Below, one piece after another: positions 1 through 64,000 of a stretch of 64,000 bases of DNA. Made by a program: the position numbers and the translations under genes. Source of the stretch: Luteolibacter flavescens (GTDB lineage Bacteria; Verrucomicrobiota; Verrucomicrobiia; Verrucomicrobiales; Akkermansiaceae); the NCBI RefSeq assembly GCF_025950085.1, contig NZ_JAPDDS010000002.1, positions 124,001 to 188,000 of the forward strand, in the 5' to 3' direction. The notes under the pieces were generated by a model. That model was not told where the DNA came from, did no database searches, and saw nothing but the letters and a program-made list of their open reading frames with translations. How positions within the stretch are numbered: position 1 is the stretch's first letter; each line of letters begins with the position of its first letter.

Positions 1-2249
1 TCGGCACGGAGAATCCGACCTGGCCTGCGGGCGCGGTCCTCGCAGGGGGCTTCCTGCTCGGCCTCGTCTCCAGCCTCGCGGCCTACCGGAAGGAGCGCTA
101 CCAGATCCTCGATTCGCGGGTGCTCTGCCACCGCGGCGGCCTGGTGAGCGACCAGACGACCGAGCTGGAGATCCGCAACATCACCCACGTGAAGCTGAAG
201 CTGCCGTGGCTGCGCTACAAACTCTATGGCGTGGGAAATGTGATCGTGGAGACCGCGGGCAATGCCCAGCCGGTGGTGATGCGCGCCATCCGCGAGCCGG
301 AGAAGGTCTATGCCGACCTGCAGGAGCGGATGAAAAAGAACGGCTACGATCTCACCCGCGGGCAGCTCTTCCACGAGGAGAGCCCGGCGCTGATCGGCAT
401 CATCGGTGAATGCATCGGCCTCATCGGCGGCACCATCGGGCTCTGCCTTTTCCTGCTGCCAAATCTCATGGGCCTCGGACTGGCGATCGGGGAGTCGAAT
501 CTCCAGACGGCGCTGCCGGTGGCGGGGGGAGTCGTCGCCGTCATCCTGATCGCCGCGATCATCGTGCGCTTCCTCGACCTGAAGCGGCGGACGTATCGCG
601 TGTACAATGACGTGGTGGTCTATGAGGAAGGCTTCCTCACGCGCGAGAACGCAATCATCCCGTACGAAAACATCGCCGACTCGAATACGAAGAGCTCCTT
701 CTACGACCGCATCTTCGGCCTCTACGACGTGCAGGTGAGCTGCCAAGGCAGCGGGGCCGACATCAAGTTCCGTCGGCTGGCGAATGGCATCGCCCTCTCC
801 GCGGCCATCGACCAGCTCGTGGTGCTGGCGCGCCAAAAGGTGAAGCCTTCCGCAGCGAAGTCCTCCACCGCCGCTCACGACCGCCCGCGCCGCGTGGAGC
901 CCGAGCTGGTGCCACTGGGCGAGGCGATGGTGGCCGAGCTGCGCATGCACTCCGGGCGGACGCTGGTGCCGCTGATGCTGCTCTTCCCGCTCCTCCCCAT
1001 CTGGCTGGCAGCCTTCATCCAGGCCATCATCAGAATCGGCTCCACGCGATACTCCGTGCGGCCAGGATCGGTGCGGCACTCCTACCGCTTCCTCACGCTG
1101 CACGACCGCGAATTCGCCCACGACAAGATCACCGGCCTGGTGGTGAAGCGGAACCTGTGGGACCGCATGTTCGGCACGCTGACGCTGAAATTCTGGTCCA
1201 TCGGCTCCGGCCAGCCAATCGAGTTCGCGCACATCAGCGCCAGCCAGCTCGATTTCACCGCGCTGATGCGGCAGGTGGGGATCCCGTCATCCACGGACAC
1301 GCCTTATCAGGCGGAGACTTCTTTCGGCCTCTTCACGTGGCTGCGCGCACAGCTCAAGTTCCTGCCGTTCACGCTGCTTTTCATCGGCGGACTGGTCTAT
1401 GCGGCGATGATGATCGATCCGCAGTTCAATCAAGCCAACGGGCTGCCGCCGGAGATCGACCTGCGGCTCTGGCTCCTCTACGCGACCGGCCTTCCGGTGG
1501 CGATCGCGCTCATCGCCGTGATCCGCTCGGCGATCTACCACTCGAACCAACGCCTCAGCTTCCACGCCCACTACGTGGAGGCCGAGCAGGGCATCATCGC
1601 GAAGCGCTACTACTACGCCCGCTATGGGAATATCAAGCGGGTGAAGGTGACGCGCTACCCCGGCGGCGCGACGGGAGATCTACAGATCTTCGTGGCGGGG
1701 GAGGAAGCGATCCAGCAGGCCGCCCAGAAGAACCAGGGACAAAAGGGCCTCATGAAGCAGTGCTCTTTCACCTCCGGCTTCCTGTCCAAAGCCGACAAGC
1801 AGGGCCTGCTGCTGGATGACATCCTCTGCGGCCGCGTGGACCCGCGGCCGGAAGCCCTCCCGGCCAAGGTGCTGCCGACACTGCTCGAAGCCCGGCGCTC
1901 GGCGGGGAATGCGATCTTCTCGCTGATCTTCCTCAGCATCCTGCTGGTACCGCTGGTGGTGCTGCTCCCCATCACCCTGCCGCTGACCGTGATGCGCGTG
2001 AAGCGCTGGCGCTACCGCATCGAGACCGCCCGCATCGTGAAGAGCTGGGGCATGCTCTACCGCAGCGAGGAGAGCACCCTGCTGGACCGCGTGGACAGCC
2101 TCCAGCAGAGCCAGGGGATGGTGAACAAGATCTTCAAAAACGGCAACGTGACCATCATGACCGCGGGCAGCAGCAAACCCGACCTCCACATCATCGACTC
2201 GCCGGATTTCTTGGCGATCTACCAGATGATCCGGGAGCGCTCGGAGTGA
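1..2249 (+). CDS. Multi-bPH2 (PH-like) domain membrane protein, 5' end cut by the window edge
   Basis: The reading frame is open from base 3 with no stop, so the gene starts upstream of the window; the first internal ATG is at 120. The visible part alternates hydrophobic pairs (about 400-580, 960-1030, 1360-1530 and 1910-1990) with repeated stretches of the bacterial PH (bPH2, old DUF304) type. I count five such stretches; they carry phrases such as 'YDRIFGLYDVQV', 'WDRMFGTLTLKF' and 'LLDRVDSLQQSQG'. The family includes Bacillus YdbS/YdbT, membrane proteins of poorly known role. This copy is longer than the usual 3-domain YdbT. It is probably an inner-membrane protein with the PH-like repeats in the cytoplasm. 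Family assignment is fairly secure; function is unknown. Confidence 0.75.
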   Translation, partial: GTENPTWPAGAVLAGGFLLGLVSSLAAYRKERYQILDSRVLCHRGGLVSDQTTELEIRNITHVKLKLPWLRYKLYGVGNVIVETAGNAQPVVMRAIREPEKVYADLQERMKKNGYDLTRGQLFHEESPALIGIIGECIGLIGGTIGLCLFLLPNLMGLGLAIGESNLQTALPVAGGVVAVILIAAIIVRFLDLKRRTYRVYNDVVVYEEGFLTRENAIIPYENIADSNTKSSFYDRIFGLYDVQVSCQGSGADIKFRRLANGIALSAAIDQLVVLARQKVKPSAAKSSTAAHDRPRRVEPELVPLGEAMVAELRMHSGRTLVPLMLLFPLLPIWLAAFIQAIIRIGSTRYSVRPGSVRHSYRFLTLHDREFAHDKITGLVVKRNLWDRMFGTLTLKFWSIGSGQPIEFAHISASQLDFTALMRQVGIPSSTDTPYQAETSFGLFTWLRAQLKFLPFTLLFIGGLVYAAMMIDPQFNQANGLPPEIDLRLWLLYATGLPVAIALIAVIRSAIYHSNQRLSFHAHYVEAEQGIIAKRYYYARYGNIKRVKVTRYPGGATGDLQIFVAGEEAIQQAAQKNQGQKGLMKQCSFTSGFLSKADKQGLLLDDILCGRVDPRPEALPAKVLPTLLEARRSAGNAIFSLIFLSILLVPLVVLLPITLPLTVMRVKRWRYRIETARIVKSWGMLYRSEESTLLDRVDSLQQSQGMVNKIFKNGNVTIMTAGSSKPDLHIIDSPDFLAIYQMIRERSE

Positions 2250-2352
2250 GGGTTCCCGACGCTTGGCACAGATAGATTGCCGTTTGCACGATCTGGCGCA
2301 ATTTGCGCGGAAAACGCTCGGTTCTTGTCGCTCGCCCTCATGGTGTTAGACG

Positions 2353-2387
2353 GGGGGTCTCTCTACCCGGAATGGGGCGAGACCCCC
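2353..2387 (+). promoter_or_regulatory. Perfect 9-bp inverted repeat just upstream of the kinase start
   Basis: GGGGGTCTC (2353-2361) is the exact reverse complement of GAGACCCCC (2379-2387), with a 17-base spacer. The right arm ends five bases before the ATG at 2393. In the mRNA this hairpin would cover the ribosome-binding region, so it could limit translation or act as an operator. The role is inferred; the pairing is seen directly. Confidence 0.45.
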
Positions 2388-2392
2388 GGCAC

Positions 2393-5300
2393 ATGAAGCG
2401 ATTTGACCAAACGAACCCGCCTGTCGTCGTTTACGGCGTCCCGCTGCTGATGGTCGCCATTTACATTGGCGACTACTTTGCCCCGCTGGGTTTCGGCGCG
2501 TTCATTTTTTACATGGTCCCGGTGGTGATGACGCTGTTCGCGTGGCGGACCATCGTCCCGGTGATCACGGCGCTCTGCGCCACCTTCCTGATCATTGCGG
2601 ACTCCGCGATGACGCCGGAGGGAGACTTCACGAGCATCTCCCACCTGAACCGCTTCTTCGGAACGCTGACGATCTGGATGATCGCGGGCATCGGTGCCCA
2701 ATTCATCCGCAACCGTCTGGAAGTGCGGAAGGAAGTGTGGATGCGCGACGGCCAGGCGAAGCTGGTCCACCGGCTGGAGGGCGACCCGATGATCGACGAG
2801 CTGGGATCAAAGGCGATCGGCTTCCTCTGCGAGCATCTCGGGGCAAAGACGGCCGCCTTTTTCGTCCGTCATGATGCCGGTCACTTCCAGCGCTGTGCGA
2901 CCTATGCGGCGGCGAAGGACAGCGTGCCCGAGCGCTTTCACCCCGGGGAGGGCCTGCTGGGCCAAGCGGTGCGGGACGGGAAGATCCACACGATCGAGGA
3001 CATCCCCGCGGGCTACCTCGCGGCCGGCTCCAGCTTTGGCGAGTCGCCGCCGCGCCACCTGATCGTAATCCCGGTGAGCTTCGAGGACGAGGTGATCGCG
3101 GTGATGGAGATCGGCTATTTCAATACGATCCAGGACAGCGACCGCGATTTCCTGGAGCGCGCCGAAGACACGCTGGCCGTGGCCATCCGCTCCGCGAACT
3201 ACCGCACCCGGCTGCGCGAGCTGCTGGAGGAGACTCAGCAGCAATCCGAGGAAGTACAGGCGCAGGCCGAGGAGCTGCGCGTGTCGAACGAGGAGCTGGA
3301 GGAACAAAGCCGCGTGCTCCGCGAGTCCCAGTCGCGGCTGGAGCAGCAGCAGGCGGAGCTGGAGCAGATCAATACCCGCCTCGAGGAGCAGACGCAGGCG
3401 CTGGAAGGCCAGCGCAACGACCTGGTGCGCGCGAAGCAATCGCTGGAAAGCCAGGCCCGCCTGGTGGAGCAGGCCAGCCGCTACAAGTCCGACTTCCTCG
3501 CAAACATGTCGCACGAGCTGCGGACGCCGCTGAATTCATCGCTCATCCTCGCGCGGCTGCTGGCGGAGAACCGGCCGGGCAATCTTTCCGACGAGCAGAT
3601 GAAATTTGCCCGGACGATCGAGACCGCCGGCAAGGACCTGCTGAACCTGATCAACGACGTGCTCGATCTGTCGAAGATCGAGGCCGGTCACCTGGAGATC
3701 CACACCGAGACGCTGCAGCTCGGGGAAATGGCTTCGAAGCTCCACGCGATCTTCGACCCCATCGCCGGGCAGAAGAACCTCGGCCTGCACATCGAGCTGG
3801 ATGACGACCTGCCGGACTCGATCGAGACCGACACTCAGCGCCTGATGCAGGTGCTGAAGAACCTGCTCTCGAACGCGCTGAAATTCACCGAAAAGGGCGA
3901 GGTGCGGGTCCGGGTGACGCGCGCGACGAAGGATCACATCCGCATCGCCGTGAAGGACACCGGCATCGGGATCTCGGAGGAATTCCAGCGCTCGATCTTC
4001 GAGCCCTTCTATCAGGCAGATGCGGCGAGCAACCGGAAGTTCGGCGGCACGGGTCTGGGTCTCTCGATCTCGCGCCAGCTCGCTCTGCTGCTCGGCGGGG
4101 AGATCGAGCTGGAAAGCGAGCACGGCGTGGGCAGCACCTTCTCGCTCATCCTGCCGGTGAGCCACACCGGCCCGGCACACCCGCAGGCCCTGCCGATGGT
4201 GACGGCGGCCCCGCAGGTGATCGCCGCACTTCCTGCGGTGAAGCCGCTGCCACCCGCAGCCGCCGCCATGGACGCGCGCGCCGCCCATCACGTGCCGGAC
4301 GACCGCGAAAAGCTGTCCGCGGGCAAACGCATCATCCTGATCGTGGAAGATGACGAGGCCTTCGCCAATATCCTGGTGGACCTCGCGCACGAGATGCACT
4401 TCCAGGCACTGGTGGCGACGACTGCGGACGAAGCGCTGGCACTGGCGCAGCAGCACCGCCCGAGCGCCATGGTCCTCGACATCGGCCTGCCGGACAATTC
4501 CGGGCTCTTCGTGCTGGAGCGCCTGAAGAGCGACTCCCGCACCCGCCACATCCCGGTGCACGTCGTATCCGGCAGCGACTACACCCAGACCGCCCTCGCG
4601 ATGGGCGCGGTGGGCTACATGCTGAAGCCGGTGAAGCGCGAGCAGCTCGTGGAGGCCTTCGACAGCCTGGAGACCCGCCTGAACGAAAAGATGCGCAAGG
4701 TGCTGGTCGTGGAAGACGACCCGATCCAGCTCGAGGCGATGAAGGCGCTCTTCCACACACTGGACGTGGAGACGGTGTGCGCCGAGACCGCGGCGAGCTG
4801 CCTGACCCTGCTGAAGGAAGGCACCTTCGACTGCATGGTGCTGGACCTCAGCCTGCCGGATGCCTCGGGCTTCTCCCTGCTGGAGACGCTGAGCACGGAG
4901 GACACCTACTCCTTCCCGCCCGTGATCGTTTACACCGGCCGCGAGCTCGCCCCGGGCGAGGAGCAGCGGCTGCGGCGCTACTCGAAGTCCATCATCATCA
5001 AGGGCGCGAAGTCGCCGGAGCGCCTGCTCGACGAGGTGACGCTCTTCCTCCACCAGGTGGTGGCCGACCTGCCGCCCGAGCAGCAGCGCATGATCGAGCA
5101 CGCGGGCAACCGCGACGCCGCGCTGGAGGGCAAGCGCATCCTCATCGCCGAGGACGACGTGCGGAATGTCTTCGCCCTCACCAGCCTGCTGGAAGGCCGC
5201 GGCGTGACGCTGCGGATCGCCCGCAACGGCCTGGAGGCCGTGGAGGCTCTGGAGCGTGCCAAGACCGACCCCTCGCAGGGCGTGGACCTCGTCCTGATGG

Positions 5301-5512
5301 ACGTGATGATGCCGGAGATGGACGGCATCACCGCCATGCGCGAGATCCGCAAGCACCCGGAGTGGCGGAAGCTGCCCATCATCGCCCTGACCGCGAAGGC
5401 GATGAAGAACGACCAGGAGCAATGCCTGGCCGCCGGGGCGAACGACTACCTTGCCAAGCCGCTGGATGTGGACAAGTTGCTGTCCCTGATCCGGGTCTGG
5501 ATGCCCCGCTGA
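2393..5512 (+). CDS. Membrane-bound GAF hybrid histidine kinase with three C-terminal receivers
   Basis: A 1039-residue sensor kinase if it starts at the ATG at 2393 (MKRFDQ). An in-frame start at 2303 would add 30 residues lacking hydrophobic or conserved character. Order: about four N-terminal membrane helices (residues 10-110), a GAF-like sensor domain (about 125-270), a long Gln/Glu-rich coiled coil (275-365), HisKA with phospho-acceptor His374 in 'MSHELRTPLN', an HATPase domain with 'DTGIGIS' and 'GTGLGLS', then three receivers with acceptor Asp at about 696, 818 and 970. The second receiver has the variant 'KGAKSPERLL' in place of the usual K-P ending. It is followed at 13 bases by cheR, so the receivers probably form a phosphorelay feeding the operon. 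The signal sensed is unknown. Confidence 0.9.
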   Translation: MKRFDQTNPPVVVYGVPLLMVAIYIGDYFAPLGFGAFIFYMVPVVMTLFAWRTIVPVITALCATFLIIADSAMTPEGDFTSISHLNRFFGTLTIWMIAGIGAQFIRNRLEVRKEVWMRDGQAKLVHRLEGDPMIDELGSKAIGFLCEHLGAKTAAFFVRHDAGHFQRCATYAAAKDSVPERFHPGEGLLGQAVRDGKIHTIEDIPAGYLAAGSSFGESPPRHLIVIPVSFEDEVIAVMEIGYFNTIQDSDRDFLERAEDTLAVAIRSANYRTRLRELLEETQQQSEEVQAQAEELRVSNEELEEQSRVLRESQSRLEQQQAELEQINTRLEEQTQALEGQRNDLVRAKQSLESQARLVEQASRYKSDFLANMSHELRTPLNSSLILARLLAENRPGNLSDEQMKFARTIETAGKDLLNLINDVLDLSKIEAGHLEIHTETLQLGEMASKLHAIFDPIAGQKNLGLHIELDDDLPDSIETDTQRLMQVLKNLLSNALKFTEKGEVRVRVTRATKDHIRIAVKDTGIGISEEFQRSIFEPFYQADAASNRKFGGTGLGLSISRQLALLLGGEIELESEHGVGSTFSLILPVSHTGPAHPQALPMVTAAPQVIAALPAVKPLPPAAAAMDARAAHHVPDDREKLSAGKRIILIVEDDEAFANILVDLAHEMHFQALVATTADEALALAQQHRPSAMVLDIGLPDNSGLFVLERLKSDSRTRHIPVHVVSGSDYTQTALAMGAVGYMLKPVKREQLVEAFDSLETRLNEKMRKVLVVEDDPIQLEAMKALFHTLDVETVCAETAASCLTLLKEGTFDCMVLDLSLPDASGFSLLETLSTEDTYSFPPVIVYTGRELAPGEEQRLRRYSKSIIIKGAKSPERLLDEVTLFLHQVVADLPPEQQRMIEHAGNRDAALEGKRILIAEDDVRNVFALTSLLEGRGVTLRIARNGLEAVEALERAKTDPSQGVDLVLMDVMMPEMDGITAMREIRKHPEWRKLPIIALTAKAMKNDQEQCLAAGANDYLAKPLDVDKLLSLIRVWMPR

Positions 5513-5525
5513 AGAACCACCTCCC

Positions 5526-6362
5526 ATGAAAAGCCTGCCCTCCCGGACCGAGGAGATCGAGCTGCACCTGCTGCTCGAGGCGATCTACTTGCGGTATCAC
5601 CACGACTTCCGCGGCTACTCGGTGGCCTCGCTGAAGCGCCGGCTGACGCAGGCCCGCCAGCACTTCGGCTGCGAGACCTTTTCCCAGCTCCAGGACCGCG
5701 TGCTGCGGGACGAGGGCATGGTATCCCGGCTGCTGCCCTACCTGACGGTGCAGGTCAGCGAGATGTTCCGCGATCCTTCCTACTTCCGCGCGCTGCGGGA
5801 GAAGGTGATCCCGCACCTGCGCACCTACCCCTCGCTGAAGGTGTGGATCGCCGGCTGCAGCCAAGGCGAAGAGCTTTACTCGATGGTGATCCTTTTCCGC
5901 GAGGAGGGGCTGGAAAACCGCACGATCTTCTACGCCACGGACATCAATTCCACCGCGCTCGCGGCGGCGGAGGCCGGGGTCTATGACCTCGACCGCATCG
6001 CTCTCTTCACGGCGAATCACCAGAAATCCGGCGGCAAGGGCTCCCTGTCCGACCACTTCACCACAGGCTACGGCCGTGCGGTCATCGACAAGTCGCTGCG
6101 CCAGCGTGTGGTCTTCTCGGACCACAGCCTGGCCTCGGACGCCGTCTTCGCCGAGGCGCACCTCGTTTCCTGCCGGAACGTGCTGATCTACTTCACCCGG
6201 CCGCTGCAGGACCGGGCGGTGGGACTTTTCCAGGACTCGCTGGTCCGCCGCGGCTTCCTCGGCCTCGGGTCGAAGGAAAGCCTGCGGTTTTCCGAGCATG
6301 CGGGGGATTTCGAGGAATTCGACCGCAAGGAACGAATCTACCAGAGGAGCGCCGACCGATGA
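5526..6362 (+). CDS. CheR-type protein-glutamate methyltransferase
   Basis: A 278-residue S-adenosylmethionine-dependent methyltransferase of the CheR family, normally methylating glutamates in chemoreceptors. The SAM loop appears as 'IAGCSQGEELYS' (family consensus A-x-S-T-G-E-E-x-Y-S), and the late motif 'CRNVLIYF' is intact. The length matches stand-alone CheR. It begins 13 bases after the kinase and overlaps cheB by four bases (ATGA), so the two are translationally coupled. No chemoreceptor, CheA or CheW gene is in the window, so the substrate may be a non-chemotaxis sensor, possibly one of the flanking kinases. Family is secure, target unknown. Confidence 0.92.
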   Translation: MKSLPSRTEEIELHLLLEAIYLRYHHDFRGYSVASLKRRLTQARQHFGCETFSQLQDRVLRDEGMVSRLLPYLTVQVSEMFRDPSYFRALREKVIPHLRTYPSLKVWIAGCSQGEELYSMVILFREEGLENRTIFYATDINSTALAAAEAGVYDLDRIALFTANHQKSGGKGSLSDHFTTGYGRAVIDKSLRQRVVFSDHSLASDAVFAEAHLVSCRNVLIYFTRPLQDRAVGLFQDSLVRRGFLGLGSKESLRFSEHAGDFEEFDRKERIYQRSADR

Positions 6363-6946
6363 TCGCGGAAGAATCCATCAACGAATCCGCAGTGGTGATC
6401 GGCGCATCGGTCGGGGCGATCGGCGCGCTGAGCGCCATCCTGCCCGCGCTGCCCGCCGGCTACCCGCTGCCGGTGCTGGTGGTGGTGCACATCCCGCCGG
6501 ACCGGGACACCGGGCTGCCCGCGCTCTTCGCCGCACGCTGCGCGCTGCCGGTGAAGGAGGCGGAAGACAAGGAACCGGTGCGCCCGGGCACGATCTACTT
6601 CGCCCCGCCGAACTATCACCTGCTGGTGGAGCCCGACTTCACCTTTGCCCTCTCCGTCGATGACCCGGTGATGTATTCCCGCCCGGCGCTCGACGTCCTC
6701 TTCGAATCCGCCGCGGACGCCTACGGAAACGGCCTCTGCGGCGTGGTCCTCACCGGGGCCAGCGCCGACGGTGCCCGCGGCCTGCGCGCCGTGGCCGCCG
6801 CCGGGGGCCGCGCCCTCGTCCAGACGCCGGAAACGGCCGAGGGCGAGATCATGCCCCGCGCCGCCCTCGACGCTTGCCCACTTGCGCGAGCCCTTGACTT
6901 GGGCGACATCGCCCGTGAGTTAATCCAACTCCCCTCCTCCACCTGA
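6359..6946 (+). CDS. CheB-type methylesterase domain protein without a receiver
   Basis: A 195-residue protein consisting only of the CheB catalytic domain; classical CheB (about 350 residues) has an N-terminal receiver that gates activity. The Ser-His-Asp triad can be placed in 'GASVGA' (Ser), 'VVVHIPP' (His) and 'LTGASADGARGL' (Asp). It would remove the methyl groups added by the overlapping CheR, or deamidate glutamine. Without a receiver, control must come from another protein, perhaps the receivers of the two neighbouring hybrid kinases. It ends one base before the next start codon. Confidence 0.9.
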   Translation: MIAEESINESAVVIGASVGAIGALSAILPALPAGYPLPVLVVVHIPPDRDTGLPALFAARCALPVKEAEDKEPVRPGTIYFAPPNYHLLVEPDFTFALSVDDPVMYSRPALDVLFESAADAYGNGLCGVVLTGASADGARGLRAVAAAGGRALVQTPETAEGEIMPRAALDACPLARALDLGDIARELIQLPSST

Positions 6947-6947
6947 C

Positions 6948-8546
6948 ATGACCGCTCCCGTCAAATTCCTGCTGGTCGATGACCTCGACGCGAATCTCAT
7001 CGCGCTGGAAGGGCTGTTGAAACGCGAGGGACTGGAGTTGCTCAAGGCCGGTTCCGGTCGCGAGGCATTGGAATTGCTGCTGGTACACGATATCGCGCTG
7101 GCATTCCTGGACGTCCAGATGCCGGAGATGGGCGGCTTCGAGCTGGCGGAGATCATGCGCAGCACCGAGCGGACGCGGAACGTGCCCATCATCTTCCTCA
7201 CCGCCGGGGTGGTGGACCAGGAGCACCGCTTCCGGGGATTTGAAACGGGAGCCGTGGATTTCCTGCCCAAGCCGATCGACTCGCAGGTGCTGCTGAACAA
7301 GGCGGCCGTCTTCTTCGACCTCGCCCGCCAGCGGCAGGAGCTGCAGGAAAGCAGGCTGCGGCTGCTCCAGGCAAACGACCAGCTCGCGCGCAGCAATGCC
7401 GAACTGGAAAAGGCGGACCGCTCGAAGGACGAATTCCTCGCCATGCTCGCCCACGAGCTGCGGAACCCGCTGGCACCTCTGCGGAATGCTGCGATGACCC
7501 TGCGCAAGCCGGACATCGACCGCCAGCATCACGAACGCGTGGTCTCCATGATCGAGCGCCAGGTGGGAAACCTGAGCCACATGATCGAGGACCTGCTGGA
7601 TGTCTCCCGCATCACGCAGGGGAAGATCGAGCTGCGCTGCCAGCCCGTGGAGCTGCAGCCGGTGCTGCAATCCGCCGCGCTGACCGTGGCGGCGAGTTGC
7701 AAGGCCGCGGGCCAGGAGCTGCGCGTCAATCTGCCCTCGGAGCCCGTCTTCCTCGATGCCGACAGCACCCGGCTGGAGCAGATCGTGGGGAACCTGCTCA
7801 CGAATGCCTCGCGCTACAGCGGGGAGCTGTCCCGCATCGAGCTGTCCTCGGAAACGGCGGGCACGCCGGAGAAGCCGGAAGTCATCATCCGCGTGACGGA
7901 CAATGGCCGCGGCATCGACCCCGAGCTGCTGCCGCGCATCTTCGGACTCTTCGTCCAGGGCAGCCGCACGATCGACCGCTCGAACGAAGGCCTGGGCATC
8001 GGCCTGACGGTCGTCCACCGGCTGGTGCAGCTCCATGGCGGCACCATCGACGCGCACAGCGAAGGCATCGGGAAAGGTGCCGAATTCATCATCCGCCTGC
8101 CGCGCCTGGTCAGCCAGCAGCCCGAGGAGGCTGCTCCGGTGATCCTGGATGCGGACGAACCCGCCGCCCTGCGCATCCTGATCGTGGACGACAACTGCGA
8201 CTCCGCGGACAGCATGGGCATGCTGCTGGAAATCGAGGGCCACGTCACCCGCGTGGCGCACGGTGCGGAGGAAGCGCTGGAGCTCGCCAATGAATTCCGC
8301 CCGCAGGTCGTGCTGCTCGATATCGGCCTGCCCGGCATGGACGGCTACGAGGTCGCACGGCACCTGCGCAAGCGCGAGGCGACCGAGGATGCCTTCCTCA
8401 TCGCCGTCACCGGCTACGGCACCGAGGAAGACCGCGCCCGCACGAAGGCCGCCGGCTTCGACGAGCACCTCGTGAAACCCGCCGACCTGGGCCTGCTCCG
8501 CAAGTGGCTGGAAGCGCAGGGCAAGCTCCGGCTGGCCGGGGTGTGA
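6948..8546 (+). CDS. Soluble hybrid histidine kinase, REC-HisKA-HATPase-REC
   Basis: A 532-residue cytoplasmic protein with no membrane segment. The N-terminal receiver has acceptor Asp55 ('FLDVQMPEM') and the closing Lys in 'DFLPKPID'. A short coiled coil leads to HisKA with His169 in 'LAHELRNPL'. The ATPase domain has 'DNGRGID' and 'GLGIGLTVV', and the second receiver has Asp458 ('LLDIGLPGMDGYE'). With a receiver in front of the kinase, it is probably switched by phosphotransfer from the membrane kinase two genes upstream. Last gene of the operon; it meets the next gene tail to tail at 8550 with almost no spacer. Confidence 0.9.
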   Translation: MTAPVKFLLVDDLDANLIALEGLLKREGLELLKAGSGREALELLLVHDIALAFLDVQMPEMGGFELAEIMRSTERTRNVPIIFLTAGVVDQEHRFRGFETGAVDFLPKPIDSQVLLNKAAVFFDLARQRQELQESRLRLLQANDQLARSNAELEKADRSKDEFLAMLAHELRNPLAPLRNAAMTLRKPDIDRQHHERVVSMIERQVGNLSHMIEDLLDVSRITQGKIELRCQPVELQPVLQSAALTVAASCKAAGQELRVNLPSEPVFLDADSTRLEQIVGNLLTNASRYSGELSRIELSSETAGTPEKPEVIIRVTDNGRGIDPELLPRIFGLFVQGSRTIDRSNEGLGIGLTVVHRLVQLHGGTIDAHSEGIGKGAEFIIRLPRLVSQQPEEAAPVILDADEPAALRILIVDDNCDSADSMGMLLEIEGHVTRVAHGAEEALELANEFRPQVVLLDIGLPGMDGYEVARHLRKREATEDAFLIAVTGYGTEEDRARTKAAGFDEHLVKPADLGLLRKWLEAQGKLRLAGV

Positions 8547-8549
8547 GGG

Positions 8550-11500
8550 TCATTCCTGATCCTCACCCATCGACAGCCGGATTCTCACGAATCCCCGGTC
8601 ACCGGTGGCCTCGGCCGGGACGGGGCAGATGACCGGCTCATCCGGGATGCTCGGCCCGCCGGGGATGCGATGGACCCGCTCCCAATGGACGAGGTCCGTC
8701 GAAAACTCGAGGTCGTAGTTCAGCCCGGTCGTATCGTGCTCCGGCAGGGTGAGGCAGAGCCGGATCTGGCCGTTCTCGATGCGCAGGTCCTGCGTGTAGG
8801 CGGACCTGGCGCTGAGGGGATTCGAGCCGAAGGCGAACTCCATCAGGTTGCTCTGGCCGTCGCCATCAGGGTCCGCATTCATGGGCGCGCGCTCACCCGC
8901 GCCGATCTTCGAGATTGCCCACGCGGTGTAGGTGTCGCTGACCGACTCGCGGAAAGCGACCTCGTCGAGGATCAGGCGGCCGGCCTCATAGCCAGCCGTG
9001 CGCCATTCCAAGCGGAAGGTCTGTCCCCACGGGATGACCACCTCGCGGCGCTCCCAGCCGAAGCTGCCGCTGCGGGCCGCGAGCACGGAGGCCTGTCCAT
9101 TCGGGTAAGCGATTAGCCCCACATTCGCACCGGTGGAGACGCCCTCGCTCTTCCACCACCAGCTCACGGTGCCGGGCCCGGTGAAGAAGGTGGTGAGGCT
9201 GCCGTCGCCGCCGGACGATACCGCGGCCCCGTCGCCATGGGTGACCGCTGTCTGGCCATGCCAGCGGCCGCTGCCGGAGCTGAGGAAGACCTTCCCCGGC
9301 ACCCCGAGCGCCTCGCCGAGCGGATGGGCGGGTTCTTCCAAGCTGACCTGGTCGAGGAACATCGCATCGAGCGTCCCCTGCCCGCTGGCCGTGGTGAATC
9401 GCAACAGATGGTCACTGCCCGGCGGGAGGTGCCAGACGGAATTCAACGTCTCCGCCGTCGTCCCGCCCACGCCGTGGATATTGTACCACAGGCCTCCGGC
9501 GTTAAAGAACATCCCGCCGACCCGGTTTGTGCGCAGGCCCGTCCAGCCGGTGCGGAAGGCGAGTTCGCGGTTGCCCGGGACGGTCATGTTCAGCCGCGAT
9601 TGGATGGGGGAGCCCATGAGATCGACGGAAGACGAAACCGGCTGGCTCTCCGCACGGAAGCCCCCGCCGGGAGTGGGCTGCACGGTCCAAGGATGCCCCA
9701 CCAGCTCCAAGTCCACCCCGGCGGGAAAGAGCGACGCGATCTCCGGGCGTCCGGTCGCCACTTCCACGCGGTCGATCATCAGGCGCTCCATCCGCGTGCT
9801 GCCAAGGGGCGTGCCACCGGGAGTCCACTCCCAGCGGATGGTGTGCGTCCCGGCGGGCAGCGGCCAGCGCACCGGGATCGCATCGTCCGGCCACGTCGCT
9901 CCAGCCAGCGGCATTACGGGCTCGCCATTCACGATCAGTTTGCCACTGCCGAGGCCGAAGGTGTCGTCCAGATAGACGAATGAGAGCACGGCGGGACCGG
10001 TCACATCGGTCTCGATCCACGTCGTCCCAGCCTCCGGAGCCGGGCTGATGGCAGCCAGCTCGTAGCCGCCACCGGGAAGGCCACGCCAGGCATGCTCCCA
10101 TGGCGCGCTCGTGCTGGTCCGCCACGGCAGCGAAGGCGCCTTCAGTACCTCGGCGAGGGTCAGGCTGGTCGGCAGCGATTCGATGCGGAAGTCATCCACG
10201 TGAAGCGAAGGCCGCGGCTCGAAGTAGTGATTTTTGAAAGTGGCCCATCGCAGGATGTGGTCGCCCGGCGGGATGGCGAGGGTGACTTCCTGCCACTCGT
10301 CCTCCACGGTCAACTCGGCGATGTCTCGCTCGTCCATCTGGCAACGCGCGAAGCCGGGGCCGTCCTTGTGCCAGCGGAAGCGGACGAGCACGGGACCGGT
10401 CACTGTCGTCTGCAGGACGCTGCCGCTGCTGATGGTCTCGTCGTCATAGGTGGGCACGCCCGCGGCATCCTGCCCGTCATGCGTGACCCCGGTCTGTGCG
10501 GTCCACGAGGGAAGAGGTCCGCGGGTGATCCAGGTGCGGCCTGGGGATTCCAACGCATCGGCAAGGGTGAGCCCCGGCAGTGGCTGCACGCTCAATTGGT
10601 CGAGGCCGGCCGGTGAACCGGGACGATCCGCCGGACTGGAGAAGACCCAGCGGAAGGCGTGCGTGCCCGCGGGAATCTCCACGGCCACGTTTTCCCAAGG
10701 CTGATAGGCCGACGCGACGAGGATCTCCGTGCCGTCCATCTCCAGGCTGAGCCGGGTGCCATCGGGGCCTGCCCGCCACACGAACTCCACCCGCGCGGGC
10801 CCGGTGATTTCCGTGGCGATCCAGCCGGTGCCCTGCTCGCCTCCCGCAAAGAGCGAGTCCACCTCATCGCTGGCCTCCGGGGAATGAAGGCCCTGCCAGC
10901 GATCGCCGCCGGAGGTGAAGGTCAGCCCCGGAGCATCGACGGCCTCCGCAAAGGAAAGAGCTGGCTGGGGCGTGACCTCCACCATGTCCAGCGTGGCGGG
11001 ATAGCGCGGATCACTGCCGGAAAGCCGCACGACGTGGTCGCCCGCAGGGATGGGCATGCGGAGCCTGCGCCACAGGGAATCCTCCGGGAGATAGTCATCC
11101 GTCACACCCCAGTTCGGGATGCCGCCATCGAGCGTGATGCCGGGGAGCGAGCGCGAATGGTGGACTGTAAAGATGGCCGGGCCGGTGACCGTCGTCTCGA
11201 TCCATGAGGGCGCGCCTTCCGAATCCGGCGACAGCGCCACGGCATCGACACCGTCCAACGCCAACTGCCCGAGATTTCCCGAGGTAACGCCGACTTCCGA
11301 AGCCGTCCAGATGCGGCCCGGGGTATCGAGCGCTTCCGCGATCGGGACCGCCTCGACGCCATTGCCTGGCTCCACGGTGAAGCCATCGAGATAATAGCGT
11401 GAGCCCTGCGGCATGATCCCCTGCGCGTATGGCGAATGCCACACCAGCCGGTGCCTGCCATCCGGCACGGGCACGCTCACGGGCTGCCAGGTGAAGGGCC

Positions 11501-13079
11501 CGGGGTTGGAAGCGCTCATTACTCCGGGGAAGCCGAGGCTGGTGCCCGCAGGGACATCGGCGCGCCGCCAATAGGTCAGCACGGCGGGGCCATCGACCCA
11601 CGCGCTGAGTTCCGGAAAAGCACCCGGGTTCAGGAGAAACGGGCGATTGCGGGCGGCGAGCCCTTCACGCGGATCGGCATCGGCCGTGTCCCAAAGCTCG
11701 GGATTCGAGGTGTAGAGCGAGACACCTGCGGGTGCGCCCAAGGCGTCACGCACCGCTTGAGGGATGACTTGGCGGACTTCCACATCGACGATGGATGCGC
11801 GGCGCAGCGGATCCGTGAGCGGACCGCTGGTCCATACGACCTCCACGGTCACCGGTCCGGCGGGGATCTCGAAGGTGGACATGCCGATGCCGCCGCCCTC
11901 GAAGCGGTCATACTTTAGCTCGCCATTCGCGACGATGCGGAAGGTGTCACCGGCCGGACCCTCGAATCTGGCGCTGAGCCGCACTTCCGCCGGGCCGTCG
12001 ATCACGGTGGAAAGCCGGGCGTCTTGATTCGGCAGGGGGCGCTCGACCGAAAGGGCGGCCTGCTGGTCTTGGTTCAGTGAATTGTTATCGCGATCCGCCA
12101 GGGTGGGCACGAAGGGATTGCTGCCGGTGCTGGTCCAGGTGAGTCCTCCCGGAACGGTGGTGTCGAGCGTGAGTGGCGTGATGGCCAGCCCGGCAAGCGT
12201 CGCCACGTCGGTGGGTGCCGGATTCACGCTGCCGGGAAGCACCTGCGGGTGCGGGTCCTTTTCATCCTCGAGCTGAGCCCAGTAGAAATGGACCCACTCC
12301 ACCCGGTGAATGCCGGGGCCCACGATGATGGGCGAGGCGTTCCAGGTATTGCCCGTCGAGGAGTTCACCCGGCGGATCGCTCCGACGCTGTCCAGATCGC
12401 GTCCGACGAAGGAGCCGCCTTTCACATTCACGCGCGGAACGAGCCGGGCCGGGCCCTGCACCAGACGCATGAGCGACGTGCGGCCCGAACCACCGGTGCC
12501 GCGCATGGTGGCCACCTGACCGTCATCGATGCCGGAAAGACTCGGCACCACCTCCGCGGCGACCTGGCTGGAGCCGGTGGCCACCCAGAGAGCGGCGGGG
12601 TCTTCATCCACGCCCGTGAGCCACGGCAGCCTGGCGCCTGCATTCACCACGAAGTGATCGACCTCCGCGGCGGCACCGGGGACACGTGCCATGCCATGCG
12701 CGCCGATGCGGAGCGTGTGACTGCCCGGCGGCAGATTGATGTCCACCCGCTGCCACGGAAGCCCGCGCCGCAGCGTGGCCATCTCGTGACCGCCGATCCT
12801 GAGTGACAGCCAGCCGCGGCCATCCGGACCCGAGAGCCGCCACGAGAATGATACCGTGGCAGGACCGCTGACAACCGTCTCCATGGTGGCATCGCCGGGC
12901 TGTCTCGCCCTCGCGACATCGCCGCCATTCACCGCCGAGGCGGAGGGAGCCGTTTCCCATGTAGAATTTCCGCTGACCGTCCAAGATAAGGTGGAGTCGA
13001 GTCCTTCCGCTGGGCTTCCACCCATGACACGGGCGGCAAGGATGATCAGCAATGCAAGCTGGCGGAGGAGGGAAATCAT
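8550..13079 (-). CDS. Giant secreted protein with about ten beta-sandwich-like modules
   Basis: A 1509-residue exported protein. Residues 1-25 form a signal peptide (hydrophobic 'LALLIILAA', cleavage near 'GGSPA'). The mature part is about ten degenerate modules of 110-135 residues, each running 'A-x-A-L-D-x-P-G-x-x-W', then 'T-x-V-T-G-P-A', a Trp/Phe-rich strand, 'I-P-A-G-x-H-x-x-R-W' and 'L-D-x-V-x-V'. Such jelly-roll-like modules are common in secreted proteins of Verrucomicrobiota; I cannot name a Pfam family. The C-terminus carries a 'DPDGDGQSN' calcium-type loop with 'EFAFGSNPL', then a final beta domain ending 'FSTDLVHWERV'. No catalytic motif is visible; adhesion or glycan binding is the likeliest role. 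Confidence 0.85.
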   Translation of the reverse strand: MISLLRQLALLIILAARVMGGSPAEGLDSTLSWTVSGNSTWETAPSASAVNGGDVARARQPGDATMETVVSGPATVSFSWRLSGPDGRGWLSLRIGGHEMATLRRGLPWQRVDINLPPGSHTLRIGAHGMARVPGAAAEVDHFVVNAGARLPWLTGVDEDPAALWVATGSSQVAAEVVPSLSGIDDGQVATMRGTGGSGRTSLMRLVQGPARLVPRVNVKGGSFVGRDLDSVGAIRRVNSSTGNTWNASPIIVGPGIHRVEWVHFYWAQLEDEKDPHPQVLPGSVNPAPTDVATLAGLAITPLTLDTTVPGGLTWTSTGSNPFVPTLADRDNNSLNQDQQAALSVERPLPNQDARLSTVIDGPAEVRLSARFEGPAGDTFRIVANGELKYDRFEGGGIGMSTFEIPAGPVTVEVVWTSGPLTDPLRRASIVDVEVRQVIPQAVRDALGAPAGVSLYTSNPELWDTADADPREGLAARNRPFLLNPGAFPELSAWVDGPAVLTYWRRADVPAGTSLGFPGVMSASNPGPFTWQPVSVPVPDGRHRLVWHSPYAQGIMPQGSRYYLDGFTVEPGNGVEAVPIAEALDTPGRIWTASEVGVTSGNLGQLALDGVDAVALSPDSEGAPSWIETTVTGPAIFTVHHSRSLPGITLDGGIPNWGVTDDYLPEDSLWRRLRMPIPAGDHVVRLSGSDPRYPATLDMVEVTPQPALSFAEAVDAPGLTFTSGGDRWQGLHSPEASDEVDSLFAGGEQGTGWIATEITGPARVEFVWRAGPDGTRLSLEMDGTEILVASAYQPWENVAVEIPAGTHAFRWVFSSPADRPGSPAGLDQLSVQPLPGLTLADALESPGRTWITRGPLPSWTAQTGVTHDGQDAAGVPTYDDETISSGSVLQTTVTGPVLVRFRWHKDGPGFARCQMDERDIAELTVEDEWQEVTLAIPPGDHILRWATFKNHYFEPRPSLHVDDFRIESLPTSLTLAEVLKAPSLPWRTSTSAPWEHAWRGLPGGGYELAAISPAPEAGTTWIETDVTGPAVLSFVYLDDTFGLGSGKLIVNGEPVMPLAGATWPDDAIPVRWPLPAGTHTIRWEWTPGGTPLGSTRMERLMIDRVEVATGRPEIASLFPAGVDLELVGHPWTVQPTPGGGFRAESQPVSSSVDLMGSPIQSRLNMTVPGNRELAFRTGWTGLRTNRVGGMFFNAGGLWYNIHGVGGTTAETLNSVWHLPPGSDHLLRFTTASGQGTLDAMFLDQVSLEEPAHPLGEALGVPGKVFLSSGSGRWHGQTAVTHGDGAAVSSGGDGSLTTFFTGPGTVSWWWKSEGVSTGANVGLIAYPNGQASVLAARSGSFGWERREVVIPWGQTFRLEWRTAGYEAGRLILDEVAFRESVSDTYTAWAISKIGAGERAPMNADPDGDGQSNLMEFAFGSNPLSARSAYTQDLRIENGQIRLCLTLPEHDTTGLNYDLEFSTDLVHWERVHRIPGGPSIPDEPVICPVPAEATGDRGFVRIRLSMGEDQE

Positions 13080-13276
13080 GGATTAAAAGGAAGTGAAGCC
13101 GCCGGAACTGGGATCGTGACGGCAAAGGAGAATCCGCGGCGACGCGGCGGTGGGTTTCGCAAACATGGCCGATGCCATGACTTTTTTGATACGCGAAGAC
13201 TACACACCCCCATGCAATCCAAGTGTCATGGGATTGTAAAAACTTCCACCTATCTCTCCACGACAGGCGCGGAGAC
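13080..13276. other. Intergenic region holding a hairpin and the probable promoter of the secreted protein
   Basis: No gene is visible. CATGGC (13164-13169) pairs with GCCATG (13174-13179) around a 4-base loop. On the plus strand it is followed by a six-T run, as in an intrinsic terminator, but no plus-strand gene precedes it. On the minus strand it lies between the GNAT gene and the secreted-protein gene, so it may end the former or sit in the leader of the latter. Confidence 0.35.
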
Positions 13277-13780
13277 CTATGGGAGCACGAATTCCATGCG
13301 GTAGTTCACCAAGGTCTCGCCGCCGATGGCGACCTGCTGCTCGCACAGCACCACGAAGCCAAGCCGCCCGAACATTGGACGAGCGCCGATGGAAGCCTCG
13401 ACGTACACGCGCGAAAGCCCCCCCTCCGCCGCGACTCCGACCGCATGCTTCACGAGCGCGCTCATGATCCCGCGCCGCTGGAAATCCGGATTCACATACG
13501 CGCAGTCGATGTGGCCATCCGGATCCAGCTCCAGGAACCCCGCGATCTCCCCGTCCACAATACTGACGAAGGGCTTCTTCCGCTCGCAGCGCTGCTCCCA
13601 GTGCCCGGGGTCCGGCTTCGTCCCCGACCACGCCTCGCATTGCGCCACCGTGTAGTGCCGGATGCCGATCTCGTGCACGGCCCGGCAGAAGATACTCGCG
13701 ATGGCCACGTGGTCCCCGTGGCGATAGGGGCGGATCAATGCGGTGCTCATTTCCGGAAGATCATGACGCATCCGGTTCAT
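13277..13780 (-). CDS. GNAT-family N-acetyltransferase
   Basis: A 167-residue acetyl-CoA-dependent acyltransferase of the GNAT fold. The N-terminal strand 'IRPYRHGD', the central 'GFLELDPDGHIDCAYVNPDFQRRGIMSALV' (shortened Q-R-R-G-x-x-x-A acetyl-CoA loop) and the late 'VEASIGARPMFGRLGF' place it near the YafP/PA-type subgroup. The ATG at 13780 has GGAG nine bases upstream; an ATG at 13750 would give a 157-residue protein starting just before the fold. The substrate cannot be told from sequence. Confidence 0.85.
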   Translation of the reverse strand: MNRMRHDLPEMSTALIRPYRHGDHVAIASIFCRAVHEIGIRHYTVAQCEAWSGTKPDPGHWEQRCERKKPFVSIVDGEIAGFLELDPDGHIDCAYVNPDFQRRGIMSALVKHAVGVAAEGGLSRVYVEASIGARPMFGRLGFVVLCEQQVAIGGETLVNYRMEFVLP

Positions 13781-13880
13781 TCCTAACAGCTCCGCGATCT
13801 TTCACAGGGGAAGATGACAATATCGCCGCAAAACAGGGGATGCCGGTCCAGCGCCGCAGCCTGTAGCTCCCCCTCCCATC

Positions 13881-15008
13881 ATGAGCAACCGCATTGCCGC
13901 AATCCTGATAGCCGCCCTCTCGATCTCCCTGCCCCACATCGCCACCGCGGCGGAGGAAGGCATCATCCGCCTGGAAGGCGACCGCATCCAGAAGGAGCGC
14001 AAGCACCTGCGCATCCCGGCCGTGAACGGCATGCAGGCGATCAAGTGCGACTTCCACATGCACACCGTCTTCACCGACGGCCACGTGTGGCCGAACGTGC
14101 GCGTGCAGGAAGCCTGGCGCGACGGACTCGACGCCTTCGCCTTCACCGAGCACGCCGAATACGCGCCCTACCAGGCCGACGTGAAGCGCGATCCCGGCCG
14201 CTCCTACGAACTCGCGAAGGGTGGTGCCGCCGAGCACAACCTGACGCTGGTGAAGGGCATCGAGATCACCCGCAACACGCCGCCGGGCCACTTCAACGCG
14301 ATCTTCATCAAGGACGCGTCGAAGTTCCCCGCCGACCGCAAGGAGGAGCTCGACCAGGTCTCCGTGGACGAGGCGATCGCCCAGGACGCCTTCCTCTTCT
14401 GGAATCACCCGGGCTGGAAGGCCAAGGAAATCCCCGGCTCCTACGAGTGGATCCCCTTCGTCGAAAAGCTCCATCAGGAGAAGAAGCTGCACGGCATCGA
14501 GGTCGCGAACGGCCACGGCATCCACACGAAGGCCATCGACTGGGCGCTGGAGCGCAATCTCACGATCATCGGCAACACCGACGTGCACAACCTGATCTCG
14601 CACGAGTACAAGGGTCACCGCACGATGACGCTCGTCTTTGCAAAGGACCGCTCCGCCGAGGCCATCCGCGAGGCGCTCGTCGCCGGCCGCACCGTCGCGT
14701 GGGCCGGAAAGTATCTGATCGGCCGCGAGGACAATGCGAAGGGACTCTTCGAGGCCGCGGTGAAGGTCGCCCCGGTGCATCACGAGGCCACCGACCGCAA
14801 CAACGCGAAGCGGAAGTTCCGCGAGGTGACGAATGACAGCGACCTCGTCTTCGAGATGAAGGCGCGCGGCCTGCCGAAAATCGTCCTGAATCCCGGCAGC
14901 ACGCAGCTTGTCTCCTTCCCCGCCGAATGGACGGAGGTGGAGTGGCAGGTGACGAACGTGTTCGTCGGCACCGAGAAGCGCCTCAAGGTGAAGGTCAGCC
15001 TGCCATGA
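13881..15008 (+). CDS. Exported PHP-domain phosphoesterase (Sb-PDE-like)
   Basis: A 375-residue protein with a clear signal peptide (residues 1-24, ending 'ATAAEE'). The PHP metal-binding motifs are 'DFHMHTVFTDG' near residue 57, 'FTEHAEY' near 92, 'KGIEIT', 'WNHPGW' and 'NTDVHN'. PHP enzymes use two or three metals to hydrolyse phosphate esters. The tail from about residue 300 is a beta domain rather than catalytic. The pattern resembles secreted PHP proteins annotated as Sb-PDE-family phosphodiesterases; I recall the name but could not check it. Export suggests it acts on periplasmic organophosphates, perhaps for phosphate scavenging. It converges on the ABC permease gene 12 bases away. Confidence 0.85.
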   Translation: MSNRIAAILIAALSISLPHIATAAEEGIIRLEGDRIQKERKHLRIPAVNGMQAIKCDFHMHTVFTDGHVWPNVRVQEAWRDGLDAFAFTEHAEYAPYQADVKRDPGRSYELAKGGAAEHNLTLVKGIEITRNTPPGHFNAIFIKDASKFPADRKEELDQVSVDEAIAQDAFLFWNHPGWKAKEIPGSYEWIPFVEKLHQEKKLHGIEVANGHGIHTKAIDWALERNLTIIGNTDVHNLISHEYKGHRTMTLVFAKDRSAEAIREALVAGRTVAWAGKYLIGREDNAKGLFEAAVKVAPVHHEATDRNNAKRKFREVTNDSDLVFEMKARGLPKIVLNPGSTQLVSFPAEWTEVEWQVTNVFVGTEKRLKVKVSLP

Positions 15009-15020
15009 CGGCGGCGGTGC

Positions 15021-15797
15021 TCAGGTGGTGAGCTTCCTGCCGATGAAGCGGAAGGAGATCCCGCAGAGCACCACCACGAAGGCCAGCAAGAGACTGGAGT
15101 GCCAGAGGATGGCGCTCCAGTCCGCGCGGCCCCAGACGGTGTACTGGATCAGCTTCACGCCGTGATAGAAGGGCGAGAACTGCACCACCGTCCCGAGGGC
15201 CGAGCCCGACTGCACGGGGAAGAACACGCCGGACAGGTAGAAGATCGGGGCGATGAGGAAGGAGTAGACGGTCTGGAATTGATTGATATTCCGCACCCAC
15301 GCCGAGGCGAGCAAGCCGATGGCCGCGCAGGGAAGGGCGAGCGTGCCCGCGATGAGGGGGCAGATCAGGATGGCCAGCGGATTTGGCAACAGGCCGAGTG
15401 CCAGCAGCACCAGCGCGACGCCGAGCCCCATGAGGCCAGCGCGGACGAAGACCCACATGAACTCGCCGGTCACCACTTCCTTCACGCCGATGGGTGTGGT
15501 CAGCATCGCCTTGAAGACCGACTCGAAGGTCATGCGGACGTAGAAGCCGTAGCTGCTCTCGAAGAACGCGGTGAAGAGCGCCGTGGTGGCGATCATCCCC
15601 GGCGCGAGGAATTGCGCGTAGCTCATCCCGTCGATCTGCCCGACGAAGCCCGACAGGCCCATGCCGAGCGAGCCGAGGATGAGCGCGGGGTCCGCCAGCG
15701 TCGGCGAGATATTCGCGAGGAAATCCTTACGGTAGACCGTCCAGTTCCGGACGACCACGTGCCAGCTCAGCCTGAGGCTCAGGAGCAGTTCATTCAT
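15021..15797 (-). CDS. ABC-2 type transporter permease (NodJ-like)
   Basis: A 258-residue inner-membrane protein with about six hydrophobic helices and the ABC-2 family block 'ESSYGFYVRMTFESVFKAMLTT' near residues 86-107. Length and order resemble NodJ/DrrB exporters of polysaccharides, lipo-oligosaccharides or drugs. It overlaps the upstream ATPase gene by 8 bases, so the two form a coupled exporter operon. The substrate is not evident. Confidence 0.9.
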   Translation of the reverse strand: MNELLLSLRLSWHVVVRNWTVYRKDFLANISPTLADPALILGSLGMGLSGFVGQIDGMSYAQFLAPGMIATTALFTAFFESSYGFYVRMTFESVFKAMLTTPIGVKEVVTGEFMWVFVRAGLMGLGVALVLLALGLLPNPLAILICPLIAGTLALPCAAIGLLASAWVRNINQFQTVYSFLIAPIFYLSGVFFPVQSGSALGTVVQFSPFYHGVKLIQYTVWGRADWSAILWHSSLLLAFVVVLCGISFRFIGRKLTT

Positions 15798-16710
15798 CGT
15801 CGTTCAGCTCGCTGCCGGTGAGTTTCAGGTACACGTCCTCCAGGTTCGACGGACGCAGTTGCAGCGCGGTCACGCCGGAGGTGCGCTGGAGTTCCAGCAG
15901 GTCATCGAAGCGCGGTGCGCGCACGCAGCACTGCTGTCCCTGGTGGAAGAGTTCCCACGTCGCGGCCAGGTGCGGCTTAAGCGCCTCCTCGACGCCTGCG
16001 GGGAAGATGCCGACGAAGCCGGGTGCCTCGCGCTCTATCAGCTCGCGCGGCGCGCCCGTGCCCACCACCTTGCCGCGGTCGAGGATCACGATCTGGTCAC
16101 ACAGCACCTCCGCCTCGTGCATGTAGTGGGTGGTGACGAGGATGGTCTTCCCGCGCGAGCGGAGCTCGATGACCTTTTCCCACAGGAGGTGTCGCACCGA
16201 GGGATCGAGGCCGGTGGTCGGCTCGTCGAGGATGAGCAATTCCGGATCTGCCAGCAGCGCGCGGACGAAGGTGAGGCGGCGCTTCATGCCGCCGGAGAGC
16301 GTCTTGATCGTCGCGTCCTTCTTGTTCTCCAGCAGCATGTAGGAGAGCAGCTCGGCGATGCGCGGGTCGGCCACCTTTCTGGAAAGCCCGCCGAAGCTCG
16401 CGTAGATCCGCATGTTCTCCAGCACCGTCAGGCCGTCATCGAGGGCATTCTCCTGAGGCACCACGCCGATGCGGCGCTTGATGTCGCGGGCCTGCGTCGC
16501 GGGGTCGAGGCCGAAGACATTCAGCTCGCCGCCGCTGCGCACAACGACGCCGTAGAGGCAGCCGATGAAGGTGGACTTGCCCGCACCATTCGGCCCCAGC
16601 AGACCGACACACTGGCCCTTCTTCACCTCGAGATCCAAGGCGGCCAGCGCCTCGAAATCATCGAAGCGCTTCGCCACGCCACGAGCCTGGATGATGGGAG
16701 AGTCGGTCAT
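15790..16710 (-). CDS. ABC transporter ATP-binding protein (NodI-like)
   Basis: A 306-residue ATPase. Walker A is 'GPNGAGKST' near residue 40, the signature is 'LSGGMKRRL' followed by Walker B 'LLILDEPTTGLDP', and the switch His lies in 'VTTHYMHEA'. The C-terminal 70 residues form the small extra domain usual in NodI/DrrA-type ATPases. It powers the permease encoded by the overlapping downstream gene. Confidence 0.93.
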   Translation of the reverse strand: MTDSPIIQARGVAKRFDDFEALAALDLEVKKGQCVGLLGPNGAGKSTFIGCLYGVVVRSGGELNVFGLDPATQARDIKRRIGVVPQENALDDGLTVLENMRIYASFGGLSRKVADPRIAELLSYMLLENKKDATIKTLSGGMKRRLTFVRALLADPELLILDEPTTGLDPSVRHLLWEKVIELRSRGKTILVTTHYMHEAEVLCDQIVILDRGKVVGTGAPRELIEREAPGFVGIFPAGVEEALKPHLAATWELFHQGQQCCVRAPRFDDLLELQRTSGVTALQLRPSNLEDVYLKLTGSELNDDE

Positions 16711-16785
16711 GGTGGGATGCGGCGGAGCGCAGGCAAGGAACGCAGCCCTACCCCGCGCGCAAAGAAAAAAGCGCGGCGCGGCGGG

Positions 16786-17835
16786 TCACTTCTTCTCCGG
16801 TGGCGATACGAACTGTTTCCTGATCTTTTCCGCTTCCTCCGCCTTGAGCTTGAAGGCGCTGCCGTGGCGCGCGTCCGGCGGGAAGCTCACGTCTTCCAGC
16901 ACCTTCCAGTTCTTCAGGTCCGGCGATGAAGAAGCGCCGAAGCGGTTCGTCATGCAGTAGTCGTAGAGCAGCAGCCAACCGGAGCTCTGCGGATCCGGCA
17001 TCACGGAGCACCCCTCGGTGATGGTCGGCACGATCTGGCCGCCGTTCAGCGGACCCTTATGGATCTCGTAGGGACCCTCGATATTCTTCGAAGTGGCCAG
17101 ACGGATGGCGCGGCGCTCGCCGGTGCGCTCGCCGAATTCCTCCTCCTTGTGGAAGAGGTAGTACGTGCCATCCACGAGCTGCAAGGTGCCGTCGATGACC
17201 GAGTAGTCTGGATCGAAGAGCACCTTCGCGGGCGTGAAGGTCTTCCAATCCTTCGTCCGCGAAAACCACAGCCGGCTGTCCTTCCAGCCCGCATCCTCGA
17301 AGCTGGAGGACCAGAAGACGAAGTACTCGCCAGTCTTGTCATCGTGGAACCACTCCGGAGCCCAGATATTGCCCGGCACTTTTCCCTCGGGGCCTTTCAC
17401 TCCATCCATCAGCGGCAGCGACTCCACGGTGTCCCACGTGATGAGATCGCGCGATGTCGCGTGGAGGCAGACCGGGTGCTGCTTGTTCCGCGGGTCACCC
17501 GGCGCGCGGCCGGTGCCCATGAGATGCCACAGGCCATCGGGCCCGCGCTGGATGAAGGGATCGCGGAGCTGCTGTGTCCACACCGGCTTGTTGTCCGCGA
17601 GCGGTGTCCAGTTCCGGCCATCCGTGCTCAGTGCGAGGTGGAGCTGCTCCACGCTCATCGGGTCCGGCAGCGGGACATCGCGGATTTTTCCATCCGCATC
17701 GATCTCCACGCGCGTGGGGTAGCGCTGGCGGAAGTAGGCGAGTGCCCAGCCTCCGTCCTCCGCCTCTGCTTCGGCATGCACTTCACCGGCTAACAGGGCC
17801 GCCGTCAGGAAAAGGAACTTGGGCATCCATTTCAT
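16786..17835 (-). CDS. Secreted GH43-like glycoside hydrolase
   Basis: A 349-residue exported protein (signal peptide residues 1-21, cleavage after 'VHA'). It has the repeated short strands of a five-bladed propeller, with 'RDPFIQRGPDGLWHLMGTG', 'NIWAPEWFHDD', 'YFVFWSSS' and 'GTLQLVDGTYYLFHKEEE' matching the blade pattern of family 43/32-type hydrolases. Family members cleave arabinose or xylose side chains and related beta-glycosides. Catalytic acids cannot be assigned with certainty without an alignment; the first Asp in 'RDPF' is a good candidate base. It stands alone and probably serves polysaccharide use. Confidence 0.75.
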   Translation of the reverse strand: MKWMPKFLFLTAALLAGEVHAEAEAEDGGWALAYFRQRYPTRVEIDADGKIRDVPLPDPMSVEQLHLALSTDGRNWTPLADNKPVWTQQLRDPFIQRGPDGLWHLMGTGRAPGDPRNKQHPVCLHATSRDLITWDTVESLPLMDGVKGPEGKVPGNIWAPEWFHDDKTGEYFVFWSSSFEDAGWKDSRLWFSRTKDWKTFTPAKVLFDPDYSVIDGTLQLVDGTYYLFHKEEEFGERTGERRAIRLATSKNIEGPYEIHKGPLNGGQIVPTITEGCSVMPDPQSSGWLLLYDYCMTNRFGASSSPDLKNWKVLEDVSFPPDARHGSAFKLKAEEAEKIRKQFVSPPEKK

Positions 17836-18165
17836 CGCGGGAAGCTTCTACGGGCGGATGTCCATAATGCAAATGGCATTCTCTAACGCCACAAGTGGAT
17901 ACTATGAAAAACAGCAGGTAGGCACCCATGGGTTTTCTTTGCTAACGAGGATATGACTTGTTCTATCAGGTGTTCCAAAGGGCCATTTGTTAGACGAGCG
18001 ATCAGAAGCCCGATTCCGACGCCGATCCGACAAGACACGGCCTATCAGAAAGCCGTTTCTAACAGCGGATAGCTCACGCCCGTGTGAGCATGGGGGAAGA
18101 ATCGGACAAGTGGTGTCCGAGGGCCGGGGGGCCCGGAGACATTTCACCAAAATCCAATAAAACCT
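17836..18165. promoter_or_regulatory. 330-base leader between divergent genes, with three consecutive hairpins before the protease gene
   Basis: No gene is visible. Just upstream of the protease ATG lie GCTCAC/GTGAGC (18072-18077 and 18084-18089), TCGGACA/TGTCCGA (18102-18108 and 18114-18120) and GGGCC/GGCCC (18121-18125 and 18130-18134). The first 200 bases are distinctly more AT-rich than the genes around them, as expected for divergent promoters. The hairpins could form a structured 5' leader or operator sites; no known riboswitch class is recognised. Confidence 0.45.
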
Positions 18166-21100
18166 ATGTCATCGCTGTTTGTAACTTTGCGCCGGTTGCT
18201 ATGGCCGGCCCTTATCCTTGCGGTTTGCATCGGCACAGTCCTATGGAAGCAGCAAGCCCCTGCTCCATCGCAGGCCACCGGCAGCGCTCCGGAGCCCGCA
18301 CGACCCGCGGCGGACCGGAAAGCGCCGCCAGCCACCCCCGCGCCCGCGGCTGCCCATGAGGTGGCTGCGTCGGCTGCACCGTCCCCCGCATCCCCAGCCA
18401 CCGCCACCACCGCTCCTACCCCCGGGGACGTCGTGGCAGGGCCGCCATCCCGCGAGATGGATGTCACCCTCAATCCCTATGCCGTGGGGCTGACCCTCCC
18501 GGGCACCTCGAAGCGAGCGTGGGATGCCGGATACATCCAGACCTTCCGCGACGTGAGGCAAGACTCGCCGGTCCGCTTCGAGCTGACCGACGGGGCCATG
18601 GCCGAGGGCGTCGTGAAGATCCTCCAGGCCGAGGACGGCATCGTCTCCTACGTCTCCGGCGTGCTCACGGCACCTGAGAAAGGGACCTTCTTCCTCATCA
18701 ATCCGCCCGAGGGCGGGATGGCCGGCAAGGCCGTCGCCGTGGTGGAATTCCCCGGAAGCAAGACCGCCTACCGCGTGGAGCCCACCGGCACCGGCGGCGA
18801 GCCGGAGCTGTGGAAGCGCCGTCTGGACGAAGTGGTCTGCATGCGCATGGAAGAGGCCGATCCGGAGTGGCTGGCCGAGCACTCGGGCTGCTCCTGCGGC
18901 AAGCCCCACGAGATCGCCCCGCTGCGTCCGGACCTGGCACCGAACCACGTGCCGGAGCACAATGACGAGATCATCTCGCTGCAGAGCTACCCGGGCTCGC
19001 CCGCGGTGCTGCTGCTGGATTTCGCCGGTGGCTACACGAATGGCTGGGGCGGCGTGGCCTATGCACGGCCGAACGTCAGCAACGACGTCATCAAGGACAT
19101 CTGGAAGCGCGTCGCGGAGGACTACATGCCCTTCAACATCAACGTGACGACGGACATCAACGTCTACCTCGCGGCACCGCCCGCCAGCCGCCAGCGCTGC
19201 TGCTACACCACCACCCCCGTCACCCCGGCAGGCGTGGCCTACTATGGCTCCTGGAACTGGGGCAACGACACGGTCTGCTGGTCGGTCTACAACGTGGGCA
19301 AGTCGGCCGCGGAAGTCGGCTCGCATGAAATCGGCCACACGCTCGGCCTGCACCACCAGGGTCAGACGGGCGGCGGCGAATACTACGGCGGCCACGGCAG
19401 CGGCGAGACCGGCTGGGCACCCATCATGGGCGTCGGCTACTACCAGCCCGTCACCACCTGGGCGAAAGGCGAGTTTGCCAATGCCAACCAGCCGCAGGAC
19501 CAGCTCCTGACCATCACCACGGCGAACAACAACGTCACCTATCGGACGGACGACACCGGCGACACGCTGGCGACCTCGCGCTATCTGGAGGTGAACCCCG
19601 ACAACACGGTCTCGGCCGAAGGCGTGATCGAGCGCACGGCGGACACGGATGCCTTCCAATTCACCACCAGCGGCGGCGCGGTGAACCTGCGGGTGGACCC
19701 CGTGGCACCCGGCGACTGGGGAAACCTCGCCACCATGGCGACCCTCGCGGATGCCTCGGGAACGATCATCGCCACCCACAATTCGGCGACCTCCGTTTCG
19801 TCCACAATCGCGACCACCCTGACCGCGGGCACCTACACCTTCCGCGTCACCGGCACCGGCAAGGGCGACCCGCTGACGAACGGCTTCACCAGCTACGGCA
19901 GCCTCGGCTACTACGCCATCTCCGGCACCGTCGCAGGCGCACGCCAGCCCTCGCGCCTGAGCGTGCTGGAGCGCGCCGCGAACAGCACCGTGGTCGGCAC
20001 GGTAGCCGCCACGAACCCGAACAGCAGCCCGCTGGTCTACACGATCACCGGGGGCAACACGGGCGGCACCTTCAGCATCAGCAATACCGGCGTGGTGACC
20101 GTGGCGAACAACGCGCTGCTGGACTACCACGCGCTGGCTTCGAATCCGGCGCTCTACGCCGCGCAGTTCGAGCTCTTCGTGAACATCACGAACGTCAACA
20201 ACTCCGCCTACAACGAGACGGCCCGGCGCGTGGTCGTGGCCGTGCAGCAACGCTACGCCCCTGCACCGGGATCGCTCTCCGCGGTGCTGGACAGCAGCCT
20301 GCGCGTGCGCCTCGCATGGTCCGGCAGCCTCGGTGCCACGGGCTATAGCCTCAAGCGCTCCACCACTCCCGGCGGACCCTACACGACGGTGGCTACCACC
20401 ACCGCGACGACCTACTCCGACGGCGGACTCAGCCACGGCGTGACCTACTACTACGTGGTCACGGCAGTGAATGCGAATGGCGAGAGCAACCGCTCCCCTG
20501 AAGCACGCGCTCTCGCGATGTCCGCTTCCGGTGGCTTCGAGACTCCCGTGCTGAGCGCGAACACCCATCGCTACCGTCCGGAAGGCAACACCGGTGGATG
20601 GACATTCGGCGGCCTCGCGGGCAATGGCAGCGGCATCCTCTCGAATGGCAGCGCCTTCGGCAATCCGGTCGCTCCGGAAGGGACGCAGGTGGCCTTCATC
20701 CAGGGCACCGGCTCGATCACGCAGACCTTCTCCGGCTTCACACCCGGCACCACCTACACGCTCTCCTACTTGTCGGCGCAACGCTCCGGCAACCAGCAGA
20801 CCTGGGACGTGCGGCTGGACAATACGGTGATCCAGTCCGGCTCCGGCGGTGGCTCCAGCTACACGGTCCGCTCCGTCACCTTCACCGCCACGGCGGGGAA
20901 TCACACGGTCTCCTTCGTGGGAACGAACACGAACGGCGGGGACAATACCGTCTTCCTCGAGAACGTGCGCATTCTGATCGCCTCGCCCGCGATCCCGAAC
21001 TTCAGCTTCGAGACCCCGAGCGTCGGCAGCGGCTCCGGAGCCTACACCTACACGCCCGCGGGCGGCTCATGGACCTTTGGCGGCTCGCCGGGGAATGGCT

Positions 21101-24100
21101 CCGGCATCGCGGCGAATGGCAGCGGCTTCTCCAGCCCGGCAGCGCCGCACGGCAGCCAGGTCGCCTTCATCCAGAGCCTGGGGACCCTGTCCCAGACACT
21201 CTCCGGATTCACCACGGGCAAGACCTACACGCTGAGCTACCACGCCGCGCAGAGGCCGGGCAGCTTCGGCGGGCAGACGTGGGACGTGAAGATCGGCAGC
21301 ACGGTGATCCAGTCGAACGGCGTGGGCAGCAATGCCTTCATGGTCTACACGGTGAACTTCACCGCATCCGCCGCCACCCAGACGCTGACCTTTGCAGGCA
21401 CGAATCTCCTGGGAGGTGACCGCACCGTCTTCATCGACAACGTGACGCTCACACCGAGCGATGCCTTGCAGCCGGTAGCCCCGGTGGTCGCGATGACCAG
21501 CCCGGCGAACCAGTCGTCCTTCGCGGCGAATGCCCCGGTGAGCTTCACGGCATCCGTCACCGCGAACGGGAACACCATCAATGCGGTGCAGTTCTTCGTC
21601 GGCAAGACGCTGATCGGCCAGGACTCCAGCTCGCCCTACAACTGCGCGTGGACGGAGCCGGTGGCAGGAGCGCACACGGTATATGCCCGCGTGCTCTACA
21701 ACAACGGGAGCACGGCGGACTCCGCACCACGGGCCTTTGCGGTCTCGCGGCCGAACCAGAACCTGGGCTTCGAGACTCCCGCGCTGGGCGGATCGCAGCA
21801 CCAGTACACGCCGTCCGGCGCCTCGTGGGAGTTCACCAATTCGGGCATCGCTTCGAATGGCAGCGCCTTCGGCAACGCGGCGGCACCGGAAGGGTCGCAG
21901 GCGGGCTTCGTGCAGTTCAAGGGCACGGCCTCGCAGCTCATCACCGGCTTCACGCCGGGCACCAGCTACACCATCTCCTACTCGGCGGCCCAGCGACCGG
22001 GCAACGTGCAGACGTGGGACCTGAAGATCGATGGCGCGGTGATCCAGTCATACTCGGGCGGCAGCTCCAGCTATGGCTCGCGCACGGCGACCTTCACCGC
22101 GACGGCGGGCTATCACCGGCTGACCTTCGAGGGGACGAACACGAATGGCGGGGACAATACCGTCTTCATCGACAACATCACCTTCTCGCCGCCGCTGGGG
22201 ACGAATCCCGGCCCGGCGCTGGCGGTGACTTCCTCGCCTGCCACCGCGACCGACGTGACGGGCAGCGATGTCACCTTCGTGGCAGGCTTCGTCACCAGCG
22301 TGCCGACCACCTACCAGTGGCAAAAGATCGTGGACGGCCAGGTGACGGACATCTCAGGGGCGACGTCGGCGAGCCTGACGCTGGGCAATCTCCAGCTCAC
22401 CGATGCCGGGGCCTACCGGCTGCGGGCGACCACCGCGGCGGGCGTATCCGTCAGCGGCGTGAGCAAGCTGACCGTCACCACTCCTCCGGCAGCGGTCGGC
22501 GGCGTGGTCACCCACCATGCGGCGCAGACCGGTCTGGGCAATGCCGCCCGGATCTTCTCCGCGACGTGGGACGTGCAGCCCGGCAGCCTGATCGCGACCA
22601 AGGCACCCTCGACCACGGGCAGCGGGAACTTCACCAACAGCACCAACGTCCTGACCGATGGCAGCACGGGCCGCTCGACCTACCTGTCCGGCGGGGCCAC
22701 CCCCACGCAGGTCTCGGCCGGTGGCAGCGCGGGCCAATCGGTGACCTACAACCTGGGTGCAGCCGCCGGCGGCTATGATCTCTCGAAGATCGTGGTCCAC
22801 GGCAGTTGGCCGGATGCCGGTCGCGACCAGCAGGCCTACACGGTGACGTATGCCACCGCGGCGAATCCGACGACCTTCCTGCCGCTCGCCAGCGTGAACT
22901 ACAATCCGGAGAACCCGGCAGCGGTCCAGTGCGCGACGCGGACCACACTGGTCCCATCAGGCGCGTCCCCGCTGGCCACCGGCGTGGCATTCGTGAAGTT
23001 CGACTTCACCACGCCCTCGCCGGAAAACGGCTGGTGCGGCTACACGGAGATCGCGGTGTATGGCGCGCCGCTGGCACCCGCCATCACGATGCAGACCACG
23101 CCCGCCACGGCGGCGGATGTGGTCGGCGGCCAGGTGACCTTCTCCGCCTCCATCACCGGAGCGGCCCCGCTGGCCTACCAGTGGCAGAAGGTGGTGAGCG
23201 GAGTGCCGACAGACATCTCCGGAGCGACCGGAGCCACGCTGACGCTCACGAACCTGCAAACCAGCGACACCGCCAGCTACCGGCTGAAGGCGACGAATTC
23301 GCACGGCACCATCACCAGCAACTCGGCGGCCCTCACGGTCACCGCCGCACCGGCAGCGGTGGGCAACGTGGTCGCGTCCATCGCCGCACAGACCGGACTC
23401 GGGGGGAACACCACCTTCACCCCGAGCTGGAAGCTGGCCGCGGATGGCAGCATCATCAATGGCACGGTGCCCACCAGCGCGGCGGGCAACTTCAGCCTGA
23501 ACCCGAACGGCAAGACCGCCGCGGACCTCACCATGGTCCGCAGCCTCGCCATCAGCCCGACCATCGGCACCGAGAACAGCTTCAACTACCTCAGCGCCGG
23601 CAACGGCAACGGGGCCGGCTCCTCGGTGACCTACACGCTGCCCGCGAGCGCCAACGGCCACACGCTGACGAAGATCGTGGTCCACGGCGGCTGGGCGGAT
23701 GCCGGTCGCGACCAACAGGCCTACACCGTCTCGTACTCGCTGGTGTCCTCGCCGGGCACCTTCGTCACGCTGCGGTCGGTCAATCACAACCCCGCCAATC
23801 CCTCGGGAGTCCAGTCGGCCACGCGCTCGACCTTGACCCCGGCGACCGGCGCGCTGGCGACCAACGTGGCGGCGGTGAAGTTCGACTTCACCACGCCGGG
23901 CTCGGAGAACGGCTGGGTGGGCTACGCGCAGCTCGCGGTGCATGGCACGCCAACGGCACCGGCAGCGGTGAACATGGGCCTCACGGCCATCCCCGGCGAC
24001 TCCCGGGCGATGCTCGCGTGGTCCTCCGTGGCTACCGCCGAGTCCTACAGCGTGAAGCGTTCGACGGTGAGCGGCGGCCCCTACACCACCGTGGGGAGCA

Positions 24101-24642
24101 TCACGGGCACGGAGTACATCGACACCGGCCTGAGCAATGGCACGACCTACCACTACGTGGTGGCGGCGATGACGGGTGGCTTTGAAACCGCCATCTCCGG
24201 TGAAGCCACCGTGACCCCGGTGCAGGCTGGCTACGATGCGTGGCTCTCCGCCCATCCGTCGCTGGCCGGAGCCGACCGCTCGCCCGATGCGGATCCCGAT
24301 CACGACGGCATGCCGAATGGCATCGAGTTCCTGACGGGCACCTCACCGGCCAGCCCATCGGGCACGTCGGCCATTGCCAGCAGCGTGGATGCCTCCGGCA
24401 ACCTCGTGATCCGCTTCCAGCGGGTGGATGCGGCAAAGGCGTATCCGGTGACAGTGGAGACCACCACGGACTTCGTGGAGCCATGGGCATCCATCCTCAT
24501 TCCAAACGAGGCCAGCGCCGACCCGGCCGTGACCGTCGTCGAAAACGGGGACGATCCCGATGACATCACCGTGGTCATCCCGGCGAACGGTGCAACGCGG
24601 AAATTCGCCCGCGTGCGCATCGCGATCCCGGCGACGCCCTGA
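18166..24642 (+). CDS. Giant multidomain metzincin metalloprotease with Ig, FN3 and lectin-like repeats
   Basis: A 2158-residue protein. An N-terminal hydrophobic segment (residues 9-27) acts as signal or anchor, followed by a Pro/Ala-rich linker. The catalytic domain has the metzincin zinc site HEIGHTLGLHH at residues 387-397 and a Met-turn-like 'IMGVGYY' about 35 residues later. After it come a PPC-like domain (about 470-590), a cadherin-like stretch, an FN3 domain, three copies of a ~140-residue module ('GFETP...GSWTFGG...NGSAF', 'TYTLSY.AAQR', 'GGDNTVF.DN'), a Big/Ig domain, two Ig domains each followed by a ~190-residue galactose-binding-like module ('VVHG.WPDAGRDQQAYTV'), a second FN3 and the 'DADPDHDGMPNGIEF' C-terminal module. 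Likely a secreted or surface protease acting on glycosylated or matrix substrates. Confidence 0.88.
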   Translation: MSSLFVTLRRLLWPALILAVCIGTVLWKQQAPAPSQATGSAPEPARPAADRKAPPATPAPAAAHEVAASAAPSPASPATATTAPTPGDVVAGPPSREMDVTLNPYAVGLTLPGTSKRAWDAGYIQTFRDVRQDSPVRFELTDGAMAEGVVKILQAEDGIVSYVSGVLTAPEKGTFFLINPPEGGMAGKAVAVVEFPGSKTAYRVEPTGTGGEPELWKRRLDEVVCMRMEEADPEWLAEHSGCSCGKPHEIAPLRPDLAPNHVPEHNDEIISLQSYPGSPAVLLLDFAGGYTNGWGGVAYARPNVSNDVIKDIWKRVAEDYMPFNINVTTDINVYLAAPPASRQRCCYTTTPVTPAGVAYYGSWNWGNDTVCWSVYNVGKSAAEVGSHEIGHTLGLHHQGQTGGGEYYGGHGSGETGWAPIMGVGYYQPVTTWAKGEFANANQPQDQLLTITTANNNVTYRTDDTGDTLATSRYLEVNPDNTVSAEGVIERTADTDAFQFTTSGGAVNLRVDPVAPGDWGNLATMATLADASGTIIATHNSATSVSSTIATTLTAGTYTFRVTGTGKGDPLTNGFTSYGSLGYYAISGTVAGARQPSRLSVLERAANSTVVGTVAATNPNSSPLVYTITGGNTGGTFSISNTGVVTVANNALLDYHALASNPALYAAQFELFVNITNVNNSAYNETARRVVVAVQQRYAPAPGSLSAVLDSSLRVRLAWSGSLGATGYSLKRSTTPGGPYTTVATTTATTYSDGGLSHGVTYYYVVTAVNANGESNRSPEARALAMSASGGFETPVLSANTHRYRPEGNTGGWTFGGLAGNGSGILSNGSAFGNPVAPEGTQVAFIQGTGSITQTFSGFTPGTTYTLSYLSAQRSGNQQTWDVRLDNTVIQSGSGGGSSYTVRSVTFTATAGNHTVSFVGTNTNGGDNTVFLENVRILIASPAIPNFSFETPSVGSGSGAYTYTPAGGSWTFGGSPGNGSGIAANGSGFSSPAAPHGSQVAFIQSLGTLSQTLSGFTTGKTYTLSYHAAQRPGSFGGQTWDVKIGSTVIQSNGVGSNAFMVYTVNFTASAATQTLTFAGTNLLGGDRTVFIDNVTLTPSDALQPVAPVVAMTSPANQSSFAANAPVSFTASVTANGNTINAVQFFVGKTLIGQDSSSPYNCAWTEPVAGAHTVYARVLYNNGSTADSAPRAFAVSRPNQNLGFETPALGGSQHQYTPSGASWEFTNSGIASNGSAFGNAAAPEGSQAGFVQFKGTASQLITGFTPGTSYTISYSAAQRPGNVQTWDLKIDGAVIQSYSGGSSSYGSRTATFTATAGYHRLTFEGTNTNGGDNTVFIDNITFSPPLGTNPGPALAVTSSPATATDVTGSDVTFVAGFVTSVPTTYQWQKIVDGQVTDISGATSASLTLGNLQLTDAGAYRLRATTAAGVSVSGVSKLTVTTPPAAVGGVVTHHAAQTGLGNAARIFSATWDVQPGSLIATKAPSTTGSGNFTNSTNVLTDGSTGRSTYLSGGATPTQVSAGGSAGQSVTYNLGAAAGGYDLSKIVVHGSWPDAGRDQQAYTVTYATAANPTTFLPLASVNYNPENPAAVQCATRTTLVPSGASPLATGVAFVKFDFTTPSPENGWCGYTEIAVYGAPLAPAITMQTTPATAADVVGGQVTFSASITGAAPLAYQWQKVVSGVPTDISGATGATLTLTNLQTSDTASYRLKATNSHGTITSNSAALTVTAAPAAVGNVVASIAAQTGLGGNTTFTPSWKLAADGSIINGTVPTSAAGNFSLNPNGKTAADLTMVRSLAISPTIGTENSFNYLSAGNGNGAGSSVTYTLPASANGHTLTKIVVHGGWADAGRDQQAYTVSYSLVSSPGTFVTLRSVNHNPANPSGVQSATRSTLTPATGALATNVAAVKFDFTTPGSENGWVGYAQLAVHGTPTAPAAVNMGLTAIPGDSRAMLAWSSVATAESYSVKRSTVSGGPYTTVGSITGTEYIDTGLSNGTTYHYVVAAMTGGFETAISGEATVTPVQAGYDAWLSAHPSLAGADRSPDADPDHDGMPNGIEFLTGTSPASPSGTSAIASSVDASGNLVIRFQRVDAAKAYPVTVETTTDFVEPWASILIPNEASADPAVTVVENGDDPDDITVVIPANGATRKFARVRIAIPATP

Positions 24643-24652
24643 ATGAACGTAA

Positions 24653-24681
24653 AGGCACGGAGCCGTGATGGCTCCGTGCCT
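24653..24681. terminator. Bidirectional terminator hairpin between convergent genes
   Basis: AGGCACGGAGCC (24653-24664) and GGCTCCGTGCCT (24670-24681) pair perfectly over 12 bp with a 5-base loop. It lies in the 68-base gap between the protease gene and the convergent lipoprotein gene, so it can end both transcripts. No long T run follows on either side. Confidence 0.75.
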
Positions 24682-24710
24682 CACCGCCGCGCCGACCGGT
24701 GCGGCGCGAC

Positions 24711-25178
24711 TCAGTAAACGTATTCCATCTCGTCCCCGGATCCGCGGATTTCCGTTCCGTGGGTCCGGGCGGCGGCGGCACCGGGCAAGGCGGAGTGGAA
24801 GTCGCCGAAGGCTTTCTGGAATGAGCGGTCCGCAATCTTGTCCCGGCCGATCATCGGCATGCCGGACCCGCGGCCATAGCCCTCGGCCAACACCGTGCGG
24901 CCCTCGCTCAGGCGGATGGTGGTGTCGGTATTGATCGGCCCCTCGGCGATGCGGAAGTCGAGCTTCAGCTCGCCCGCGCCGTGGCGCACCGGCTGGTAGC
25001 CCTCGCTGCGCAGCGCATTGTCCAGCTCCATCACATGGGTGCGCTCGCGCTCCGAGAGTTGGGCGGGCATTCCCACCGTCACCGGACCGCCTTCCGGCGT
25101 GAACTCCGTCCGCCCCGCGCATCCGATGAGCAGGAGCAGCGGCGACGACACGGCGAGCAAGCGGGTGATGAGCTTCAT
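24711..25178 (-). CDS. Small lipoprotein of unknown function
   Basis: A 155-residue protein with a lipoprotein signal: 'LLLLIGC' puts the lipid-carrying Cys at residue 20. The mature part has alternating strands ('LKLDFRIAEGPINTDTTIRL', then 'GRTVLAEGYGRGSG') and ends in Tyr. This resembles small outer-membrane-facing lipoproteins of the DUF4136/DUF4410 sort, but I cannot assign a family. It is monocistronic, between two hairpins. Confidence 0.75.
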   Translation of the reverse strand: MKLITRLLAVSSPLLLLIGCAGRTEFTPEGGPVTVGMPAQLSERERTHVMELDNALRSEGYQPVRHGAGELKLDFRIAEGPINTDTTIRLSEGRTVLAEGYGRGSGMPMIGRDKIADRSFQKAFGDFHSALPGAAAARTHGTEIRGSGDEMEYVY

Positions 25179-25240
25179 GCCGCCACACTACGAAGCACTC
25201 CGGCGCAGACAAGTCCGTGAATTCTCCGCGGATTGCGGGA

Positions 25241-25280
25241 GCAGGTGGAGGAGGGCTGACCGGCCCGCTCCCCCACCTGC
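25241..25280 (-). terminator. Hairpin downstream of the PATR surface-protein gene
   Basis: GCAGGTGG (25241-25248) pairs with CCACCTGC (25273-25280), and the stem continues through GGGC/GCCC with a small internal bulge. It begins 25 bases beyond the stop codon at 25305 on the minus strand. There is no T run, so termination is inferred from position and stability. Confidence 0.4.
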
Positions 25281-25304
25281 CCTTCGCACCTGGAAATCCT
25301 GCGC

Positions 25305-27080
25305 TCAGCGCTCCACCACCACCCGCAGGAAGCCCTTGCCGGTGAGGCCGTCCGAGCCGCCGAGGCTGAAGCTGCGGTACTCGTAGCCGGTGCCGGCCCC
25401 GGGCAAGGTCCCGGTGATCGGTGTGACAGGATGCACCGAGGTGAGGAAGCCGGTGAGATCCTGGCTGCCCTGGATGGTGTAGGTGGTGCCATCGATGGTG
25501 GCGGAAACCGACGTGGTGCCGGTGAAGGCGGGCGTGTCCGCAAGCACCGCGATGGTGAGGATGAGCTCGCTCGCAGCGGACGGATCGCCGGGCGCATCGC
25601 TGTCCGCGGTCATCACGTGGATTCGACCGTTGTCCGATGGATCGAGCGGGTCGCCATTGAGCGCGAATTCGATGACGTTCGCCTGGCCATCGCCATCCGG
25701 ATCATCGTTGAGTCCGCTTTCCTTCCCCGGCGTGCCGTCGAGTCCCTTCGCCGCCGCCCACGTCTGGAAGGGATCGCCGGAAGAGCCGCCCACCTGGAGC
25801 GTGCCGGAGCCAAAGGTGTAGGGGCCGGGTGCCTGCGCCACGCCACCGACGACCAGACCGGCGACCGTCTCCGTGCCACCATGGGCAAGCACGAGCGACT
25901 CCATGGTCTCCAGCCTGACGGTGGAGGCATCATTGAGCACGCCGACCTGTGTGAGGATGAGCACGCCTTCCTCAACGATGGTATCCCCGGCGTAGGAGCC
26001 GACGCCCGAGAGCGTCAGCGCGCCCTCGCCCAGCTTCGTCACGGAGCCAACGCCGCTCAAGCCCTGCACGATGGCGACGTCGAAGCCATTGCTGTCGAAC
26101 TTGAAGCCACCCGCGAGGACGTGCAGGTCGGAGTCGGCAAATGCGGAGAGGTAGCTGGTGCCGCTCTCCTGCGCGATGAGGGTGCCGCCATTGAAATTGA
26201 TCGTGGTGGTGCCGCCCTGTTTGCCGATCCAGTTCGACTTGAAGGCACCGCCGTCGAGATTGAGCGTGGCGGTGTTTCCCCCGCCGCCCATGAAGCTCCA
26301 GAGGCCGGGATTTTCCACGAGGGCGGAGTCCTTGATGGTCAGCACGCCGGTCGTGTTCGTGCCCACGCCGATCTCGGTGACGCCGTTGATGGTGACTCTG
26401 CCGGAGCCCTCGATGGTCGCGGTGCCTTGGGAACCCGTGTCGCCCGCGATCTTGAAGTTGCCGCCGTTGCTCTTGTTGATGATGGCATTGTCCTTCACGA
26501 CCAGCTCGCCGGTCCCGCCCTCGCGACCGACCGCGAACCAACTGGTGCCATTGATCTGCGCGTCGCCGGAAAGCGTGAGCGTGCCATCGCTGCCCGCGCC
26601 CTGGCCGACCCAGAATTCATTCGTGTGCGAAATGGTGCCGCCGGAGATGGTTGCGACGCCCACGGAATTCTGGTCGAAGCCGATGGCGATGCGGCCGTCG
26701 TAGGCATTCAGAGTGCCACCCGACATCGTGAAGGAGCCTTGGGCGCTGTCGAAGTCGCCGATGGCGAGGAAGACATTGTAGTAGGCATCGCCCATGAGAT
26801 CCAGCCAGCCACCGGTCATCACGAGGCCGCCGCTGTCGCGCACGATCAAGGCACCGGTGGTCGCATCGATCCCGTCCTGGATGGTGACGACCTGCTCCTC
26901 GATGTAGGCGTGGTCGCCATTCGCGCCGAGGGGAGCCTGCGGACTCCAAGTATTGTCCGACCACAGGCCGGCGGCACCGCTCCAGTAGATATCTTCCGCG
27001 CGGGACACGAGCGTCATGGACAGCGCCGCACATAACAGCCCGGCGGCATTCAGGGCGTGGGATCCTTGTGTTCTTTTCAT
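25305..27080 (-). CDS. PATR (autotransporter-associated repeat) surface protein with calcium-loop C-terminus
   Basis: Starting at the ATG at 27080 gives 591 residues with a good signal peptide (residues 1-28, ending 'VSRAED'); the extra upstream frame to 27176 is Pro/Arg-rich and not signal-like. Residues 30-330 are regular short strands with 'SGGT-' and 'SGDAQINGTSW' repeats typical of right-handed beta-helices. At about 350-390 lies a PATR block ('GVGSVTKLGEGALTLSGVGS' then 'AGDTIVEEGVLIL'), as in autotransporter passengers. There is no 12-strand autotransporter barrel. The C-terminus is the 'DPDGDGQANVIEFALNGDPLD' module shared with other secreted proteins here. It lies downstream of the ECF sigma/anti-sigma pair and may be their target. 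Confidence 0.85.
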   Translation of the reverse strand: MKRTQGSHALNAAGLLCAALSMTLVSRAEDIYWSGAAGLWSDNTWSPQAPLGANGDHAYIEEQVVTIQDGIDATTGALIVRDSGGLVMTGGWLDLMGDAYYNVFLAIGDFDSAQGSFTMSGGTLNAYDGRIAIGFDQNSVGVATISGGTISHTNEFWVGQGAGSDGTLTLSGDAQINGTSWFAVGREGGTGELVVKDNAIINKSNGGNFKIAGDTGSQGTATIEGSGRVTINGVTEIGVGTNTTGVLTIKDSALVENPGLWSFMGGGGNTATLNLDGGAFKSNWIGKQGGTTTINFNGGTLIAQESGTSYLSAFADSDLHVLAGGFKFDSNGFDVAIVQGLSGVGSVTKLGEGALTLSGVGSYAGDTIVEEGVLILTQVGVLNDASTVRLETMESLVLAHGGTETVAGLVVGGVAQAPGPYTFGSGTLQVGGSSGDPFQTWAAAKGLDGTPGKESGLNDDPDGDGQANVIEFALNGDPLDPSDNGRIHVMTADSDAPGDPSAASELILTIAVLADTPAFTGTTSVSATIDGTTYTIQGSQDLTGFLTSVHPVTPITGTLPGAGTGYEYRSFSLGGSDGLTGKGFLRVVVER

Positions 27081-27273
27081 GGGTTCGGGGTCGGTTCTTG
27101 TCGGGAGGGGTGGGAGTGCAGGACCGCCGGGCAGGCCTGCGACGCGGCCACGGGCCAGCGCCGGAGAGGCCCGCAAACAGGGCTGTCCGTGGGGAAGTGG
27201 ACGCCACCGCCGGGACCTGACGAAAAATCCCGCGAAAATTTTCCCGCACCCCGTCCCCTGCCACGCCGACGCT

Positions 27274-28254
27274 TCAGCGCCCGATGACTTCCAGGCTCAA
27301 GTCATCCAGGAAGAGCTCGCCATTCTCCGAATAGTTATCCAGCGAGAGGGTCAGGGACTTGCCCTGGAGATCGATCGCGGGCGGCTTCGTATCGAGCCCG
27401 GCGGCGAGCACCGTGGGGCCGGTCCATAGCTTTTCGGGAAGCACCATCTCCGCCTCGAAGGAATGCCATCCACCGTCCTCCAGCGGGACCACGATGCCCG
27501 CAGCCTCGTACTGCACCATCGCCGGATAGCCCCCCGCGACGAAACGCAGGCTGCAGCGCAGCGTGGGATACACCGCGCCATCGCTGAGGTACCAGCCCCT
27601 CACCCTGACCCGCAGCCCGGGTGTCGCGGGCAGCTCCTTGCCCCGGCCATCGAGCAGGAGCTGGTTCAGGAATGCCTGGGGCCTCAGCAGGACGACATTC
27701 CTGCCGGACTTCGCGAAGAACTGGCCGCTCGTCATGCGGTTCAGGTCGCAGAGCTGCGAGCCATCGGTGGAAAAGGGGTCCTGCCAGAAAAGGATGGAGT
27801 GGCTCACCGGCGAGACGCTCTGGCTGAGGTCCATGTTCTCGAAGTCGCCATTCCGGATGCCATACGCCTTTCCCGCCCGCGCATTCATCCACCAGGCCCC
27901 GGCCACGCCGAGCAGCAGGAGGGCGAGCAGCGCGGTCAGCCACGGGGGAAAGAAACGCGACGGCGGCGGCGCGTCCCCGATGCGGATGCGGCGGCTGAGC
28001 GTGACCAGCGGATTCCCCGTGCGCGGGTCGAAGGAGACTCGGCGGATCTCCTCCAGCTCCATCGGCTGCGGGTCAAGCGCGTCGCGCATCAGGGCATCGA
28101 AGCGCATCGACTCCACGCAGTGGTCGAGCGCGGCGGGATCTCCCTGCAAGCGCTCGTCCAGCCGCCGGCTTTCCTCCGGCGTGATGGTCTGGTCGATGAA
28201 GCGCGAAACGAGCAGGCGGAGTTCCGCGTCCGGCTCCTGGTTACTCGGCATCAT
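27274..28254 (-). CDS. Transmembrane anti-sigma factor-like protein with a carbohydrate-binding-like ectodomain
   Basis: A 326-residue protein. The N-terminal ~90 residues are helical with 'LVSRFIDQTITPEESRRLDERL', the pattern seen at the start of FecR/anti-sigma proteins of Planctomycetes and Verrucomicrobiota. One membrane helix lies at about 103-121 ('LTALLALLLLGVAGAWW'). The outside part starts 'YGIRNGDFENMDLS' and ends 'NGELFLDDLSLEVIG', the frame of a CenC-type carbohydrate-binding beta-sandwich. The gene overlaps the ECF sigma gene by 14 bases, so it is the likely partner: the ectodomain would sense a glycan or envelope state and release the sigma factor. Confidence 0.75.
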   Translation of the reverse strand: MMPSNQEPDAELRLLVSRFIDQTITPEESRRLDERLQGDPAALDHCVESMRFDALMRDALDPQPMELEEIRRVSFDPRTGNPLVTLSRRIRIGDAPPPSRFFPPWLTALLALLLLGVAGAWWMNARAGKAYGIRNGDFENMDLSQSVSPVSHSILFWQDPFSTDGSQLCDLNRMTSGQFFAKSGRNVVLLRPQAFLNQLLLDGRGKELPATPGLRVRVRGWYLSDGAVYPTLRCSLRFVAGGYPAMVQYEAAGIVVPLEDGGWHSFEAEMVLPEKLWTGPTVLAAGLDTKPPAIDLQGKSLTLSLDNYSENGELFLDDLSLEVIGR

Positions 28255-28873
28255 TCCCGGGGCCCTTGAGCTTGGAGGTGACGCAGACCTTGAGAAGCGC
28301 GCGCAGCCGCTCCAGCTTCTTGTAGATCGCGTCCATGGATGAGCCGGTCTTCCGCGCCTCTCCCTTGAGGACGGAAGGATCGCCCTGCGAGGCGTAGCGC
28401 AGCTCCAGCAGGCGGCGCGCGGGCGGCTCCAGCGATGCCATGCAGGATCGCAGGGCAGACACGCGGTCGCGCGGCGAATGCGCGTCCCGCAGCTCGAATT
28501 CCATCGCGCGGGTGGCGAGTGCGGCGTGGGTCTCCAGGCTGAGCAGCTTCTTCTTCGTGCGGTACTTTTTCCTCACCTCCGCCATTGCGAGGCGCTTCGC
28601 ACACTCCAGCGAGAAGGCGAGGAATTGCTCGGGTGATCCATCGCGCGGACCCTTCTTCCAGGCGATGAGGGCGACCTCCTGCAGACAGTCATCCACCACG
28701 GAGCGATCGCTGAGGAATCCCAGCAGGAAATGCCGGACCGGCGCGTGGGTCTCCATCCAGCGCAGGGAAAACTCGCGCTCCGCCAAGGCACCCGCGCGCT
28801 CCGCCAATGCCTCCTCCACCACGCGCATCGCGGCGAAGTCATCGGGTCGTGAGAGCGAAACGGGGTCGGCCAT
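28241..28873 (-). CDS. ECF-type RNA polymerase sigma factor (Rhodopirellula/Verrucomicrobium family)
   Basis: A 210-residue protein from the ATG at 28873; an ATG at 28927 would add 18 residues, and neither start has a clear Shine-Dalgarno. Region 2 is seen in 'HAPVRHFLLGFLSDRSVVDDCLQEVALIAWKK', with the core-binding and melting helices. Region 4 is 'LEPPARRLLELRYASQGD' followed by a helix-turn-helix with 'TGSSMDAIYKKLERLRALL'. The layout matches the sigma-70 subfamily named for Rhodopirellula and Verrucomicrobium. The downstream overlapping gene encodes the probable anti-sigma factor. Confidence 0.9.
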   Translation of the reverse strand: MADPVSLSRPDDFAAMRVVEEALAERAGALAEREFSLRWMETHAPVRHFLLGFLSDRSVVDDCLQEVALIAWKKGPRDGSPEQFLAFSLECAKRLAMAEVRKKYRTKKKLLSLETHAALATRAMEFELRDAHSPRDRVSALRSCMASLEPPARRLLELRYASQGDPSVLKGEARKTGSSMDAIYKKLERLRALLKVCVTSKLKGPGNDAE

Positions 28874-29241
28874 CGCGAGGTCAGGATAAAGCAGGATTTG
28901 CACCCCGTCTCCAGTCCGTTCCGACATGGAGATGTGGGAAAGCGCGAAATGTGATGGATGTGAAAATCCGTGTCAGGTTTCCACGTCCCGTGACACTACT
29001 CTATTCGGGCCGTCTATCTTGCGCCGTCACCGCGGCACGATCTTCGTCCGGAGAATGAGGTCCGCCACGGTGCGGCGCGGGGGCGCTCGTGCGACGTCTC
29101 GGCGATCCCCCATCGCCCGCCGGGCAGTTGCCGGGCGAATCGTGGAAAAGGAGCCGGAAGACCTTAATTGGTTCACGCCCCTGATTCCCCGGGGGAGCGG
29201 CCTCCCCCGGTCTGATCGCCCTGCTCGTCGAAGGCGGCGAA
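28874..29241. promoter_or_regulatory. Gene-free stretch with an inverted repeat upstream of the sigma gene
   Basis: No gene is recognised. GTGTCA (28970-28975) and TGACAC (28991-28996) form an inverted repeat with a 15-base spacer. On the minus strand the spacer contains GTGGAAACC, which resembles the GGAAC-type -35 of ECF promoters, so an autoregulated promoter is possible. The rest (29000-29185) is GC-rich sequence without coding signs. Confidence 0.35.
29189..29210 (-). terminator. GC-rich terminator hairpin downstream of the giant AAA+ gene
   Basis: CCGGGGGAG (29189-29197) pairs perfectly with CTCCCCCGG (29202-29210) around the 4-base loop CGGC. It begins 32 bases after the stop of the minus-strand ATPase gene. 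The following minus-strand sequence (AATCAGGGG) lacks a T run, so the role rests on stability and place. Confidence 0.55.
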
Positions 29242-32200
29242 CTACCCCTGCTTCACATCCGGCTCGAAGGCCAGGGGGGGCTTCTCCGAGGAGTCCACGC
29301 TTTCGATGCTGCCGCGGTCGTCCTGCACGGGCACGACTTTGATGTCCACCTGCACGGGGACCGCACGGAGGCCCTCGATGATCGTGCGGAGCTGGCCGAT
29401 GGTCTGATCGGCCAGCGACTGCGGCGCGGCGTAGCGCTCGCCCGCGCGGGAGATGCCATCCTTGATCGCCTCAAGGCCGTCATTAAACTGCGTGAGCTGC
29501 GCGACGACACGGGCGACGGGATCGCTCTCGCCACCGGCCCCGAGCAGCTTGCGCTTGTTGAACTCCTTCTTGATCTGGTCCCAACGCGCGGTCTGGGCCT
29601 CGTCTAACAGACCCTCCATTTCGTAGAACTTCAGCAGGTTTGCCTCGGCGGCGGTGGTGAGGTTCTGCGACTCGCCGCGGTAGTGGTCGATCACGATCTG
29701 CCGGACTTCCTCGGTCGTCATGAGCGGCAGCACCTTCTCGGTGATGCGGTTCATGTTCCGGTAGGAGCCCTGGAGCTTGAAGGGCGGCTCGGTACGGTAG
29801 GCGTCTTCCTGCGCGGCGCTGGCGATGTATTGCAGATTCACCCGCAGGATGGTGTCGCGCACGGAAAGCAGGTGCTTCACCACGGCGAGCATCTCCTCGA
29901 TCTCGGCGGGCGTGTAATTCCCCTCGAAGTCCGCGCCGTCGCGGCTGCCGGTCTCCGCCACGCGGATGAGCATCAGCACGTCCTTTTGCGAGCGGCTGGC
30001 GAGCTTCGACAGCGTAGCATTCGAGGTGAGCGAGTTTTCGATGTAGCTCGCCTTGAAGGCTGCGGCGTGTCCGCCGAGGATGTCACCGAGATTGTAGGTG
30101 TCGGCTCGGTTCGCGAGCATGTCCGGGATCTGGAACTTGCCGCCGCTCTCGGTGTAGGGATTGCCCGCCATGACCACGGCGACCTTCCGGCCACGCAGGT
30201 CATAGGTGCGCGCCTGCCCCTTCCACACGCCCTCGATCTTCCGCTGGGCATCGCAAAGGCTGATGAACTTCTGCAGGAACTCGGGGTCGGTGTGCTGGAT
30301 GTCGTCGAGGTAGAGCATCACGTTGTCACCCATTTCCAGCGCCAGGTTCGCGCGCTCGACTTCCATGCGCGCGGAGGCATTCGGCGCCTCGGCGGGGTCG
30401 AGCGAGAGCACGCGGTGGCCGAGCGCGGGGCCATTGATCTTCACGAAGGTGAGGCCGAGGCGATTCGCCACGTACTCCATGATGGTCGTCTTGCCATAGC
30501 CGGGCGGCGAGATGAGCAGCAGCAGGCCCATGCGGTCGGTGCGGGTATTCGCACCCGCGGTGCCGAGCTGCTTCGCGAGATTGTCGCCGATGAGTGGCAG
30601 ATAGACCTCGTCGATGAGGCGGTTCCGGACGAAGGCGCTCATCACCTTTGGCTTGAATTCATCGAGCCGCATCTGCTGGCGCTTCGCCCCGGTGAGCTGG
30701 GACTTCCGCTCGGCGAGCGCGCGGAAGGCAGCCGCATCGGTACGCTCGTGGCGCTCCAGGCGATCAAGGAATTCGCTGTAGTGGATCTCCAGCGCGCCAT
30801 CCGCGATCCGCGGGTGGCTGGAGCGCAGGCCCTCCGCACGGAAAGACAGCGGCACGGACTTCACCGCGCGCTGCTCGTAGCCACCGCGCGCGAACTGCAC
30901 CGCGGCTTCGTCGATCACCGCGGGCAGCAGCTCGGCGGGAGTGTCCGCCAGCGACTCCGGATGGTTCGCGACGAAGCCCGCCAGCCAGTCGCGGGCGATC
31001 TCGTAGCGGACAAATGCGGGCGTCTCCTGGTCGCCCAGCAGTTCCTTGAAGACACTCTCCGCGCGCTTGGCCACCAGGACGTGGTGGAACTGGCGGCTCA
31101 GCTCGGAAGCCGCGGCGGACACCAGAAAGGCCCCGCCGCCCGCGAGTTCCTCAGAGAGATAGTCCGCCACCTTCGCGGCGATGACATCCGCGAAGAGCCC
31201 GTGATCGGCGCTCCATTTCGCGAAGGCATCCGCGAGACGGGACTTCCACGACTCCGTCTCGTCGCCACCGGCGAACAAACTACGACGCTTCCCGTAGGAG
31301 GCGAATTGTCCCGCGAGACGCGTCTTCGCAGGATCCTCCCACGATTCCCAGAAGAGCACGGCTGCCGCGCGATCCCGCGGGCCGAAGCGCAGCAGCCCGG
31401 CCTCCGCATGGATGGGCAGGAGCTTCTCCAAAATCTTCGCCGCATCCTCGTCGTGGATGCCCTTCGTGTAGCCCTCGGCATAGCGCGGCTGCATGAAGGC
31501 CTGCACGGCCGCGAGGAGATTGTCCGTGGTGCTGCCATGGCGGAGGAATTGCCAGACGAGGTACTCCACGCGCGCGACACGCGGGCTCTCGCTCGGCACC
31601 TCCAGATCCCACGCATCGCGCGTGGCGAGGAACTCCGCATCGGTGATGGGCTCGAAGAACTTCGTGCCGGTGAGATGGAAGGCCATCGCGTCGTCGTGAG
31701 GCACGATGGTCATCTCCAGCGGCTGCGTGTTCACATTGAAGGAATTCTTGCCGAAGCGGATGACATTCTCGCCATCGACGTAGAGGTCCTTCTTGTCCTT
31801 GAGCTGGCGCACGCCGTCTTCGCGCAGCGTCTTGAGGCGCGTCTGGAGATCGTCCGCCTTCACCGTGTCGCCGAGCTGCTGGAGCTGGGCGATGAGGTCG
31901 CGGACCTTCTCGATCATCGGATCGGTCGCGAAGTACGAATGGATCTCCTCCACCTCGCCAAAGGACGCGACGCGATTCCGGATGCCCGCGAGGATGCGCT
32001 CGGCGGACTTGAAGAAGGCACCGGCACGCTTGCCCCGTGCCTCCACGAGCTGCGTGCGGCGACCCTCGAAGGCATCGTAGATCTCCTCGCGGCGCGTGGC
32101 GATCTGCTCGATGTATTCGTCGAACTCCGCGAACTTCCCTTCCAGCTCCTCCACCTGCACCATCAGGCGGGTCAGCGATTCGTCGCACTTCTCCGGCGTG

Positions 32201-34323
32201 TCGCAGAGGTCGAGGTAGTTCGCGAGCGCCTGCGAGAGAAGCTTCATCTGCGCGGCGAATTGCGCCTCGCCCTCGCCGCGAGCGAGCTCCCGGCGCTTGT
32301 TCCGCAGCGAACCGCGTGTGCCATTCAGCCGTGCATAGAGGGCCGAGATGCGCTCGATGATGGCGGTGGTCTGCGTCGCGTCGGCGATCTTCAGGCCGCC
32401 CACGATCTCGATGAGCATTTCCAGCTCGGTCGCGGCCTGGTCGAGGGCGGTGGCGACCTCGTCGGCTTCCGTGACCTTCGCGATCTTCGCCAGCGCGGCC
32501 TCCTGCGTGTCGATGGATGCGGCGTAGGACTTCAGCGAATCCTCGCCTAACAGGAAATCGACGGTGCGCGCGGACACGGCGTCGGTGGTCTCGACCACTT
32601 CCTTCTCGAAGCCCGCGATGACCGCCGCATCGGTGTAGCGGACGTCGCGCAGCGAGATGATCTCGCCGCGCAGCTTCCGCAGTCCCGCGAGCTGATGGAC
32701 GAAGCCATTCAGCGCATCCGGCGGCGAGGTCTTCGTCTCGCGCACGAGCTTTTCCACCGCGGTGCGGACGGCGGTGGTGCGCTCGGTGGCGACGGAGCGG
32801 AGCTTCTGGACTTTCTCGAATTCACCGATGGCAGTCTCGCCCGCCTTCTTGATCTCGCGGACCGGTGCGGCGAGCGACTGGCACTCGGCGCGGTCGAGCC
32901 AGAAGTAGGCATCGAGCAGGTCGCCCGAGCGCTTCACCACATCGAGGTAGAGGCCGGCGAAGGAGTCGTCCTTGGCCAGCAGCGTCAGTAGCTCGCGCGC
33001 CTCGGCCATGCCACGGACCAGCTCGGGATTGCCGATCTTGTAGAGGAAGGAGTCCTTGTTCGTCGCGGCGGCCGTGCTGGTCTCGTCGTCCAAGTACGGC
33101 GTCTGCCATATTTGCAGCGCGTGGTGCTTCTGCGGCTGGCCATCCCCGCGGAAGAGCACGAGCTGGCCGCTGCCGAAGAGCGAGTAGCCCGAGCAGACGA
33201 TGGGCGTCGCCACCGATTGCTGGATGCGGTTGTAGGAAAGCAGGACGTAATCGCCCGCCGCGCGGTTGTAGAAGGAGTAGAGGACGTCCTCACCATTCGA
33301 GCTGGCGACCTTGCGCTCGAAGCGCATGTCCATGAGGCCGTGGTCGAAAGTCTTCACCTCCCCGCTCTGCAGCAGGTAGCCATTCGCGAAGATGAGGCCA
33401 TGGTCATCCGGCAGCAGCACGCAGGAGTCGCCGATGGCATCAATGCGGTGCACCGTCTTCGTCTTCTCGTTGAAGACGAGGTGGCGGTGCATGCTCTCGC
33501 GGTAGGGCAGAATCTTCAGCAGGATGAGCGAGCCGACGGTGGCGTAGAAGATCTCCGCGTCATCGAGCGTCTGGTCGCTCTCCGTCACCGGCTCGGAATA
33601 GATGCCCTGGCCCGAAGCGGTATTGTCCTCGATCTTCACGGTGAGGTCGCCGCCGACGGTCTCGACGAAAACGCGGTCCTCGATGGAGATGTGCGGGTGG
33701 GTGCCAGCGCGGTGCATGCCGCGGTGGGCACGCTGCCACTGGAACTCCTGCTGCGCGGGGAAGACGCACTCGTGGTCGAAGCGATTCCCGATGTACTCGA
33801 GCGTCCCATCGCCCTCCAGCCGCCACTTGAAGGCCTTGATGTCATCGACCGTCTTGCCCGCCCGCATCACGAGATACAGGTGCGGGCCGATGATCATGAA
33901 CTTCTGGAAGACGGCCTCGCGGTAGTACTTGAAAAGGTACGCGAAGTCCTCGGCGAAGCGCGGTCCGGCCAGCACGTCCTCAACCGGCAAGGCGGTGAAG
34001 GCACGCGACTCGGTATCGAACTCATACGCGGCGAAGACGTCCTTGATGTCCGTCGTCTGCTTCAGGCCGAACTGGATATTGTAACCGAAAAGGAAGCGCC
34101 GCTTGCCGATCGCGACGAGGTCGCGGGCCACGCAATTGTGCTCGGTGGACACGCGCTCGGTGGCGAGCAGCGCCGTCTCGATGCCGCCGAACACCTCGAG
34201 GCGCTCGGCATTCAATGCATCGAGTCCGCTCCGCAGCGTCGCGGCGTGCTTGTCCAGCCGGGCGCGGATGACTTCATACGCGCCACCTTCGAGCTGGTCG
34301 GGCTTGGGAGATTCTTCAGACAT
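29242..34323 (-). CDS. Giant AAA+ ATPase of the DUF3686 'DNA repair ATPase' type
   Basis: A 1693-residue protein from the ATG at 34323 (MSEESPKPDQ); the frame extends 16 codons further into an inverted repeat. The N-terminal ~450 residues look like the DUF3686 region: beta-rich, with 'YLVMRAGKTVDDIKAFKWRLEGDG'. The middle (about 500-900) is long helical coiled coil. The AAA+ core has Walker A 'SPPGYGKTT' near residue 1274 and Walker B 'VMLYLDDIQHTDPEF' near 1338, with 'NRADTYNLGD' as sensor region. The family is annotated as DNA-repair ATPase, but evidence for that role is thin to my knowledge. Its neighbours here are a flotillin and an NfeD-like protein, which points instead to membrane remodelling. 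Confidence 0.8.
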   Translation of the reverse strand: MSEESPKPDQLEGGAYEVIRARLDKHAATLRSGLDALNAERLEVFGGIETALLATERVSTEHNCVARDLVAIGKRRFLFGYNIQFGLKQTTDIKDVFAAYEFDTESRAFTALPVEDVLAGPRFAEDFAYLFKYYREAVFQKFMIIGPHLYLVMRAGKTVDDIKAFKWRLEGDGTLEYIGNRFDHECVFPAQQEFQWQRAHRGMHRAGTHPHISIEDRVFVETVGGDLTVKIEDNTASGQGIYSEPVTESDQTLDDAEIFYATVGSLILLKILPYRESMHRHLVFNEKTKTVHRIDAIGDSCVLLPDDHGLIFANGYLLQSGEVKTFDHGLMDMRFERKVASSNGEDVLYSFYNRAAGDYVLLSYNRIQQSVATPIVCSGYSLFGSGQLVLFRGDGQPQKHHALQIWQTPYLDDETSTAAATNKDSFLYKIGNPELVRGMAEARELLTLLAKDDSFAGLYLDVVKRSGDLLDAYFWLDRAECQSLAAPVREIKKAGETAIGEFEKVQKLRSVATERTTAVRTAVEKLVRETKTSPPDALNGFVHQLAGLRKLRGEIISLRDVRYTDAAVIAGFEKEVVETTDAVSARTVDFLLGEDSLKSYAASIDTQEAALAKIAKVTEADEVATALDQAATELEMLIEIVGGLKIADATQTTAIIERISALYARLNGTRGSLRNKRRELARGEGEAQFAAQMKLLSQALANYLDLCDTPEKCDESLTRLMVQVEELEGKFAEFDEYIEQIATRREEIYDAFEGRRTQLVEARGKRAGAFFKSAERILAGIRNRVASFGEVEEIHSYFATDPMIEKVRDLIAQLQQLGDTVKADDLQTRLKTLREDGVRQLKDKKDLYVDGENVIRFGKNSFNVNTQPLEMTIVPHDDAMAFHLTGTKFFEPITDAEFLATRDAWDLEVPSESPRVARVEYLVWQFLRHGSTTDNLLAAVQAFMQPRYAEGYTKGIHDEDAAKILEKLLPIHAEAGLLRFGPRDRAAAVLFWESWEDPAKTRLAGQFASYGKRRSLFAGGDETESWKSRLADAFAKWSADHGLFADVIAAKVADYLSEELAGGGAFLVSAAASELSRQFHHVLVAKRAESVFKELLGDQETPAFVRYEIARDWLAGFVANHPESLADTPAELLPAVIDEAAVQFARGGYEQRAVKSVPLSFRAEGLRSSHPRIADGALEIHYSEFLDRLERHERTDAAAFRALAERKSQLTGAKRQQMRLDEFKPKVMSAFVRNRLIDEVYLPLIGDNLAKQLGTAGANTRTDRMGLLLLISPPGYGKTTIMEYVANRLGLTFVKINGPALGHRVLSLDPAEAPNASARMEVERANLALEMGDNVMLYLDDIQHTDPEFLQKFISLCDAQRKIEGVWKGQARTYDLRGRKVAVVMAGNPYTESGGKFQIPDMLANRADTYNLGDILGGHAAAFKASYIENSLTSNATLSKLASRSQKDVLMLIRVAETGSRDGADFEGNYTPAEIEEMLAVVKHLLSVRDTILRVNLQYIASAAQEDAYRTEPPFKLQGSYRNMNRITEKVLPLMTTEEVRQIVIDHYRGESQNLTTAAEANLLKFYEMEGLLDEAQTARWDQIKKEFNKRKLLGAGGESDPVARVVAQLTQFNDGLEAIKDGISRAGERYAAPQSLADQTIGQLRTIIEGLRAVPVQVDIKVVPVQDDRGSIESVDSSEKPPLAFEPDVKQG

Positions 34324-34329
34324 GGGATT

Positions 34330-34376
34330 AACCGCGAAAGAACGCGAAAATGCGCGAAATCTAAAAGGCAAGGAAA
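34330..34376. repeat. Left inverted repeat (IR-L) of the GxxExxY unit
   Basis: A 47-base sequence beginning AACCGCGAAAGAACGCGAAA that is the reverse complement, at 45 of 47 positions, of 34886-34932. The inner part repeats CGCGAAA three times at a 10-base step. It ends one base before the stop codon of the GxxExxY gene and begins six bases upstream of the giant ATPase start codon, so it occupies that gene's leader. Confidence 0.9.
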
Positions 34377-34377
34377 G

Positions 34378-34797
34378 TCAGTTGAGATCAGGGGGCTCGC
34401 TTCGCTCCCTGATCCAGTCGGTGAGAACGATCCGCTCCCACTCAAGTCCACCGAGACGACCGAAGTTCACGAGAAGACCGAGCTGGAAGCCTGTAGCCCT
34501 GAGATAATTGATCACTTGGGCACGATGCTCGTCGATGAGGCACTTCGCGACCTTCACTTCGAGCACGATCTTCGAGAACATCACGAAGTCAGCTTCATAG
34601 GACTGCTTCAGCGGCTCACCTTTGTAGACAAGGGCAAGACCGGGATGGTGGACGTAGGGCAGATTCCTCCAGCGAAACTCCTTCTCGAGGCACTCGTGGT
34701 AGATGGGTTCGTAGAAGCCGATTCCCATCTCCTTGTAGACCTCGAAGCAGGCACCCATGATCTCATAGCTCTCCTGCTTGTAGAGTAGCTCGCTCAT
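34378..34797 (-). CDS. GxxExxY protein (PD-(D/E)XK nuclease-like)
   Basis: A 139-residue protein carrying the name-giving motif G27-F-Y-E30-P-I-Y33 and, later, the nuclease-like acidic core 'EAD70F' and 'LE80VK82'. Gln94 and Tyr98 lie in the helix 'QVINYLR', and a 'LGLLVNFG' strand follows. This matches the TIGR04256 family, placed in the PD-(D/E)XK superfamily; the biochemical role is unknown to me. All core acidic and Lys residues are present, so it may be active. It is flanked by inverted repeats (34330-34376 and 34886-34932), unlike any other gene in the window. Confidence 0.88.
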   Translation of the reverse strand: MSELLYKQESYEIMGACFEVYKEMGIGFYEPIYHECLEKEFRWRNLPYVHHPGLALVYKGEPLKQSYEADFVMFSKIVLEVKVAKCLIDEHRAQVINYLRATGFQLGLLVNFGRLGGLEWERIVLTDWIRERSEPPDLN

Positions 34798-34885
34798 TGG
34801 TTCGGGAGGAAGGAGGAGAGCCGCGAAGTCATACGAAGGGACGCGAAATTTGAAGAACTCCAGGAAGACGTCTCATCACTCTTCC

Positions 34886-34932
34886 TTTCCCTGCCTTTCA
34901 GATTTCGCGCATTTTCGCGTTCTTTCGCGGTT
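34886..34932. repeat. Right inverted repeat (IR-R) of the GxxExxY unit
   Basis: A 47-base sequence ending TTCGCGTTCTTTCGCGGTT, the inverted partner of 34330-34376 with two mismatches. A looser copy of the CGCGAA pattern (GCCGCGAAGTC... ACGCGAAATTTG) lies between it and the GxxExxY start, around 34820-34853. Confidence 0.9.
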
Positions 34933-34948
34933 CAATCTTTGGTGCGAA

Positions 34949-34980
34949 CCACGGGCCGGGCATCGCTACCCGACCCGTGG
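34949..34980 (-). terminator. Terminator hairpin downstream of the flotillin gene
   Basis: CCACGGGCCGGG (34949-34960) pairs with CCCGACCCGTGG (34969-34980) over 12 positions with one mismatch and an 8-base loop. It starts 14 bases past the flotillin stop on the minus strand and separates the flotillin operon from the GxxExxY unit. Confidence 0.65.
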
Positions 34981-34993
34981 CAAATCCATTCAT

Positions 34994-37072
34994 TCAGCCA
35001 AGCACCTTCGCGGCGTTCTGGTCGGCGAGGCCGAAGCGGTCGGCGGCACCGAGCAGGCTGATGAGCTTGCTGCGGGTTTCACCGTTCGCACTGCCGAGGA
35101 ACTGCGCGATGGCCGCACCCACGGTGAGGTTCTTCACGTCCTCGCTGCTGATGCCGAACTGGCCGGCCCATTCGCGGAGCTGTGACTTGAAGTATTCCGG
35201 ATCCCCGTTGAAGAAGGTCTCCTTCACATCGTGCAGCACCTCGCTGTGGGCGACCATGCGGTCCACCGACTTGCCGCGGGAGATGGCCCCGGCGATCTGG
35301 TCGAAGAACTTGCTCTCGCCACCGATGATCTCGATCTTGGCGGACTTCATCGCCTCGCCCATGACCTTGGCCTGCGCCTCGGCGATGTCCTTCTGGATAT
35401 TGATCCCGGCAAGCTCGATGGCCTTTTCCTTCTCCAGCTTGAGCTTGAATTCCTCGTGGGCCTGTCCGGCTTCCTCGAGCAGCTTCATCGCCTCGGCCTT
35501 CTTGTTGATGCCCTCGGCCTCGGCCTCGAACTTCAGGCGGCTGACCTCCGCCTCGGCGGTGCCCTGCTTCTGCGCGGCATCGGCCTTCGCCAGCATGACC
35601 TCGGCTTCGCCAAGTCCGGGCGCGGCGGTTTCCTTCGCGGTGGCTTCGGCGAGCTGCTTCTTGGCAAATGCCAGCTTCTCGCTCGCGGACTGCTCGGCCT
35701 CGGCGGAGATGACGACCTGCTCGGCCTTCAGCTCGGCAGCCTTCTTGTCGGCCTCGGCGGCCTTCACGCGCTCGTAGAGATCCTGGTCGGCACGCAGCTT
35801 CGCGGCCTCCTGGCTGGCCTCAGCTTCCTTCACCTTGCGGATCATTTCCTCCTGCGCCACGGCCTCGGCCAGGGTGACGGTGACCTGCTTCTGACGGTCA
35901 GCGCCGGCAAAAGCCTCGGTGTCCTTGATGCGCTCCTGCTCGACCACGACGAGCTTCTCGACCGCGACGCGCTCCTTGATCACGTCCTGGATCGCCTTCT
36001 TCTCGATCTCGACGGCCTTCTCCTTTTCGATCGACTTGAGCGAGGTGACGCGCTCGCGCTCGATGGCCTCCAGCTCCTGGTCGCGCCTCACGCGCTCGAT
36101 CTCGACCACGTCGGTGCGCTCCTTGTTGCGCAGGGCGACGAGGACCTGGCGTTCCTTGTTCTGGGTGGCGACGTCGATCTCCTCCTGCGCGGCGATGCGG
36201 GCGCGCTCGGCCTTCTGGCGCTCTTCTTCCTGCACCTTCATCGTCTCCGCCTGTTCGCGGGCACGCACGCTGTCCACCTCGCGCTTCTGCTTCGCCTCGG
36301 TCTCGGAAAGCTGGCGCTCCAGCTCGAGGATCGCCTCGCGGGCTTCCACGTCCTGCTGCTTGATGACCTTCTCCTTGTCGCGCTGGATGTGGTTCGCGAG
36401 CTTCGCCTGCGTGGCGGTGAGTTCGGTGATCTTCTTGATGCCCTGCGCGTCGAGGATGTTGTCCGGATCAAGCGCTTCGATCGGAGTCTGCTCGAGGTAA
36501 TCGATCGCGGCGTCATCGAGGACGAAGCCGTTCAGGTTCGTGCCGATGATCTTGATGATCTCGTCGCGGAAGGTTTCGCGCTCTTCATACAGCTCGGTGA
36601 AATCGAAGCGCTTGCCGACGGTCTTCAATGCTTCGGAGAACTTCGCGTCAAAGAGCGAGCGGATCTCCTCGGTATTCGACGCGCGATCACAACCGACCGA
36701 CTGAGCCACGCGCAGCACGTCTTCGTCGGTCTGATTCACACGAACGAAGAAGGCGACCTTGATGTCCGCGCGCATGTTGTCCTTGCAGATCAGGCCGTTC
36801 TTCGCGGTACGGTCGATCTCCACGCGCTTGAGGGAGATGTCCATGGTCTCCATCCTATGGAACACGGGGACCATCATCATGCCATTGAAGCTGACCTTGG
36901 TGCCACCTGCGCCCGTCCGAATCAGAGCCTGGCCTCTCTGGGCCTTGCGATAGAGCATCGAATAAACGAGGCCCAGCACCGCGAAGGCAGCGATTATCGC
37001 ACCGAGCGCCAACGCGCCTATCGTTACGATTTGTTGGGTGGAGTTTTGTGCGAGCAGGGATGGCAGGTTCAT
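34994..37072 (-). CDS. Flotillin-family SPFH protein (YqiK-like)
   Basis: A 692-residue protein. One N-terminal membrane helix (residues 17-40) is followed by an SPFH/band-7 domain (about 42-230), with 'GMMMVPVFHRMETMDISLKRVEID' and 'NLNGFVLDDAAIDYLEQTPI'. A very long Glu/Ala/Lys-rich coiled coil (about 240-580) follows, and then a flotillin-type C-terminal segment. Flotillins form large ring or cage assemblies in ordered membrane zones. The length and paired upstream gene match E. coli YqiK with YqiJ. It overlaps the YqiJ-like gene by 4 bases (coupled translation). Confidence 0.9.
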   Translation of the reverse strand: MNLPSLLAQNSTQQIVTIGALALGAIIAAFAVLGLVYSMLYRKAQRGQALIRTGAGGTKVSFNGMMMVPVFHRMETMDISLKRVEIDRTAKNGLICKDNMRADIKVAFFVRVNQTDEDVLRVAQSVGCDRASNTEEIRSLFDAKFSEALKTVGKRFDFTELYEERETFRDEIIKIIGTNLNGFVLDDAAIDYLEQTPIEALDPDNILDAQGIKKITELTATQAKLANHIQRDKEKVIKQQDVEAREAILELERQLSETEAKQKREVDSVRAREQAETMKVQEEERQKAERARIAAQEEIDVATQNKERQVLVALRNKERTDVVEIERVRRDQELEAIERERVTSLKSIEKEKAVEIEKKAIQDVIKERVAVEKLVVVEQERIKDTEAFAGADRQKQVTVTLAEAVAQEEMIRKVKEAEASQEAAKLRADQDLYERVKAAEADKKAAELKAEQVVISAEAEQSASEKLAFAKKQLAEATAKETAAPGLGEAEVMLAKADAAQKQGTAEAEVSRLKFEAEAEGINKKAEAMKLLEEAGQAHEEFKLKLEKEKAIELAGINIQKDIAEAQAKVMGEAMKSAKIEIIGGESKFFDQIAGAISRGKSVDRMVAHSEVLHDVKETFFNGDPEYFKSQLREWAGQFGISSEDVKNLTVGAAIAQFLGSANGETRSKLISLLGAADRFGLADQNAAKVLG

Positions 37073-37722
37073 AAGGATTGGGGTGGGATAGAGTCGGAGA
37101 TTGAGCGGACGATGTAGATGCCGGTATCGGCATCATGCGCGATCACGATGACCTCGGTATTCTTCGGAAGGGAAAGGGTGCCGGTTGCGACCTTGGCATT
37201 CAGCAGCAGCGGTGCGCCCTGCATCTCGATCTCGACCTGTCCGGTGCGCTCATCGACCCATGCGGTGCGCACGAGGCCCGTGCGACCGACAACGGGAGGA
37301 TGCTTCTCATCATCGGCGCGCAGCATGCGGAAGAATGGCTTGAGCGGTGCGACCACATACCGGGTCATGACCACCGATGCCACCAGCGAGACCCCCATGA
37401 TCAAGCCTCCCGTGAGACCGGACTGGGAGGCATCGAACCACACATTCCCGATCATGGTGCAAGCCCAGAGCAGGATCACCAGCACCGTCAGGACGAACAT
37501 GAGCGGAACATCCGTGGCGTTCACGAATCGCAGGGCTCCATGGAACCAATGTCCACCGGATGAGTCGCCGCCATCCGGGCCGTCGGCGTCGATATCGACA
37601 TCGAGGAAATCCAGATCCAGCGTGCCCAGAAGATTCAGCAGCCAGTAGAGCGCGACCGGGACCAGCAGTAGGGTCAACGGCAGCACCTGAGGACTGATGG
37701 CGAGGTTCCAGATTTCCTTCAC
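37069..37722 (-). CDS. YqiJ/NfeD-like membrane protein with OB-fold tail
   Basis: A 217-residue protein using a GTG start at 37722. Membrane helices lie at about 14-32, 74-95 and 100-122, and an acidic 'DFLDVDIDADGPDGGDSS' segment sits between the first two. The C-terminal ~75 residues ('VGRTGLVRTAWVDERTGQVEIEMQG' then 'TEVIVIAHDADTGIYIV') form the small beta-barrel of NfeD-type partners of SPFH proteins. It is the first gene of the flotillin operon and probably recruits or stabilises the flotillin assembly in the membrane. Confidence 0.85.
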   Translation of the reverse strand: MKEIWNLAISPQVLPLTLLLVPVALYWLLNLLGTLDLDFLDVDIDADGPDGGDSSGGHWFHGALRFVNATDVPLMFVLTVLVILLWACTMIGNVWFDASQSGLTGGLIMGVSLVASVVMTRYVVAPLKPFFRMLRADDEKHPPVVGRTGLVRTAWVDERTGQVEIEMQGAPLLLNAKVATGTLSLPKNTEVIVIAHDADTGIYIVRSISDSIPPQSL

Positions 37723-37765
37723 GACGCAAGCATTCCAGACAAAGCCTCTGAAATGCGCGACTATA

Positions 37766-37781
37766 AAACCGGCACCGGTTT
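37766..37781 (-). promoter_or_regulatory. Palindrome upstream of the flotillin operon
   Basis: AAACCGG (37766-37772) and CCGGTTT (37775-37781) form a perfect 7-bp palindrome with a 2-base centre, 44 bases upstream of the yqiJ-like start in an otherwise gene-free 135-base gap. It is a plausible operator for a dimeric regulator; no regulator gene is adjacent. Confidence 0.35.
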
Positions 37782-37857
37782 CGAGGCGGTGTCGTAGTTA
37801 GATGATATCGGCTTGTAAGGGTATGACCTGACAAGCGTGCCGGACATACAAGTCGTG

Positions 37858-39474
37858 TCAGAGATTCCGCAATGACTTCGCCGCATCGCTGCGTGCCGCG
37901 AAGAAGGCAGGCACGAAGGCAGCGAACGAGCAGAGCAGGAACGATGAGATCGCCACCACGACGATCTCCTCCGGCTTGATCTGTGCGGGCAGCACGTCGA
38001 AGCCGAGGAAGGCACTGGAGAAGGGATCGAAGCCGAAATGCCGCAGGACCTCCTGCAGGTTGCCGCGGAAGCGGATGACCAGCAGCCCGAGGCCGCTGCC
38101 GAGCAGCGCGCCGACGAAGCCGAGGATCATGCCCTGATGAACGAACACCCGCACGATCTGTCCGGGCGCGGCACCCAGTGCCTTCATCACGCCGATCTCG
38201 CGGCGCTTCTGGATCGTGACGGTGAACATGACCGCCATCATCGAGAAGGCCGACACGAGGATGATGAAGGAGAGCGCGAAGTACATCATCATGCGCTGCT
38301 GCGCGATGAGCCGCGAGAAGTCACCCAGCTCCTCAGTCCACGTGATGCCACGCCAACCGGGGGGCAAGGCATTCACCAATGTCTGCGCCACTTGGTTCGC
38401 GTGATACGGATCGTGAAGGCGCACCGAGATGCCCTGCACCGCGCCCTTCATGCCCGCGAGCTCCTGGGCCAGCGGCAGCGGCATGAAGATGTCCGGCGTG
38501 AGAGCCATCTGCGATGCCTGATAGACGCCGATGACGGTCGCCTCCTTTGGCAGCACCAGTTCCTTGATGCCTTTCAGGATGGCAGCGTCCATTTCCTCGA
38601 CGTTCGTCTCATCGAGCTCGGCGAGGATTGCCAGCATCTGTGCCTGAGTATCGGCGGCGAAGAGCAGTCCGCCTTCCGCTTCGCCGGCCTCGTCCATCAT
38701 CTTCAGCACTCGCCCGATGATCTCCTTCTCGGGATCGCGCACGTCCTGCCGGTAGATCTCCTCGTAGAGCGGGATGTAGAGCGCATCCACGGCGTCATCC
38801 GCGAGGAAGAGTTGTTCGCCGCGCTTTTCCCACGGCTTGGCCAGCATCTCTTTTGCATTCGCGAGCAGCGGAGCGAATTCCTCGCGCAGCGGCGGGCGCG
38901 AGGTGATGTCATAGACGTGCTTCACCTGCTCGAAATTCCGCGCGGAGTAGAGGCTCATCTTGCCGCCGACTCCGATGTCGAATTGCTTCGCGATGATCGA
39001 CGAGATCACGATGCGGTCGTCGAGTCCCATGTCGGCGCTGCTGCCCGGGTGCTCGGTCTGATCCAGCATGGCGGTGATGCCCTCGACCTGCGAGGTATCG
39101 TCGGTATCCACGCCGCGGAAGAAGGCCGGGCGCTGGCGCGAGTCCACATCGACCAGCGCGTAGTCCTGCATGAAGGCGGTGGCGCCCTGGACGCCCTCCA
39201 CTTTCTTCACCGCCTCGGCGGTCTCGCGCCACTGCTCCAGCGGCTCGCGAAAGCCGCCGAAGGGCATGTACTCCAGCCGCACGTGCGGCGTGAAGCCGAG
39301 GAAGCGCTCCTTCACTTCCTTCTCCAGGCCTGCCATCACCGACATGACCACCACCAGCACCAGCACGCCGAGCAGCACGCCGGTCACGGAGATGAGCGTG
39401 ACGGCGGAAAGCATGGCCCGGCGCGGATTGAGGTAGCGCCAGGCAAGCATCAGGCTGAAGGAACGTCGGGCCAT
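37858..39474 (-). CDS. LolC/LolE-like ABC permease (FtsX/MacB fold)
   Basis: Starting at the ATG at 39474 (MARRSFSLML) gives 538 residues. The longer frame to 39597 would add a Ser/Arg/Pro-rich, non-membrane segment. A first helix (about 22-48) is followed by a very large periplasmic domain (about 50-385), then three helices near the C-terminus with 'GVMKALGAAPGQIVRVFVHQGMILG', the FtsX-family coupling region. LolCE extract lipoproteins from the inner membrane; their usual length is about 400-415, so the ~125 extra residues lie in the periplasmic part. No LolD-type ATPase gene is adjacent, so it must use one encoded elsewhere. Confidence 0.82.
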   Translation of the reverse strand: MARRSFSLMLAWRYLNPRRAMLSAVTLISVTGVLLGVLVLVVVMSVMAGLEKEVKERFLGFTPHVRLEYMPFGGFREPLEQWRETAEAVKKVEGVQGATAFMQDYALVDVDSRQRPAFFRGVDTDDTSQVEGITAMLDQTEHPGSSADMGLDDRIVISSIIAKQFDIGVGGKMSLYSARNFEQVKHVYDITSRPPLREEFAPLLANAKEMLAKPWEKRGEQLFLADDAVDALYIPLYEEIYRQDVRDPEKEIIGRVLKMMDEAGEAEGGLLFAADTQAQMLAILAELDETNVEEMDAAILKGIKELVLPKEATVIGVYQASQMALTPDIFMPLPLAQELAGMKGAVQGISVRLHDPYHANQVAQTLVNALPPGWRGITWTEELGDFSRLIAQQRMMMYFALSFIILVSAFSMMAVMFTVTIQKRREIGVMKALGAAPGQIVRVFVHQGMILGFVGALLGSGLGLLVIRFRGNLQEVLRHFGFDPFSSAFLGFDVLPAQIKPEEIVVVAISSFLLCSFAAFVPAFFAARSDAAKSLRNL

Positions 39475-39523
39475 GCGCTTGCCTAGCCGCGATACCCCTG
39501 CCGGGCAAGGAAGGCGTGCCGCC

Positions 39524-40408
39524 TTATTCTGCGCCGCGCCGGTAGCGGACCACCGGGGACTTCGCCCCCTCGGAGACGACGAAGATGGCCGAGCCATCCC
39601 GCGCGAAGCAGACCGACTCCGCCTGCCGCAGGCGATGCGGGACGAGCGGCATTGGCGGGCGCGCGAAGGCCGCCTCCCAGGTCTCGCCCTCGCCGCGGGG
39701 GAAAAGGAAGACTCGGAAGTACGTCACCACCGCCGCCGACCTCCCGTCCGCGCTGACGGCGAGCCCGGTCGGCTGCGTGCCAAAGGGAATCGGCGGCATC
39801 CCCGCGGAGAGCTTTTCCGTGATCTTTCCCACCTTCCGCGCGACCTGCGGGTCCTTGCCCGCGGGCTTCAGCGGCAGCTCGTAGAGGTAGGGCGGCGAGG
39901 TCCGCTTGCTGAGCAGCAGGATCTTCCCGGCCTTTTCATCCACCGCCACCGCCTCGCAATCCCGCGGCCCGTCCTCGTAGGTGAAGGTGATGGTCCAGGC
40001 GACCTGCGCTTCCTTGTCCGCCTCCTTCGGCTCGGCGACGATGTGGAGCCGGCATTGCGAGCGCTTGGAGATATTGTCCCCCGTATCCGCGATGAGCAGG
40101 TAGGGCTTTCCCTGATGGGTGAAGGACGAGAGGTCTTCCCAATCCACGTTCTTCACGCCTTTCACCGCCACCTTCCCGAGGTCGGCGCCGTCCGGGTCCG
40201 TGCGGTGCAGGTCCGCGGTGCCGCCGCTGTCATTGAGGATCCACATCCGGTCCGCCCGCGTCGGGGAGATCGCCAGGCCGCTGGCCTCCGTCACCCCGGG
40301 TGACTTGAGCGATGCCTGCGGCTTCTCGCGGAGGTAGGGCGGCGGGGCGTCCTTCGCCTGCGCGGCCGTCGCCGCGATCAGGGAGAGGAGGGCAAGGGCC
40401 GGACGCAT
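39524..40408 (-). CDS. Exported beta-propeller-like protein
   Basis: A 294-residue protein with a signal peptide (residues 1-18, 'ATAAQA'). The body is repeated four-strand units: 'ASGLAISPTRADRMWILNDSGG', 'WEDLSSFTHQGKPYLLIADTGDN', 'DCEAVAVDEKAGKILLLSKRT', 'PTGLAVSADGRSAAVVTY' and 'AESVCFARDGSAIFVVSEG'. This is a six-bladed propeller pattern similar to secreted esterase-like or SdiA-regulated-like phytase folds. No catalytic motif is assigned. It lies 49 bases upstream of the Lol-like permease gene and may share its transcript. Confidence 0.75.
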   Translation of the reverse strand: MRPALALLSLIAATAAQAKDAPPPYLREKPQASLKSPGVTEASGLAISPTRADRMWILNDSGGTADLHRTDPDGADLGKVAVKGVKNVDWEDLSSFTHQGKPYLLIADTGDNISKRSQCRLHIVAEPKEADKEAQVAWTITFTYEDGPRDCEAVAVDEKAGKILLLSKRTSPPYLYELPLKPAGKDPQVARKVGKITEKLSAGMPPIPFGTQPTGLAVSADGRSAAVVTYFRVFLFPRGEGETWEAAFARPPMPLVPHRLRQAESVCFARDGSAIFVVSEGAKSPVVRYRRGAE

Positions 40409-40423
40409 GGGAACCGCGCGACC

Positions 40424-41428
40424 TTACCGGTGTCCGGGGATGCTTGCACGCCCGTATTGCAGCCAGCGGTAGGACACGTAGGACGCCAGATAGACGATGG
40501 GCAGCGCGGCGAAGAGACCCACCAGCAGCGCCAGCACCCCGGCCAGGACGATGAGCATGCTCACGATCGCGAGACCGAAGAGACTGAGGAGATTCCCCTG
40601 GGTGATCCGGGCGCTGTATTTCAGCGAATCCATCACCCCGAGATCCTTGTCCACGATGGCCGCCTGATATTGCCCGAAGCGCAGGGCCAGGTAGATGCCC
40701 GGGAAAATCAGCAGGATCAACCCAAGGGCCACCATGGAGTAGTAGAGAATGGCTGCGAGGACGCCCGTGACCAGCTTTCGCCCCTCGCCGAAGAGCATGC
40801 CGATCTCCGCGGGCTTTTCCGAAACCAGATTCAGCCCGATGCGGGTGAGGCCAAGGCCGAGGAAGATATCGAAGATGTGGCTGACGCAATTGGCCACAAA
40901 GATATACCCCTTCATGGCAGCCGAAGGCGTGTAGATCTGATGATCGCTCGTGCCTGCCTCCTGTAGAATAATCGGCAACTCGGTCAGGACGCCGAAACCG
41001 GCGCTGAGGGCACCGTAGATCAGGCCGACGGCGATCAGCATGCCGAAGTGCCGCTTCGTCAGGTCCCACGCGCGGGAAATGCAGAAGCCGATGTCGAGCG
41101 GCTGGCTGCCGGGCACGATTTCACCGGCCTCGGGCAATGTTGACTGCGGTTCATTCCAGGAAGCCGTTGGCGGCCGGTAGGGATTGAAAGCATCCGGAGC
41201 GCTCCCGGATACAGCGGCAGCCGGTGTCAGCGAGGCCGGGGTTTCCTCGTGGGCAGGATGCGCAGGTGCCAATTCCGGGACCTCGCCCGCTGGCTTCCAG
41301 TCCACCATGCCCTCGCGCCAGACCAGATCCCCCGGGCTGATGGAGCCCGTACCGAACAAGCGGACGATCTCATCGGTGGAAACCGGGCCATGCTGTTGGC
41401 CATCCTTTGCATAGTACCAGGCGCTCAT
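40424..41428 (-). CDS. GYF_2-domain polytopic membrane protein
   Basis: A 334-residue protein. Residues 1-55 ('WYYAKDGQQHGPVSTDEIVRLFGTG', 'LVWREGMVDWKPAGEV') are a GYF_2 domain, a small cytoplasmic protein-interaction module. A Pro/Ala-rich linker (about 58-105) leads to a membrane region with about five or six helices (125-320), containing 'IILLIFPGIYLALRFGQYQAAIVDKD', typical of DUF975/YciC-like proteins. Function is unknown. It is divergent from the next gene across a 188-base gap. Confidence 0.85.
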   Translation of the reverse strand: MSAWYYAKDGQQHGPVSTDEIVRLFGTGSISPGDLVWREGMVDWKPAGEVPELAPAHPAHEETPASLTPAAAVSGSAPDAFNPYRPPTASWNEPQSTLPEAGEIVPGSQPLDIGFCISRAWDLTKRHFGMLIAVGLIYGALSAGFGVLTELPIILQEAGTSDHQIYTPSAAMKGYIFVANCVSHIFDIFLGLGLTRIGLNLVSEKPAEIGMLFGEGRKLVTGVLAAILYYSMVALGLILLIFPGIYLALRFGQYQAAIVDKDLGVMDSLKYSARITQGNLLSLFGLAIVSMLIVLAGVLALLVGLFAALPIVYLASYVSYRWLQYGRASIPGHR

Positions 41429-41616
41429 GCTTCCGCGCTCCTAACAGAATACCCCGACGCGGGCAAATGCAGATCTTCGAGTCATCTTCCCTCGCCCCCC
41501 GCCCGATGCCCCGGAGCCGGTACCGCCCGGCGGATGGAGCACCAATGCCGTCACTTGGATTGGCTCGACAGCGCGGGGTCTCCGGGGGTTTCTCTTATGT
41601 GAACCCTCTGAAACCC

Positions 41617-42312
41617 ATGAGAAAACTCATCCTTGCACTCGCCCTCCTTGCTTGTGTCCCCGCGCACGGTGAGGGGAAGTCGAAGTACGGCGAATATAAG
41701 ACGACCGCGGAAGCCTGGGACAAGGCCGAGGCCGTGGATTGGCCGCGGGTCACGAAGGAACTCGGCGGCTACCTCACGAGCGTCATCGCCCACTTCAGCG
41801 CAGCCCATCCCGACGAGCCGATCTACGGGATCGTCATCGAGAGCGGCGAGAACTGGGATCTCTCGGTCTATCTCAATACCGAGAAGGGCTACGTCGATGG
41901 CGTGGCGGCATTCCGGAAAAACAGCACGGGCTTGGAGGACAAGACCGACGAGGAGGTCCGCAAGATCATGGGCCGCTGGCACTTCAACGCGTGGAAGTAT
42001 CCGAGCTACCATCTGAAATGCCCGCCCGACACGAACCGGCTGAATGAGATCCACTACGAGGTCTTCGACGCGCTCTTCGAGCAGGAGTGGGAGAGCAAGA
42101 AGGCGGACCCGAATGCCCCGGGCGTGGCGGACCCCTTCAGATTCGCCGCTGCCGAGGCCATCGCCATGCTGGAGCAGAGTCCCGAGCTGAAGGCGCTCAA
42201 GAAGACCGACGACTTCAAGCTCCGCTACTTCGACGGCGACTCGCTGGAGTGGGGCACGGAGAAGCTGATGGAAAAGGCACGCGAGAAGGTGAAGAAGCAG
42301 CCGGAAAAGTAG
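41617..42312 (+). CDS. Exported protein, DUF4303-like (weak)
   Basis: Starting at the ATG at 41617 (MRKLILALAL) gives 231 residues with a signal peptide ending near 'VPAHGEG'; the frame further upstream to 41407 is not signal-like and runs into the divergent gene. The mature protein has 'HPDEPIYGIVIESGENWDLSVYLNTEKGY', which resembles DUF4303 proteins, and a Lys/Glu-rich helical C-terminus. The family call is tentative and the function unknown. A strong terminator follows. Confidence 0.65.
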   Translation: MRKLILALALLACVPAHGEGKSKYGEYKTTAEAWDKAEAVDWPRVTKELGGYLTSVIAHFSAAHPDEPIYGIVIESGENWDLSVYLNTEKGYVDGVAAFRKNSTGLEDKTDEEVRKIMGRWHFNAWKYPSYHLKCPPDTNRLNEIHYEVFDALFEQEWESKKADPNAPGVADPFRFAAAEAIAMLEQSPELKALKKTDDFKLRYFDGDSLEWGTEKLMEKAREKVKKQPEK

Positions 42313-42352
42313 CGCCTGCTCCCGGGAGCTTTCTATCCTCCGACAAAAGGAA

Positions 42353-42382
42353 AAAGCCGCCCCGGTTTTCCGGGACGGCTTT
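42353..42382. terminator. Bidirectional intrinsic terminator
   Basis: AAAGCCGCCCCGG (42353-42365) and CCGGGACGGCTTT (42370-42382) pair with one mismatch around a TTTT loop, flanked by A-run and T-run on either side. It lies between the DUF4303-like gene and the convergent lpd gene and can end both. Confidence 0.9.
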
Positions 42383-42425
42383 TGGGTAAGATGGTCTCTG
42401 GAGGCAGCGGGCCGCCTCGCAGGGA

Positions 42426-43808
42426 TCAGAAGTGGATGGCGTGGCCGTCCGCGGCGAGGGTGGCCTCGTGGATCACCTCGCTCATGGTCGGGTGAGCGTG
42501 GATGGTGGAGTGGATCTCCTCGGCGGTGAGTTCCTGGTCAAGCGCCAGGCCCATCTCGGCGATGAGCTCGGTGGCATTCTCACCGATGATGTGCGCGCCG
42601 AGCAGCTCGCCGTGCTTCTTGCCGTAGAGGAGCTTTGCAAAGCCGTCCGGCTCGCCGGAGGCGATGGCCTTGCCGATGGCGACGAAGGGGATCTTGCCGA
42701 CCTTGTACTCGATGCCTTCTTCCTTCAGCGCGCGCTCGGTCTTGCCGACGGAGGCGATCTGTGGGTGGCAGTAGGTGCAGCCGGGGAAATTCGTCACCTT
42801 CCGCGGGGTGTGGCCGTCCACATAGAGGCCCTCGACGCACTGGATGGCCTCGAAGGACGCGGTGTGCGCGAGCAGCGGCGGGCCGCTGACGTCACCGATG
42901 GCGTAGACGCCCGGGATGGAGGTCTCGTAGCGATCGCCGGTCTTCACGAAGCCGCGCTCGGTGAGCTCCGGCTGCTGGCCGCCGGGAAGCACCGGCTGCA
43001 CGCCGATGGCGACGAGCACGACGTCCGCGGAAAGGACGCCGTTTTCCTTCGCGCCCTCGACCGTGACCTCGACATGGCTGCCCTTGTCCTCGGTCTTGGT
43101 GATCTTGTGATTCGAGAGGCAGCGGATGCCCTGCTTGGTGAAGGACTTCTCGAGCGCGTCGCCCACTTCGTCGTCTTCCACCGGCACGAGGCGCGGGGCC
43201 ATTTCGACGAGGGTCACCTTCGTGCCGAAGGAATTGTAGATGTAGGCGAATTCCACGCCGATGGCGCCTGCGCCGATGATGATCATGCTCTTCGGCTGCT
43301 TCTCGAGGACCATGGCCTCCTTCGAGCCGATGACCGTGGTGCCATTGTACGGCAGCGGCGGCAGCGGGCGGGACTTCGCACCGGTGGCGATGATGATGTC
43401 CTTCGAATCGACCGTGGACTTCGTGCCATCGGCGGCGGTGACTTCCACCTTGCCCGGGGCGGTGATGGCACCGAGGCCGCGGACGTAGTCGATCTTGTTC
43501 TTCTTGAAGAGGAACTCGATGCCGCCGGCGAGCTTGTTCGAGACATTCCGCGAGCGGCCCACCACGGCGGACCAGTCGTACTGGAGATTGTCGAAGGAGA
43601 AGCCGAACTCCTTCGCACGGTGGGAAAGCGTGTGGTACAGCTCGGCGTTCTTGAGCAGGGCCTTGGTCGGGATGCAGCCCCAGTTCAGGCAGGTGCCGCC
43701 GGCGCGGTCAGCCTCGACGCAGGCTACTTTTTTGCCGAGTTGGGCGGCGCGGATGGCGGCGACGTAGCCGGCCGGGCCGCCACCGATGACGATAAGATCG
43801 TAGGCCAT
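42426..43808 (-). CDS. lpdA: Dihydrolipoyl dehydrogenase (E3)
   Basis: A 460-residue flavoprotein oxidising dihydrolipoamide with NAD+ for pyruvate, 2-oxoglutarate or glycine-cleavage complexes. The FAD-binding 'GGGPAGYVAAIRAAQLG' is at the N-terminus and the redox disulfide is in 'GGTCLNWGCIPTKALL'. An NAD motif 'IIGAGAIGVEFAY' lies near 175, and the catalytic His-Glu dyad is in 'HAHPTMSEVIHEA' at the C-terminus. Length is normal. No E1 or E2 gene is near, so it may serve several complexes. Confidence 0.95.
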   Translation of the reverse strand: MAYDLIVIGGGPAGYVAAIRAAQLGKKVACVEADRAGGTCLNWGCIPTKALLKNAELYHTLSHRAKEFGFSFDNLQYDWSAVVGRSRNVSNKLAGGIEFLFKKNKIDYVRGLGAITAPGKVEVTAADGTKSTVDSKDIIIATGAKSRPLPPLPYNGTTVIGSKEAMVLEKQPKSMIIIGAGAIGVEFAYIYNSFGTKVTLVEMAPRLVPVEDDEVGDALEKSFTKQGIRCLSNHKITKTEDKGSHVEVTVEGAKENGVLSADVVLVAIGVQPVLPGGQQPELTERGFVKTGDRYETSIPGVYAIGDVSGPPLLAHTASFEAIQCVEGLYVDGHTPRKVTNFPGCTYCHPQIASVGKTERALKEEGIEYKVGKIPFVAIGKAIASGEPDGFAKLLYGKKHGELLGAHIIGENATELIAEMGLALDQELTAEEIHSTIHAHPTMSEVIHEATLAADGHAIHF

Positions 43809-43865
43809 GGTGGGAGTGCGTGATGCGGTAGGAATTCGCGCGGAGGGTGGTCGGGGGTTCCCGGA

Positions 43866-44321
43866 TTGTCAAAGGGGAAGGTCCGGGGCAATTTCCGCAG
43901 GGTGAAAGGCCTGATCCGCCCTTGGTATCGTTCCCGGCTGTTTTGGCTCGGGGTGCCGGGGTTCTTGTTCCTCATGTGGGCTTGGACCGACTCGAATGTG
44001 CGAGTCACCCAGTTCAACTGCGAGGGCCGTGAGGCGGCCTGCGTCATCCAGAGTCGGAGCGGAGCGATCAACTTCGACGCCCAGAATGGCGATTGGGGAG
44101 AAATGAGCTTCAGCTCACATTCAGAACCATTGGACGGGATGGAAGAGCGCTGGTTCCCGGCAGCGTTCTCCCCGGAAACCAAGGACGACGATCCATTCGA
44201 TCCGGTGAACCAACCCGCCGAAGTCGCCTATTGGGCTATCGTCTTGGGCTATATGATGCTCTGGGGTGCGACTGTCGCGGTTTGGCAGCGACGGAAGCAA
44301 CGACTGGCCCCCAAGCCATAA
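43866..44321 (+). CDS. Small two-helix membrane protein of unknown function
   Basis: Up to 151 residues from a TTG at 43866; a GTG at 43902 in the same frame (start MKGLIRPW) would give 139 and is equally plausible. One helix lies at about 28-42 ('FWLGVPGFLFLMWAW'), a ~70-residue extracytoplasmic part contains two Cys ('FNCEGREAACV') that could form a disulfide, and a second helix lies at about 120-138. No family is recognised. Divergent from lpdA by 57 bases. Confidence 0.6.
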   Translation: MSKGKVRGNFRRVKGLIRPWYRSRLFWLGVPGFLFLMWAWTDSNVRVTQFNCEGREAACVIQSRSGAINFDAQNGDWGEMSFSSHSEPLDGMEERWFPAAFSPETKDDDPFDPVNQPAEVAYWAIVLGYMMLWGATVAVWQRRKQRLAPKP

Positions 44322-44343
44322 CGACAGGGCCAAAGAGCCCCCG

Positions 44344-45231
44344 TCACTTCCCGATATCCCACGCCGTCAGCCACTCGGTGCCGGTCTTTTCCCAACCGGC
44401 TGCCAGCAGCTTCTTCTCCATGTCGGGGAAATGGGCGGCCCCGTAGAAGATCCCGAGCTTCGTCTTCCCCGCCTGCACCTCGCGGTCAAGGACTTGCAGG
44501 CACTTGGCATTCCGGTCGGTGATGATGACGCTGTCCCCGGCGATGGCGGCGATCTGATCGTCCCCTGCCCCGAGGCTGTGGACCAGCTCGCGCTTCAGGC
44601 CGTTCTTGTCACGGCGGACCAGCGAGGTGAGCAGCTTCAGCGTGCTGGGCTCCTTCACCGGCTTCGCATTCTCCTGCAGCCCGGCCTTCAGCACGAAACC
44701 GAGCAGGGATTCCTTCCGCTCCGCCTGCAGCGCGGTGAATTCCTCCACGGACAGGTCGGCGTGGACGAAGTTCGCCTTCCGGTAATCGATTTCCTGCATC
44801 TGGTAGCTCAGCCCCAGCCAATTCGCGCCGGACCGGTAGGCTCCGTGCAGGCCGTCCAGCTTTCCTGGCTTTTTCTCCGCAGGAGCGGCCTCTGCGGCAG
44901 GCGGCGGCTCGGGCGCGACCTCCTCACCGGCAGCGGGTGGCGGCGGAGGCGAGCCGATTCCTTCGAAAAGCAGCGCATCATACCCGGTGAAGCGGGTATT
45001 GAGATCCTCGTAGTATTTCTTGTCCGCGATGTGGACGGCTCCGACCAGCTCCACCGTCGCGCCGTCCTTCGTGTAGCGGGTCACGGAGGTCTGGAGCCGC
45101 GTGGCGGTCTCCCCCTCCTCCACCCGGATGAATTCCGGTGCCTCCGCCGCGGCCTCCACGACCACGGCAGCGGGCTCGGCGCGGAGCCCGGTGAAAAGGC
45201 AGGTGGCGAGGAGGAACAGGCGCTTTTTCAT
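44344..45231 (-). CDS. Exported TraB/TIKI-like protein with Pro/Ala-rich insert
   Basis: A 295-residue protein with signal peptide (residues 1-18). 'VELVGAVHIADKKYYEDLN', 'YDALLFEGIGS' and near the end 'GIFYGAAHFPDMEKKLLAAGW' follow the two conserved GxxH-type blocks and the Glu-Gly of the TraB/TIKI superfamily, some of which are metalloproteases. A low-complexity Pro/Ala/Glu insert (about 93-122) interrupts the core after the first block. Activity is not certain; similarity to family outline is moderate. Confidence 0.65.
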   Translation of the reverse strand: MKKRLFLLATCLFTGLRAEPAAVVVEAAAEAPEFIRVEEGETATRLQTSVTRYTKDGATVELVGAVHIADKKYYEDLNTRFTGYDALLFEGIGSPPPPPAAGEEVAPEPPPAAEAAPAEKKPGKLDGLHGAYRSGANWLGLSYQMQEIDYRKANFVHADLSVEEFTALQAERKESLLGFVLKAGLQENAKPVKEPSTLKLLTSLVRRDKNGLKRELVHSLGAGDDQIAAIAGDSVIITDRNAKCLQVLDREVQAGKTKLGIFYGAAHFPDMEKKLLAAGWEKTGTEWLTAWDIGK

Positions 45232-45310
45232 GATCGCGGGGCAGGATACGCCATTTAGCGAAGCGTCAAAGCCGCATCGTCCGGGAAAAATGCCGCGCCC
45301 CGGGGATGCC

Positions 45311-47251
45311 TCAGGGATTCACCGCCCGCCAGAAGCGCCTCGCCTCGCCTTGGTAGAGCGGCACGGGAACCGTGGTCACAGTGCCGTTCGCGGTGATCTT
45401 GTAGGCGTAGGGTTTCCAGTTCAGCAGGTCCACCGAGGTCTCGATCCGGTAGGCGGTGCCCGGGATGGATGGCCAGGACATCGGCGCATGCCCGGCACCG
45501 TTCTCGCTCGCCACGACCAGGCTGGAAAGCGATCCACCGAGGGCGATCGCGCCTTTGTGGATGGCCTGCCCGGTGGAGAGATCGATCTGATAGAGCCGCG
45601 TCACCCCCTCCACCCTCAGCGCCGCCCACCCGTGGCCCCGGGAAGGAGTGCCTGCCAGCCCACTCGTCCCGCCCTCGGCGGTGATGTCGAAGCCACTGGC
45701 CGCCGTGAAATTCAGCTCCGTGGCGCCGACCCTCAGCACCTTTTGCTCAAGCTGGCTTCCTGAGTTCGGCGGATGCTGGATCCACATCGAGTTCCCCAGC
45801 GGGTCGAGATTGTAGAGCGTCGTCTGGCCGGAGGGATTGTTGTAGGAATTGGTGTAGGCCAGCGAAGTCCCGTGGGTGGTGCCGCCGCTGAGGATCCCGT
45901 CGGGATTGGTCCCCGTGATCGCTCCCGCCAGGCCGAGATTGCCGTCGCTGGGCGCACCGTTGCTCGGGTTGATCCGGAAATTCAGGCCGGAATAGGTGAC
46001 CACCCTCGCCCGGTCCGTCACGGGATCGATATCGAATCCGTAGCCGGTCGAGGCGGCCGGAAAATCCACGGACGTGAAGCCATCCGAGCCGACGTAGGCG
46101 ACCTGCCCGCGCGCGCCCACCGGCTTCAGTTCCCCGGTCTTGGGGTCCACATTGTAGAGGGTGCCCGTATTGGCGGCGTCATTCACCGCGAAGCCGAGGA
46201 GCTGGCCATTGGACGGGCGGAAGTCGATGCCCACCAGCGTCTCGCCGGCCGCGAGATTCTGGGTGCCGATGGATTGTGCGACCTCGAGCGACGGGCTGGT
46301 GGTCCTGAAGCGGATCAGGGTCGTGCCGTCCTCGCTGAGACCGATCGCGGCCGGGATCTGGGTGCGGATGGCCAGGCTGCGCGGGTTATATCCTGTGAGC
46401 TCGCCCATGAAGCTGATGCTGCCGGTGCCCAGATTCACCCGGTAGAGATTTGTGAAGCCCAGGCCGTTGGACAAGATCGCGTACGCCTGACCGGAGGCGG
46501 GTGCATTGTTCATCGGCGCATTCACCCCCGGGGCGATGTCAAAGCCCCGGACGGCACTGATCCCGAGGGGAAGGGACACACTCACCGGGACGGTCTGGGT
46601 GCCGTCATTGGGGATATTCTGGATGTAGATCCGGTCCGTGGCGGAGGAGAAGGTGTAAAGGGTGGTGACGGTCGCGAGCGGATCGTTGTTCGTGTAGGCG
46701 GCACCGTCCACCGAGGTGGTGCCTCCGTTGATCGGACCGTCCGGATTCATTCCATTGTCCGAAGTGAAGTTCCCGTCGACGTAGTTTCCCGTGTTCGGGT
46801 TCATCCGGAAATTCAGCCCGGCACTGTTGACGACTCGCAGGCGGTCCGCCGCGGGATGGAAGTCGATGTCGTAGCGCTCCGCAGCGGTCGCCACCTGCCC
46901 TCCGGAGATCGGATCGACCAGCGGCTCCTGTGGCGTGCCGACCAGCGAGGCGATGCCGCTCTCCGGGCTGATCATGTAGAGCGTCAGGACCCCGGTGACG
47001 GAATTCCGCGCCAGCCCGTAGAGCTGCTGGTTCATCGGGCGGACGTCGATGGCCACAAGCGAGTCGTTTGTCGCGAGCCCCGTGATCGCCATCGGCGGGC
47101 TGGGACTCGTCACCGCGGTGTCGCAAAAGGATACCAAGCGGTTGTCATCCGTGAGGACGTAGAAGGCCATTCCTCGCGCCCCAAGGGTCGCACCGGATGA
47201 AAGCGGGGTGAAGCCTGCGAGGGAGAGGAGAACGAGCGGGAGAAGTCTCAT
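45311..47251 (-). CDS. Exported protein with two DUF4394 domains
   Basis: Starting at the ATG at 47251 (MRLLPLVLL) gives 646 residues with a clear signal peptide; GGAG lies four bases upstream. Two long repeats follow (about 30-300 and 300-560), each with 'LVAIDVRP..QLYGLA', 'DIDFHPAADRLRVVN', 'GLNFRMNPNTG' and 'AYTNN', the DUF4394 pattern of propeller-like secreted proteins. The last ~60 residues form a beta tail 'YRIETSVDLLNWKPY' like that ending other secreted proteins here, but without the calcium loop. Function is unknown. Confidence 0.85.
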   Translation of the reverse strand: MRLLPLVLLSLAGFTPLSSGATLGARGMAFYVLTDDNRLVSFCDTAVTSPSPPMAITGLATNDSLVAIDVRPMNQQLYGLARNSVTGVLTLYMISPESGIASLVGTPQEPLVDPISGGQVATAAERYDIDFHPAADRLRVVNSAGLNFRMNPNTGNYVDGNFTSDNGMNPDGPINGGTTSVDGAAYTNNDPLATVTTLYTFSSATDRIYIQNIPNDGTQTVPVSVSLPLGISAVRGFDIAPGVNAPMNNAPASGQAYAILSNGLGFTNLYRVNLGTGSISFMGELTGYNPRSLAIRTQIPAAIGLSEDGTTLIRFRTTSPSLEVAQSIGTQNLAAGETLVGIDFRPSNGQLLGFAVNDAANTGTLYNVDPKTGELKPVGARGQVAYVGSDGFTSVDFPAASTGYGFDIDPVTDRARVVTYSGLNFRINPSNGAPSDGNLGLAGAITGTNPDGILSGGTTHGTSLAYTNSYNNPSGQTTLYNLDPLGNSMWIQHPPNSGSQLEQKVLRVGATELNFTAASGFDITAEGGTSGLAGTPSRGHGWAALRVEGVTRLYQIDLSTGQAIHKGAIALGGSLSSLVVASENGAGHAPMSWPSIPGTAYRIETSVDLLNWKPYAYKITANGTVTTVPVPLYQGEARRFWRAVNP

Positions 47252-47419
47252 TTCTCCGGAGAGTGAATAGAGTCCGTTGATAATCAATCTTTTCGCCGGG
47301 GGACCCCCCTGATTCCGAGGGTGCTTTTCGCACTACAGGGAGGTCGCGGAAGGAATGAGGAAACTGCCTGCTCCGCACCGACATTGCCGATCTCCCGATC
47401 CTCGTGTATCTCCCGCGCG

Positions 47420-49210
<1,791 letters not shown>

Positions 49211-49248
49211 TCCGACCCACCAAGCCCCCCCACCCTGATCCGACCGCC

Positions 49249-49524
49249 ATGTCCGACACGCTCACCGAGCTACGCGAGGATGTCTCCCTCGATCAGCCAT
49301 GGAACGTGGTGGTGCATGACGACCCGGTGAACCTGATGGAGTACGTCACCTGGGTCTTCATGAAGGTGCTGGGCTGCCCGGAGAACCGTGCGACGAAGCT
49401 GATGATGGAGGTGCACACGCGCGGCCGCTCCATCGTGTGGTCCGGCGAACGGGAGAAGGCCGAGTTTTACACCCAGCAGCTCCAGGCGCATCAACTGAAG
49501 ACCTCGCTGGAGAAGAACGAATGA
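49249..49524 (+). CDS. clpS: ClpS, adaptor for the Clp protease
   Basis: A 91-residue protein. 'PWNVVVHDDPVNLMEYVTWVFMKVLG' contains the N-degron pocket Asn-Asp and the helix that binds N-terminal aromatic residues; 'MMEVHTRGRSIVW' completes the fold. It hands N-end-rule substrates to ClpA or ClpC. It starts 38 bases after ispG and overlaps the DUF2017 gene by four bases. Confidence 0.93.
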   Translation: MSDTLTELREDVSLDQPWNVVVHDDPVNLMEYVTWVFMKVLGCPENRATKLMMEVHTRGRSIVWSGEREKAEFYTQQLQAHQLKTSLEKNE

Positions 49525-49979
49525 AAGCCGCTCCCACGCTCGAAGGCGGACTGCGCATCGACCTCGAATCGCCGATCGATTGGATGGTCCTGCGCTGCAT
49601 CCCCCACGACGCACGCGGCACGGCGATACCGCTGGCCGACCGGATGGGCGGGCTGATGGACTCCGACCCCCAGGCGGAAGACTGGCGGGAATTCGTGGTG
49701 CCGGAGCTGCACGAGACCTTCGACTCCCAGCTCACCGCCGTGGAGCAAGCGCTGGAAAACGCGGGCGCGGACGATGGTGCCTCCGAACTCTTCATCAAGC
49801 GCGAGGAAGGCGAGCTGTGGTATGGCGCGCTGAACCAGGCCCGGATGGCATTGGAGGAGCGCTACCAATTCCTGACCACGGAGCCGGAGTCCATGACGCC
49901 CGGCACACGCTCCGCCTACGTCCGTCTGAGCTGGTATCAGAATCTGCAGTACATGCTGCTCCGCTTCGTGATGCGGTAG
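49521..49979 (+). CDS. DUF2017-family protein, partner of ClpS
   Basis: A 152-residue, mostly helical soluble protein whose start codon overlaps the clpS stop (ATGA). In Actinobacteria a DUF2017 gene typically follows clpS, and the same order here supports the assignment; motifs such as 'LYGALNQARMALEERY' and 'YQNLQYMLLRFVMR' fit a helical bundle. A role in regulating or assisting Clp-dependent degradation is inferred from this neighbourhood only. Confidence 0.75.
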   Translation: MKAAPTLEGGLRIDLESPIDWMVLRCIPHDARGTAIPLADRMGGLMDSDPQAEDWREFVVPELHETFDSQLTAVEQALENAGADDGASELFIKREEGELWYGALNQARMALEERYQFLTTEPESMTPGTRSAYVRLSWYQNLQYMLLRFVMR

Positions 49980-49989
49980 CCGGTGCGGA

Positions 49990-50919
49990 TCAGGGGAGCA
50001 CGCGGAGGACTTCCTCCACGTCCAGGTCATGCTGGCAGCGCAGGTCCATGCGGCACTTCGGCGCATGGCAGGGCGAGCACTCCACCTTTCGCCGCACGGT
50101 GACGTGCTGCCGGCCGAGCGGGCGCATCCACTCCGGCTCGCCGGGGCCGAAAAGTACGACGCACGCCGTACCCACGTGGGCGGCCAGGTGGGAGACGCTG
50201 CCATCCGCCGCCACGCAGAGCGAGCAGGAGGCGAGATCCTCCAGCGCGGGAGTGGCCAGCGTGACCGCCTCGGCCTCGGGGATCGCCTTCGCGAGGGCCG
50301 CGCCCTTCGTGCCGTTGGCGATGCGGAGCTGCCGGCCCTTTCCGAGCAGTGCCTTTGCCACCGCCTCCCAGCGGTCCAGCGGCCACTCGTAGTGCGGGCC
50401 GAAGTCCGAGTCCGGCACCAGCAGCACGCGCTCCACGGCCAGCGGGACGTCCATCTGCAGCGGGGCAAAATTCTCCGCCATCATGGGCTCCGCACCGAGA
50501 GCGGAGGCGAGATTCAGGTAAAATCGCACGCGGTGCGTCACCGGCCCCGCGGGATTGTCGAGGGCTACCGGCTCGGTGAGTCGCTTGGCCAGGGACTTGA
50601 TATCCGGGCCGATCCGCCGCGGGATGCCCGCCTTCGCAAAACCGTCGGCAGCCGGACCGGCCTCCCACAGCAGCGCCGTCTGGCGGCCTTTCACGATGCC
50701 TGCGATATCGCGCGCCGAAGCCCGGTCCCCGTGGCAATTCCCGTCGAAGCCGGTCACCTGCCAGAAGCCGACCTGCCGCTCCGGGCACAGGATCTCCACC
50801 TCCACGCCCATCCGCTGGATTGCGCGCAAGGCCGGCACCGAGAGGCAGGCCTCGCGCCACTCCACCGGCGCCGCGATGAGCAGCGAATCACCGGGAGATA
50901 GCAAGGGCGTGTCAGGCAT
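49990..50919 (-). CDS. Glycosyltransferase family 9 (heptosyltransferase-like)
   Basis: A 309-residue GT9 protein. 'WREACLSVPALRAI' corresponds to the family's N-terminal motif; 'LASCSLCVAADGSVSHLAAHVGTACVVLFGPGEPEWMRPLG' is the C-terminal donor-binding block, with Asp-Gly-Ser-x-x-H-L-A-A. 'ECSPCHAPKCRMDLRCQHDLDVEEV' gives the Cys-rich tail seen in several GT9 enzymes. It probably adds heptose or another sugar to lipopolysaccharide core. It converges on the DUF2017 gene with a 10-base gap. Confidence 0.9.
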   Translation of the reverse strand: MPDTPLLSPGDSLLIAAPVEWREACLSVPALRAIQRMGVEVEILCPERQVGFWQVTGFDGNCHGDRASARDIAGIVKGRQTALLWEAGPAADGFAKAGIPRRIGPDIKSLAKRLTEPVALDNPAGPVTHRVRFYLNLASALGAEPMMAENFAPLQMDVPLAVERVLLVPDSDFGPHYEWPLDRWEAVAKALLGKGRQLRIANGTKGAALAKAIPEAEAVTLATPALEDLASCSLCVAADGSVSHLAAHVGTACVVLFGPGEPEWMRPLGRQHVTVRRKVECSPCHAPKCRMDLRCQHDLDVEEVLRVLP

Positions 50920-50962
50920 GGGGATGAGTTAGAAGGGATTCACCCGCATGGGCAAGCCGGGG

Positions 50963-52045
50963 TCATTCATTCGACTTGTCCAAGTCTGCCATCAGCTCCC
51001 CGGCAAGCTCCGGATCCAGCAAGAGCAGGATCTTGAGCTGCGAAGGATGCAGTGCCTTCGCGAGCCCGAGTACGTCATTCCCATCCGCTGGAAACTTTTG
51101 TCCGGTCAGCACGGGGAGCACCTGATTCACGGCGTCGAGGCGACCGGGAAGCCCCGCTTCCTCCCCCTCCCCCAGCTTCAGGACGTCCGCCTGCCAGGGC
51201 TCCAGCCTGCACCTCTCCCCGGGTGCCGAACCGGCCAGCCTGAGCCAGTAGGCAGGATCCAGCAGGCCCGTGGCGGGAAACATCAGATCCGCCGGTATCA
51301 GGGAGCTATAGATCCGATCCCTCACATAGCTTCGCTCCGGTCCCCCGCCCTCACCATCTGCCATCGCCTTCTCCATCTGGAGGAAATCGCCTTCACTCTC
51401 CTTCACGAAGTGGCGGCCGCTCTCCTTCATCTCGCGCTTTTGTTCCGAGGTCAGCCGCAGTGCCTCGGCCAGCGCACCACCATACCAATCCTGCTGGTGA
51501 ACGGCCCAGAGAAGACCGGCGGCTTTCAGCTTGGCAGCCGGTTCCGTGCCCACCGATTCCGCGAGCAGCTTCTGCGTCCCGGCGACTTCGAAATCGAGCG
51601 GTTCCATGATCGCCATCACGATCTCGCTGAAGCTTCCCGGCCCGTCATCCAGCCCCTCATCCCGGAAATCCTCCACGATCCACCGGATCTCCCTCTCGCT
51701 CATGCCCTTCTCGCAGCGTGCGGTGTAGTCGGCAACCACGTCCGTGATCTGCTCCCGCGCTTTCCGGCCTTCCGTCTTGCTCGGCTTCGAAAGGCCGGAA
51801 GTGGGCACCCGGCTATTCGCACGACTGCCGGGCTGGACCCGCGAGGCGAGCCACACGGCGGCCACGCAGAGGACCAGCGCGAGGATGAAGGAAAAGGAAG
51901 CGGACGCCTGGCGCTTCTTGCGCGGAGCTTCCGCCGGTTCGCGGAATTCCTCCAGCAGCTCGTCCAGATCGGGCATCGCGGCGTCTTGCGCGGCGGCATC
52001 GGGCCCGGACACGGGCTCAGGCTTTTCCTCCTCGGCATCTGGCAC
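50963..52045 (-). CDS. Single-pass membrane protein of unknown function
   Basis: A 360-residue protein with an acidic N-terminal tail ('EEEKPEPVSG', 'DLDELLEEF'), a Lys/Arg-rich stretch, and one membrane helix at about 50-66 ('FSFILALVLCVAAVWLA'). The remaining ~290 residues are helical and outside, with 'GMSEREIRWIVEDFRDEGLDDGPGSF' and 'LTSEQKREMKESG'. I recognise no family. It follows the GT9 gene on the same strand with a 43-base gap. Confidence 0.75.
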   Translation of the reverse strand: MPDAEEEKPEPVSGPDAAAQDAAMPDLDELLEEFREPAEAPRKKRQASASFSFILALVLCVAAVWLASRVQPGSRANSRVPTSGLSKPSKTEGRKAREQITDVVADYTARCEKGMSEREIRWIVEDFRDEGLDDGPGSFSEIVMAIMEPLDFEVAGTQKLLAESVGTEPAAKLKAAGLLWAVHQQDWYGGALAEALRLTSEQKREMKESGRHFVKESEGDFLQMEKAMADGEGGGPERSYVRDRIYSSLIPADLMFPATGLLDPAYWLRLAGSAPGERCRLEPWQADVLKLGEGEEAGLPGRLDAVNQVLPVLTGQKFPADGNDVLGLAKALHPSQLKILLLLDPELAGELMADLDKSNE

Positions 52046-52305
52046 GTCGGACGGACTACGCTTTCCCGCGCGCTACCGCAAGCGATGGCCTGAAACCAAG
52101 GACCCGCTGACTCCGTTTTTCAAAGGGGGAACGGTGACAGCGGGTCGTCCTGGGGGACAGCGGGGGGTGACTGAGACCGTTCGGGGGGAGAGACGGTGGG
52201 GTGTGGCAAGCGGGTCGTCGGGGGTTCGGCGTCGCTTGTTGGAGACATCATGTCCGATTTTCCCCCTTCCAACATTACGTGATAGCGTGTCCAACGACGA
52301 ATTCG
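52046..52305. other. 260-base gene-free stretch
   Basis: G-rich sequence without coding signs. The part 52130-52210 repeats variants of GACAGCGGG, GGGTCGTC and GGGGG, and 'TTTTTCAAAGGGGG' (52115-52129) resembles a pattern often seen in dispersed non-coding repeats. No second copy is found in this window, so nothing is called. Confidence 0.3.
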
Positions 52306-52899
52306 TCACGCATCGACGAATTTCACCGTCGTGAACCGGTCCGGCCGATGGAAGTCCGGCTCGCCTTCACCGAGGTTCACCGCGCTGAGGAACTGCTGCT
52401 CCGGCGAGCCGAGGATGAAGTTCACATTGAGCTTCGTGGAGTTGCCAAAATCCAGCCGCGCCTCCAGCAGGTCGCGCGGGATCGCCATCGCCGCGACCCA
52501 GCCACCGTCCGGTGCCAGTTCGGCAAAGGTGGCCACGTCCGGGAAGATGATGTCCGTCTCCTCCGCGCGCTTTCTCGGGGCGGTGAATTCGCAGCTCCAC
52601 CACGCGGCATTCGGCGAGAGGTTGAACTCGAAATAACGACCGCTGACCGGATCTGTTAGAAAAAGCTCCGCGACGTCATACTTCCACAGCTCCGGCACGA
52701 ATCTTGCAGGGCGTGCCGCCGGGTGGAGCTTCGCGGGCCTGCCGTGGCTCGCCACGAACCACAAGTTGCGGGGATCTACGGCAACACAAAACGCGGCTTG
52801 CGGTGCGACCTCATTCCCATACCAATCCTTCGAAATGCCAAATAGGGGTACATCCAGTTCTCCCCACACCATCGGTTTCGCACAGCGTATGACCGTCAT
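52306..52899 (-). CDS. CBM9/DOMON-like carbohydrate-binding protein
   Basis: A 197-residue beta-sandwich protein without signal peptide. 'FVASHGRPAKLHPAARPARFVPELWKYDVAELFL', 'YFEFNLSPNAAWWSCEF', 'WVAAMAIPRDLLEARLDFG' and 'KLNVNFILG' match the strand order of family-9 carbohydrate-binding-like domains ('D.AE.F', 'Y.EF..SP.G.W', 'A.IP...L'). Lack of export is unusual for a glycan-binding domain. Function is unknown. Divergent from the DUF1287 gene. Confidence 0.75.
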   Translation of the reverse strand: MTVIRCAKPMVWGELDVPLFGISKDWYGNEVAPQAAFCVAVDPRNLWFVASHGRPAKLHPAARPARFVPELWKYDVAELFLTDPVSGRYFEFNLSPNAAWWSCEFTAPRKRAEETDIIFPDVATFAELAPDGGWVAAMAIPRDLLEARLDFGNSTKLNVNFILGSPEQQFLSAVNLGEGEPDFHRPDRFTTVKFVDA

Positions 52900-53023
52900 G
52901 GCCTTACGCCTAGGGACCGCTCACCCCGCGGTCGAGAGCGGGATTTCCTGAAAAAATTTGCTGATATCGGGGGAAATAGGTGGCATTCCCATGCCGGTTT
53001 CGGTTTACTTTTCTTAAAAGATC

Positions 53024-53821
53024 ATGGCTCGTCGTCGGCCCAACAACCAATTCGGAACCATCGAGTACATCGGACCGCGTCCGCAGGCAAAGAAGCCTCA
53101 GCGGAAACCGGCGAATTTCCTCGGTGGCTGGGTGGTGCTCATGATTGCCGGCTTCGCGGCCTGGCACTTCGGCAAGCCGCTGGTACCGCTGCTCCGCGCA
53201 CAGCAATCCGTGGCCTCCATCGAGGCGGCGGACGTGCTGATCGGCGAGCTGGCTCCCTCGCTGGAATTTGGCGAGCGCCTCGCCTCCGCCGCCCTGCAGC
53301 GGACGAAGATGCCGAGCGCCTACGACACGGACTACTACGCGATTTCCTACCCCGGCGGCGACCTGCCCCTGACCTCGGAAGGCCAATGGCGCGGCAAGGC
53401 GGAAGACCTCATCGTCCGCAGCTACCGGAACCTCGGCATCGACCTGCAGGAACTGGTCCACGAGGACATGGCGAAGAATTTCTCCGTCTATCCGCAGCTC
53501 TGGAAGCGCCGCGAGCCCGATCGCAATATCGATCACCGCCTGGTGCAGAATCTCCAGCGCTACTTCAAGCACCAGGGCGCGGAGCTGAAGTCCACCCGCG
53601 AGACCGGTGACTACAAGCCGGGCGACGTGGTCGTCTGGATGCTCTCCAGCGGTGAACTCCACTGCGGCGTCGTGGTCCCCGGACCCGGCGAACGCCGCAG
53701 CGAGGCCTGGGTGGTGCACGATATCGGCAGCGGCCCGAAGTGGGAAAACGCGCTGACGAACTACCAGCTCTACGGCCACTACCGCTTCACCGGCGTGAAG
53801 CACGAGACCGCCGGCAACTGA
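53024..53821 (+). CDS. DUF1287-family protein (YiiX/NlpC-like fold)
   Basis: A 265-residue protein: a basic N-terminus, one membrane helix at about 33-50, then a DUF1287 domain. Conserved stretches are 'DYYAISYPGGDLP', 'DLIVRSYRNLGIDLQELVHEDM', 'PDRNIDHRLVQNLQRYF', 'YKPGDVVVWML' and 'VVHDIGSG'. The family consensus has a Cys before the 'D-V-V-I-R' helix; here the position reads 'GKAEDLIVRS', so the expected nucleophile Cys appears to be absent. The domain would face the periplasm; the role is unknown. Confidence 0.85.
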   Translation: MARRRPNNQFGTIEYIGPRPQAKKPQRKPANFLGGWVVLMIAGFAAWHFGKPLVPLLRAQQSVASIEAADVLIGELAPSLEFGERLASAALQRTKMPSAYDTDYYAISYPGGDLPLTSEGQWRGKAEDLIVRSYRNLGIDLQELVHEDMAKNFSVYPQLWKRREPDRNIDHRLVQNLQRYFKHQGAELKSTRETGDYKPGDVVVWMLSSGELHCGVVVPGPGERRSEAWVVHDIGSGPKWENALTNYQLYGHYRFTGVKHETAGN

Positions 53822-53864
53822 GCCACGGTGGAGCTTTCTCCTCCTTTCTCTATCCCCGGCCGCC

Positions 53865-54701
53865 ATGGCTGACATGCGCGGCCCCTCGCGATTCCTCCGC
53901 CGCTGGGTGAGGGGAGTCCGCCCGCCCGCCGGGCCATGGGCGCTGCCTGCCGATCCCGCGGGCTTCCGCGTCTTCCTGCTGATGGGGCAGTCGAACATGG
54001 CGGGCTACGGCGCGATCCATCCGTCCGATCCCTGGCAACCGGGTGACTTTTCCCCCGTGCCGCGCGTGCTGGTGCTGGGCGGCCAATGCTCGGTGAAGTC
54101 CCGGCGGCCCCGGGGCTGGATGCGCTGGCAGGCCGCGTCCCACCCTCTGCACCTGAATCAAAGGAGCGCGGGATTCGGCCTCGGGCTGCCCTTCGCCAGC
54201 CGCCTGCTGGAAAGCGATCCCTCGCTCGTCATCGGGTTGGTCCCATGCGCGTGGGGTGGGGCGGGGATCGACCAGATCGGCCCGGGCACACCGATCTACG
54301 ACAATGCCATCACCCGCGCGCGGATGGCCTCGACCCGCGGGACGCTCGCCGGGGTACTGTGGCATCAGGGCGAGACGGACGCGCTGGATGAGACGCTGGC
54401 ACGATCGCATGCAAGGAAGCTGTCGGACCTGATCGCACGGCTCCGCACGGATCTCGACTCGCCTGATTTGCCCGTCCTGATCGGGGATCTGGCGCACTTC
54501 GGAGATGAGAAGCGCGAACCCGCCGCGATCGCCCGGCGGGATGAGGTCCGCACCGGTCTCCGCCGTGTGGCAGCGGAGACTCCCCGCGCCGGCTTCGTGG
54601 AAAGCGACGGTCTGCCTGGCGTGGACGGTGTGCATTTCAGCCGCGCCGCCCTGATGGAGTTCGGCCGCCGCTATGCCGAGGGCTACGGGCGGATAGGCTA
54701 A
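53865..54701 (+). CDS. Sialate O-acetylesterase-like SGNH hydrolase (CE6/SASA family)
   Basis: A 278-residue esterase. 'FLLMGQSNMAGYG' is the block with the nucleophile Ser, 'GVLWHQGETDA' holds the family's conserved Gln/Glu block, and 'DGVHFSRAALMEFGRRYAEGY' supplies the C-terminal Asp-x-x-His dyad. Family members remove acetyl groups from plant or animal glycans. No strong signal peptide is visible, only an Arg-rich N-terminus, so location is unclear. Confidence 0.88.
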   Translation: MADMRGPSRFLRRWVRGVRPPAGPWALPADPAGFRVFLLMGQSNMAGYGAIHPSDPWQPGDFSPVPRVLVLGGQCSVKSRRPRGWMRWQAASHPLHLNQRSAGFGLGLPFASRLLESDPSLVIGLVPCAWGGAGIDQIGPGTPIYDNAITRARMASTRGTLAGVLWHQGETDALDETLARSHARKLSDLIARLRTDLDSPDLPVLIGDLAHFGDEKREPAAIARRDEVRTGLRRVAAETPRAGFVESDGLPGVDGVHFSRAALMEFGRRYAEGYGRIG

Positions 54702-54746
54702 ACTTCCTCCTCGACCCGCCGCCCGGAATTCACGAAATGATAACTT

Positions 54747-55976
54747 GTGAATCCCCGGCTCACCGCAGGTCTCGGCGCGGGGCTGCTGCTGCTCGCAGCC
54801 GGTCTGGCCATCCTCGTGCCAAAGCCGGCGACGGAGCATGCCTTGACCGCTCCCGAGCCCGGCACCACGAAAAGCCGGGACCGCGGCGCAATCTCCGGGA
54901 CCGTGGCCCAGCGGACGGAGCGCCTCCGGGCGATCTGGCGCTCGGTCTCCGGCGGCAGGGCCAGCCCGCAGGAAATGGAACTCGCGCTCGACCTGATCCG
55001 GACTCTGCCCACCTCGGTGCTGAAGGAGCTGGTGGTGGAGTGCGCCCCGCAGCCGGACGGCCACCCGGACCTGCTGGCTGCCATGGCGAAGAGGATCGGC
55101 GACCTGGATACCGAGCGCGGCCTGAAATGGCTGGTCGCCGAGGCCGCGGTCACCGAGGGCATCTATGAGCCGCTCTTCGAGCACGCGCTGGCCGGCTGGT
55201 CGGAAGGCGATCCCGTGACCCTGCTCGATGCCTTCCTCGATGACGACAGGGCGCTGGAATACCGCATCCGCCTCCGCGCGACCTCGACCTGGGGCGACGA
55301 TGGCATCGCGCCGGACATCGTGGCAAAGGCCGCCGGGCAGGACCCCGACGAAGCGTGGCGGCTGCTGGCGAAGTGGCAGCGCCGCTCGCTGGGAGATGAC
55401 TTTTTCCGCGGCATCGATCCCTCGCTGGCTCCGCACTTCGCGGCGCGGATCAGGGATCTCTTCGACGATCCGCAGATGCCCGGCCTCCAGCATCTGGGCG
55501 GGACCCAGGAGGCGTGGGAAGGGGAGCAGCGGGTCCGGCGCTCCGCGGCCACCGCGTGGTTCGCCCTCGATCAGGAAAAGGCGCTCGCGTGGTATGCGCC
55601 GGATGCACCTGCGGGGAGCGTGGAGCAGGGGGCATCCGCGGGAGCGCTGGGGTCGCGCCTCTACCTCGAGCAGCCGGAGCGCGCGATGGCCTGGCTGGAA
55701 GGGAAGCCGCAGGGATTCCGCGCGGCCGTGGCGGCGGAGCTTTCCTACGACCTGCTGGCCAGTGCCGATGTCCCCGAATCGCGGCTGGGCGAGCTCACCG
55801 TGCTTGCCGGCTGGATGGAGGAGGAGCGCGGCAGGCGGCGATGGCTGCGCGATCTCTCCGGCGCGCTGGCGGAGCGAGATCAACTGCACCGGCTGGCAGA
55901 AGTGACCGAGACCATCCTCGCGCGGATGAGCCTGACGGAGGAGGAACTGGCGATCCTGGAGCGCCAGCAGCGGTGA
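54747..55976 (+). CDS. Exported helical-repeat protein of unknown function
   Basis: A 409-residue protein from a GTG at 54747 (signal-like 'LTAGLGAGLLLLAAGLAILV'). The mature part is regular short helices with repeated phrases such as 'GDPVTLLDAFLDDDRALEYRIRLRA', 'DPDEAWRLLAKWQRRSL', 'DQEKALAWYAPD' and 'QPERAMAWLEGKP', suggesting a TPR- or SEL1-like solenoid. No specific family is recognised; it may be a scaffold in the periplasm. It ends 93 bases before alaS. Confidence 0.7.
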   Translation: MNPRLTAGLGAGLLLLAAGLAILVPKPATEHALTAPEPGTTKSRDRGAISGTVAQRTERLRAIWRSVSGGRASPQEMELALDLIRTLPTSVLKELVVECAPQPDGHPDLLAAMAKRIGDLDTERGLKWLVAEAAVTEGIYEPLFEHALAGWSEGDPVTLLDAFLDDDRALEYRIRLRATSTWGDDGIAPDIVAKAAGQDPDEAWRLLAKWQRRSLGDDFFRGIDPSLAPHFAARIRDLFDDPQMPGLQHLGGTQEAWEGEQRVRRSAATAWFALDQEKALAWYAPDAPAGSVEQGASAGALGSRLYLEQPERAMAWLEGKPQGFRAAVAAELSYDLLASADVPESRLGELTVLAGWMEEERGRRRWLRDLSGALAERDQLHRLAEVTETILARMSLTEEELAILERQQR

Positions 55977-56069
55977 AAAGTGGACAATCCCGCCTTGTTC
56001 CCGGGCTTGCCTCGCCGCGGCGTTTCGCGCACCGTCCCCGCCCTTTCCGCGTCAACGACTTTCCGACCC

Positions 56070-59033
56070 ATGACCGCAGCCGAGATCCGCCAGAGCTTCC
56101 TCGATTTCTTCCGGGAGAAACAGCACACCATCGTGCCCTCCGCCTCGCTGCTGCCGCAGTCGCCCGGCCTGCTCTTCACGAATGCGGGAATGAATCCCTT
56201 CGTCCCGTATTTCCTCGGCGTCGAGAAGGCCCCGTATGACCCGCCGCGCGCCGCGGACACGCAGAAGTGCATCCGCGCCGGCGGCAAGCACAACGACCTG
56301 GAGGATGTCGGCTACGACACGTATCACCACACCTTCTTCGAGATGCTGGGGAACTGGTCCTTCGGCAACTACTTCAAGAAGGAAGCCATCCAGTGGGCAT
56401 GGGAGCTGGTCGTGGAGCGCTGGGGCCTGCCCGCCCACCGCCTGCACGCCTCCGTCTATGCGCCGAAGCCGGGCGACCCGGGTGAATTTGACCAGGAGGC
56501 CTGGGACCTCTGGGCGGAGCTGTATCGCTCGAAGGGCTGCGACCCCGCCGTGCAGATCGTGAATGGCAACCGGAAGGACAACTTCTGGCAAATGGGCGAC
56601 ACCGGCCCGTGCGGTCCGTGCTCCGAACTCCACGTGAACCTGACACCCGAAGGTGATCCTGAGACGGGACGCCTGCTGGTGAACAACGACTCCGACCTCT
56701 GCATCGAGATCTGGAACCTCGTCTTCATCCAATACAACGGCGAGGCCGACGGAACCTTCCGCGAGCTGCCGTCCAAGCACGTCGATACCGGCATGGGCTT
56801 CGAGCGCGCGTGCTCGATCATCCAGGGCACGAAGGGCTTCACCGACTTCTCCATCAAGCCGAGCAACTACGCGACGGATGTCTTCCAGCCGATCTTCCGC
56901 AAGCTGGAGGAGCTGAGTGGCAAGACCTACTCGAACATCTATCCGGAACTCGGTGCCGACCGCACCGCCTTCACGGACGAGATGAAGGACGCGATCGCCT
57001 TCCGCGTGATCGCCGACCACCTGCGCACGCTGAGCTTCTCCATCGCCGACGGCATCATGCCCGGCAACAACGGCCGGAACTACGTGCTGCGCCGGATCTT
57101 GCGACGTGCTGTTAGATACGGTCGCCAGCTTGGCTTCTCCGGTGACAAGCCGTTCTTCGGCGCGCTGGTGCAGACACTGGTGAACGAAATGGGCGCTGTT
57201 TTCCCCGAACTGAAGAATCGTCAGGATACAGTCCGGGCGACGCTGGAGCAGGAGGAGGCGAGCTTTAACCAGACGCTGGATCGGGGGCTAAAGCGCTTCG
57301 AAGATTTTTGCAGGACAGAGATTACTCATAGCCTGTTCTCAGAGGGTGCTGATTTCGTAACCTCCGTTAGCAATCAATACGACTGGCAGGAAAAGGCTCA
57401 GAATCTCTCTTTTGAAGATCTTTGCACCCTAGCTAAACAAACTGATTCAACTTGGGACATTAGTCGCGTCAAAAACCTCTATGGACCCTTCGTTTTCGAA
57501 CTGGAAGATACCTACGGATTTCCTGTTGATTTAACTGCTCTCATTTGTGCTGAGCGAGGACTAGGCATCGATATCTCAGGATATGAGGACTCTAAGCGGA
57601 AGCAACAAGAACGCTCTCGAGCCGCACAGAAAACCACAATCGTCCGCGCCCTCGACATCTCGACCGACGCGGTGACCGAGTTCACCGGCTTTGAGGACGA
57701 CACGGTCGAAGCGACGGTGCTGGAAGTGCATCCGCAGGATGACGCGCTCTTCGTCATCACGGACAAGACCGTCTTCTACGCCGAGATGGGCGGCCAGTCG
57801 GGAGATACTGGAACTCTCGTACTTTCCGGCACGGAGATCCCCGTGACCGGCGTGCAGCAGGTCGGCAAGGCCCGCGCCCACGTCATCGCCGCCACCGCGA
57901 TCTCCGCGGGCGACAAGGTAACGCTGAAGCTCGACTCCGCACGCCGTCGTCCCATCGAGGCGCACCACACCGCGACGCACCTCCTTCACTGGGCGCTGCA
58001 CGAGGTCGTCTCGAAGGACGCCGCGCAGCAGGGATCGTCCGTCGATGAGAACCGCCTCCGCTTTGACTTCAACAGCGCCGCCGTGACTCCGGAGCAGCTC
58101 GCCGCGATGGAGGAGCAGGTGAATGCCCACATCGCCGCGAATGACCCGGTGTCGTGGAAGGAAGTCCCGCACTCCGAGGTGAAGGGCCGCGCGGACGTGA
58201 TGCAGTTCTTCGGAGACAAGTATGGCGACCTCGTCCGCGTGGTGCAGATCGGCGGCGAGCCCGGCGCGATCAATGGCTACTCGATGGAACTCTGCGGCGG
58301 CACGCACGTCCGCAAGACCGGGGAGATCGGCCTCTTCAAGATCAAGAGCGAGGGCGCCATCGCCTCCGGCGTCCGCCGCATCGAGGCCGTCTGCGGTGCC
58401 AGCACGCTGGCCTACCTGAAGGAAGCCGCCGCACAACTCGACGCCGATACCAAGGCCGCCGAGGCGAAGCTGCACACGGCGAATGACAAGCTCACGGCCC
58501 TCGGCGAGGCGGGCATCCCCGGCAAGGACGCACCGCTGCCGGACGTGGAGTCCTACTACGCCGCCGCGGACATCCGCGGGGTGAATGAGGCATTCGACGC
58601 GGCACGCGCCGCGCTGGAAGCGACGAAGGAGGCCGCGATCGAGGCCGAGAAGCGCTTCAAGAAATTGCAAGCCGGCGCCGCCGCCAAGCAGGCGGACGCC
58701 GCGCTGGCCGAGCTGATCGCCGCCGGTGGCTCCATCGTCGCGAGCTTCGAAGCGGACGCCTCGCTGCTCCAGGAGCTGCTGAATGGAATGAAGAAGCAGG
58801 GCTTCACCGGAGCGGGCTTCGTCATCGTGGATGACGGCGACAAGCTCCACCTCGGTGCCTATTGCGGCGACGCGGCCCAGGCAAACGGCCTCAAGGCCGG
58901 TGACCTGCTCCGCGACCTCGCCGCCATCGCCGGCGGCAAGGGCGGTGGCAAGCCCGACCAAGCCCGCGGCGCTGCGCCTGAGCGTGAAAAGCTCGCGGAA
59001 CTGGAAGCAGCGGCCAAAGCGAAGCTGGCGTAA
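56070..59033 (+). CDS. alaS: Alanyl-tRNA synthetase with an unusual AT-rich inner segment
   Basis: Starting at the ATG at 56070 (MTAAEIRQSF) gives 987 residues; AlaRS is usually about 870-880. The aminoacylation core has 'FTNAGMNPFVPYFLG' and 'DTGMGFERACSIIQG'. The editing site is 'HHTATHLLHWAL' plus 'CGGTHVRKTGEIGLF'. The C-Ala domain ends in 'KPDQARGAAPEREKL'. Between 'LDRGLKRFE' (about residue 405) and 'FELEDTYGFPVDLT' (about 475) there are roughly 68 residues, where I expect about 22, so ~45 are extra. The DNA there (57301-57600) is about 44-45% GC, while the preceding 60 bases are 63%. The frame is intact. Confidence 0.95.
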   Translation: MTAAEIRQSFLDFFREKQHTIVPSASLLPQSPGLLFTNAGMNPFVPYFLGVEKAPYDPPRAADTQKCIRAGGKHNDLEDVGYDTYHHTFFEMLGNWSFGNYFKKEAIQWAWELVVERWGLPAHRLHASVYAPKPGDPGEFDQEAWDLWAELYRSKGCDPAVQIVNGNRKDNFWQMGDTGPCGPCSELHVNLTPEGDPETGRLLVNNDSDLCIEIWNLVFIQYNGEADGTFRELPSKHVDTGMGFERACSIIQGTKGFTDFSIKPSNYATDVFQPIFRKLEELSGKTYSNIYPELGADRTAFTDEMKDAIAFRVIADHLRTLSFSIADGIMPGNNGRNYVLRRILRRAVRYGRQLGFSGDKPFFGALVQTLVNEMGAVFPELKNRQDTVRATLEQEEASFNQTLDRGLKRFEDFCRTEITHSLFSEGADFVTSVSNQYDWQEKAQNLSFEDLCTLAKQTDSTWDISRVKNLYGPFVFELEDTYGFPVDLTALICAERGLGIDISGYEDSKRKQQERSRAAQKTTIVRALDISTDAVTEFTGFEDDTVEATVLEVHPQDDALFVITDKTVFYAEMGGQSGDTGTLVLSGTEIPVTGVQQVGKARAHVIAATAISAGDKVTLKLDSARRRPIEAHHTATHLLHWALHEVVSKDAAQQGSSVDENRLRFDFNSAAVTPEQLAAMEEQVNAHIAANDPVSWKEVPHSEVKGRADVMQFFGDKYGDLVRVVQIGGEPGAINGYSMELCGGTHVRKTGEIGLFKIKSEGAIASGVRRIEAVCGASTLAYLKEAAAQLDADTKAAEAKLHTANDKLTALGEAGIPGKDAPLPDVESYYAAADIRGVNEAFDAARAALEATKEAAIEAEKRFKKLQAGAAAKQADAALAELIAAGGSIVASFEADASLLQELLNGMKKQGFTGAGFVIVDDGDKLHLGAYCGDAAQANGLKAGDLLRDLAAIAGGKGGGKPDQARGAAPEREKLAELEAAAKAKLA
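57301..57600 (+). other. Low-GC segment inside alaS
   Basis: Hand counts per 60 bases give 26, 27, 25, 26 and 29 G+C (42-48%), compared with 38 (63%) in 57241-57300 and 34 (57%) in 57601-57660. Codons such as TTA, CTA, AAA, GAT and TTT replace the G/C-ending codons of the rest of the gene. It covers the extra residues and part of the conserved 'DTYGFPVDLT' block. Confidence 0.85.
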
Positions 59034-59059
59034 CGACCTGCCTGCGCCTCCAAGCGCAA

Positions 59060-59256
59060 GTAGCGGAAGGACTGCGTCTTTCCGGCGGGGCGAGGCGCGC
59101 ACCAGAACGCCACCCGCCTCGCATCTCCAAGGCCGCCTCTACATAGGTGAGGCGGCCTGTTTCACCAAACTTCAAAGCAGCCTCGCCAAACGTGAGGCGA
59201 CCAATTCACAGAGCTTCAAGCCGCCCCTAACGGAACGACGAAGTCGTCCCGCTACT
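59060..59256. repeat. Duplicated intergenic repeat, copy 1
   Basis: A ~197-base unit repeated once more at 59275-59472 (215-base spacing) with scattered differences. It opens with GTAGCGGAAGGAC plus hairpin, includes the alaS terminator-like hairpin (59130-59158), and closes with the opposed element CGGAACGACGAAGTCGTCCCGCTAC. See copy 2. Confidence 0.9.
59130..59158 (+). terminator. Terminator-like hairpin downstream of alaS (copy 1)
   Basis: AGGCCGCCTC (59130-59139) pairs perfectly with GAGGCGGCCT (59149-59158), followed by GTTTCACC. It lies 97 bases after the alaS stop, within repeat copy 1. Confidence 0.65.
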
Positions 59257-59274
59257 GCTGGCATACAGGCGCAC

Positions 59275-59472
59275 GTAGCGGAAGGACTGCGTCCTTCCGG
59301 CGGGGCGGGGCGCGCAGCAGAACGCCACCCGCCTCACATCTCCAAGGCCGCCTCTAAATAGCGGAGGCGGCCTGTTTTACCAAACTCCAAAGCCACCTCG
59401 CCAAACGCGAGGCGACCCTTTCCACAGAGCTTCAAGCCGCCCCTAACGGAACGACGAAGTCGTCCCGCTACT
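59275..59472. repeat. Duplicated intergenic repeat, copy 2, with REP-like opposed hairpins
   Basis: Starts GTAGCGG with a perfect GGAAGGAC/GTCCTTCC hairpin (3-base loop) and ends with ACGAC/GTCGT in CGGAACGACGAAGTCGTCCCGCTAC. Read from the other strand, the end also begins GTAGCGG followed by a hairpin, so each copy is bounded by two opposed GTAGCGG-type palindromes, as in REP/BIME elements. Confidence 0.88.
59345..59373 (+). terminator. Terminator-like hairpin (copy 2)
   Basis: AGGCCGCCTC (59345-59354) and GAGGCGGCCT (59364-59373) pair perfectly and are followed by GTTTTACC. The loop sequence differs from copy 1 while the stem is kept. Confidence 0.65.
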
Positions 59473-59482
59473 CAACCCCACC

Positions 59483-60049
59483 TCAACCCAGCAGCGTGCT
59501 GCGGGAGTAGAGGGCGATGACTGGCACACCACGCTCCTCGATGGCCTGGCGACCGCCTTCCTCGCGGTCCACCAGCACGAGGGCGAAGGCGACCTTGCCT
59601 CCCTCGCGCTCGATGACGTCGATGGCCTTCAGCGTGGAGCCGCCGGTGGTGATCACGTCGTCCACGACGATCACGGTCTGGCCTTCTGCGAAATTTCCCT
59701 CGATTTGTTTGCCGCGGCCGTGGCCCTTCGGCTCCTTGCGGACGGTGAAGACCTGCAGCGCTTCCTCCGGATGCTCCACGGCGCTGGCCATGCCCACGGA
59801 CAGGGAGATGGGGTCCGCGCCGAGGGTCATGCCGCCGATGGAGTCGATATTCAGGTTTTCCTCAGCAATCTTTTTACGAACGGCGGCCCAGCCGAGCTTG
59901 CCGATCATGTTCGCGCCAAAGGGATCGAGCGCGGTGACGCGGCAGTCGATGTAGAGGTCGCTCTCCTTGCCGGAGGCGAGGGTGAAGGTGCCGGTGCGGA
60001 CGGACTTCTTCAGGAGCAGGGCTTTCAGGTCGGCGGCGAGGTCGGACAT
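59483..60049 (-). CDS. pyrE: Orotate phosphoribosyltransferase
   Basis: Starting at the ATG at 60049 (MSDLAADLK) gives 188 residues, the normal size; the extra 53 codons upstream are Ser-rich and unlike the family. It joins orotate and PRPP to give OMP in pyrimidine synthesis. 'TFTLASGKESDLYIDCR', 'GGMTLGADPISLSVGMAS', 'VRKEPKGHGRGKQIEGN' and the PRPP loop 'VIVVDDVITTGGSTLKAI' are all present. Confidence 0.95.
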   Translation of the reverse strand: MSDLAADLKALLLKKSVRTGTFTLASGKESDLYIDCRVTALDPFGANMIGKLGWAAVRKKIAEENLNIDSIGGMTLGADPISLSVGMASAVEHPEEALQVFTVRKEPKGHGRGKQIEGNFAEGQTVIVVDDVITTGGSTLKAIDVIEREGGKVAFALVLVDREEGGRQAIEERGVPVIALYSRSTLLG

Positions 60050-60087
60050 GGGGAAAGGCAGAGACAGAAGACTCTCAGACGCAAGAC

Positions 60088-60109
60088 TCAAGACTTGAAA
60101 GCTCGAGCT
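60088..60109 (-). promoter_or_regulatory. Two adjoining palindromes upstream of pyrE
   Basis: TCAAGACTTGA (60088-60098) and AGCTCGAGCT (60100-60109) are each perfectly symmetric and lie 39-60 bases upstream of the pyrE start. They could be operator sites; no regulator is known from the sequence. Confidence 0.3.
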
Positions 60110-60270
60110 GACAGGAGCGTGGACGGAAAGCGTATCCGGCGATGCGAATGGAGAGGGATCCCCGGAACGGGCCGCTGCTCGGAAAAAGGAGGAATGGCTG
60201 CCGACCATCCTTCACCGGCGTGTCCCTGAAAGGACCCATTTCAGCGAACTGCCGTCCCCGATAAGATGAG

Positions 60271-60609
60271 ATGAGCGCGTCCGCCCCGTCATTGTCTGAG
60301 GAAAAACGCGCCTTCTGGTGGGCTTGCGGCTGGCTTGCAGCCCTTTCGCTGGCCTGGACGGGGCATTTCATTTTCAGCCATATCGTCCACAAGCGAATGG
60401 CGGAGTTGCTGGTGATCGCGGATGGCGACTACCTCCCAGAAGTTGATGCCTACTTTTCCGCCACAGATCCGTGGCTCGATGCCTCGCGGGCGGTCGTCAT
60501 CCTGTTGTCCTCCGGCTTTCTCGTTTGCCTTGCATGGTGGCTTCTCGCCATTCGTCAGCGGCGGAGATTCAGTTCGACGCCGGGAAACAATCCCGGTCAG
60601 GTTCGATAG
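60271..60609 (+). CDS. Small two-helix membrane protein, paralogue A
   Basis: A 112-residue protein with helices at about 17-36 and 74-93, and a positively charged end ('WWLLAIRQRRRF'). It aligns over its whole length with the next gene: 'EEKRAFWWACGWLAALSL' against 'NEQRWFWRTVGCTAGLCL', and the shared 'WLLAIR.RRR' ending. No family is recognised. The next gene starts two bases after its stop. Confidence 0.7.
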   Translation: MSASAPSLSEEKRAFWWACGWLAALSLAWTGHFIFSHIVHKRMAELLVIADGDYLPEVDAYFSATDPWLDASRAVVILLSSGFLVCLAWWLLAIRQRRRFSSTPGNNPGQVR

Positions 60610-60611
60610 AA

Positions 60612-60962
60612 ATGAGCATCGGGCCTTCCATGAATCCATCGGCGACCCGCACCAACGAACAACGCTGGTTCTGGAGAACGGTCGGCTGCACGGCAGGCCT
60701 TTGCCTCGGCATGGTGACTTGGGCCATCTCCAGCTATCTCACCCAAGCGTTCATCCAGGAGATCATCATGAGTTCAGACCTTCCCGATCCGGATTACATG
60801 AGGGAGAAGGCCACCCCGATCAGAGTACTGACGTGGACCACTGGCGGACTGTTCCTCACCTTCGGACCAGGGCTTCTATTCTGCTTCACCAAATGGCTTC
60901 TGGCCATCCGTCGGCGTCGCGCCATTGAGGCGGCCTATTTCGGTGTGCCGCCAGCGAGATAG
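60612..60962 (+). CDS. Small two-helix membrane protein, paralogue B
   Basis: A 116-residue protein from the ATG at 60612 (MSIGPSMNPS), with helices at about 22-45 and 74-95. It is the tandem paralogue of the preceding gene, probably from a local duplication, and is likely co-transcribed. The loop has 'DLPDPDYMREK'. Function is unknown. Confidence 0.7.
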   Translation: MSIGPSMNPSATRTNEQRWFWRTVGCTAGLCLGMVTWAISSYLTQAFIQEIIMSSDLPDPDYMREKATPIRVLTWTTGGLFLTFGPGLLFCFTKWLLAIRRRRAIEAAYFGVPPAR

Positions 60963-61108
60963 TCAGTGTTCTCGGTCGGGTCTGGCCCGCGGGGCGGGGG
61001 AGATCATCCCGCTTCACCGGACGGGCGAACCTACCTGCCAAGCGGAATGAATTCCGCGGTCCCGGTAGAGCTGCGCCCCGGTAGGGACCGGACTCCGCGC
61101 AGGCACGA

Positions 61109-61142
61109 AAAAGCCGCCGACCCTTGCGGGAAGGCGGCTTTT
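61109..61142 (-). terminator. Intrinsic terminator of the rplU-rpmA transcript
   Basis: AAAAGCCGCC (61109-61118) pairs with GGCGGCTTTT (61133-61142), with A and T runs at the stem base. It starts 23 bases beyond the rpmA stop codon on the minus strand. Confidence 0.88.
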
Positions 61143-61164
61143 GGAAAGCTTCGTTTCGCTTCGC

Positions 61165-61422
61165 TTAGTTCGCGGAGGCGTTGGCACCCACGTTCACGCG
61201 GCGGCCATCCTTGTCGAAGAACACGCGGCCTTCGATGACGGCGAAGATGGTGTGATCACGGCCGATCTGGACACCGGCACCGGGATGCCACTTGGTGCCG
61301 CGCTGGCGGATGATGATGTTGCCCGGGATGACGGCTTGTCCGCCGAACTTCTTGACGCCGAGACGCTTGGAGCGTGAGTCGCGACCGTTCTTGACGGAGC
61401 CTTGACCTTTCTTGTGAGCCAT
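61165..61422 (-). CDS. rpmA: 50S ribosomal protein L27
   Basis: An 85-residue basic protein starting '[16 protein letters not shown]', the conserved N-terminal tail that reaches toward the peptidyl-transferase centre, followed by '[15 protein letters not shown]'. There is no N-terminal extension needing cleavage, as occurs in Firmicutes. It follows rplU in the same direction with a 26-base gap, the standard order. Confidence 0.97.
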
Positions 61423-61448
61423 GACGAGAGAGTGGTTAGGAGATTAGC

Positions 61449-61760
61449 TTAGCCCGCGATGGAGACGATCTCCAACTGGGTAAGGTGGCGGCGGAAGCCC
61501 TTGGTCTTGTGGAAGCCCTTGCGGCGCTTGAACTTGAAGGCAACGCCCTTCGGTCCGCGATGCTGCTGGACCACCTTGGCGGTGACGCTGGCGCCATCGA
61601 CGAGCGGGGCACCCAGCTTGATGCTGCCGCCTTCACCGACCATGAGGACGTCGAAAGTGAGGGTCGCATCGACCTCGGCGTCGAGCTTCTCGACGTCGAT
61701 CTTGTCGCCCTGTTGGACGCGGTATTGCTTACCGCCGGTTTTGATGACTGCGTACGCCAT
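61449..61760 (-). CDS. rplU: 50S ribosomal protein L21
   Basis: A 103-residue protein from the ATG at 61760 ('MAYAVIKTGGKQYRVQQGD'), with 'FKFKRRKGFHKTKGFRRHLTQLEI' as the conserved C-terminal rRNA-binding part. A frame reaching to 62108 has no family similarity and is ignored. First gene of the rplU-rpmA pair. Confidence 0.97.
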   Translation of the reverse strand: MAYAVIKTGGKQYRVQQGDKIDVEKLDAEVDATLTFDVLMVGEGGSIKLGAPLVDGASVTAKVVQQHRGPKGVAFKFKRRKGFHKTKGFRRHLTQLEIVSIAG

Positions 61761-61883
61761 GGCTGAAAAGGGATGGTGGCCACCCGGGAGCCGGGCGGGC
61801 GGGGAGATCACCACGGGTCCGGCAATACCGCAAGGGATTTTTTTGAAATCGACGCGGGGAAATAGATCGGCTTCCTGAAAGGC

Positions 61884-62288
61884 ATGGAGCGGGTGGTGCG
61901 CGATGAGGCGGAAATGGAAGCGCTGGGCGCGGAAATCGCGGCGGGACTGGAGCCCGGCAGCGTGCTCGCGCTGGTGGGCGGGCTGGGCGCGGGGAAGACG
62001 CGCTTCGTGAAAGGCCTGGCACGTGGCGCGGGTTACGCGGGCGAGGTGACCAGCCCGACCTTCGCACTGGTGCATGAATACCGCGGCGGGCGGCTGCCGC
62101 TCTTCCACTTCGACCTCTATCGTCTGAAGGACGAGGGCGAGCTGCTGGGAATCGGCTGGGACGAATTCTTCGACGAGCCGGGAATCGTGATCGCCGAGTG
62201 GGCGGATCTCTTCCCGGATCTGCTGCCGCCGGAGACGCGCTGGCTACGCTTCGAGGTGATCCCGGAGGGCAGGCGCGTCAGCGGCTGA
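61884..62288 (+). CDS. tsaE: tRNA threonylcarbamoyladenosine biosynthesis ATPase TsaE
   Basis: A 134-residue ATPase of the t6A tRNA modification complex (with TsaB and TsaD). Walker A is 'GGLGAGKTRFVKGLARG' near residue 32; 'VTSPTFALVHEY' and 'LFHFDLYRLKDEGELLGIGWDEFF' are family blocks, and 'IVIAEWADL' follows. Normal length. Divergent from rplU by about 120 bases. Confidence 0.95.
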   Translation: MERVVRDEAEMEALGAEIAAGLEPGSVLALVGGLGAGKTRFVKGLARGAGYAGEVTSPTFALVHEYRGGRLPLFHFDLYRLKDEGELLGIGWDEFFDEPGIVIAEWADLFPDLLPPETRWLRFEVIPEGRRVSG

Positions 62289-62301
62289 GCGGGAGGAAAG
62301 A

Positions 62302-62595
62302 TCAATAGATCGAGCGACCGACCGCGCCGAGGGCACGGCTGAGACTGCCCTGCGTGCGCTGCACGGTGCCGGGCGCATTGTTGTAGGTGCGCTGGGCGGT
62401 GGAGGCGGTGCGACCCACCGTCTGGCCGGAGCGATTCACGGCGTCATAGGTGCGGGCCGTGGTAGGCGCGACTTCACCATAGGTCCGGTTCGCCGTCTGG
62501 AGCGAGCGGCCGGCGGTGGCATTCGCGCTTCGATACGCATTGCTGCACGACGCGAGCAGGGCGACGGCGGCGGCAGCGGCAAGACGGGCTTTCAT
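62302..62595 (-). CDS. Small lipoprotein with Thr/Ala-rich repeats
   Basis: Starting at the ATG at 62595 (MKARLAAAAA) gives 97 residues. 'VALLASC' is a lipobox with Cys17. The mature part repeats 'T-x-R-T-Y-x' ('NRTYGEVAP', 'ARTYDAVNR', 'QRTYNNAPG') at about 13-residue spacing, which suggests an amphipathic helix. Function is unknown. Confidence 0.7.
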   Translation of the reverse strand: MKARLAAAAAVALLASCSNAYRSANATAGRSLQTANRTYGEVAPTTARTYDAVNRSGQTVGRTASTAQRTYNNAPGTVQRTQGSLSRALGAVGRSIY

Positions 62596-62641
62596 GGGCG
62601 CGTAACGTAGGGGTCCGGCGGAATCGGTCAATCCAGCATTT

Positions 62642-63319
62642 TCAGCCGATCCGGCTATCGAGCTGGAAAACCTGGCCGGAGGTGTGGGGGAGGTGCCGGT
62701 GGAGGTGGACGAGGAAGGAGGACACCGCGTCCGGTGTATTGAAGTCGCCCAGCACGTGATCCCGCCGGACCTGCTCTCGCCGCTCCGCGGAGAGCGTGGC
62801 GGTCATGCGGGTCTCGAGGAAGCCGGGCAGGATGACATTCGCGCGGACCCCGGCGGGGCCCAGCTCCCGGGCGAGGCTTTTCCCCAGGCCGATGAGCCCG
62901 GCCTTTGCCGCGGCATAGGCTGCCTGCCCCGCGGGCGGATGGAGCGCGGAGTAGCTGGAGATGAAAACAATGTGGCCCCGACGTGCACGCACCATGGAGC
63001 GCGAGGCGGCGGCGGCGCAGCGTGCGGCCCCGCGGAGATTCACGGCGAGCACCTCATCCCAAGCTGCTTCATCGAGGCGGGCGAGGGGAGCATCCCGGGT
63101 AATGCCCGCATTGCACACCAGCAGCTCCGGCTGGTGACTGCGGAAGAAATCCCGGACCGCCTCCGGATCCGTCACGTCCAGCTCGCGGCGGCCGGGGGAA
63201 AGCACCTCATGGCCTGCCGCTGAAAATGCCGCGTGGAGGGACCGGCCCAGCCCGCCCTCGCCCCCGGTGATCACGACAAGTCCGCCCACGCCGTGCAGCG
63301 TGGGCGGACTCAGGGTCAT
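62642..63319 (-). CDS. Short-chain dehydrogenase/reductase (FabG-like)
   Basis: A 225-residue SDR from the ATG at 63319 (MTLSPPTLHG). The cofactor motif is 'TGGEGGLGRSL', 'LLVCNAGITRDAPL' is the N-A-G strand, and the active site shows Ser in 'FISSYSALH' and Tyr-x-x-x-Lys in 'AAYAAAKAGLIG'. It ends like 3-oxoacyl-ACP reductases ('GQVFQLDSRIG'). The substrate is unknown; it could serve fatty-acid or polyketide reduction. Confidence 0.88.
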   Translation of the reverse strand: MTLSPPTLHGVGGLVVITGGEGGLGRSLHAAFSAAGHEVLSPGRRELDVTDPEAVRDFFRSHQPELLVCNAGITRDAPLARLDEAAWDEVLAVNLRGAARCAAAASRSMVRARRGHIVFISSYSALHPPAGQAAYAAAKAGLIGLGKSLARELGPAGVRANVILPGFLETRMTATLSAERREQVRRDHVLGDFNTPDAVSSFLVHLHRHLPHTSGQVFQLDSRIG

Positions 63320-63347
63320 GGGCAAGGATAGCTGGAAAGGCCTGCTC

Positions 63348-63899
63348 CTACTTCTTGGCAGGCTCGACCGCCGGGGTGGACGTGCTCGCGGAGCTCCCGG
63401 GGCGGATGATAATGGCGTGCTCCTCGTACTTCACCACGGCGCCCACCTGCTTCACGAGCATGTCGAGCACGGCATTCGCAGGCACGCTTTTCACCTGCAG
63501 CGTCACGAGGGATTCGCCGAGTTTGTTCGAGGGATCCTGGACGATGAAGTTCGGCGAGAATTTCTTGTCCGACTTCTTCTCCACCATGATGCCGAGCGCG
63601 GCGAGTCCCTCGGAGAGCTCCACGCGGTCGAACTCCACCTGATCGATGGTGTATTCGGAGAGCTTCTTCGCACGGCCGCGCGCGACGATGGCGGTGCGGC
63701 GGTTCTTCAACTCGAGCAGTTGATAGCGGGCGTCGGCGTAGGTGGGGCGCAGCTTCAGCGCTGCGCGGAAGGAGGCTTCGGCCGTCTGGACGTCGCCATC
63801 GCGGATGGCGTCGATACCGGCCTGGTACATCTCGGACGCCTTGTCGGCGTGGGCGGGGATGGCGGTGATCGCTATGAGCGTGAGGATGAGTTTTTTCAT
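63348..63899 (-). CDS. Exported TPR protein with a secretin/STN-like domain
   Basis: Starting at the ATG at 63899 (MKKLILTLIAI) gives 183 residues with signal peptide ending 'IPAHADK'. Two TPR-like helices follow ('MYQAGIDAIRDGDVQTAEASFRAALKLRPTYADARY'). From about residue 85, 'FDRVELSEGLAALGIMVEKKSD' and 'VTLQVKSVPANAVLDMLVKQVGAVVKYEEHAIII' give the alpha/beta repeat of secretin N-terminal domains. Similar TPR plus secretin-like proteins occur in Verrucomicrobiota; it may belong to an envelope or pilus system, but no secretin gene lies in the window. Confidence 0.75.
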   Translation of the reverse strand: MKKLILTLIAITAIPAHADKASEMYQAGIDAIRDGDVQTAEASFRAALKLRPTYADARYQLLELKNRRTAIVARGRAKKLSEYTIDQVEFDRVELSEGLAALGIMVEKKSDKKFSPNFIVQDPSNKLGESLVTLQVKSVPANAVLDMLVKQVGAVVKYEEHAIIIRPGSSASTSTPAVEPAKK

Positions 63900-64000
63900 A
63901 ACGCGGGTTGCAGGTTGGGAAGAGATGGCAATCCAGATGACTACCACTCATCTGAGAAACTGACGGTGAGAGGCATCCACATCAACTGTGATTCCAAGGG

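Follow-up and report, generated by a model that had tools for sequence, protein, structure and literature searches.

The GxxExxY gene in the window (the whole stretch of 64,000 nucleotides that was analysed) is the sole gene of a short unit bounded by two inverted arms, and paired arms, mostly of the same design with three copies of a heptamer, flank about 55 to 64% of the GxxExxY genes examined. The heptamer covaries with the N-terminal stretch of the protein encoded between the arms, and recognition of the arms by the GxxExxY protein is the best-supported step of the explanation given here and, on these sequence comparisons, very probable. We regard it as probable that the whole unit works like a REPtron (a RAYT gene with its REP/REPIN repeats), with a repeat-specific PD-(D/E)XK nuclease acting at the ends.

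The two arms in the window form an inverted pair of 48 nt with 46 of 48 positions identical (96% complementary), which is the pair that a sequence-only reading of this DNA had given one base shorter, as 47 bp matching at 45 positions. Each arm has AACC on its outside and then three CGCGAAA heptamers, spaced by 10 nt (Table 1). On the upstream side, the presence of a decayed inner arm makes this side a whole palindromic element (34820-34932). No outer repeats of the TAGAGC type are seen in the short stretches separating the unit from its neighbour genes, and no known RNA family was matched between 33500 and 36000 at E ≤ 0.1. Chance as the origin of these repeats is ruled out by the 46 of 48 pair, by the matches elsewhere in the genome and by the rarity of such pairing in control ORFs (4 of 241). 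The heptamer triplets at 10-nt spacing, the decayed second upstream arm and the membership of the arm in a dispersed family go beyond the sequence-only reading.

Table 1. Features of the unit and its surroundings, in positions of the window.
Feature	Position	Strand	Remark
AAA+ protein with DUF3686, downstream neighbour	29242..34323	-	start at 34323 inferred; ORF opens at 34371
Whole unit	34330..34932	.	603 bp, one gene
Downstream arm (3' side of the gene)	34330..34377	+	outer AACC 34330-34333; adjoins the stop codon of the gene
CGCGAAA heptamers of the downstream arm	34333-34339, 34343-34349, 34353-34359	+	from the sequence
GxxExxY / PDDEXK_3 gene	34378..34797	-	139 aa, ATG at 34797; sole gene between the arms
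Decayed inner arm	34820..34850 (about)	+	CGCGAAG, TACGAAG, CGCGAAA at 10-nt spacing; read from the sequence
Upstream arm (5' side of the gene)	34885..34932	- (minus-strand reading)	heptamers 34923-34929, 34913-34919, 34903-34909
Terminator-like hairpin	34948..34981	-	between the flotillin-like gene and the unit
Flotillin-like protein, upstream neighbour	34994..37072	-	692 aa; name from the sequence-only reading

The single gene with an intact D...ExK core described in the sequence-only reading is confirmed by profile search, in which the window protein scores 122.1 bits against TIGR04256 (curated cut-off 35) and 123.1 bits against PF13366, PDDEXK_3 (cut-off 22). The residues E30, D70, E80, K82, Q94 and Y98 are all there, with D70, E80 and K82 making up the D...ExK core, and E30, D70, K82 and Y98 are invariant in both alignments (23 and 30 sequences). 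PDDEXK_3 is the sole Pfam match of the protein, in which no HUH/Tyr transposase was found; a PADLOC search returned no match at E ≤ 0.1, to Cas4 or to anything else, and no relative with a solved structure was found by sequence at E ≤ 1. One relative, not the window protein, has weak matches to Cas4 (E 0.0015) and to a CRISPR-associated phage family (E 5.1e-05). As for the two direct neighbours, the Pfam scan of these two gave no Cas family match, and the 692-aa flotillin-like protein has no Pfam match at E 1e-3.

The family is found in 75 of the 97 genomes searched (the window's own included) and in 163 of 288 sampled genomes of the phylum (E ≤ 0.001), and it occurs in many other phyla. The genome of the window carries three GxxExxY genes, each beside a different triplet repeat. 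The second of these (L043:1655-1916) has two tandem palindromes of the CACAGAT type upstream, and no paired arm was found downstream of it. One genome (G016) gave no GxxExxY match, and two members of the genus hold matches in pieces, apparently decayed or split genes (G004:C1:141182-141519, G005:C337:3804-3992 and G005:C557:9089-9211).

To compare flanks over many loci, two sets of genes were used. Set 1 started from 204 ORF matches in 203 loci, of which 183 remained without duplicates and 182 had both 150-nt flanks; GxxExxY genes of the genus were partly taken (5 of 6 in G011, 3 of 4 in G006), and since the set contains orthologous loci its rows are not independent. Set 2, a multi-phylum set of 80 loci from named genomes, was fetched after set 1 and gave 81 ORFs, 73 of them with both flanks; its query was of the LGPGLLESV type, so that it covers a single branch of the family. 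Two of its genes, L329 (= L101) and L286, duplicate set 1 genes, and without them set 2 comprises 71 genes. The MAG contig of L329 bears the title Akkermansia muciniphila, and over 2594 bp it matches a contig of G006, a member of the window's genus, at 100% identity, so that its name looks doubtful.

Paired inverted flanks turned out to be common. In a first count at a score of at least 18, they were present in 66 of 104 genes versus 2 of 227 control ORFs. At a score of at least 15, 116 of 182 set 1 genes have them; of the neighbouring ORFs 4 of 241 do, and of mismatched flank pairs 10 of 1000. The corresponding figure for set 2 is 40 of 73 (39 of 71 without duplicates) versus 31 of 1000 mismatched pairs; at a score of at least 20, it is 24 of 73 (23 of 71) versus 0 of 1000. 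Going by the record titles, set 2 covers 15 phyla, and 10 of them have at least one gene with paired flanks. No pair at a score of at least 15 is present in 66 of 182 genes (set 1) and 33 of 73 genes (set 2). The possibility raised earlier, that the flanks of other GxxExxY genes never show paired repeats, is thereby shown to be false, and pairing as a one-off of the window gene is ruled out by the 66 of 104, 116 of 182 and 40 of 73 genes.

Of the 131 set 1 genes that score at least 13, 112 parse as three heptamers 8-12 nt apart, 105 of which have the AACC side outermost, and in 101 the heptamer is strictly CRCNRAN. In set 2, 47 genes score at least 13; L329 was dropped and L314 and L350 were unparsed, leaving 44, of which 40 are strictly CRCNRAN and one is without its N-terminus. 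The heptamer differs among units and largely agrees inside one unit, and the bases preceding the first heptamer lean to T-T/G-A-A-C (180 arms). For units with a flank score of at least 18 in the two sets, the median length is 501 bp (94 units) and 465.5 bp (30 units), and the median distance from the stop codon to the arm is 12.5 and 5 nt; the upstream arm lies at a median of 51 and 46.5 nt from the domain start in the two sets. Among the 30 set 1 genes at a score of at least 13 that are not CRCNRAN, 19 have at least two [AG]GAT in an arm, and 18 of these 19 have Thr at residue 10. The exceptions are L086 (Ala), which is among the 19, and L139 (Ala), for which there is no simple fit either. 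Besides, L044 (G000) and L421 (G009), apparently at the same locus, have GGATGG-type arms and mixed CGCAGAT/CGGGATGG arms respectively, perhaps a step between repeat classes.

For the relation between protein and repeat, residues are numbered as in the window protein and bases by their position in the heptamer. In the 101 genes of set 1, Thr at residue 10 goes with G at base 5 in 45 of 46 cases and Ala, Val or Cys with A in 20 of 20, while Gly goes with A five times and with G once. Set 2, fetched after the rule had been seen and with set 1 duplicates removed, gave Thr with G in 17 of 17 and Ala with A in 4 of 4. From a Ser at residue 10, base 5 cannot be told in either set (14 A and 13 G in set 1; 14 A and 8 G in set 2). 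In close disjoint pairs (42-80% identity), residue 10 differs in 32 of 38 when base 5 differs versus 14 of 35 when it is the same (p 1e-4), and residue 14 in 27 of 38 versus 9 of 35 (p 1e-4). These two residues are the most strongly linked to base 5, and the step of four residues between them would be compatible with one face of a helix.

Base 5 changes 30 times on a tree for which the first 22 alignment columns were left out. The contrasts of Thr with Ala, Val, Cys or Gly over all branches and both sets give 10.5 that agree, 0 that disagree and 0.5 tie (p 0.001), of which three residue 10/base 5 contrasts remain on well-supported branches alone. The pairing of Thr at residue 10 with base 5 is the best among 1230 column tests (p 4e-5), borderline after Bonferroni. 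Since base 5 follows residue 10 and the tree contrasts agree, the protein probably recognises its own repeats; the earlier proposal that it may do so is thus supported by covariation, including that in the later multi-phylum set. Other links were set aside. On the tree, the link of base 2 to residue 12 is weak (7.2:2.0, p 0.18), and the relation of this base to residue 12 or 15 is only suggestive, Asp at residue 15 having failed in set 2 (4 A, 4 G). Base 7 with residues 9, 18 and 21 has a strong raw association, which was dropped as clade-bound (8 changes on the tree).

The junction between the flotillin-like and AAA+ genes, proposed earlier as a place to look for clean presence or absence, was found in 14 of 18 genus genomes, with the GxxExxY gene there in 10 and absent in 4. 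With the unit removed, the junction of the window is 77 nt long versus 75 nt in the unit-free G007, whose junction also folds a hairpin after the flotillin-like gene. A recent insertion in the window is unsupported, as the gene stands at this junction in 10 of the 14 genomes, G000 included. Across these ten genomes, the N-terminus and the arms vary together at this one locus: ESY/ECY is found with CGCGAAA (once GACGAAA), ETH/ETY with CACGGAA or CACAGAA, and EAF/EAY with CACGAAT, the EAY row being read from unparsed arms.

In all, 114 gene pairs are at least 72% identical in their DNA across the gene, and among the 80 listed the closest are mostly syntenic and the lower ones less so. Because most listed close pairs are at the same place in different species, movement looks rare; judging from these alignments, related units mostly share their location while the protein and both arms change together. 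The pair that departs most clearly from this is L226 and L213, which share 88% identity over 500 bp with no flank homology within 1.2 kb; the homology begins at AACCAC and ends at GTGGT. In this one moved pair no sign of a target duplication was seen, and its arms fit the CRCNRAN design poorly. The earlier suggestion of a mobile or formerly mobile unit therefore stands in part: paired flanks are common, the junction exists with and without the unit, and the homology of L226/L213 ends at the repeat tips, whereas most of the listed close pairs have stayed at the same place.

The window arm is also a member of a dispersed family. With the 603-bp unit as query, there are 43 BLAST matches in its own genome, including the unit itself and two cross-matches, and many palindromes are counted once per strand; for an 18-base core, allowing at most 3 mismatches, there are 42 matches, both window arms among them, versus 4 for the reversed control. 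Among the solo loci fetched in this genome, 13 of 18 show a palindromic doublet with 60-62 nt between the arm starts. About 12 of 16 aligned solo copies sit inside a larger, conventional-looking MITE-like element of roughly 260 bp with outer TAGAGC.../...GCTCTA; the remaining ones are one partial copy and three bare palindromes (L045, L049 and L052). The MITE-like element with an internal CGCGAAA palindrome is seen at L046-L048, L051, L053-L057, L059 and L061, with outer repeats TAGAGCG(A)TTTCAC.../...GTGAAATGCTCTA, and a similar one with other outer bases is found in G009, where the solos share up to 232 bp. As most aligned solo palindromes lie inside this element, another machine probably spread most of them, and the solo palindromes were dropped as clean proof of GxxExxY-driven movement. 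Repeats occurring everywhere without the gene had been named as evidence against the unit; many such copies do exist, as non-autonomous derivatives would, with about 12 of 16 aligned ones in the MITE-like element.

For the bare solo L045, G009 has syntenic flanks and lacks the palindrome, with an intergenic stretch too diverged to place the ends; for L049, the empty-site comparison matched on one side only. In addition, a 114-nt inverted pair (77%) at L042:3647-4292 (contig C26 of the window's genome) holds two CGCGAAA arms that lie about 600 bp from each other. No GxxExxY gene stands between these arms, and the locus may be read as an empty composite or a decayed unit.

Triplet numbers were also compared over the 18 genus genomes. 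CGCCAAG triplets (at most 2 mismatches, gene arms included) reach top counts of 68, 54 and 44, the next being 28, and in just these top three genomes a CGCCAAG-armed gene was read whose two sides each hold a full triplet (rank test p 0.004). For CGCGAAA, the three genomes with a resident gene have 19, 15 and 10 triplets (rank test p 0.018), yet most (32) are in G009, whose three GxxExxY genes carry other arms. The reversed control gave 0 in 18 of 18 genomes for CGCGAAA and 0 in 17 of 18 for CGCCAAG, with one match in G001.

The proposed working of the unit is as follows. The GxxExxY gene and the two surrounding arms would form a minimal unit of about 0.5 kb, the protein would bind the three heptamers of each arm and bring the ends together, and its nuclease core would act at the AACC ends or next to them; in this way, cutting and repair might occasionally copy or move the unit as well as the palindromes derived from it. 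Taking the anatomy and the one moved pair together, we lean slightly towards a REPtron-like element whose nuclease would act at the ends.

Three other explanations were weighed. The protein could bind the arms to control its own transcription, the dispersed palindromes being further binding sites, and would then move nothing. Such an operator agrees with an upstream arm close before the gene and with the in-place conservation of most listed close pairs across species, and covariation shows recognition at most, not cutting. It would nevertheless make the inverted second arm soon after the stop codon superfluous, and the outer AACC of most arms, the invariant core residues and the homologous unit that ends at the arm tips at two sites (L226/L213) also speak against it, so we consider it unlikely. 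Also improbable is a domesticated role, in which the palindromes would be sites of the chromosome itself (cruciforms, or marks for replication or repair) and a Cas4/RecB-like nuclease would serve the cell. In-place inheritance, the tens of matched sites in some genomes and the weak Cas4 and CRISPR-associated phage family matches of one relative, which the window protein lacks, would suit it; against it, the gene is freely absent, from G016 and from 4 of 14 junctions, and the letters of the site change among relatives at one locus, unlike a cell-wide signal.

A far weaker candidate holds a conventional MITE family responsible for the repeats, with the GxxExxY gene merely caught between two copies. 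Most aligned solo palindromes of the window's genome within a larger element with TAGAGC...GCTCTA ends, and the long shared stretches of the solos in G009, are what this predicts. However, the gene is set in the same architecture in 10 phyla, where the heptamers are of many kinds, the heptamer goes with the protein, and the short stretches beside the window unit have no such outer repeats; this explanation is disfavoured as very improbable.

If the REPtron-like reading is true, it would provide the first testable role for a nuclease-like family that is widespread in the phylum sampled, and a second enzyme type for REPIN-like repeats. The units would be a natural experiment on a protein and a DNA site whose specificities shift jointly, one residue being predicted to set the specificity, and intergenic repeats built as AACC + 3 x CRCNRAN could find their explanation here. 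More broadly, though we put this forward tentatively, as somewhat doubtful, there may be a widespread, undescribed class of single-gene elements, in which a protein of about 130 residues reads a heptamer triplet via a short N-terminal stretch with a residue-to-base rule, cuts its own ends and persists with palindromic offspring while enzyme and repeat shift specificity jointly in place.

In the open-access literature searched, neither a role nor repeats were found for TIGR04256 GxxExxY or PF13366 PDDEXK_3, and the open-access literature on REP/RAYT, PVC repeats and repeat sequences gave nothing on GxxExxY repeat units. No paper in that literature names PDDEXK_3; one passage places a GxxExxY gene near a reverse transcriptase, and TIGR04256 or PF13366 occurs in a paper on Arctic microalgae. 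The pairing of enzyme and repeat and the residue-to-base link, neither of which was found in that literature, thus appear new; alternatively, they may be viewed as of one kind with every repeat-flanked enzyme gene.

Compared with known systems, the window gene belongs to TIGR04256 GxxExxY / PF13366 PDDEXK_3 by score. With insertion sequences and MITEs, the unit shares terminal inverted repeats round one gene and the existence of short non-autonomous copies. In the one moved pair no target duplication was seen, and the three genes of the window's genome each have different repeats. TnsA of Tn7 has a restriction-enzyme-like fold and cuts transposon ends that bear arrays of binding sites, a likeness to the GxxExxY units; TnsA needs TnsB, whereas the 0.5-kb units hold one gene. 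In Thiomargarita, PD-(D/E)XK_2 'Yhg-A' genes occur with a MITE, and the origin of the MITE from a PD-(D/E)XK_2 element has been suggested (PMC4853749). That system differs in its family (PFAM12784) and in its 19-bp inverted repeats capped by 10-bp direct repeats, with no heptamer triplets in the passages compared (PMC4853749). The closest comparison is with the REPtron, which in the passages compared is a single RAYT gene flanked by repeats, with inverted doublets dispersed in the genome and repeat types tied to particular enzymes (PMC3116915, PMC3733652). The GxxExxY gene is likewise flanked by its own repeats, with inverted doublets dispersed in the genome. RAYTs, as those passages describe them, are transposases of the HUH/Tyr type whose substrates are short single-strand repeats tagged with GTAG, whereas the present units combine a PD-(D/E)XK protein with heptamer triplets, AACC ends and a residue-to-base link. 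Since the enzyme is no RAYT, the likeness to the REPtron is one of working, not of descent.
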